32,024 bases of DNA from an uncultured Lachnospiraceae bacterium (GTDB lineage Bacteria > Bacillota > Clostridia > Lachnospirales > Lachnospiraceae): contig CADBFE010000022.1 in NCBI GenBank assembly GCA_902793845.1, positions 1 to 32,024 of the forward strand. The letters are read 5' to 3'. Each line of letters starts with the position of its first letter. Within the stretch, counting starts at the first letter, position 1. The notes under the pieces are model-generated. The model saw nothing but the letters and a program-made list of their open reading frames with translations. It did no database searches and was not told the origin of the DNA. Both the position numbers and the translations under genes were made by a program. Below, piece after piece: positions 1-32,024 of this stretch.

Positions 1-1
1 C

Positions 2-2467
2 CTCTCTCTTGATGCCATGATGTCGAGAGAGGCTCTTTACTATCTTGATCAGAACAAGACTACAGAAAATTACGGTAAGACAAAGAGTGCCAGCATCACA
101 AGACTATTCAGTGATACATGGTCTCTTGATAATACACTGGCACCCAAGAATATCACTGTCGCAGTAAAGGCTGAGATCGACTCATTCTCAGACAGTACAC
201 TGGCTGCCCACAATGAGTCTGCGGCTCTTGAGGCGTCATATTCCGAGGGAGCACTCAGGGCATACGACGATCCTGTATACCGCCAGTCAGACGGTACATT
301 TAAATATGATGTAAATGCCGCATCAAAGGATGCCCCTGCAGGTGGATTTGCTGTAGTTAATACATATTACGGAGACCTGGGGCCGGGTAGCTTTGGCAGC
401 AATGCTACATCCGGCAGTGCATGTATAACATCATTCAGACATCTCTATAATATGAGATTTACAGAAGGCTTTACCGGCGATGTTGTATATACAATACGCC
501 GTGATCTTAACTGGTATGAGAAGACAACTGACGGCAGATATACAAGTAATGTCAGGGTTTACGGACTTGATTCAGGCAAGACAAAGGTTGATTACTATTC
601 ACCTGTCGGCAAAAATGCCAAATATTCATCTGACATAACCATGGTACTCTGGCCGGCACTTCCTAAAGTAGCTGGAAAGCAGACTCTTGCTGCAGGTATA
701 AATGACTTATCAGGCTTTACAGACAAGACAGCAGTTATCAGAAATGTACAGATGCGGAAAAAATCTTTCCTTTCTACTGATTCAGGTCTTGGTTTAATTT
801 GTGAGAATGATGGAACAGTTAAGAATATAAGATGCGAGGATATGAGACTGTCTCTTGATGATGTATCTGATGGTGCGGCTGACGATATTACAAAGTTTGA
901 TTCAGCCGTTTCATATATGGTTGCATCGGGAAATAATAATAAGTCAAATGTTAAAGCTCTTGATAATAATAATTTTACAGCTATTCCTGTAGGATGTCTG
1001 GTTGGTTGCAACAAGGGTAATATCGGTAAAGATGGTTCTGATTCGAATGAAAACCAGATCAGTATTCGCAACTGTATTACATTTGCGGGGTATTATGATG
1101 GCTCAAAATGGTACTTCTACGAGATATTTAATGCAGTTGGTGGAGCTGTTGGTACTCATGCATCTGAAGCACACGCATACGGAGTTATTTCGGTTACAGG
1201 TCATTATGCAGTAGCCGGTAAAAAGAATATCGGTGGTGTAATAGGCGATGCTGAAGCCGGCCTTGATGCATATATCATTGCCGACGGTTCAATTGATGGC
1301 GATAAAGCCCTGCTTAAGTTTACAAGTGCAGGCAGTATCGTTATGGGTAGAAATGAGACCGGTGGAGCCATCGGTTATATGAACAACGGTTACCTTGCCC
1401 ATGATACAGCAGATACAGCAGAGCTTGAATACGGCTATGATTCTGAAGGCGTTGTTACCGTTACAGAAAAGACAGGTGCTAAATTTGGTATATATGTAAA
1501 TATCCCTGCTGATTCATATGTATGGCAGTTTGGTAAAGAGACATCTTATGGTGTTGGTGGTGCCATAGGCAGATGTGACAATTATAATTCCGGCAAAGTT
1601 TTGAGTATAAAGAGTATTAATGCCGGATATATTTTAAGTGGAGATAGTACTAACTGTACTAACGTTGCCGGTACCATCGGATATTTGTATGGTGGATCTG
1701 CTTCAGGAATATATATAAGTTCTTCAAACACAGGTAAAATAGGTACGCTTAATGGTACTTCGGCTTACGGTAAACCATATAATGCTTCTGTTGGAATTGC
1801 AAAAATAGAATCTTTTGGTTCAGACAATGCCCCGTATGTATTTAACATTACTAACAGTGGAGATTTATTCTGCGATACGGATAGTATAAATAATTCAAAG
1901 AATAAATATGACTACGTTAAAAACTCCGGAACAGGTCTTGCTATAGGTTCATGTCTGTCTACCACTGTACTTCCGGAATACTATATTAAGGCTGTTAATT
2001 CTGGAGAAATCAATGTATTAAACAAATTTGGCAATCAGTCTCAAGAGATTTATTGGAAGAATGGAACAGCGTGCAATTACGGAGTTGGTGGTGCAATTGG
2101 TTATATTTATGATTTAGGAACATCACATATATATGCTGCTCAGGAGACCGGAAGCACATTGATTGCGACCGGAAATAATGTTGGCGGAGCGGTAGGCTGT
2201 GTCAGAAATACTGCAAAAGGTTCCGATGATGCGAATAAACTTACGATCACTTCTGCTCTGAATTCCGGCATTACAGTCAGAGGACAGGGTAATAATATCG
2301 GTGGATGCGTTGGTAATATGTGGTGCCAGGGACAGTACTGCGATATCAGGACAAAAGTTCTTGGAAGTGCCACGGTTCATGGATATGAAAATGTCGGAGG
2401 TGTAATCGGCAGGCTGCAACAGGAGCAAACATTATTCTTCAGGGTTCATCTACTAAACCGACTCTGA
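2..2467 (+). CDS. Giant GLUG-repeat surface protein, upstream segment (partial; frame broken at its 3' end)
   Basis: The frame is open from the first bases of the window, so the true start lies upstream; the ATG codons at 17 and 20 have no ribosome site and read as internal. From about residue 400 the protein carries roughly eight repeats of the type x(V/I)GG(A/V/C)(I/V)G, for example NIGGVIGD, YGVGGAIGR, NNIGGCVGN and NVGGVIGR, spaced about 30-90 residues. This matches GLUG-type repeats, which are expected to form a beta-solenoid in secreted adhesin-like proteins. The frame runs into a stop at 2467 just after a repeat core, while the same repeat pattern continues at once in the +1 frame, so this and the next entry are one gene split by an indel near 2405-2425. 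No enzymatic motif is visible. It sits directly upstream of pilus assembly genes. Its role as an adhesin is inferred. Confidence 0.8.
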   Translation, partial: LSLDAMMSREALYYLDQNKTTENYGKTKSASITRLFSDTWSLDNTLAPKNITVAVKAEIDSFSDSTLAAHNESAALEASYSEGALRAYDDPVYRQSDGTFKYDVNAASKDAPAGGFAVVNTYYGDLGPGSFGSNATSGSACITSFRHLYNMRFTEGFTGDVVYTIRRDLNWYEKTTDGRYTSNVRVYGLDSGKTKVDYYSPVGKNAKYSSDITMVLWPALPKVAGKQTLAAGINDLSGFTDKTAVIRNVQMRKKSFLSTDSGLGLICENDGTVKNIRCEDMRLSLDDVSDGAADDITKFDSAVSYMVASGNNNKSNVKALDNNNFTAIPVGCLVGCNKGNIGKDGSDSNENQISIRNCITFAGYYDGSKWYFYEIFNAVGGAVGTHASEAHAYGVISVTGHYAVAGKKNIGGVIGDAEAGLDAYIIADGSIDGDKALLKFTSAGSIVMGRNETGGAIGYMNNGYLAHDTADTAELEYGYDSEGVVTVTEKTGAKFGIYVNIPADSYVWQFGKETSYGVGGAIGRCDNYNSGKVLSIKSINAGYILSGDSTNCTNVAGTIGYLYGGSASGIYISSSNTGKIGTLNGTSAYGKPYNASVGIAKIESFGSDNAPYVFNITNSGDLFCDTDSINNSKNKYDYVKNSGTGLAIGSCLSTTVLPEYYIKAVNSGEINVLNKFGNQSQEIYWKNGTACNYGVGGAIGYIYDLGTSHIYAAQETGSTLIATGNNVGGAVGCVRNTAKGSDDANKLTITSALNSGITVRGQGNNIGGCVGNMWCQGQYCDIRTKVLGSATVHGYENVGGVIGRLQQEQTLFFRVHLLNRL

Positions 2468-2577
2468 CAGTAAAAGCTTCATGGAGCAGTGGTAAAGTTG
2501 ATACGGAAAATCAGAATATCGGCGGCGCCGTCGGAGTACTCGGCACTCATAATGCTGCATTTAATAGCGGTATAAGT

Positions 2578-5500
2578 ATGCCTACCCAGACCGGAAATGA
2601 TTTACTGATACTTGATGTAAACGGATATCAGAAAATCGGAGGTATGGCAGGTACTGTATATTTCAGTGATCTTCAAGGGGCAGGACAGCATTATGGCATA
2701 GCAACATCATCGCCAATTAATGTTGTTCTTGATGGTGCATCTGTTATCAAGGCAAGTAAAAATCATGTCGGAGGTGGCATAGGATATATGGAAGATGCCT
2801 CCGCAGGAGATTTTGCAGCAACTCTTTCTGTAACCATTAACTCAGGAGCCACATCTAAAGTAGTATCGGGAATTGATAATATCGGTGGTGCGATAGGATA
2901 CGCAGTTGTTCCAAATATGACAGGTAATATTAATGTTGCAGTTGGTTCGGGAGCCACTTCTGATGTTATATCGGGAACAAATTATATTGGAGGAGCCGTT
3001 GGATATGAAGTCGTATCCGGGTCGGTCGGTAATACTACAACTGTGCTCAGGTCGTCATCTTCTGTAAAAGGTACAAATTATATTGGCGGTACGGTTGGTT
3101 ATCTTAAAGTAACAGGAACAACAGGTGAATACAAGGCATCTCTTTATGCCGAAAAAACTATTATCGGTTCGGTTTCTGATAAAGATTTAAAAAATGACAG
3201 TGGTGTAGGCGGATGTATTGGAACCGTCGTTGATTCAGGCACGATAGGACATGCCACTACGGTAATCGGTGAATGGGATACAGTGGGAGATTTCACGCCC
3301 ATATATGCCAATAAAAATGTTGGTGGGTGTATTGGATATGTTAAAAATGCCACAATAACCGAAGCTGAGACAGGTATTAATACAAGTAAAACAATAATTA
3401 CCAAAAATACTTCTTTTGGCGGTGATATAGGCGGAGTAGTCGGACATGTTGATGAGAATGGTTCAGTTGGTAAGGTAGAACTTTATGGCATATTGACCAA
3501 TACGGCTGTGCTTGATTTTAACTCAAATAATATAGGCGGATTTGTAGGACATGTTAATAAGGGAACGATCGGCGAAACGCAATGTTCTGTCCCGTTTAAT
3601 GTTACCGGCGTTAACAATGTTGGCGGCGTTATAGGAACTATGGAAAACGGCGGTACGCTGACAAAGTTTGTTCTGGAGCAGGCAATCAATGTATCCGGTA
3701 CAAAGCAGGTAGGTGGCTGTATAGGTTATCTTGATAATTCGACTGTTGGTGGTGTTGATAAGTGCGAGATCACAAATGTTCATTCTGTTATATCTACAGA
3801 TGGACACAATACTGCCGGAACAGGAGGAATGGTCGGTTATATCGATAACGGCGGAGTTGTAAAAGGTGATATAGAGATTACTCTTGGACAGGGTTGTATT
3901 ATATCAGGTGGTTATAACGTCGGCGGCGTTTTTGGACTGATTGTAAAGGGTGACATTGAGGGAAGTGTTACAACTATCTTTACCGGAGGTACAGTAACAG
4001 GTAAAAACGGTGGAATAGGTGGCGTTATCGGTTCCATTATGGAGGGTAATGTGTATGGACAGGTTACATCCCGTATACAGGCGGTTTATTCCTTTGAAGA
4101 TATTGCAAATACCCCAGTTTCGGGTCTGACTGGTGCAGCTGCAAGTGGTAAGGGTATTGGTGGTGTTATTGGTTCGATGTCGGAAGACCCGCCCAAAAGT
4201 AATCTTGGCAGTACAATTAAGTATGATAGTGGCCATGTCTATACATTAAACAGACAGGCAAATATATCTATTAATGCAATTGTTCTTGAACTTGATGAAG
4301 ATTTTAAATTGCGTTCCGGATTGAGCTCTGTCGGCGGATTGCTTGGTCGATGCGAAACATATAATGGAGAAATCAAAGAAATGAAGATTTGTTCCATTGA
4401 TAATGAGACTCACAAGATGATCGTACAACCCAGTTCAAGTAATAATAAATACGATGTCGGTGGAATGGTTGGTTACATGATAGGTAAGGTAACCGGTTCC
4501 ATGACCATGTCGGATGTCGAATTTGAAATAAGCGGTACATATTTCGTCGGGGGTCTCATCGGAGGTTTTGATGGAGAACTTGGTAAAAAAGATAATCCCT
4601 CAACAATCACTGTAAGTGGAATAAAAAAAGTCACAGGTACATCCGAAGGTGTAGGAGGACTTATAGGATGCGTCGGAGCTTATAATAATACTGGTATTAT
4701 TTACTCTAATATTGTTGTTAATCTGTCTGATGCCCAAATTTCAAGTAGCAATTTAGGCGTTGGAGGTATAATTGGATGCCTGGGCAGAAATTCTCAGGGC
4801 GCTGATAATACAAAAGGAGTTCGTAATCAGGGTCAGGTTTACGGGAAAATAAATCTGACATTATCAAACAATACAAAGATATCCGGAGGTAACGATGTCG
4901 GAGGAATAATCGGATTTACAAGAGACGGCGCTTATGTTGATGGCGGATGTGTATTTAATGTAAATGTGACATCTGATGCATCGGTTGTGGCAACTTCAAG
5001 CGACGGAAATGTCGGAGGAATAATCGGAATCAATAATAACGTATTTTTGGCAGACTGCGAAGTTAGTATTTCCACTGGGGCGACATACAGTGTTACTGCT
5101 TCAAAGGGTTACGCCGGCGGTATTATGGGATGTAATGAGAAAGTATTTGGAAGAACCACCGGAACTGATTGTACGATTCCGACAGGCGATGGTAAATTAA
5201 GTATTACCGGAAGCAAAGGTGCAGGTATTGTACTTGGAAGAAATGGCGGAAGTGCTCTGGCCGGTGTCGTTAAATTAAATGGCACAACTTATGAGGCCTC
5301 AGATGAAAGCACACTAAATTATATAACAAAGGATGTTACATGTACTGGTGTTTCTGATTCTACAGAGGGAAGAGTTGGATATGTTGGCTTAAGTGGTGGT
5401 ACAATAAGTAATGTAACAGTTAATGCACCGGCACCACCTGATCCTGCACCGGCACCACCGGCACCTGATCCCGATCCCGACCCGGATCCGGACGGGGATG

Positions 5501-5766
5501 ATGATTCCGTCAGCAATAACGGAACCGGAGATACAAGCGGAAGCGGAGACACAAGCGGAGGTGGAGACACAAGCGGAGGCGGAGATACAAGCGGAACCGG
5601 AGAAGGAAACGGAACCGGAGATACAAGCGGAAGCGGAGACACAAGCGGAGGCGGAGATACAAGCGGAAGCGGAGACACAAGCGGAGGCGGAGATACAAGC
5701 GGAAGCGGAGACACAACTGGAAGCGGAGATACAAGCGGAACCGGTGGAGAAGGATCAACCCCCTAA
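2578..5766 (+). CDS. Giant GLUG-repeat surface protein, downstream segment with Pro/Asp linker and GDTSG tail
   Basis: This frame continues the repeat protein of the previous entry. The open frame reaches back to about 2404 and already encodes repeat sequence there (QNIGGAVGV at about 2512-2538), so the ATG at 2578, which lacks a ribosome site, is probably not a true start. About 24 repeats with cores such as NYIGGAVGY, KNVGGCIGY, NNVGGVIGT and NDVGGIIGF are spaced about 35-70 residues. The C terminus changes to a Pro/Ala/Asp linker (about residues 945-980) and then twelve hexapeptide units, mostly GDTSG(S/G/T), ending GEGSTP. There is no LPxTG motif and no C-terminal membrane segment, so cell-wall anchoring by sortase is not supported. 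Joined with the upstream part the protein exceeds 1900 residues. A cell-surface or pilus-associated adhesin is the best inference. Confidence 0.8.
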   Translation: MPTQTGNDLLILDVNGYQKIGGMAGTVYFSDLQGAGQHYGIATSSPINVVLDGASVIKASKNHVGGGIGYMEDASAGDFAATLSVTINSGATSKVVSGIDNIGGAIGYAVVPNMTGNINVAVGSGATSDVISGTNYIGGAVGYEVVSGSVGNTTTVLRSSSSVKGTNYIGGTVGYLKVTGTTGEYKASLYAEKTIIGSVSDKDLKNDSGVGGCIGTVVDSGTIGHATTVIGEWDTVGDFTPIYANKNVGGCIGYVKNATITEAETGINTSKTIITKNTSFGGDIGGVVGHVDENGSVGKVELYGILTNTAVLDFNSNNIGGFVGHVNKGTIGETQCSVPFNVTGVNNVGGVIGTMENGGTLTKFVLEQAINVSGTKQVGGCIGYLDNSTVGGVDKCEITNVHSVISTDGHNTAGTGGMVGYIDNGGVVKGDIEITLGQGCIISGGYNVGGVFGLIVKGDIEGSVTTIFTGGTVTGKNGGIGGVIGSIMEGNVYGQVTSRIQAVYSFEDIANTPVSGLTGAAASGKGIGGVIGSMSEDPPKSNLGSTIKYDSGHVYTLNRQANISINAIVLELDEDFKLRSGLSSVGGLLGRCETYNGEIKEMKICSIDNETHKMIVQPSSSNNKYDVGGMVGYMIGKVTGSMTMSDVEFEISGTYFVGGLIGGFDGELGKKDNPSTITVSGIKKVTGTSEGVGGLIGCVGAYNNTGIIYSNIVVNLSDAQISSSNLGVGGIIGCLGRNSQGADNTKGVRNQGQVYGKINLTLSNNTKISGGNDVGGIIGFTRDGAYVDGGCVFNVNVTSDASVVATSSDGNVGGIIGINNNVFLADCEVSISTGATYSVTASKGYAGGIMGCNEKVFGRTTGTDCTIPTGDGKLSITGSKGAGIVLGRNGGSALAGVVKLNGTTYEASDESTLNYITKDVTCTGVSDSTEGRVGYVGLSGGTISNVTVNAPAPPDPAPAPPAPDPDPDPDPDGDDDSVSNNGTGDTSGSGDTSGGGDTSGGGDTSGTGEGNGTGDTSGSGDTSGGGDTSGSGDTSGGGDTSGSGDTTGSGDTSGTGGEGSTP
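5527..5742 (+). repeat. Tandem 18-bp repeats encoding GDTSGx hexapeptides
   Basis: Twelve consecutive 18-bp units lie at the 3' end of the GLUG-repeat gene. Ten encode GDTSG plus S, G or T, one encodes GDTTGS and one GEGNGT. Units such as GGAGATACAAGCGGAAGC and its variants are nearly identical at DNA level, so copy number may change by slippage while keeping frame. The Ser/Thr/Gly-rich product looks like a flexible, possibly glycosylated, tail. Long open frames on the other strand and in other frames here are by-products of the repeat. Confidence 0.95.
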
Positions 5767-5778
5767 TTTATAATAATT

Positions 5779-6237
5779 ATGCAACAAGGCACAGTTTTTG
5801 AGAGACAATCGATATCGGGGACATTAAAGAAACTGATAATCCCGGCAATCATACTATTGCTTATTGCCGGAGTATTCTTTGTGTGGGCAAGGATCAGTAC
5901 AGGCAGTCATAACATCCTCCAGGAAGCGAGAGATGTGAGAGTAGCTTTTAAGCTCATCGGAGTTGAGTACAGCGGTGACAGCACTCGTATATATGATCCC
6001 CTTGCGGAAAACGGTATGGTGGATGGCATAGCTGAGAAGGTAGAAAATCTCTCATACGCCGACGGCACTGTTAAACTGTTATCCTGGGATGCCGAGTCCG
6101 ATATGCCTCTTGCATTTACTTACAGTAAGGGCGTATATATCGTGGAGTATAAAGCGATAGACGGTAAAGACCCGGGTGCAGGAGAGTGGAATGTTTATTA
6201 TGCGTTCCGGGTCCTTAATTATTCAACAGATAAATAA
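5779..6237 (+). CDS. Small one-helix membrane protein, minor-pilin-like in layout
   Basis: The protein has 152 residues with one hydrophobic helix near the N terminus (about 19-37) followed by a helical stretch ILQEARDVRVAFKLIG and a globular domain of about 100 residues. The layout resembles the major pilin encoded at 11523, whose helix continues into AQSIRVAVQAEI, but there is no prepilin peptidase site: no Gly-Phe-Thr-Leu-x-Glu before the helix. It starts 12 bases after the GLUG-protein stop and has no clear ribosome site, which suggests translational coupling to that giant gene. The pilC gene begins 58 bases after it. I read it as a pilus-locus accessory protein, perhaps an uncleaved pseudopilin or a partner of the giant protein; family membership is not established. 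Confidence 0.7.
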   Translation: MQQGTVFERQSISGTLKKLIIPAIILLLIAGVFFVWARISTGSHNILQEARDVRVAFKLIGVEYSGDSTRIYDPLAENGMVDGIAEKVENLSYADGTVKLLSWDAESDMPLAFTYSKGVYIVEYKAIDGKDPGAGEWNVYYAFRVLNYSTDK

Positions 6238-6295
6238 TTTATAATAATATTAAAAATATAAAAGGGATTGACCTATCATCCCGCGGGAGAATGAG

Positions 6296-7489
6296 ATGCC
6301 TGAGTACAGATATCAGTCACAGGATGAAAACGGCAAACAGGTCATAGGCAAGATGGACGCCTACGACGAGGCCGACCTTCAGAAAAAATTAAGAAATAAA
6401 GGTCTTATGCTTACTAACGCAAAGCTTGTCAGCAAGAAAGTGACACTTAGACCTTTAAAGAAAAGCGAACTGGCAAACTTTTGTAATGAGCTCGGTACCA
6501 TGACACAGGCCGGTGTGCCTTTGGTCAGGTGCCTTGAGATACTTGCCGGCAGTGAAGCCATCACACCATTTGAGAGGTCTCTCTATATAGAGCTTCGCGA
6601 CAGGGTAGTACAGGGCGTGGCTTTATCCAATACCATGGAAAAGCTTTATCCTGCATTTCCGCCCCTGCTTATTTATATGTTCAGAGCATCTGAGTCGTCA
6701 GGTAATCTTGATATCACGGCGCTTAATCTTGCCGACCAGTATACGAGAGAGAATGAGATCGAGGAAAATACAAAGAGTGCCCTTGTATATCCCAAGATCC
6801 TCATCGGACTCATCATTGGCGTTGTCCTCGTCATATTCGGATATGTAATGCCACAGTTTGAGGATCTGTTTTCCCAGATGGAAAAGCTGCCTCCTGCGAC
6901 AGTTATATTAATGGCAATCAGTGATTTTGTATCATCCTTCTGGTACCTGATCATTATATTCTGCGTCCTCGGTATCTTTTTCCTCAGGATCATCGCAAGG
7001 ATACCTTCGATAAGGCTCTTTATAGATACGGTCAAGACCAAGGGCAAGATCGGCCAGCTTAACAAGACGATATATTCTGCCAGATTTGCCAGGACATTAA
7101 GTTCTCTTTACTCGGCAGGTATCCCTATCGACAGATGCGTGTCCATTGCGAGACAGACCATAGGCAATAAATATGTCGAAAAGCAGTTTGATAAAGTATT
7201 TCATGATATTCAGGCCGGTGAATCATTATCCGGCGCCATAGATAAAGTAGACGGATTTATAAACAAACTGCCGTCTGTAATCAGAGTAGGTGAGGAGACG
7301 GGCCAGCTCGACAAGATGCTCGCAAACCTCGCCAATGACCTTGATTTTAAATCAGCCCAGGCTATGATGAGGCTTGTTAAATATATCGAGCCCATCACCA
7401 TAGTCGTAATGGCCATAATAGTAGGATTCGTAATGATAGGTGTCATCACACCGATCTACCAGTCATACAATTATGTTGGAGCAGGCTGA
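6296..7489 (+). CDS. pilC: Type IV pilus / type II secretion inner-membrane platform protein PilC (GspF family)
   Basis: At 397 residues it has the usual length of PilC/GspF. The N-terminal start PEYRYQSQDENGKQVIG and the later LRNKGLML segment are typical. Two related T2SSF domains follow (about 66-190 and 265-390), each carrying the family pattern of a helical bundle and membrane helix; the first has LGTMTQAGVPLVRCLEIL and the second LSSLYSAGIPIDRCVSIA. Membrane segments lie near 168-190, 210-232 and 365-388. PilC forms the membrane platform on which the assembly ATPase acts to insert pilin subunits. A GGGAGA ribosome site precedes the ATG. It is the first canonical gene of the pilC-pilMN-pilO-pilB run, all on one strand with short gaps. 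Confidence 0.93.
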   Translation: MPEYRYQSQDENGKQVIGKMDAYDEADLQKKLRNKGLMLTNAKLVSKKVTLRPLKKSELANFCNELGTMTQAGVPLVRCLEILAGSEAITPFERSLYIELRDRVVQGVALSNTMEKLYPAFPPLLIYMFRASESSGNLDITALNLADQYTRENEIEENTKSALVYPKILIGLIIGVVLVIFGYVMPQFEDLFSQMEKLPPATVILMAISDFVSSFWYLIIIFCVLGIFFLRIIARIPSIRLFIDTVKTKGKIGQLNKTIYSARFARTLSSLYSAGIPIDRCVSIARQTIGNKYVEKQFDKVFHDIQAGESLSGAIDKVDGFINKLPSVIRVGEETGQLDKMLANLANDLDFKSAQAMMRLVKYIEPITIVVMAIIVGFVMIGVITPIYQSYNYVGAG

Positions 7490-7527
7490 TATTAAAATAA
7501 AAAAATAAAGTATTTAAGGAAAAACAA

Positions 7528-8910
7528 ATGACAGTAAGCGTATTTTTATCAAACAAAAGTATACAGGTAGCCATCGGTAACGGATCCAAGAGCCGTATCA
7601 AGGTTAACAGTTTCTTTAGTGATGATATGCCGGAGGGAACACTCCTTAATGGTACTGTTATCAACGAGAAGACCCTCGAGGATACAATCCGTGGTACCTG
7701 GATGAAGCATGGCATTAAGGCCAAGAATGTCAACCTCGTCATCAACAGCCCTAACCTGGTAGCCAGACGTATTGAAATGCCCCTAATGAAGGGCAGCAAA
7801 TGCGACAATTACGTGACCAATGAGGCGGATGAAAAGGATATCGCCCGTTTCAACGATCCTATTATAGGATGGTATCCCGTCAGCAAAAAACAAAAGACCC
7901 AGATAGTAGTTTCGGAGACTTCTGAAAAAGATTTCATCGAGACTTATCTCAGGATATTTGAAAATGTAGGAATTAAATTAAATTCCATACATGGCGGTAT
8001 CAACCTGGCCGTAAACATGCTCCAGGCCCAGATAGGCCAGGCAACGGCTGTATATATGATCATTGACGGTATGACCCTTACCACAATGCTCTTTGCAAAA
8101 GGTAATTATTACAACAACTTAAGTACCAGAATCTATGCACAGCCCGGTACCCCTGAGTTCCCTTCAGACTATATTTCAGGTCTTTCAAGTCTTGAGATGC
8201 AGTCTCTTGAGAGCGGTCTTGCGGAACTTTCCATGGGAGATTCCATCAAGGCAGCCAGCTGCCCTTCTAATGTATCACTTGGCAGAGGCAGGGAGAAATT
8301 CGGTGATTTCATTTTCGCTTTTGCGGGACTTTTTGATAATGATGACGGACTCACTCTTACGGAAGGACTTAAAAAGAGTTCCGAGAAATATGCAAACAAG
8401 CTTAATTTAATTAAACTTGCCATACCTTACATAATCTCAATAGTCGTACTTTCGGTTATTTCCGTATCACTCTTTGCAATGCTTCAGGAAAAGGACAAGA
8501 AGTTAAGCAAACTTGAAAAGTACAATAACAGTGATGAAGTCATTGAGGCAGCTGCCAAGTACGAGGATATGATGACAAGTATTGAGATATACGGTCAGGC
8601 CCAGGGCAGCGCAGATCTCCTTGAGGCATTTATAGAATCATATCCCACACCTGATTCATCAGTTAATACCGCAATAGAGGATGCTGCAAAGGAAAAGGAT
8701 GTAAAGGTTGAGTTTGATTCATACTCTGCAGATACGGGAATCCTGAGCCTCATTGCTACAGGAGCAGATGTTGAGAAGATTAACCTCTTCATAGCTTCTC
8801 TCATGGAGCTTGATATTCTTCAGAATGTTGATTATACCGGATATACACAAAATGAGAGTGACGGCACATGGTCAATAAATGTGGTTTGTACACTTGCGGA
8901 GGGCAACTGA
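7528..8910 (+). CDS. Fused PilM-PilN-like pilus assembly protein (GspL-like layout)
   Basis: The 460-residue product has a cytoplasmic part (1-290) resembling the actin-like PilM fold: a start of the type TVSVFLSNKSIQVAIGNG, then NVNLVINSPNLVARRIEMP, a PilM signature region. One membrane helix (about 296-317, rich in Ile/Val/Ser) follows, then a coiled-coil-like stretch and a C-terminal region (380-460) that looks like the ferredoxin-like domain of PilN (SGILSLIATGADVEKINLFIASL type). In most type IV pilus systems PilM and PilN are separate proteins; here they appear joined, as in GspL of type II secretion. The gene sits where pilM and pilN should be, between pilC and pilO, with an AAGGA ribosome site. 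Its role is to connect the cytoplasmic ATPase to the membrane alignment complex. The PilN half is assigned by position and layout more than by motif. Confidence 0.82.
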   Translation: MTVSVFLSNKSIQVAIGNGSKSRIKVNSFFSDDMPEGTLLNGTVINEKTLEDTIRGTWMKHGIKAKNVNLVINSPNLVARRIEMPLMKGSKCDNYVTNEADEKDIARFNDPIIGWYPVSKKQKTQIVVSETSEKDFIETYLRIFENVGIKLNSIHGGINLAVNMLQAQIGQATAVYMIIDGMTLTTMLFAKGNYYNNLSTRIYAQPGTPEFPSDYISGLSSLEMQSLESGLAELSMGDSIKAASCPSNVSLGRGREKFGDFIFAFAGLFDNDDGLTLTEGLKKSSEKYANKLNLIKLAIPYIISIVVLSVISVSLFAMLQEKDKKLSKLEKYNNSDEVIEAAAKYEDMMTSIEIYGQAQGSADLLEAFIESYPTPDSSVNTAIEDAAKEKDVKVEFDSYSADTGILSLIATGADVEKINLFIASLMELDILQNVDYTGYTQNESDGTWSINVVCTLAEGN

Positions 8911-8913
8911 TAT

Positions 8914-9663
8914 ATGGAAACAGCACTTACAGAAAATGATAAAAAGCTCCTGTATATTCTTGGATTTATCGTGATCGCATTCATTTTCGGATGGTTGATA
9001 ATCAGACCTATCGTAAAAAATATGAATGAGGCCGATGAGAATATTAAAGTTGAGCAGGAGTTAAAAATCCAGAATGAACAGAAAGTGATGGGAGTAGAAT
9101 CGGCAGAGTCTCTCATGAGCAGATTCCAGTCTGATTATGACGATTCTGTATCGAGATACTATGAGCCTATGGACAGCTCTGAGATCGACAAACTCTTTAC
9201 ATCATATGTACTTGGCTTTGGACTCTATGCCAAGGATCTGTCTATACAGATGCCGGTAGGACCTGTAGTTGAGCTGCCTTATGTGCATTCTACATTTAGC
9301 GATGTATATGCCAAGGCTGCAGCAGACAGTGAAGAGGAGTCATCTGAGACGGAAGAAGAGGACAGCGACAGTCTCCTTGATTACACATCACCTCTTGAAC
9401 TCTATCAGGAAAACAGGAATGCTGCCATTGATACAGCAAAATCTGGAGTGATATGCGCCAATGTCTCAATCGTGATGACAGGTAATCCTGTAAAAGAGCA
9501 GGCACTCCTTGATGATATATTGACAAATCCCTCTGTCAGAGTGACGGGATTTGCCTGGGATGACCTGAATATGATAGCTGTCACAAATGAAGACGGCACA
9601 GTAGATATCAGGGACAATACTGACAGACAGCTGACTATAAATCTAAATGTATATATGTACTGA
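8914..9663 (+). CDS. pilO: PilO-like pilus alignment protein
   Basis: The 249-residue product has a short cytoplasmic N terminus, one membrane helix at about 12-30, a coiled-coil-prone segment (about 36-75) and a C-terminal domain of mixed alpha/beta character ending ININLNVYMY-like (positions 235-249). This matches PilO, the bitopic partner of PilN. It begins 3 bases after the pilMN stop, with a GGAGGG ribosome site inside the end of that gene, so the two are translationally linked. A Glu/Ser/Asp-only run of about 16 residues (about 139-155) interrupts the extracytoplasmic domain and is not a usual PilO feature. Sequence identity to PilO is low in general, so the call rests on topology and on its place between pilMN and pilB. 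Confidence 0.8.
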   Translation: METALTENDKKLLYILGFIVIAFIFGWLIIRPIVKNMNEADENIKVEQELKIQNEQKVMGVESAESLMSRFQSDYDDSVSRYYEPMDSSEIDKLFTSYVLGFGLYAKDLSIQMPVGPVVELPYVHSTFSDVYAKAAADSEEESSETEEEDSDSLLDYTSPLELYQENRNAAIDTAKSGVICANVSIVMTGNPVKEQALLDDILTNPSVRVTGFAWDDLNMIAVTNEDGTVDIRDNTDRQLTINLNVYMY

Positions 9664-9678
9664 ATGAGGTAGAGACAC

Positions 9679-11367
9679 ATGGATAATAAATCGATCAAGG
9701 AAATCAGGCTCGGCGACCTGATGGTCAGTGCCGGATATATTACTGACGCACAGCTCGGTGAGGCTCTTGCCCTTCAAAAGCAGGATAAATCAAAGCGAGT
9801 CGGACAGATCCTCATAGAGCAGGGATATGTATCTGAGAGGCAGATGCTCACAGCTCTTGCAGACAGACTGCAGACGAGCCTCATAGATGTATCAACATAT
9901 CCTGTTGAGGAAGAGGCCGTTAATACCATCCCGGTACAGATGGCCCAGCAGTATACGGCTCTGCCCGTATCCATACATGACGGTATACTGACGGTAGCTC
10001 TGAATGATCCCCTTAACCTCTATGCGATAGAGGATATCAGGCAGACGACAGGTATGAGTATCAATACCATCCTGGCAGAACTTGAGCCCCTGAAGAAAGC
10101 CATCACATATCATTATGCTGCCGTAAAGGCCCGCCAGGCTGCAGCCAATGCCAGTGTAAATGCATCGACAAGCGAGACCCAGGAAGTCATCATTGACGCC
10201 GGAGTCAGCGCAGATGATGCCCCTATCATAAACCTCGTAAACTCACTGCTTGATAAGGCATATCAGGACGGAGCATCCGATGTACATATCGAGCCTTTTG
10301 AGAAGGAAGTCATCGTCCGTATGCGTACAGACGGTGTCCTCATTAATTACATGACCCTCAACAAAAATGTGCAGGGAGCTCTCGTAGCCCGTATCAAGAT
10401 TATGGGCGAGCTTGATATCGCGGAGCGCCGTGTACCCCAGGACGGTCACTTCCGTATCCGTATCAGGGATCAGATAGTAAACGTCCGTGTCAGCGTCATC
10501 CCCACAGTATTTGGCGAGAAAGTCGTAATGCGAATCCTCGCATCAAACTCTGACATCGACCGTAGCGAGACATTTGGTATGACTCCCGAGAATTATGAGA
10601 AGTTTGCCAAGATGCTAAAGTCTCCTAACGGACTTATTTATATTACAGGACCTACAGGTTCAGGTAAGACGACGACTCTTTACATGGCTCTCGGATCACT
10701 GTCCACAAAGCCTGTAAATATCTCGACTATCGAGGATCCCGTTGAGAAAAACCTGCCTCATCTGAATCAGATGCAGGTACATCCCAATGCAGGCCTCACA
10801 TTTGAGGTGGGCCTCCGTGCACTCCTGCGTCAGGATCCCGATATCATAATGGTAGGTGAGACGAGAGACCCTGAGACAGCCGGTATATCACTCCGTGCCG
10901 CTATCACAGGTCACCTGGTGCTTTCGACCCTCCATACTAATGATGCTGTTTCTACCATAATCAGACTTGTCGATATGGGTGCAGAGCCTTATCTGCTCTC
11001 ATCAGCACTGGTAGGTTCCGTGGCTCAGCGACTCGTCAGAAAAGTATGCCCGTACTGTAGTCAGGTCACAGGTCTCGATACATCGGAGATAGCATTTGTC
11101 GGCAGGGATATACCTACAGCCAGAAAGGCATGCGGATGTGCCAAGTGTCACAACTCGGGATATCTCGGACGTATCGCTGTCCATGAAGTCCTGGTAGCAG
11201 ATAAAAATGTACGCCGTATGATCACTGCCGGAGCTACAGCAGATGAGATCAGTAAATATGCGATCGAGGCCCAGGGTATGGAGACCATCAAGCAGGCCGG
11301 CATCCGCCTGGTTGAAGAAGGTATCACCACCATGGAAGAACTTCAGAGGATTGCATATAACGACTAG
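9679..11367 (+). CDS. pilB: Type IV pilus assembly ATPase PilB (GspE family) with MshEN-type N-terminal domain
   Basis: The 562-residue length fits PilB. The Walker A motif GPTGSGKT is at 324-331, followed by the Asp box region (STIEDPVE), Walker B with DPDIIMVGETRD and the His box (GHLVLSTLHTND). A zinc-binding set follows: C457-x2-C460 and C487-x2-C490, typical of PilB/GspE and absent from PilT. The N terminus holds two copies of a 24-residue pattern (10-33 and 40-63) with RLG or RVG at the start and regularly spaced Leu/Ile, which fits the MshEN c-di-GMP-binding motif pair. The enzyme hydrolyses ATP to drive pilin polymerisation at the PilC platform. A GAGGTAGAG ribosome site precedes the ATG 15 bases after pilO. 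Confidence 0.96.
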   Translation: MDNKSIKEIRLGDLMVSAGYITDAQLGEALALQKQDKSKRVGQILIEQGYVSERQMLTALADRLQTSLIDVSTYPVEEEAVNTIPVQMAQQYTALPVSIHDGILTVALNDPLNLYAIEDIRQTTGMSINTILAELEPLKKAITYHYAAVKARQAAANASVNASTSETQEVIIDAGVSADDAPIINLVNSLLDKAYQDGASDVHIEPFEKEVIVRMRTDGVLINYMTLNKNVQGALVARIKIMGELDIAERRVPQDGHFRIRIRDQIVNVRVSVIPTVFGEKVVMRILASNSDIDRSETFGMTPENYEKFAKMLKSPNGLIYITGPTGSGKTTTLYMALGSLSTKPVNISTIEDPVEKNLPHLNQMQVHPNAGLTFEVGLRALLRQDPDIIMVGETRDPETAGISLRAAITGHLVLSTLHTNDAVSTIIRLVDMGAEPYLLSSALVGSVAQRLVRKVCPYCSQVTGLDTSEIAFVGRDIPTARKACGCAKCHNSGYLGRIAVHEVLVADKNVRRMITAGATADEISKYAIEAQGMETIKQAGIRLVEEGITTMEELQRIAYND

Positions 11368-11455
11368 CCTGATTTTGTTTCAGTTGCATGAAATACAATT
11401 AAATAAGATATTAATTGATTTTGAGACTTAACTTTTTTGTCACAAAGTCCGATAA

Positions 11456-11461
11456 TATAAT
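11456..11461 (+). promoter_or_regulatory. Candidate pilin promoter -10 element
   Basis: A perfect TATAAT lies 61 bases before the pilin ATG, in the 155-base gap after pilB. The -35 region is only T-rich (TTTTTT at 11433-11438, 17-base spacer), so this is a weak-to-moderate call. A separate pilin promoter would allow the much higher expression that a major pilin needs. Confidence 0.35.
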
Positions 11462-11522
11462 CAGTAGCGAAGAAAAAGGTCATGAACGGCCAAAATTTTT
11501 AAAAGTAAAGGAGTACACGCAT

Positions 11523-11966
11523 ATGAAGAAGAATAATAATAAAGGTTTTACCCTCGTTGAGCTTATCGTAGTTCTCGTAATCCTCGCAATCCTTGCAGCT
11601 ATCCTCGTACCTACATTACTTGGATACATCGACAGAGCAAGATCTGAGAAGGATTATTCAACAGCACAGTCTATAAGAGTAGCAGTTCAGGCTGAGATTG
11701 ATGAGCTTTACGGAAAAGGAACTAATAATGTTACATGGGACAATGTTACAAGTAATCAGGATAAAGTATTCAAATTAGTTGGTGCTGTTAAAGAGGGTAG
11801 TGATTACAAACTTGACGGTCAGAAATTATCATTGGTAAGTGGTACAGTAACTAATAACCAGATTGTTAATATTACAGTTTCTATTAATGGAAAGAATTAT
11901 CATTATACATCAGTTGCAAGTGGTAATAACGCTGCCAATACCTGGTATACAGATAGTACTAATTAA
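11523..11966 (+). CDS. Type IV pilin (prepilin with class III signal)
   Basis: The start at 11523 is chosen because AAAGGAG (11507-11513) precedes it by nine bases and because it gives a short basic leader, MKKNNNKG, before FTLVELIVVLVILAILAAI. This is a canonical prepilin peptidase site: cleavage after Gly8, Phe at +1 and Glu at +5. The mature protein has about 139 residues, with the long N-terminal helix and a small Asn/Thr-rich globular domain. It has no cysteines, so no C-terminal disulfide loop as in Gram-negative type IVa pilins. It is the last gene of the pilus locus and is closed by an intrinsic terminator. It is the likely main subunit, because no other class III signal is visible in the window. 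Confidence 0.93.
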   Translation: MKKNNNKGFTLVELIVVLVILAILAAILVPTLLGYIDRARSEKDYSTAQSIRVAVQAEIDELYGKGTNNVTWDNVTSNQDKVFKLVGAVKEGSDYKLDGQKLSLVSGTVTNNQIVNITVSINGKNYHYTSVASGNNAANTWYTDSTN

Positions 11967-11981
11967 AAAATGTTTGATTTC

Positions 11982-12012
11982 AAAGCACATCGGTTCGCCG
12001 GTGTGCTTTTTT
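11982..12012 (+). terminator. Intrinsic terminator after the pilin gene
   Basis: A 12-bp stem (11982-11993 with 11998-12009, one G-U pair) closes on a TTCG tetraloop and runs into six T residues. It begins 15 bases after the pilin stop. The left arm starts with AAA, which pairs with the first part of the T run. Confidence 0.93.
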
Positions 12013-12020
12013 AATGTTTT

Positions 12021-12102
12021 ATGGTCCGTCTGAATTCCATGTAAACGGCCGCCTGTTCTAGTGCTCTGGGCTAATTGTTCACGTGGAAAATCAAACGGAT
12101 CA
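12021..12102. repeat. Palindromic intergenic element, copy A (short form)
   Basis: The outer 25-28 bases on each side are imperfect inverted repeats (left arm begins ATGGTCCGTCTGA, right arm ends TCAAACGGATCAT). The element matches copy B at 13651-13839 in inverted orientation: GGCTAATTGTTCA at 12069-12081 is the reverse complement of 13673-13685, and CGCCTGTTC at 12050-12058 of 13802-13810. It contains no open frame. The remaining bases between the pilin terminator and the ATPase promoter show nothing else recognisable. Confidence 0.75.
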
Positions 12103-12188
12103 TATACGTAAAAGTGCAATACTTCTGTGCATAAGTTTACGGCAAAATAGAAAGTTATGGTAAGATTACGGAAATTTTGTCTAGATAG

Positions 12189-12216
12189 TTGACTGAAAGT
12201 TATAACAAGTTATAAA
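12189..12216 (+). promoter_or_regulatory. Promoter of the ATPase gene, overlapped by an operator-like palindrome
   Basis: TTGACT (12189-12194) and TATAAA (12211-12216) are separated by 16 bases, close to a housekeeping sigma promoter. The first 16-bp palindrome (12200-12215) fills the spacer and nearly all of the -10 box, the place expected for a repressor site. The gene start is about 80 bases downstream. Confidence 0.65.
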
Positions 12217-12284
12217 ATATAAATAAAGTTATAACAACTTATAACAAGTTATAAATGAAATGAAAATGTTATAACAAGTTATAA
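12200..12284. promoter_or_regulatory. Three copies of palindrome TTATAACAAGTTATAA (operator-like)
   Basis: Perfect copies lie at 12200-12215, 12239-12254 and 12269-12284; a further half site TTATAAC is at 12229-12235. Each is a 7-bp inverted repeat around AA. The centres are 39 and 30 bases apart, so the last two are about three helical turns apart. The third copy abuts the AAGGAG ribosome site at 12285-12290 and could also hinder translation. The arrangement suggests cooperative binding by a dimeric regulator, possibly the encoded ATPase with its winged-helix-like C terminus. Confidence 0.85.
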
Positions 12285-12296
12285 AAGGAGAAAAAT

Positions 12297-13346
12297 ATGG
12301 CAAATAATCCGTTTACACTCACCTTTGGGACAGAACCCATACAGTATATAAACAGAAATACTCAGACAAACGAGATAATCAGTACATTTTCAGGGGAAAT
12401 GCCTGCTACAAATGTGTATATGATATCGGGTGTCAGAGGATCGGGAAAAACCGTGTTACTGACGAATATTGCTGACTACTTTGAAAAAAAGGATGAGTGG
12501 ATAGTAGTAAATGTTACGCCGGATGTCGATATATTAAATACTGTTGCAGCAAAACTTTATAGCCGTTCTGAACTCAAGAAGTTGTTTGTGCAGGCCAAAC
12601 TTGACTTGTCTGCTTTCGGGCTAGGAGTATCAATAGAAAAAGGAAAACAGATTTTTGACATTGAGACTGCTCTTGAGAAAATGCTTGCAGAACTTGGCAA
12701 AAAGAAAAAGAGAGTATTAATAACCATTGACGAAGTGGTAAAAAATAATAACATAAAAATTTTCGCCGGAGTGTTCCAACTGTTTATAAGGCAGAAACTC
12801 CCGGTATATCTTATAATGACGGGATTGTATGATAATATTTATAATCTTCAGAATGAAGATACACTTACTTTTCTCTACCGAGCGCCAAAAGTGGTTCTTG
12901 AACCACTCAGTATTGGTGCTATAGCATCAAGCTATGCAAAGGTATTTGATATGGATCGAGAAGAAGCGGGTAATATGGCCAAACTGACAAAAGGATATCC
13001 TTTTGCATATCAGGTACTGGGATATTTATTCTGGGATAGCAGGGAAAAGAAGAAAAATTCCAAAATTGAAGATGTGATACCGGAATATGATCATATGCTT
13101 GAGGAATATGTATATGAAAAGATTTGGTCAGAACTCTCACAGAAAGAAAAAGACATAATAGCAATTCTTGCCGAAAATGAGTCGACAAAAGTCATAGACA
13201 TAAGAGAACGCCTGAATTATAAATCAAATGAGATGTCAGTATACCGTGACAGATTAAAAAAGAAGGGCATAATTGACGTATCAAGTTATGGAAGTATCTC
13301 ATTAAAACTTCCTAGATTCGGAGAAGTAATCAGTTACTGGGTTTGA
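12297..13346 (+). CDS. AAA+/STAND-like P-loop ATPase with C-terminal winged-helix-like region
   Basis: The 349-residue protein has Walker A GVRGSGKT (45-52) and Walker B VLITIDE (140-146), followed by a segment with LPVYLIMTGLYDNI that fits sensor 1 of ATPases of the archaeal-type/STAND group. The C-terminal 80 residues (about 270-349) contain LSQKEKDIIAILAE, then a helix-turn-helix-like stretch with SNEMSVYRDRLKKKGIIDV, as in a winged helix. No nuclease or transmembrane part is fused. Members of this family are often annotated only as ATP-binding protein, and the substrate is unknown. The start has AAGGAG six bases upstream. Codon use is visibly more A/T-rich than in the flanking pil and dxr genes, consistent with acquisition. 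The zinc-ribbon gene follows after 28 bases, and palindromic elements lie on both sides. Confidence 0.85.
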   Translation: MANNPFTLTFGTEPIQYINRNTQTNEIISTFSGEMPATNVYMISGVRGSGKTVLLTNIADYFEKKDEWIVVNVTPDVDILNTVAAKLYSRSELKKLFVQAKLDLSAFGLGVSIEKGKQIFDIETALEKMLAELGKKKKRVLITIDEVVKNNNIKIFAGVFQLFIRQKLPVYLIMTGLYDNIYNLQNEDTLTFLYRAPKVVLEPLSIGAIASSYAKVFDMDREEAGNMAKLTKGYPFAYQVLGYLFWDSREKKKNSKIEDVIPEYDHMLEEYVYEKIWSELSQKEKDIIAILAENESTKVIDIRERLNYKSNEMSVYRDRLKKKGIIDVSSYGSISLKLPRFGEVISYWV

Positions 13347-13374
13347 GAATGATTTATGAAAGGACTTTTGATAT

Positions 13375-13641
13375 ATGTTTTACGTACCTGACGGAACAGA
13401 GAGATGCGGATTTTATGAATGTGAGGAATGCGGTAATCGTTTCCTCGATATACGTATAGCACCGACACTGGTGTGTCCATACTGCGGGGAAGAGCCGGAT
13501 ATGGAGATCGGGCCGGACGAGGAGATGCCGGACATGACTGAGCACGCAAAGTTGATCCAGATGCTTGAGGGAGAGGATGTAGAAAAATACGACACACTGC
13601 TTAGTCTGGCAATTACAGGCGGAGACTACACTTGGATATAG
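13375..13641 (+). CDS. Small zinc-ribbon protein
   Basis: The 88-residue product carries C16-x2-C19 and C34-x2-C37, a zinc-ribbon arrangement, followed by an acidic linker (about 39-54) and a C-terminal helix with EHAKLIQMLEGEDVEKYDTLLSLAI. There is no nuclease, helicase or other catalytic motif. AAAGGA precedes the ATG. It is probably cotranscribed with the ATPase gene 28 bases upstream and ends ten bases before palindromic element B. It may be a nucleic-acid- or protein-binding partner; function is not known. Confidence 0.78.
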   Translation: MFYVPDGTERCGFYECEECGNRFLDIRIAPTLVCPYCGEEPDMEIGPDEEMPDMTEHAKLIQMLEGEDVEKYDTLLSLAITGGDYTWI

Positions 13642-13650
13642 TTTTATCCG

Positions 13651-13839
13651 AGGTCCGTCATGCTATTTGCCATGAACAATTAGCCGGGAGCCTTAGAACA
13701 TTGTCATCCGAATAGGCAATTTCGAGAAAGCTGTTTGAGACGCGCAGCGTCGAGTTTTTCTCGGAATTGCCACTCTTATTCGGATGGCTGATGTTCTTGG
13801 CGAACAGGCGACCGTTCATGGTAAATGCTGACGGGCCCT
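13651..13839. repeat. Palindromic intergenic element, copy B (long form with inner hairpin)
   Basis: The 312-base gap between the zinc-ribbon gene and the next gene is mostly this imperfect inverted repeat. The outer arms 13651-13677 and 13814-13839 pair (GGTCCGTCA... with ...TGACGGGCCC). An inner palindrome pairs 13695-13729 with about 13755-13797 (CATCCGAATA with TATTCGGATG), and at the centre GACGC and GCGTC close on GCA. Compared with copy A it carries about 106 extra bases between two GAACA copies (13696-13700 and 13802-13806). No T run follows, so it is not a simple terminator. It may be a MITE-like repeat or a structured RNA. Confidence 0.8.
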
Positions 13840-13869
13840 ACACAGTATCGAAATTTACACTTTGTTCGA

Positions 13870-13897
13870 TTGACATACCGAACTAACGTTCTATAAT
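13870..13897 (+). promoter_or_regulatory. Strong consensus promoter
   Basis: TTGACA (13870-13875) and TATAAT (13892-13897) both match the housekeeping consensus exactly, with a 16-base spacer. Transcription would start near 13904 and cover the leader peptide and the 95-residue gene. Confidence 0.88.
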
Positions 13898-13922
13898 TAT
13901 TCATAAAGGAGACAATATAGCG

Positions 13923-13952
13923 ATGATACATCGCAGTATCGCAGTGTTTTGA
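13923..13952 (+). CDS. Nine-codon leader peptide (MIHRSIAVF)
   Basis: An ATG at 13923 follows AAAGGAG (13905-13911) and reads nine codons to TGA at 13950-13952, one base before the ATG of the next gene. The next gene has no ribosome site of its own and no other in-frame start, so this site is the only visible ribosome entry. The leader ATG lies in a perfect hairpin, GCGATG-ATA-CATCGC (13920-13934), and an alternative pairing GATAC (13925-13929) with GTATC (13936-13940) excludes it. This is a candidate translational attenuator; expression is not shown. Confidence 0.5.
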   Translation: MIHRSIAVF

Positions 13953-13953
13953 T

Positions 13954-14241
13954 ATGGATAATCGCAGGGATGTACAGAAAATTGATGTGATATGTCAGCA
14001 TAATAAGGACGGCTCCATGGTCCCCATAAAGATCAGGGTCACCGATGAGGATGGAGAGCGCCAGTCCTTTCAGATAAGGGGGTACCGGGATCTGACATAT
14101 TATATAGACAGGGACAGCAGTGAGAAACATGCCAGAAACGAGATATGGCAGTTTGAGTGCAGGATCCTTGTTTTTTCAAGTGAAAAGACCGTCTCCATCA
14201 CATATAATGCAAAGGAGAATATATGGTATCTCGCAGGATAA
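13954..14241 (+). CDS. Hypothetical 95-residue protein
   Basis: I do not recognise a family. The product looks like a small soluble, mostly beta protein: strands near KIDVICQHN, MVPIKIRVTDE, RQSFQIRGYR, IWQFECRILVFSS and TVSITYNAKENIWYLAG. It has no signal peptide, membrane helix or metal-binding cluster. The ATG begins one base after the stop of a nine-codon leader and probably depends on it for translation. A consensus promoter lies 57 bases upstream. The gene stands alone, between palindromic element B and dxr, and could have been named from homologs only. Confidence 0.75.
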   Translation: MDNRRDVQKIDVICQHNKDGSMVPIKIRVTDEDGERQSFQIRGYRDLTYYIDRDSSEKHARNEIWQFECRILVFSSEKTVSITYNAKENIWYLAG

Positions 14242-14315
14242 AAGGCAAATATCATGAACGCTATAAAATGCAATATTAAATCACGGTTTTAAATGAATTT
14301 CAGACTGATTCAATG

Positions 14316-14321
14316 TATAAT
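14316..14321 (+). promoter_or_regulatory. Candidate -10 element upstream of dxr
   Basis: TATAAT preceded by ATG lies in the 158-base gap before dxr, 79 bases ahead of the start. No convincing -35 box is seen at 16-18 bases. It is the best promoter candidate for the dxr-rseP-ispG-polC run, but weakly supported. Confidence 0.28.
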
Positions 14322-14399
14322 GGTAGTGTTGTAATATTTTATTAAGAAATGTTATGGCACTATATTTATTTATGATGAGATACGGAGTAAATCTTTAAT

Positions 14400-15578
14400 A
14401 TGAAACGAATCATTATCCTCGGTTCCACAGGCTCGATCGGAACCCAGACAGCAGATGTAGTCAGAGACAATAACAGGAGAGCAAAAGAGCGGGGAGAGGG
14501 AGAACCCTTTAAGATAATGGGCCTCGCTGCCAATAAAAATTCTGACATGGTTGAAAAGCAGGTCAGGGAGTTTGGCGTGAAATATGTAGCTATGTATGAT
14601 GAGGGCGCGGCAAATGATCTAAGGAAACGCCTTAAGGATACGGATGCTGTTGTGTACTCCGGCATGGACGGCCTCAATGAACTGGCTGGCAAGGATGATT
14701 ATGATGTACTCGTGACAGCGATAGTCGGTATGATCGGTATCAGGCCAACTATTACTGCTATCAAGAATAAAAAGGATATAGCACTGGCCAATAAGGAGAC
14801 ACTGGTTACGGCAGGCCATATCATCATGCCCCTCGCAAAGGAAAATAATGTAAAGATACTGCCTGTTGACTCGGAGCACAGCGCCATATTCCAGTCGCTC
14901 CAGGGCAACCCTGAGGGCAGGATAAAGCGTATCCTCTTAACCGCGTCAGGTGGACCTTTCAGGGGATATACAAAAGAGCAGCTTAAGGATGTAACTGTTG
15001 AGAGAGCATTAAAGCATCCTAACTGGACTATGGGCAGAAAAATCACCATCGACTCTGCAACCATGGTAAATAAAGGACTGGAAGTAATGGAGGCCAGATG
15101 GCTCTTTAATGTGGGATATGATGATATCACGGTAGTCGTTCATCCCCAGTCAATACTCCACTCAGCAGTAGAATATGTGGACGGCGCAGTGATAGGCCAG
15201 ATGGGTATGCCGGATATGAAGCTGCCTATTCAGTATGCCCTGTTTTACCCGGGCAGAGAGCTGATGGAGGGTAACAAGCTTGACCTCTTCAGTGTAGGTC
15301 ATCTTGATTTCATAAAGCCGGATCCGGAGGTATTTGTAGGACTGGACCTGGCATTTAAGGCAGGCAGAAAGGCAGGCAATCTGCCTACTGTATTTAATGC
15401 GGCCAACGAGATGGCGGTAGCCCTGTTCCTGGATAAAAAGATATCATTTACAGGGATCACTGACATCATAAAAGACTGCATGGATAATATCGGATTTAAG
15501 GACGCTCCGTCCCTTGAGGAGATACTTGAGACAGAGAGCGCCACATATGAATTCATAAAATCAAAATATATTAAATAA
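14400..15578 (+). CDS. dxr: 1-deoxy-D-xylulose-5-phosphate reductoisomerase
   Basis: The 392-residue length is standard. The NADPH-binding loop GSTGSIG is at 8-14. The metal site LPVDSEHSAIFQ contains D157 and E159, and ASGGPFRG, HPNWTMGRKITIDSATMVNKGLEVMEA (split across 210-240) and the HPQSILHSAVEY segment are all family signatures. The enzyme converts 1-deoxyxylulose 5-phosphate to methylerythritol 4-phosphate, the committed step of the MEP isoprenoid pathway, in the cytoplasm. A GGAG site lies 12 bases ahead of the ATG. It heads the run dxr-rseP-ispG-polC. The expected upstream partners uppS and cdsA are missing and unrelated genes take their place. Confidence 0.98.
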   Translation: MKRIIILGSTGSIGTQTADVVRDNNRRAKERGEGEPFKIMGLAANKNSDMVEKQVREFGVKYVAMYDEGAANDLRKRLKDTDAVVYSGMDGLNELAGKDDYDVLVTAIVGMIGIRPTITAIKNKKDIALANKETLVTAGHIIMPLAKENNVKILPVDSEHSAIFQSLQGNPEGRIKRILLTASGGPFRGYTKEQLKDVTVERALKHPNWTMGRKITIDSATMVNKGLEVMEARWLFNVGYDDITVVVHPQSILHSAVEYVDGAVIGQMGMPDMKLPIQYALFYPGRELMEGNKLDLFSVGHLDFIKPDPEVFVGLDLAFKAGRKAGNLPTVFNAANEMAVALFLDKKISFTGITDIIKDCMDNIGFKDAPSLEEILETESATYEFIKSKYIK

Positions 15579-15592
15579 CAGGAGTATTTAAA

Positions 15593-16699
15593 GTGGTCTG
15601 GACAATAATCAGTTTTGTCATAATCTTTACTGTCGTGGTTGTGTCCCACGAATTCGGGCACTACCTGATAGCGAGATTAAACAATATCAGAGTAAATGAA
15701 TTTTCGATAGGTATGGGCCCTGCGATATTCAAGAAAAAGGGTAAACATACCACCTTTGCCATCAGACTCCTGCCTATAGGCGGAGCGTGTATATTTGAGG
15801 GCGATGATGGCAGGACATCTGAGACAGAGGACGGAGAGGAGTCTGAAGATAAGCAGGCAGACGAGCCGGAAGAAATCGACGAATCTGCCGGCATAGCCTT
15901 TAATGATGCACCTGTGTGGGCGAGGATCGCATCCGTATTTGCAGGACCGCTTTTTAATATCATCCTGGCATTTTTCCTGTCCATATTTATATGCTGGTTT
16001 TGCGGTTCAGACCTGCCGGTACTCTACAATGTGACGGAGGGACTCCCCGCCGAGGCAGCCGGCATGCAGGCAGGGGACAATATCGTAAAGATAAACGGCG
16101 AGCGTATTTACTTATGGCGCGAGGTGTCGATGATATCGATCCTAAGTAGCGGCAAACCCATGAATATCACATACGAGCGGGACGGCGTAAAGTATGATAC
16201 GACCATTACTCCCTATTGGTCAGAGGAGGATGGCAGATATTATATAGGTTTTATCGGCGGAGGCGAGTTTGTCTCATGCAAGGATATATCGGTATTTAAG
16301 TATGCATACCTGGAGGTAAGATACTGGCTGATCACCACATACAGATCCCTGGGATATATGTTTTCCGGCCGGGCGTCCCTGGATGATCTGGCAGGACCTG
16401 TGGGAGTGGCCAACGTGATTGACGATACCATAGAGGAGACCAAGAGCTACGGACTCTTTACTGTAGTGATCAATATGGTAAATATCATCGTGCTCCTGTC
16501 GGTAAACCTAGGTGTACTAAACCTGATACCGTTTCCGGCTCTTGACGGAGGCAGACTGCTCATACTGTTTATAGAGGCGGTCACCAAAAAGCGTATACCC
16601 CCTGAGAAAGAGGGCATATTCCACATGATCGGCTTTATACTGCTGATGATATTAATGGTTGTAGTACTTTGTAATGATGTGATGAGGATATTTAAGTAA
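15593..16699 (+). CDS. rseP: Intramembrane site-2 metalloprotease RseP
   Basis: A 368-residue product starting at GTG with CAGGAG upstream. The zinc motif HEFGH is at 19-23 in the first membrane helix, and the second metal-binding site ALDGGR has D318 in a late helix; one PDZ domain lies between (about 140-215, with LPAEAAGMQAGDNIVKING). It cleaves membrane-embedded substrates such as anti-sigma factors, signal peptides or pheromone precursors. A Glu/Asp/Ser-rich insert (about 77-106) lies between the first helix and the conserved VWARIASVFAGPLFN segment and is not typical of the family. The stop codon overlaps the ispG ATG by one base, so the two are translationally coupled. Confidence 0.96.
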   Translation: MVWTIISFVIIFTVVVVSHEFGHYLIARLNNIRVNEFSIGMGPAIFKKKGKHTTFAIRLLPIGGACIFEGDDGRTSETEDGEESEDKQADEPEEIDESAGIAFNDAPVWARIASVFAGPLFNIILAFFLSIFICWFCGSDLPVLYNVTEGLPAEAAGMQAGDNIVKINGERIYLWREVSMISILSSGKPMNITYERDGVKYDTTITPYWSEEDGRYYIGFIGGGEFVSCKDISVFKYAYLEVRYWLITTYRSLGYMFSGRASLDDLAGPVGVANVIDDTIEETKSYGLFTVVINMVNIIVLLSVNLGVLNLIPFPALDGGRLLILFIEAVTKKRIPPEKEGIFHMIGFILLMILMVVVLCNDVMRIFK

Positions 16700-17757
16700 T
16701 GTATACGAGAAATGAAACCAGAGTAGTAAACATAGGCGGAGTAAAGATTGGCGGAGGCAATCCCATTGCCATCCAGTCAATGACAAATACTCCTACCCAG
16801 GATCCCGAAAAGACCGTGGCCCAGATACTGGCCCTTGAAAAAGCAGGCTGTGAGATTGTGAGGTGTACAGTGCCTGACGAAACGGCAGCAAAGGCCATAT
16901 CTGTAATTAAAAAGCAGATACATATCCCCCTTGTGGCTGATATCCATTTTGATTACAGGATGGCGATCGCAGCCATGGAAAACGGTGCTGACAAGATCAG
17001 GATAAACCCAGGCAACATAGGGGGCAGGGAGAAATTAAATGAAGTCGTAAAGGTAGCAAAGGAGAGAAATATCCCTATCAGAGTAGGCGTAAACAGCGGC
17101 TCCCTTGAAAAGGACCTCGTGGAAAAATACGGTGGCGTGACTGCAAAGGGTATAGTTGAGAGTGCTCTTGATAAGGTGCATATGATAGAGGATGCCGGAT
17201 ACGATAACCTGGTGATCAGTATCAAGTCATCAAATGTGCTCATGTGCGTGGAGGCCCACGACCTGATCGCAGAGGCGGTTAATTATCCTCTCCATGTAGG
17301 TATCACGGAGGCCGGTACACTGATAGGTGGCAATATTAAATCTTCAATAGGCCTGGCACTCATACTGAGCAAAGGCATCGGAGATACGGTGAGGGTATCC
17401 CTCTCCGGTGATCCCGTAGAGGAGATCAAGTCAGCAAAGACGATCCTCCGCACCCTGGGCCTTAGAAAAGGCGGTATAGAGGTAGTCAGCTGTCCTACAT
17501 GCGGCCGTACAAAAATAGATCTGATAGGACTGGCCAATAAAGTCGAGGAGATGGTACAGGACTATGACCTCGATATAAAAGTAGCCGTGATGGGATGTGC
17601 CGTAAACGGTCCCGGTGAGGCAAAGGAAGCCGATATAGGCATTGCCGGCGGCGTAGGAGAAGGACTCCTGATTAAAAAGGGAGAGATAGTAAAGAAGGTT
17701 CCTGAAAATGAACTTTTGTCTGTCCTTAAATATGAACTGGATAACTGGAATAAATAA
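16699..17757 (+). CDS. ispG: 4-hydroxy-3-methylbut-2-en-1-yl diphosphate synthase (flavodoxin/ferredoxin)
   Basis: The 352-residue product is the short bacterial form. N-terminal TIM-barrel signatures are RVVNIGGVKIGGGNPIAIQSMTNTPT (split in reading from residue 4) and IRINPGNIG. The [4Fe-4S] ligands are visible as C265-x2-C268, C300 and E307 in CAVNGPGE. It converts methylerythritol cyclodiphosphate to HMBPP, the seventh MEP step, using reduced flavodoxin or ferredoxin. Together with dxr two steps of the pathway are encoded here. It overlaps rseP by one base and lies 11 bases before polC. Confidence 0.98.
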   Translation: MYTRNETRVVNIGGVKIGGGNPIAIQSMTNTPTQDPEKTVAQILALEKAGCEIVRCTVPDETAAKAISVIKKQIHIPLVADIHFDYRMAIAAMENGADKIRINPGNIGGREKLNEVVKVAKERNIPIRVGVNSGSLEKDLVEKYGGVTAKGIVESALDKVHMIEDAGYDNLVISIKSSNVLMCVEAHDLIAEAVNYPLHVGITEAGTLIGGNIKSSIGLALILSKGIGDTVRVSLSGDPVEEIKSAKTILRTLGLRKGGIEVVSCPTCGRTKIDLIGLANKVEEMVQDYDLDIKVAVMGCAVNGPGEAKEADIGIAGGVGEGLLIKKGEIVKKVPENELLSVLKYELDNWNK

Positions 17758-17768
17758 AGGTAGTACTG

Positions 17769-20700
17769 ATGCATAAAGTCGGAGAATTATTCGCCGGAAA
17801 AAATATAAAGAATGATGTGGCTCTACTGTTTGAGGATGTGGAACTGGACCGTATGGCTGTCAATGAAAAGGCAGGCATATTAAAGCTCTATATAAAGGAC
17901 ACGAGGCTTATTGTAAAACAGGAGATCAGGGAACTTGAGAGGGAACTCTCGAGAAAGCTCCAGATAAAGGGTGTATCAAAGATACAGGTGGTTGAAAAAT
18001 ATAACCTGCCCGGGGTATATACGCCAAAGAAATGGTTTGAAAACTACAGCGACAGTATATCCCTTGAGCTTATGGAGAATGATAAATTTCTCTATACGAT
18101 GTACCACGAGAGCGAGTTTTCGTTTAAGGATGACAAGACTCTCGTCATATCACTGCCCGATAATATTGTCTTTAGAAACAGGCAGGATGACCTGCGCCAT
18201 GTGATAGACAAGATCGCTTTTGACAGGTTCGGTTATGCTCTTGAATTTGATTTTGAATATATCAAGCCTAAAAAGAGCAGATATAAAGAAGAGAGCGAAG
18301 CGAGAGTAAAGCAACGTATAGAAAAGAGCATCAGAGAGTATGAAGATGCCGGCAAGTCCGTAACAGAGACGGAGAGTAAGGCTGAAAGTGCCGAAAATAT
18401 TAATGACACAAATGCTCCGGATAATAAAGACAAGGCAGAAAACAAGCCTCAGGACAGCGGAACATCATATAACAAAGGTATTAAGGGCAGAAAGAATCTC
18501 CGCCATGAAAAAGGCGAAAAGCAGTATAAGATGGTCAGGAGTGACAATCCCGACGTACTCTTTGGCCGTGACTTTGATGGCAACAGCATAGAGCTGGCTG
18601 AGATCAGGGACGAGATAGGTGAGGCCATAGTCAGAGGCCGGATCATCTCTATCGATACAAGATTTTTTGAAAAGACAGGGAAGTATATGATGAAGCTTGA
18701 ACTGTCTGATTTTACAGACTCCATTAAAGTAAAGTTTTTCTTTAATGAGGAGTTTTATAAAGAATTCAGTGCCAAGATTAATGAGGGCGATTTCATATCC
18801 GTAAAGGGTATAGTCACAGAGGATAAATTTGACAGGGAGATAGAGGTAAACTCTCCTGTAGGTGTCAAAAAGATATCTGACTTCAGGACACCCAGAGAGG
18901 ACAACTCGGCATACAAGAGAGTCGAGCTCCACTGCCATACAAAGATGAGTGATATGGATGGCGTCAGCGCTGTTGAGGATATCATAAAGCAGGCGGAACA
19001 TTTCGGCCATAAAGCACTGGCAGTGACAGACCACGGCAACGTCCAGGCATTCCCTCTGGCGAATCATGCCAAATTAAAGAATAAGGACTTTAAGATACTC
19101 TACGGCGTAGAGGGATATCTGGTAAACGACCTGCAAAAGACAGTCACCAATGATAAAGGTCAGAAGCTGGACGGTACATTTGTAGTATTTGATATAGAGA
19201 CGACGGGATTTTCACCGTGCACCGATGAGATCATAGAGATCGGAGCAGTAAAGGTTGAGAATCTCAAAGTGACAGAAAGGTATTCGACATTTGTCCACCC
19301 GGTCAATAAAGTAATATCTCCGAGGATCCAGGCCCTCACATCCATTGATAATGCTATGGTTAAGGATGCACCGACTATTGATAAGGTGCTCCCGGAGTTT
19401 CTCTCATTTTGCGGGGATGCAGTCCTGGTAGCCCACAATGCTGATTTTGATGTGAGCTTTATAAAGGCTAATGCAGAGCGCCTCGGCATACCGACCGATA
19501 TCACATATGTGGATACCATGGGTATATCGAGATACCTGTTTCCCGAGATGGCCAAGCACAATCTCGACGCAGTATGCAAGAAATTAAAGCTCGTCAATGA
19601 ACATCATCACAGGGCTGTGGACGATGCAGCCGTGACTGCAAAGATATTTGAAAAGATGATCACCATGCTCTATGAGCATGAGATATACGACCTTAAAGAC
19701 CTTAAGGAAAAGGGCGTGATGCCAAAGGAGTCTGTGGCAAAACTCCATTACTATCACGTAATAATTCTTGCCAAAAATGAAATCGGCAGGCGTAATCTAT
19801 ATAAGCTCGTCAGTATGTCCAATGTGGAATATTTCCATACGAAGCCCAAGATACCAAAGAGCATGATTGCAAAATACAGGGAAGGTCTCATCATAGGTAG
19901 TGCCTGTGAGAGAGGCGAGATATATTCTGCTCTCGTCAGAGGTGAGGACAGCGCTGTAGTAGCAGGACTTGTGGATTTTTATGATTACCTGGAGATCCAG
20001 CCCATAGACAACAACAGGTTCCAGATAGCATCGGAGCATTATCCTGATATCAACGATGAGGAAGATCTCAGGTCCATGAATAAAAAGATCGTTGCTCTCG
20101 GCGATACATACGGCAAGCCCGTATGCGCCACATGTGACGTACATTTTTTAAATCCCGAGGATGCCATATACAGAGAGATCATATTATCAAGTAAGAAGAT
20201 GAACGACGAGGGAGAACCTACGCCCCTTTATCTGCGTACCACAGAGGAGATGCTTGATGAATTCTCATACCTTGGATTTGACAAGGCCTTTGAGGTAGTC
20301 GTTAAAAATACAAATATGATCGCAGATATGTGCGAGCGCATCACACCGGTCAGACCTGACAAGGCACCGCCTGTTATCGAAAACTCCGATGCGACACTCC
20401 GTAAGATATGCTATGACAAAGCCCATGAGATGTACGGTGATCCCTTGCCTAAAATTGTAGAGGACAGACTCGAGAGAGAGTTGACATCGATCATCAGCAA
20501 CGGATATGCCGTTATGTATATCATAGCCCAGAAACTGGTATGGAAGTCTGTGGAGGACGGATATCTGGTAGGCTCCCGTGGATCCGTAGGTTCATCCTTT
20601 GTTGCAACCATGGCGGGTATCACGGAGGTAAACCCCTTATCGCCCCATTATTACTGCCCTGAGTGTTTCTATAATGATTTTTACTCAGATGATGTAAAGC

Positions 20701-22286
20701 AGTATGCCGGTATGGCAGGATGCGATATGCCGGACAAGATATGCCCCGGATGCGGCAAGCCACTTAAGAAAGACGGCTTCGATATACCCTTTGAGACATT
20801 CCTCGGGTTTAAGGGAGACAAGGAGCCTGATATCGACCTTAACTTCTCCGGTGAGTACCAGTCCAAGGCTCATAAATATACGGAAGTAATCTTTGGCGCA
20901 GGCCAGACATTCAGAGCCGGTACAATAGCGGGTCTTGCGGACAAGACAGCATACGGACTGGTTAAGCATTATTTTGAAGAGCATAATATCGTCCGCCGCG
21001 ACGGCGAGATAACACGTATCGCAAAATGCTGTGAAGGTATCAGACGTACGACGGGACAGCATCCCGGCGGTATAGTCGTGCTCCCTGTAGGAGAGGATAT
21101 CAACTCCTTTACACCTCTTCAAAAACCGGCCAACGATATGACGACAGATATCGTCACAACCCATTTTGAATACCATTCCATCGATCACAACCTGTTAAAA
21201 CTCGATATCCTCGGACACGATGATCCGACCATGATCAAGATGCTCTCGGATCTGACAGGTATAGATCCGGTAAAGATACCCCTTGATGATCCCAAGGTCA
21301 TGAGCCTGTTCCAGAATCTGGAGGCTCTGAATATCACGCCTGACATGATAGGCGGTACCCAGCTCGGATCTCTTGGTATCCCTGAGTTTGGTACGGACTT
21401 TGCTATGGGCATGCTCCTTGAAACAAAGCCGACTCACTTTTCAGACCTTGTGCGTATCGCAGGACTTTCCCACGGTACAAACGTATGGCTGGGCAATGCC
21501 GAGACCCTGATCAAGGAGGGCAAGGCGACTATTTCCACGGCTATCTGTACGCGAGACGATATCATGACATACTTAATCCAGATGGGCCTCGAGCCGTCGG
21601 ATGCATTCTCCATCATGGAGAACGTCCGTAAAGGTAAAGTAGCCAAGGGCAAGTGTGACAAGTGGGAGAAGTGGAAGGAAGATATGCTGGCCCATAATGT
21701 ACCTGACTGGTATGTATGGTCATGCGAGCGTATCGAGTACATGTTCCCCAAGGCTCACGCCGCAGCATACGTTATGATGGCGTGGCGTATAGCGTACTGC
21801 AAGATAAATTATCCTCTGGCGTACTATTGTGCATTTTTCTCTATCAGAGCTAAAGCCTTTTCATATGAGACCATGTGCTTTGGCCAGGCAAAGGTAGAGC
21901 AGAGACTGGCAGAACTTCGGAAAAAAGCTGAGACAGAGAAACTGACGGCATCAGAAGATGCATCCATAAGAGACCACCGTATCGTCCAGGAGATGTATGC
22001 GAGAGGACTTGAATTTATGCCGATAGATATATATAAAGCAAAGGCAAAGGATTTCCAGATAATAGACGGCAAGATCATGCCGGCATTTGTGGCTATCGAC
22101 GGACTCGGTGAATCCGTAGCACTCCAGATAGAAGAGGCTGCAAAGAAGGGCGGGAAGTTCCTTAGTAAAGATGATCTGAAGCAGAGGGCAAAGATAGGCC
22201 AGTCAGTAATAGATAAAATGAGCGATTTGGGCATCCTGGAGGGATGGCCCGAGACAAACCAGCTCAGTGTGTTTGACTTTATGTAA
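17769..22286 (+). CDS. polC: DNA polymerase III alpha subunit, Gram-positive PolC type
   Basis: The 1505-residue protein has the PolC order: N-terminal domain, an OB fold (about 278-375), a PHP domain opened by HCHTKMSDMDG (from about 389), an inserted DEDD 3'-5' exonuclease with VFDIETTGF (from about 473), the rest of PHP, and the polymerase core with PDIDLNFSGEYQ (catalytic D1021 and D1023). A zinc-binding set (CPEC...CPGCGK, about 963-1000) precedes the core. It is the main replicative polymerase of low-GC Gram-positives. A hydrophilic linker rich in Lys/Glu/Asn (about 160-255) lies between the N-terminal and OB domains. It follows ispG by 11 bases with AAAGG as the ribosome site. Confidence 0.98.
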   Translation: MHKVGELFAGKNIKNDVALLFEDVELDRMAVNEKAGILKLYIKDTRLIVKQEIRELERELSRKLQIKGVSKIQVVEKYNLPGVYTPKKWFENYSDSISLELMENDKFLYTMYHESEFSFKDDKTLVISLPDNIVFRNRQDDLRHVIDKIAFDRFGYALEFDFEYIKPKKSRYKEESEARVKQRIEKSIREYEDAGKSVTETESKAESAENINDTNAPDNKDKAENKPQDSGTSYNKGIKGRKNLRHEKGEKQYKMVRSDNPDVLFGRDFDGNSIELAEIRDEIGEAIVRGRIISIDTRFFEKTGKYMMKLELSDFTDSIKVKFFFNEEFYKEFSAKINEGDFISVKGIVTEDKFDREIEVNSPVGVKKISDFRTPREDNSAYKRVELHCHTKMSDMDGVSAVEDIIKQAEHFGHKALAVTDHGNVQAFPLANHAKLKNKDFKILYGVEGYLVNDLQKTVTNDKGQKLDGTFVVFDIETTGFSPCTDEIIEIGAVKVENLKVTERYSTFVHPVNKVISPRIQALTSIDNAMVKDAPTIDKVLPEFLSFCGDAVLVAHNADFDVSFIKANAERLGIPTDITYVDTMGISRYLFPEMAKHNLDAVCKKLKLVNEHHHRAVDDAAVTAKIFEKMITMLYEHEIYDLKDLKEKGVMPKESVAKLHYYHVIILAKNEIGRRNLYKLVSMSNVEYFHTKPKIPKSMIAKYREGLIIGSACERGEIYSALVRGEDSAVVAGLVDFYDYLEIQPIDNNRFQIASEHYPDINDEEDLRSMNKKIVALGDTYGKPVCATCDVHFLNPEDAIYREIILSSKKMNDEGEPTPLYLRTTEEMLDEFSYLGFDKAFEVVVKNTNMIADMCERITPVRPDKAPPVIENSDATLRKICYDKAHEMYGDPLPKIVEDRLERELTSIISNGYAVMYIIAQKLVWKSVEDGYLVGSRGSVGSSFVATMAGITEVNPLSPHYYCPECFYNDFYSDDVKQYAGMAGCDMPDKICPGCGKPLKKDGFDIPFETFLGFKGDKEPDIDLNFSGEYQSKAHKYTEVIFGAGQTFRAGTIAGLADKTAYGLVKHYFEEHNIVRRDGEITRIAKCCEGIRRTTGQHPGGIVVLPVGEDINSFTPLQKPANDMTTDIVTTHFEYHSIDHNLLKLDILGHDDPTMIKMLSDLTGIDPVKIPLDDPKVMSLFQNLEALNITPDMIGGTQLGSLGIPEFGTDFAMGMLLETKPTHFSDLVRIAGLSHGTNVWLGNAETLIKEGKATISTAICTRDDIMTYLIQMGLEPSDAFSIMENVRKGKVAKGKCDKWEKWKEDMLAHNVPDWYVWSCERIEYMFPKAHAAAYVMMAWRIAYCKINYPLAYYCAFFSIRAKAFSYETMCFGQAKVEQRLAELRKKAETEKLTASEDASIRDHRIVQEMYARGLEFMPIDIYKAKAKDFQIIDGKIMPAFVAIDGLGESVALQIEEAAKKGGKFLSKDDLKQRAKIGQSVIDKMSDLGILEGWPETNQLSVFDFM

Positions 22287-22301
22287 TATCGAGGTGCGGA
22301 T

Positions 22302-24260
22302 TTGAAATTATCATCAAAACGTAAAAATTATTCCATCATGGTATTTATGCTGATCGTGTCGATGATACTCGGCGGATGCGGTAAGGCAGGTACTGTCAGT
22401 GACAATAATATTTCCGGCAATTCCGTATCGGAAGGCGAGGTATCGGTTGATGAAATAGCTCCTGTAGCTGTATCGGTTGATACAGTCATCGACAATACCA
22501 TGACTATGAGTACGGCTGCCCAGACCGAGGTGGATAATTTCGAGTCAACTCTTTATGATAATTATTATAATTATCAGGATTTTCAGGAGGCGTCACAGCC
22601 TACGGGAATGGCCGGCGAGGTCATATCCGGATACAGCAGGGATATACTCTTTGCCAACGGCACGCCGATCACCCTCCTCGAATCAACAGCCGACGTGAGC
22701 GGATATATTCATGATAATAATGTCCAGACAGCCCTTGAAAACGATCTCTCAGATGATAATACGGGATACGGAGCCATAGCCGTATGGCAGGACGGCTCCC
22801 TGACAAGATATGTATACTTATCAAATATGGCGGAAGTGTATGGTGGCTCATACAGAGAGACTATACTGGCCGATGTGGATATCGCGATACTGAGCACCGG
22901 AGAGACCAAGTCTTCACCCAATATTTCATTTGTATTTGGCGGCGGTATGTACGGCGATGTGATCGGCGATGTATCAATATCCGTCAATGATGCCCTCCCC
23001 ATGTACCTTTATGGCGGCGGATATAACGGCAGTATTTACGGCGATGTAAATGTGGCATATACAGGCAACAGCTGGTCATCCGAGATAGTAGGAGGTGGTC
23101 TGGCAAGACCTTTTAACAGTGATGTAAAAGCCCTGGTGTACGGTGATATCAATCTGACTGTTGATACCCACGACAGCTCAGTTGAAAATATCATATGCGG
23201 CGGCGGATTTGCGGAGAGTACCTCATTATATGCAGCCTGCAGCGATGTATTCGGATCTACCAGCGTGAGCGTCAATTCCCAGAATGTATATGAACTCGTA
23301 GGCGGCGGTATATCATACTGCTCTGATACAGGCCTGTATGCATCATCCAATGTCCTTGGTGATACGTATATATATATGAGCAATGCAAAGCTGGCCTACA
23401 ACAGCAAGTCAGGGATAGTAAACAGCGGCGTCCTCGTCGCAGGAGGCCTGACATACGGAGGTATAGCCATTGTGGAGGGAAGTGCTACCGCTGATTTAAA
23501 GGGCGTATCATTTGACAGAGGTTCCCTTGGCATAGTACCGGGCGGTATATGCAACGCGGTATCATTAAATGCCGTAGCCGATGTCAGAGGCGGTACGTAT
23601 GTATATAAAGATAAAGCTTCCAAGGATTATCGCATAGTATATGAGCCTGATGAGATTTTCTCATGGGATGAACTTGAGACAGATGAGACTGTCTCGGATA
23701 ATGATACTAAAGACGATGATGCCCTTGAGATGATTTATGATTATGATAATGTATTTGAACCGGACTTTATCATGAGCCAGTTCTTCTCAATAGCCAGACT
23801 TGATCTCATACTCGATGCGGCTGATTACGGCATAGAGCCCGGAGTGAGTGATCTTGATATTAAAAAATATGCCGGACTGGCTTCATCGGTTAAATATGGT
23901 ACGACAGATGATGAGGGTGCCCAGTTCCTGCTCTTTATATGTTTCAGACCTGACGTGGCCGAGTACGGCCTCTGCCTTTATGATGTTAATGAGGATTCGT
24001 TTACATATATTGAGGAGCCCGACTTTACCAATGTCTTGTTTGAATGTATCAATGTGGTGGGAGTGGAGAACTATTTTGTAAATAATTATTTTGCCCTCGC
24101 CCACGGCGGTCAGTTTGCTGCCAGCATAGAAAAGATGGTAAAGGACGGCCTGTATGCCTGCTATGAGGAGCCTGTCATAAATGAGGAAAACAAGAGCGTA
24201 AACATGCATATCAATTATCCGATGCCTGCCATGTCACTTGTCTGGGCGGATGAATATTGA
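22302..24260 (+). CDS. Lipoprotein with glycine-rich beta-solenoid-like repeats
   Basis: The start is TTG at 22302, preceded by GAGGTG; it gives a signal peptide with Lys/Arg, a hydrophobic core and lipobox LGGC, with C26 as the lipidated residue. After an Asp/Ser/Val-rich spacer, residues about 205-430 hold seven units with a GGG or GG core (FGGGMYG, YGGGYNG, VGGGLAR, CGGGFAE, VGGGISY, VAGGLTYGG, VPGGICN), each followed by (D)V.G(D/S) and alternating beta residues; the spacing is about 26-47 residues. The C-terminal 170 residues form a separate region. I recognise no family. It lies 15 bases after polC and is probably cotranscribed. It is likely an outer-face protein of unknown role. Confidence 0.8.
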   Translation: MKLSSKRKNYSIMVFMLIVSMILGGCGKAGTVSDNNISGNSVSEGEVSVDEIAPVAVSVDTVIDNTMTMSTAAQTEVDNFESTLYDNYYNYQDFQEASQPTGMAGEVISGYSRDILFANGTPITLLESTADVSGYIHDNNVQTALENDLSDDNTGYGAIAVWQDGSLTRYVYLSNMAEVYGGSYRETILADVDIAILSTGETKSSPNISFVFGGGMYGDVIGDVSISVNDALPMYLYGGGYNGSIYGDVNVAYTGNSWSSEIVGGGLARPFNSDVKALVYGDINLTVDTHDSSVENIICGGGFAESTSLYAACSDVFGSTSVSVNSQNVYELVGGGISYCSDTGLYASSNVLGDTYIYMSNAKLAYNSKSGIVNSGVLVAGGLTYGGIAIVEGSATADLKGVSFDRGSLGIVPGGICNAVSLNAVADVRGGTYVYKDKASKDYRIVYEPDEIFSWDELETDETVSDNDTKDDDALEMIYDYDNVFEPDFIMSQFFSIARLDLILDAADYGIEPGVSDLDIKKYAGLASSVKYGTTDDEGAQFLLFICFRPDVAEYGLCLYDVNEDSFTYIEEPDFTNVLFECINVVGVENYFVNNYFALAHGGQFAASIEKMVKDGLYACYEEPVINEENKSVNMHINYPMPAMSLVWADEY

Positions 24261-24361
24261 ATATTTTTAAAAAATTTTCTTAAAAAATGATGTTAAAACA
24301 GCTTAGAAAATATATTCAAATATATAAAAAAGTAATTTTCCTGATTTTTTTTAAAAAGTAG

Positions 24362-24390
24362 TTGCAATTTATCCGGCATTCTGATATTAT
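24362..24390 (+). promoter_or_regulatory. tRNA promoter with extended -10
   Basis: TTGCAA (24362-24367), a 17-base spacer and TGATATTAT (24382-24390) make a good housekeeping promoter 29 bases before the tRNA. The AT-rich 100 bases before it, after the lipoprotein stop, hold no recognisable gene or clear terminator. Confidence 0.78.
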
Positions 24391-24419
24391 AACGAATGTT
24401 GCTGATGCGACAAATAAAT

Positions 24420-24491
24420 GGCTCGTTGGTCAAGGGGTTAAGACGCTGCCCTCTCACGGCAGAATCAGCGGTTCGATTCCGCTACGAGCTG
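24420..24491 (+). tRNA. tRNA-Glu (CTC anticodon)
   Basis: A full cloverleaf can be drawn: acceptor GGCTCGT with ACGAGCT (G-T at the first pair), D arm with TGGTCAAGGGGTTAAGAC, anticodon stem CTGCC/GGCAG with loop CTCTCAC giving anticodon CTC, and T arm AGCGG-TTCGATT-CCGCT. The discriminator is G at 24491. The 3' CCA is not encoded. It has its own promoter and an immediate terminator. Glu tRNAs normally use TTC; CTC reads GAG. Confidence 0.95.
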
Positions 24492-24498
24492 TACCTTG

Positions 24499-24540
24499 AA
24501 AACCTCGTAAACATCATGTTTATGAGGTTTTTTGTTTTTT
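24499..24540 (+). terminator. Intrinsic terminator after tRNA-Glu
   Basis: A 15-bp stem (24499-24513 with 24517-24531; one G-T pair) with loop TCA runs into a T-rich stretch. It follows the tRNA by 7 bases. The rest of the gap to 24639 shows no gene. Confidence 0.88.
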
Positions 24541-24639
24541 ATGTTTACCCTGAGTAGCTGCACTGATAAAACAGCTTAAACATGAAGGCACTCATGTTTT
24601 TAAGGAGCCTGTTGATTTGCAAGTATAGGGAGGATTGAA

Positions 24640-25110
24640 ATGAAAACATTATGCTTATACTATACAAGAACGAATACTACAAAAGAAGTTATAGAGACAA
24701 TCGCCCAAACTATCGGAGCTGATGTTGCACAATACACAGATGGCAAGGACAGAAAAGGGATTCTTGGGTATGTTGGTGCTTGCTTTGCAACAGTAAATAA
24801 CGTTATATCCAAGGTGTCTGTAAAAGGCGAAATCGATTTAAGATCATACGAACGCATAATAATTGGTATGCCTGTATGGGCTGAAGGACCATGTGCGATA
24901 GGAAGAGCGCTTATCAAAAAATACTTTAATGAAATTCCGGCAGAAGTTTATTATGTCGTGACCCACATGGGTGAAAAAAATGATTATATGATGAAAATCA
25001 AGGCAATGGACGAACTTCTGGGTAAACCTTCTGCGGGATATGTCTCTATCAGGACAAAAGATAATGACTACATCAGGGAGAGCAGGACTTTTGCAGAAAC
25101 ACTGATTTGA
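24640..25110 (+). CDS. Flavodoxin-like protein
   Basis: The 156-residue product begins MKTLCLYYTRTNTTKEVIETIA, a beta strand and loop that match the FMN phosphate-binding T-x-T-x-x-T region of flavodoxins, followed by ERIIIGMPVWAEGPC (a 50s-loop-like region after a strand) and YYVVTHMGEKNDY. Length and fold fit single-domain flavodoxins or flavodoxin-family NAD(P)H oxidoreductases. It may carry electrons or reduce quinones; IspG encoded in this window needs such a donor, but no link is shown. AGGGAGG precedes the ATG. The next gene begins 60 bases downstream. Confidence 0.85.
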   Translation: MKTLCLYYTRTNTTKEVIETIAQTIGADVAQYTDGKDRKGILGYVGACFATVNNVISKVSVKGEIDLRSYERIIIGMPVWAEGPCAIGRALIKKYFNEIPAEVYYVVTHMGEKNDYMMKIKAMDELLGKPSAGYVSIRTKDNDYIRESRTFAETLI

Positions 25111-25170
25111 ACAAAATCAATTAATTGAGCAGACAGCTGATTCAGAGTATATATGAGGAGGAAACGGATA

Positions 25171-25395
25171 ATGGAATTATTGGAAGGAATAGTGAACTTC
25201 ACTATAGCCCTTAATGTATTTTGGAATATTATATTTCCTGTTATCCTTGATATTATATGGATAAAAAGAGTAAAGAGCGGAAAGAGCAAGGTATTTGGCC
25301 TTCTCGGTATCATATCCATTATTTTTACTGTCATCGCTCTCGTGAACCTGCCACGATTTTTTACAATCATAGGCGAATATTACGGCTGGATATGA
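25171..25395 (+). CDS. Small two-helix membrane protein
   Basis: The ATG at 25171 is chosen over the upstream in-frame ATG at 25153, because the GAGGAGG ribosome site at about 25155-25161 lies between them. The 74-residue product has two hydrophobic helices (about 9-29 and 42-62) joined by a short basic loop with KRVKSGKSK. No family is recognised. It sits between the flavodoxin-like and DUF3137-like genes and may share their transcript. Confidence 0.65.
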   Translation: MELLEGIVNFTIALNVFWNIIFPVILDIIWIKRVKSGKSKVFGLLGIISIIFTVIALVNLPRFFTIIGEYYGWI

Positions 25396-25417
25396 TTAAA
25401 AATGGAGGAAGAGTGAT

Positions 25418-26143
25418 ATGGGCGGAATAATATTTGCAGTAGTTGTACTGATTTTGTTTTTTGGTGTGATGAGCGCAAATGGTAAAAAGAAAGAAAAGCA
25501 GTTTAAGGAAATTGCAGATACATATACAAAACCCATGCTTTTGAGCGTATTTCCAAATATGGAATACGAATATAACAGGCGATTTGAGATGGTGGATTAC
25601 AAGAATGCCAATTTTTTCAGTCTCACGGATGCGTCGGGTCATGATTATGTAAAGACGCTTTACCTTGATATCCCGGTTGAATTTAATGTGACAACACTTG
25701 CGTTTGAAGAAAACGACAGCGAGGGACCGTCCTATTCATCAATTGTATTTCAGGGACCATGGTTTATCATAAAAAAAGGATATCTCCACTCCGGCAGGAT
25801 CACGGTTATCCCCGGTGATGAGACAAAAAAGAGTATCTTTGGTAAGACAAAAGGGCCTGACCCGGTTATGACAGGGGATCCTGTATTTGACGGTACATTT
25901 TCTGTATACGGAGATGAAAGCGCGGTCAGAGTATTCCTTGATAAGACAAGGCGCGACAAGCTCGTAGCAATCAGCAAAAAGCATACTAACGTATATTTCT
26001 CGTTTGAGACGGACAAGATACAGGTTGCATACGGAGTAGGCAATATCCTCTTTAAGCCCAGGAAGAAAGCAGACTTAAAAACAGTGTTCTCATCACAGCT
26101 AAATGATCTCCTCGATCTGATGAATGATGCTGTGCAACTGTGA
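25418..26143 (+). CDS. DUF3137-like membrane protein
   Basis: The 241-residue product starts with a membrane helix (about 4-19) and a basic stretch GKKKEKQFKEIADTY, then a beta-rich cytosolic or extracellular domain. The segment DPVFDGTFSVYGDESAVRVFLD, then KLVAISKKHTNVYFSFETDKIQVA, fits the DUF3137 pattern in which an Asp-x-x-Phe and a Val-Tyr-Asp (here Val-Tyr-Gly-Asp) motif precede a final strand pair. Function is unknown. GGAGG lies about ten bases upstream. No terminator follows within the next 80 bases. Confidence 0.75.
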   Translation: MGGIIFAVVVLILFFGVMSANGKKKEKQFKEIADTYTKPMLLSVFPNMEYEYNRRFEMVDYKNANFFSLTDASGHDYVKTLYLDIPVEFNVTTLAFEENDSEGPSYSSIVFQGPWFIIKKGYLHSGRITVIPGDETKKSIFGKTKGPDPVMTGDPVFDGTFSVYGDESAVRVFLDKTRRDKLVAISKKHTNVYFSFETDKIQVAYGVGNILFKPRKKADLKTVFSSQLNDLLDLMNDAVQL

Positions 26144-26200
26144 TTTACATAAAAAAGACCACAAAATGTTGTATTTAAAAGGCTATTTTCTTAAAAAGTA

Positions 26201-26229
26201 TTGCAAAATATAGTGTTTAGTGGTATGTT
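26201..26229 (+). promoter_or_regulatory. Promoter of the HU gene
   Basis: TTGCAA (26201-26206) and TATGTT (26224-26229) are spaced by 17 bases. The HU start is 68 bases downstream, giving a leader of about 60 bases. Confidence 0.6.
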
Positions 26230-26297
26230 TTAAAAAGTGCAGATGGTAAAACCTGCATAAAACAAACAGAATTTAAAAATTCGAGAGGAGAATTACG

Positions 26298-26585
26298 ATG
26301 AACAAGACAGAACTCGTTGATGCAATCGTTAATGATGCAAAGGTATCTAAGAAAGAAGCAGAGGCAGTTGTAAACGCATTTACAGCAAACGTAACAAAGG
26401 CACTCAAGAAGGGTGATAAGGTTACACTTATCGGTTTCGGTACATTCGAAGTTGGTAAGAGATCAGCAAGAACAGGTAGAAATCCTCAGACAGGCGAGAC
26501 AATTAAGATCAAAGCTGCTAAGACACCTAAATTCAAAGCTGGTAAGGCTCTTAAGGATGCTGTTAACGGTGCAAAGAAGAAGTAA
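26298..26585 (+). CDS. hup: HU-type nucleoid protein
   Basis: The 95-residue product shows the HU signature: [19 protein letters not shown], then [26 protein letters not shown], which includes the DNA-binding beta arm with the RNPQTG tip and its intercalating proline. The C terminus ends in KKK. It binds DNA non-specifically and bends it. AGAGGAG precedes the start. It is monocistronic, with its own promoter and a strong terminator. Codon use is heavily biased to A/T-ending preferred codons, as expected for a highly expressed gene. Confidence 0.98.
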
Positions 26586-26608
26586 TTTAATTTTAAATTC
26601 TTTTTGTG

Positions 26609-26639
26609 AAGAACACCTCGGAAGGGGTGTTCTTTTTTG
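26609..26639 (+). terminator. Intrinsic terminator after HU
   Basis: An 11-bp stem (26609-26619 with 26624-26634, one G-T pair) with GGAA loop leads into six T residues. Confidence 0.93.
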
Positions 26640-26669
26640 TTTAATTATGTTTACGATAATCGTATTTTC

Positions 26670-26698
26670 TTGTTTATGTTATGTAAATATGTTAGAAT
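26670..26698 (+). promoter_or_regulatory. Promoter of the acidic membrane protein and his genes
   Basis: TTGTTT (26670-26675) and TAGAAT (26693-26698) have a 17-base spacer. A second -10-like TATAAT at 26706-26711 is too near the start to be useful. The gene start is 31 bases downstream of the -10. Confidence 0.55.
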
Positions 26699-26728
26699 GA
26701 ATCAGTATAATATCAGGGGTAGTATGAG

Positions 26729-29700
26729 ATGAAATCTACTGAAGATTATCTGGACAGCTTGCTGGCCGGAGCAGTAAAAAAAGATAAAGACAGAGCAGCG
26801 GGAGTTTCTGACGGAAGCGGGCTTATGAGCCTTTCTTCAGATAACTCTTCTTTTGATGGGCCGGATGCCCATGTAAATGCACATGAGCCTGAAAAAGAGC
26901 ATGCTCCTAAAGCTTCACATACAAGGACTGCAGGTCATAAGTCAAGCGAGGATGCCCTTGATAAACTGCTCAGGCAGGCAATGGGCCAGGAAGAGCCGGT
27001 TGCAGACGAAGTGGCAACTGCGGATGAAGTGGAAGCTGGCGAAGAGCCTGCTGTTGAAGATACAGTAATCGAGGAGCCTGTAATAGAAGAACCTGTAACA
27101 GAAGAGCAGGCTGATGAATACAGTGATTTTGTAGAGGCGCCGGCTGATGAACCGGCCGTCGAAGAAACGATTGCTGAAGAGCCGGTAATCGAAGATTCAT
27201 TTGCAGAAGAGCCTGTTATTGAGGAGCCGGTAATGGAAGAGCCTATACCTGATACGCCGGCCAACGAACCTGTAATTGATGAGTCAGGCTCAGATGAAAG
27301 CAAAGAAGAAACTTCGGGGGCTTTATTTGGCGATTCCAGCAAGATGATGAGTCTTGATGAGATCGCAGCCATAATTGCTTCTGCAGGAGACGGTCTTATC
27401 GATGAAGACGGTCCTGCAAATGCTTTTGACGAGCCTGTAGATAATATACCTTCCCTTGATGACGATGATGAACTCCTCGAGAAGAATCTGCCGGAAGAAC
27501 CGGTGGTGGGCGAGCCCGTAATAGAAGAGCCTTTTACTGAGGAACCGGTAATTGAAGAAGCAATTTCTGATGAACCTTTAATCGAGGAGCCGATTAATGA
27601 TGAACTTCCCGCTGAGATTCCCGCAGAGGATTTATCCGGAGATGATATCTCAGCATTACTTTCGGACATGCCGGATATTGATGACGCCGGAACTGACGTA
27701 CCCTCCGATGAGTTTGGAGGCGTTGACGGTGACCTCTCATTAGAGGAGCTGATGCCTGAGAGATATGACGGCGAGGAAACATCGGAGCCTGAGATATTTG
27801 AGGGTGATGTACTCAGCCATGGTATGCCGGAGGCTGACGAATCAGTTGTACCTGAGGAAGATACAGAGACGATTTCAGGTATCGAGATACTTGATGATAA
27901 CGGAAATCCGATTAAAGAAGAGCCGGCAGTAGAAGAAACTGTGCCTGAGGAGACAGCTGATGAGCAGCCTGCTGAGGAAGCAGTATTTGAAGAGGCAGTT
28001 GATCCCGGACAGGCAATGAGCCAGAATGATATCTCATCACTCCTTGATTCCATGCAACTTGATGATCAGGACAAGGATGATATAGAGACTCTTGAAGACA
28101 ATGTAGTCACCGTGACGGATGATGAAAATAATGAAGTAGATATCGATGTCTCAAGCCGGATGACAGAGGATATTTCAGAAGATATCTCATTTGATGATGT
28201 TGAGAAAGAGATGGAGGAGATCAAAAATGCTTCTCCTGATATGACAGATGAGGAAGCTGATTCCAAGGCGGATGATCTTATGTCCATGCTCCTTGATGAA
28301 GGCGAGGGTGAAAAGGGCAATGATCAGGAAAGCGGATCAGAGGATAAAGCCGGCGAGGCAGAGGGCACTGATAAAGAAAACTTTGGTGGTATAGCAGACC
28401 AGCTTGATGATATGTCTGATGCTTCTGAAGAAGATATTGAAAAGTTGCTGGCAGCTGCGGAAAAAGTGGATGACAACCCTGCTGCCAATCTGGAAGGCGA
28501 CGTCACTGATATAGTAGATGCTATCGGGGCAGACGGCGAGACCAGGGAAGTAGCTGATCTCCTTAAGTCATCAGATCAGGGCGAGATAGTTGATGAATCA
28601 TATTCCGAAAAGCTCGAGAAAGCGGAGCAGACAGGCGGAGAGCCTGACCCTGAGGAAGAGGACGCAAAAGGCAAGAAGAAAAAGAAAAAGAAGAAAAAGA
28701 ATCTCTTTGCAAAGCTGTTTGGAAAGAATAAAGATGACAGCGAAGAAAGTGATGATGAAGATAATGAAGATTCAGCCGAAACTGAGAATAAAGTACCAGC
28801 AGATAATGGCGGAGCGACAGGCGATGTCGTAAATGTACAGTCAGACGTAGAGCCCGGAGTCGGCGGTACAACAGAAAACGGCGATGTAGTACTGATCCCC
28901 GGCGATGAACCTGGAGAGAATAAGCCGGCTGAAGGCGACGGCTCTGATGAAGAGAAGCCTAAAAAGAAAAAAGGTCTCCTCCAGAGGATCCTTGATTTCC
29001 TGACTGAAGAAGTCGAGGAGGAAGTGGCAGTCCCTGAGGCAAAGGATACAAAACTCAGCAACGAAAACCAGGCTATCCTTGAAGAAATCGATGCCGAGGG
29101 CGACGGCAAGAAAAAGAAGAAGGGCAAGAAAGAGAAAAAGCCCAAGGAAGAAAAGCCAAAGAAAGAGAAAAAGCCCAAGGCTCCAAAGCCAAAGAAGGAA
29201 AAACTCACCGATCCCAAGGACAAGGCGAAGGCAATACCAAAGAAATATATCGGTGCAATAGTCCTGATGGCTGTATCAATATGCGCTATCCTCATGCTGG
29301 TGGCAAGTTATATGCCGGCGCTTATGAATCTGTCTGAGGCGAGGGATGCATATTATTCCAAGAATTATAAAGAGGCCTTCTATACCATGTACGGTAAAGA
29401 CTTAAATGAGAGCGATACTCTCATGTATGAAAAAGCCCGTACCATTGTGCTGGTAGACAGAAAGTATGAGTCATACGAAAACTATATGCTCCTTGGCATG
29501 AGGCTCGAGGCCCTTGATGCGCTGCTGTCAGGTATCAGAAAGTATGAGGAAGTAAAGGATTACGGAGAAACTCTGCAGATATCCGGAGAACTCGGAGAAA
29601 TCAAGGCAAAGATTATCGATGCTCTTATGAATGAGTTTGGTGTCAGCGATGCACAGGCCCATGAGATCATTGAACTGAGTCCGCTTAATTACTCAAGGAT

Positions 29701-30052
29701 GCTTGATTCGATCATAAACGGTACTCCTTATGTGAGCGCCGAGGATGAAGCCAATGCTATGTACGGACTCCCTGTATCATCGGAGACAGAGTTTGATTAT
29801 GGTACAAATGATACTGATATCATACCTCTTGATCAGTTCCCGGATCTCCTTCCACCTGAGGAAGATTACTTAAACGGTCAAAATCAGAGTACAGATGCTC
29901 CTACAGAGGCTCCTATAGAGGATCCCCTGCCGGAGGAACAGCCTGCAGGTCTTGATACTCTGACAGAAGATCAGATAAATACTTTTAATGACGATCATCC
30001 CGAGACAGAGATTCAAAATCCCGAGGTTGTGATCGACAGTGAATTATTTTAA
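26729..30052 (+). CDS. Large acidic single-pass membrane protein with EEPV(I/T)EEP repeats
   Basis: The 1107-residue product has a very acidic cytoplasmic part (1-about 640) with repeated pentads such as VIEEP, PVIEEPV and AEEPVIE (about 105-160 and 250-290), then a nine-Lys run (649-657), another acidic stretch, a second basic zone rich in KKEKKPK (about 790-830), a membrane helix (about 841-863) and an outside domain of about 240 residues with helix pairs of TPR character (ARDAYYSKNYKEAFYTMYGKDL). The C-terminal end is Pro/Glu/Asp-rich. No N-terminal signal exists, so the N terminus should stay inside. I know no characterised family; a membrane scaffold is a guess. A promoter candidate and CAGGGG site precede the ATG; hisH follows after 14 bases. 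Confidence 0.85.
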   Translation: MKSTEDYLDSLLAGAVKKDKDRAAGVSDGSGLMSLSSDNSSFDGPDAHVNAHEPEKEHAPKASHTRTAGHKSSEDALDKLLRQAMGQEEPVADEVATADEVEAGEEPAVEDTVIEEPVIEEPVTEEQADEYSDFVEAPADEPAVEETIAEEPVIEDSFAEEPVIEEPVMEEPIPDTPANEPVIDESGSDESKEETSGALFGDSSKMMSLDEIAAIIASAGDGLIDEDGPANAFDEPVDNIPSLDDDDELLEKNLPEEPVVGEPVIEEPFTEEPVIEEAISDEPLIEEPINDELPAEIPAEDLSGDDISALLSDMPDIDDAGTDVPSDEFGGVDGDLSLEELMPERYDGEETSEPEIFEGDVLSHGMPEADESVVPEEDTETISGIEILDDNGNPIKEEPAVEETVPEETADEQPAEEAVFEEAVDPGQAMSQNDISSLLDSMQLDDQDKDDIETLEDNVVTVTDDENNEVDIDVSSRMTEDISEDISFDDVEKEMEEIKNASPDMTDEEADSKADDLMSMLLDEGEGEKGNDQESGSEDKAGEAEGTDKENFGGIADQLDDMSDASEEDIEKLLAAAEKVDDNPAANLEGDVTDIVDAIGADGETREVADLLKSSDQGEIVDESYSEKLEKAEQTGGEPDPEEEDAKGKKKKKKKKKNLFAKLFGKNKDDSEESDDEDNEDSAETENKVPADNGGATGDVVNVQSDVEPGVGGTTENGDVVLIPGDEPGENKPAEGDGSDEEKPKKKKGLLQRILDFLTEEVEEEVAVPEAKDTKLSNENQAILEEIDAEGDGKKKKKGKKEKKPKEEKPKKEKKPKAPKPKKEKLTDPKDKAKAIPKKYIGAIVLMAVSICAILMLVASYMPALMNLSEARDAYYSKNYKEAFYTMYGKDLNESDTLMYEKARTIVLVDRKYESYENYMLLGMRLEALDALLSGIRKYEEVKDYGETLQISGELGEIKAKIIDALMNEFGVSDAQAHEIIELSPLNYSRMLDSIINGTPYVSAEDEANAMYGLPVSSETEFDYGTNDTDIIPLDQFPDLLPPEEDYLNGQNQSTDAPTEAPIEDPLPEEQPAGLDTLTEDQINTFNDDHPETEIQNPEVVIDSELF

Positions 30053-30066
30053 TACGGATATTTATT

Positions 30067-30684
30067 ATGATAGCAATTATTGATTATGATGCCGGTAATA
30101 TAAAGAGCGTTGAAAAAGCGATCAATTACCTTGGCAGTGAATGTACAATTACAAGGGATAAAGATGCCATATTAAATGCGGATGGCGTGATACTCCCCGG
30201 CGTAGGCAGCTTTGGCGATGCTATGGGAAAACTTGAAAGCTACGGCCTCGTCCATGTCATTAAAGAAGTAGCAAAAAGCGGTATACCCTTTATCGGTATA
30301 TGTCTTGGCCTGCAGCTTTTGTTTGATGAATCAGAGGAGAGTCCCGGTGTAAAGGGCCTGTCCCTCCTTAAGGGAAAGATAAAGAGATTTCCTAATGATG
30401 CAGGACTTAAAGTGCCCCAGATAGGATGGAATTCATTAAAATATGATAATCCCGGCAGACTGTTTGAGGGCATCAGTGAAGGGGCCTATGTATACTTTGT
30501 CCATTCATATTATCTTGAAGCAGAGGATAAAGATATAGTAAAGGCATCATCACAGTACGGAGTGAATTTTCATGCATCGGTGGAATCCGGCAACATATTT
30601 GCATGCCAGTTTCATCCGGAAAAAAGCTCTGATGTAGGCCTTAAGATACTTTCAAATTTTCTGAAAATATGTGAGAAAAAATAA
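30067..30684 (+). CDS. hisH: Imidazole glycerol phosphate synthase, glutaminase subunit
   Basis: The 205-residue class I amidotransferase has the catalytic triad C79 (in GICLGLQLL), H183 and E185 (in CQFHPEKS). [15 protein letters not shown] at the start is the HisH signature. It releases ammonia from glutamine for HisF in histidine (and AICAR) formation. The last base overlaps the first base of the hisF start, so expression is coupled. Ribosome binding is weak (ACGGAT). No other his genes are in the window. Confidence 0.97.
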
Positions 30685-31442
30685 TGTATACAAAGAGAAT
30701 TATCCCATGCCTTGATGTAAACGGCGGAAGAGTCGTAAAGGGCATTAATTTTGTAAATTTAATAGATGCGGGAGACCCTGTTGAGACAGCCAAGGCTTAT
30801 GATAAAGCCGGAGCTGATGAGCTCGTATTCCTTGATATCACAGCTTCATCCGATAAGAGAGATACTGTAGTAGATATGGTACGCCGGGTGGCAGAGCAGG
30901 TATTTATCCCATTTACCGTAGGCGGCGGTATCAGGACTATTGATGATTTTAAAAAGATACTCCGTGAGGGTGCCGATAAGGTTTCTGTCAATTCTGCGGC
31001 TATCATGAATCCAGGTCTCATCGCAGATGCAGCCGATAAATTCGGATCCCAGTGTGTGGTCCTCGCCATTGATGCCAAGCGCAGACCTGACGGAGGCTGG
31101 AATATATATAAAAACGGCGGACGTGTTGATATGGGTATCGATGCGGTAGAGTGGGCGATGAAGGCAGTAGAGCTCGGAGCAGGCGAGATACTCCTTACCA
31201 GTATGGACTGTGACGGTACAAAGGCAGGCTATGACCTGGAACTGACCAGAACCATTGCTGACAATGTAAATGTACCTGTCATAGCATCAGGAGGTGCCGG
31301 TACACTCGATCACTTTTATGATGCATTTGAAACAGGCCATGCCGATGCGGCTCTTGCGGCATCTCTATTCCACTTTAAAGAGCTGGAAATAATGGAAGTA
31401 AAGAAATATCTGGCGGGCAGAGATATCCCCGTTCGAATGTAA
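30684..31442 (+). CDS. hisF: Imidazole glycerol phosphate synthase, cyclase subunit
   Basis: The 252-residue (beta/alpha)8 barrel has the acid-base pair D11 ([15 protein letters not shown]) and D130 (VVLAIDAKR). [11 protein letters not shown] and [16 protein letters not shown] are phosphate-binding and catalytic loops of the family. It uses ammonia from HisH to close the imidazole ring and release AICAR. It overlaps hisH by one base. The broken ung gene begins directly after its stop codon. Confidence 0.98.
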
Positions 31443-32024
31443 ATGGCAGCTATAGACAATGACTGGGCAACGGCTCTTAAAGAAGAGTTTTTGTTAAAGA
31501 GGAATACAGTACGAGGGTGATATATCCGCCTTCGGACTGTATTTTTAATGCACTTCATTTTACATCCCTTAAGGATACAAAAGTGGTGATTCTCGGCCAG
31601 GATCCCTATCATGAGGAAGGCCAGGCCCACGGTCTGTCTTTTTCGGTTAATCCCGGTGTAAAGATACCTCCGTCCCTTGTAAATATTTATAAGGAGATGC
31701 ATGACGATATCGGTACATATATTCCCTGATAACGGATATCTGGTCAAGTGGGCAAAACAGGGAGTACTTCTTTTAAACACGCTCCTGACTGTCCGGGCCG
31801 GCGCGGCATTTTCCCATCAAGGAAAGGGCTGGGAGACATTTACCGACGCTATAATAAAAAAGGTCGGAGAAAAAGATGAACCGGTAGTATTTCTGCTGTG
31901 GGGTGCCCCGGCAGGTAAAAAGGCGTCCCTTATAAAAAATCCAAAGCACCTGGTGATAAAGTCTGCTCATCCAAGTCCCTTGTCGGCATACAGAGGATTT
32001 TTTGGCAGCAAGCCGTTTAGTCAG
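31443..32024 (+). pseudogene. ung: Uracil-DNA glycosylase, disrupted by two frame lesions and cut by the window end
   Basis: Three frames together read as one family-1 uracil-DNA glycosylase. Frame 1 (from ATG 31443) gives [19 protein letters not shown]. From 31499 a different frame gives [13 protein letters not shown], then [22 protein letters not shown], the water-activating motif with its Asp. About 12 residues between LLK and EEY that homologs have are missing, so a deletion of about 37 bases is likely. At 31727 a single extra T creates TGA TAA after TYIP; without it the frame reads [18 protein letters not shown]. From 31728 the third frame runs through LLWG and [13 protein letters not shown] to the window end. 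The catalytic motifs are intact, so decay is recent or the sequence has errors. Confidence 0.88.

Follow-up and report, generated by a model that had tools for sequence, protein, structure and literature searches.

Extragenic hairpins of the REP/BIME type, which occur with RAYT (Y1) transposases, are systems in which a structure and not a duplication would be recognised, as would be the case for the element described here. According to PMC3733652, REPs have a size between 20 and 40 bp, unlike this element. They are also numerous. The MITE-like repeats ERIC/IRU, Correia/NEMIS, YPAL/RU-2, and RUP also share features with it: PMC2229807 describes them as dispersed, non-coding, intergenic sequences of 100–200 bp that would be transcribed into long stem-loops, and Correia elements likewise come in two sizes (107/155), depending on whether an internal piece is present. 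In contrast to these repeats, the family presented here has few copies, no target duplication above chance, a conserved asymmetric apical core, and orthologues that are oppositely oriented. In addition, a search with one copy (B) against 20,395 E. coli records, as a test for similarity to ERIC and other E. coli repeats, gave no sequence match. Finally, quasi-palindromes are corrected by template switching between inverted repeats, which homogenises the arms and inverts the spacer according to passages in PMC8604942 and PMC8794818. Arms kept identical by double changes and an inverted spacer are also found here, but the inverted unit is about 150 nt long and conserved, whereas those passages report loop and spacer inversions of a few bases, and the palindrome is at the same time a repeat family.

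The DNA analysed in this study (the window) is 32,024 nucleotides long and comprises the whole of contig C22; the genome is split into 146 contigs and totals 2.44 Mb. It contains two hairpins, A and B. We favour, with moderate confidence, the reading that they are two oppositely oriented copies of a low-copy, dispersed, MITE-like hairpin repeat of about 190 nt that is non-coding, with a core that is kept and arms that would have been homogenised by template switching, the same process having flipped the core.

Organization of the Locus

The locus follows the order type IV pilus cluster, A, ATPase gene, zinc-ribbon gene, B, a gene for a protein of 95 aa that matches no known family, and dxr (Table 1). 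The first-pass annotation had described two homologous palindromes on opposite strands around the ATPase and zinc-ribbon genes, and alignments, folds, and shuffles agree on both. Two inverted matches connect the copies, one of 39 nt (12020-12058 against 13802-13840, 72%) and one of 28 nt (12054-12081 against 13673-13700, 86%). Folded as RNA, B is a rod of about 190 nt, interrupted by short unpaired segments (-102.2 kcal/mol, z -9.87; 0/200 shuffles as good), while A folded as DNA has a z value of -4.32 on one strand and -3.22 on the other (0/200 shuffles each). B contains no open reading frame of at least 80 aa.

Table 1. Position and strand of hairpin copies A and B, the conserved parts of B, and the genes around them in the window.
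Feature	Position	Strand	Remark
T2SSE ATPase gene	9679-11367		Type IV pilus cluster
Pilin gene	11523-11966		Type IV pilus cluster
Copy A, short hairpin	12020-12104	-	Family member without the central 106 nt of B
ATPase (ATPase_2 / AAA type), 349 aa	12297-13346	+	Between the copies, outside the element
Zinc-ribbon protein, 88 aa	13375-13641	+	Outside the element
Copy B, full-length hairpin element, ~190 nt	13651-13840	+	
5' box GAACAATTAGCC in B	13674-13685	+	Conserved, partly unpaired in the fold
First GAACA repeat	13697-13701	+	From this point A runs on with what follows the second GAACA
Apical motif CTGTTTGAG-(hairpin)-CGAGTTT	13731-13757	+	Almost invariant across the family
3'-side bulge of the long stem, ~5 unpaired bases	13772-13776	+	Level the same in the other full copies
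Second GAACA repeat	13803-13807	+	From the A-B alignment
dxr	14400-15578		

Copy A aligns along its whole length with the outer halves of B, the piece between the two GAACA repeats being absent. This alignment scores 35.5, whereas dinucleotide-shuffled versions of A (2000 of them) reach -6.2 on average and 8.0 at most. Searched for across the genome in one piece, A gives a weak match (E 0.0099 in the search with B, E 0.36 with a covariance model). Within the window the model matches A at 12029-12096 on the minus strand with 21.3 bits (E 0.0047) and B with 186.7 bits, B itself being among the six sequences from which the model was built. The kinship of A beyond chance follows from the two colinear halves taken together and not from a single-piece match.

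A Dispersed Repeat Family

A search of the whole genome with B revealed four more full copies, on contigs C121, C117, C3, and C92. The covariance model, built from the five own copies and one copy of a sister species (the alignment including A being left out), found the same five full copies and A in this genome; matches on the opposite strand at the same places arise because the element is a palindrome. Contigs C121 and C117 carry a duplicated locus with an antiporter gene, the element, and a surface-protein gene. From our reading of the translations, two of the four further full copies, those of the duplicated locus, stand beside a Kef-type antiporter gene, one beside alaS, and one beside a phosphatase-like gene. 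Of the two readings offered in the first-pass annotation, the one that takes A and B as members of a dispersed repeat family is supported by the five full copies and A, with four full copies beside unrelated genes.

Family copies are all intergenic and occur in both orientations. The other own copies are 79–88% alike to B. Their arms of about 26 bp differ between copies yet are still paired, while the core is asymmetric and conserved, with an ACAATYAGCC box, an apical CTGTYTGAG-hairpin-CGAGTTT, and the 3'-side bulge. The apical motif may allow tandem G-A pairs, judged by eye.

The family has the inverted-repeat arms, the length of 190 nt (the limit being about 200 bp), the non-coding nature, and the dispersal (five full copies and A; three copies in genome G467) of a MITE. 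The target-site duplication of a classical DDE-mobilised MITE, which the first-pass annotation had proposed to look for, did not rise above random places in any of 11 copies (lowest 15 of 100 controls), which speaks against mobilisation by a classical transposase. No empty site emerged either, the sites of B and of the C3 copy not being found in the one sister genome compared, which is 67% complete. The family may be mobile.

Distribution Beyond the Own Genome

Among 144 genomes the element is present in two, its own and that of one sister species, G033. With the covariance model, at least five of 397 Lachnospiraceae genomes match at E up to 0.01, the own genome among them; this search used stricter filters. 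Genome G467 contains three copies (65 to 78 bits) and G186 one (52.6 bits), while G195 and G185 each have one weak match, which scores 33-34 bits at per-genome E values of 0.0012 and 4.3e-4 in this set of 397 and may be due to chance. In the G467 copies ACAATCAGCC and CTTA are retained, as is the apical CTGTTTGAG-hairpin-CGAGTTT; their 5' box reads ACAATYAGCC and their arms are quite different. Self-complementary stretches of about 320 and about 332 bases are found in G186 and G195. The latter (locus L127, 1413-1744 on G195:C1) is 332 bases long, is 83% identical to its own reverse complement, and lies between divergently read genes; it shows an apical TGTTTGA...GAGTTT and its model match is weak.

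A motif pattern searched genome-wide gave five records, of which L069 is the sole member, the other four not being such hairpins. The same kind of pattern was searched four times in viral contigs, with 1, 0, 41, and at least 120 matches. The single match of the first search (L074) was rejected, having no such hairpin, and the covariance model found no element at 150 viral pattern loci, among the matches listed. For 149 listed viral matches the flanking hairpins were compared with shuffles of flanks length-matched to the observed values: three exceed the shuffle maximum of 11.0, namely L234 (13.5) and L225 and L187 (one sequence, 11.5). L234 (7008-7195 of IMG/VR 3300040801_005162) has the sole clearly longer hairpin around CTGTTTGAG...CGAGTTT among these 149. 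The covariance model gives no match to it, and it is possibly a distant family member, possibly a chance match. Searches of phages and plasmids with B, and of plasmids with one G467 copy, gave no match, and an origin from a phage or plasmid was rejected. A search of published papers for the core sequence found none; two plant papers contained a 14-base string.

Base Pair Changes and the Reversed Orthologue

The stems change with their pairing preserved. Of the 69 pairs in the own-genome alignment, 28 carry changes on both sides; double changes make up 44 cells and single-side changes 7, and 95.6% of the cells are paired compared with 83.8% in shuffles. For the six matches in four other genomes, both sides differ in 50 of 59 pairs. 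Double changes account for 89 cells there and single-side changes for 7, and 85.5% of the cells are paired against 57.0% in shuffles, in an alignment that was fitted to the model and is hence biased toward pairing. The covariation signal of both alignments disappears once the pairing partner is shifted by 1 to 3 columns.

On contig C92 of the own genome and contig C79 of G033 the element has the same two neighbours, and the copy between them is reversed relative to these neighbours. About 60 nt before the turned copy, G033 still contains about 33 nt of the old arm in the C92 orientation. Read in the same orientation, the two cores differ at 2 of 148 positions, compared with 12 of 94 in the left intergenic flank (Fisher p 3e-4) and 76 of 254 four-fold sites in three flanking genes. 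In the stems 4 pairs show a double change and none a single-side change; 2 further changes affect unpaired bases. That another copy inserted here anew is less likely, since the other own copies are 79–88% like B and these cores are near-identical. The duplicated C121/C117 locus is a counter-example with respect to the flank, as the difference between core (5/146) and flank (10/133) is not significant there (p 0.18); its four-fold sites (77/179) differ far more than the core. Double arm changes and inversion of the spacer, the two marks of a palindrome shaped by template switching, are both present, in one orthologous pair only.

Such covariation is also what a structured RNA would leave, either free-standing or within 3' UTRs, with several copies whose core loops serve as the binding site of a protein or ligand and whose pairing is kept by selection on the RNA. 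We regard this as rather unlikely. It would account for the strong covariation together with the conserved unpaired boxes, and for a core that changes far more slowly than four-fold sites. The motif strand is also the better fold in 9 of 13 hairpins. Isolated G-U (G-T) mismatches outnumber A-C mismatches by 17 to 6 (p 0.035) in the five full own copies and the sister copy, a count that leaves out A (with A, 19 to 9, p 0.087) and that would favour an RNA, but over all 13 hairpins the excess is not clear (43 against 33, p 0.30); the mismatch counts therefore give no firm sign that the RNA strand alone matters. Orientation follows no rule, the element being on the strand of the flanking gene in 3 of 11 copies and on the other in 8 (p 0.23), and orthologous copies are oppositely oriented. 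Single-side changes, moreover, are few (7/96 changed paired cells in the other genomes, 7/51 in the own genome). Rfam holds no such family: in the window a tRNA alone reached its gathering cut-off, and the five copy loci, searched at E up to 10, gave chance-level matches with none at its cut-off.

The elements could also be two-way terminators or protectors of mRNA 3' ends behind genes, which we consider improbable. B begins 9 nt past the stop codon of the zinc-ribbon gene and the C92 element directly at a stop codon, and a terminator is scored at the apical hairpin of B with GAGTTTTT behind it. Directly after B and before the 95-aa gene there is a 12-of-12 promoter-like site (TTGACA, 16, TATAAT; 13870-13897), but such sites are overall at chance level (11 found, 9.1 in shuffles). 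The T run is lost in the G467 copies, A and the C3 copy already lie behind ordinary terminator-like hairpins, and long arms with conserved loops are more than a terminator needs.

ATPase and Zinc-Ribbon Genes

Homologues of the ATPase (E up to 1e-10) occur in 24 of the 144 genomes, the own genome included, with up to eight per genome. At 29 homologue loci besides the own one, the covariance model found no element (a 14-bit match at L052, E 0.76, is at chance level) and no zinc-ribbon homologue was seen by tblastn. Three own contigs with ATPase paralogues (C60, C69, and C88) lack the element as well. An inverted-repeat scan of the 30 ATPase loci, with fixed limits that are unsuited to the partial loci L058, L060, and L062, singled out the own locus and L051; the repeat of L051 is different (27 nt, 93%, several pieces) and was rejected as the same ends. 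Codons richer in A/T than those of the neighbours had been noted for both genes, which is true of the ATPase gene (GC3 0.337) and not of the zinc-ribbon gene (GC3 0.528); the T2SSE gene, dxr, and the gene after dxr have values of 0.51-0.55 and the pilin gene 0.264.

The idea that the palindromes are the ends of a mobile or defence cassette carrying these two genes draws on the inverted orientation of A and B and on their 3' arms, which are alike at 24 of 33 positions against 10-19 of 33 between B and other copies, but it is very improbable given an element that also occurs without the ATPase and ATPase loci that do not have the same ends. The first-pass annotation had itself named the ATPase pair in relatives without flanking elements as evidence against the cassette, which fails this test on the counts of ATPase homologues (24) and element (2) among the 144 genomes and on the 29 homologue loci. 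Under the repeat-family reading, the two genes would stand between A and B by coincidence.

The region before the ATPase start codon (12186-12296) contains a short direct-repeat array, and homologues each have an array of their own (GTTATAAC, ACAGTAAA, AAGTATAC, etc.). These arrays beat shuffles in 25 of 26 tested regions from L040-L068, the test covering 26 of 30 ATPase loci (L058, L060, L061, and L062 left out). From their sequences they look like self-regulation with co-diverging operators, a feature of the ATPase and not of the hairpins. Before the ATPase promoter, GTTATGGTAAGATT (12160-12180) matches by eye the upstream repeat of other homologues such as L068, and is possibly a remnant of the control region of another paralogue.

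A pilus locus of this kind in a further species of the genus (L057, 1074-4020 of G019:C71) carries a different ATPase of the family, about 41% identical, between the T2SSE and pilin genes, while that of the window follows the pilin gene. G033 has about 14 kb after a tRNA-Glu (L279, 1-14206 of G033:C147), the far end of which repeats sequence of the tRNA region of the window (24418-24537). This integrated mobilisable element, with an integrase, a coupling protein, a Mob/Pre protein, and a resolvase, is absent from the window.

Proposed Mechanism and Significance

For the repeat family we propose that the element folds on one strand during replication and that the polymerase then copies one arm from the other by template switching, which would produce the double Watson-Crick changes. 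The same switch would turn the core round, as in C92 compared with its orthologue in the sister species; for the family as a whole, template switching is suggested by the sequences of this one orthologous pair. Deletion between short repeats flanking a hairpin is the usual mark of slippage, and slippage between the GAACA repeats would have deleted the middle of A. The core would be kept by being recognised as a hairpin by a partner, most likely an enzyme acting in trans to disperse the repeat. This could be a nuclease or transposase that recognises hairpins and leaves no target duplication. As a tentative extension, the copies may belong to a new hairpin family of several genera of the Lachnospiraceae, with a strand-specific core bound by a dedicated partner as RNA or single-stranded DNA. 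With arms that are rewritten and a core that flips, it would be a switchable, self-repairing palindrome.

Inverted repeats around a gene need not mean the ends of a cassette. Covariation is usually read as proof of a functional RNA, and this family combines strong covariation with signs that it can result from DNA copying errors in a palindrome, specifically few single-side changes, a flipped core, and a remnant of an old arm. RNA and DNA-copying causes can be separated by comparing the several copies within a genome and those of a sister species, which makes the family a useful case for the evolution of DNA hairpins.
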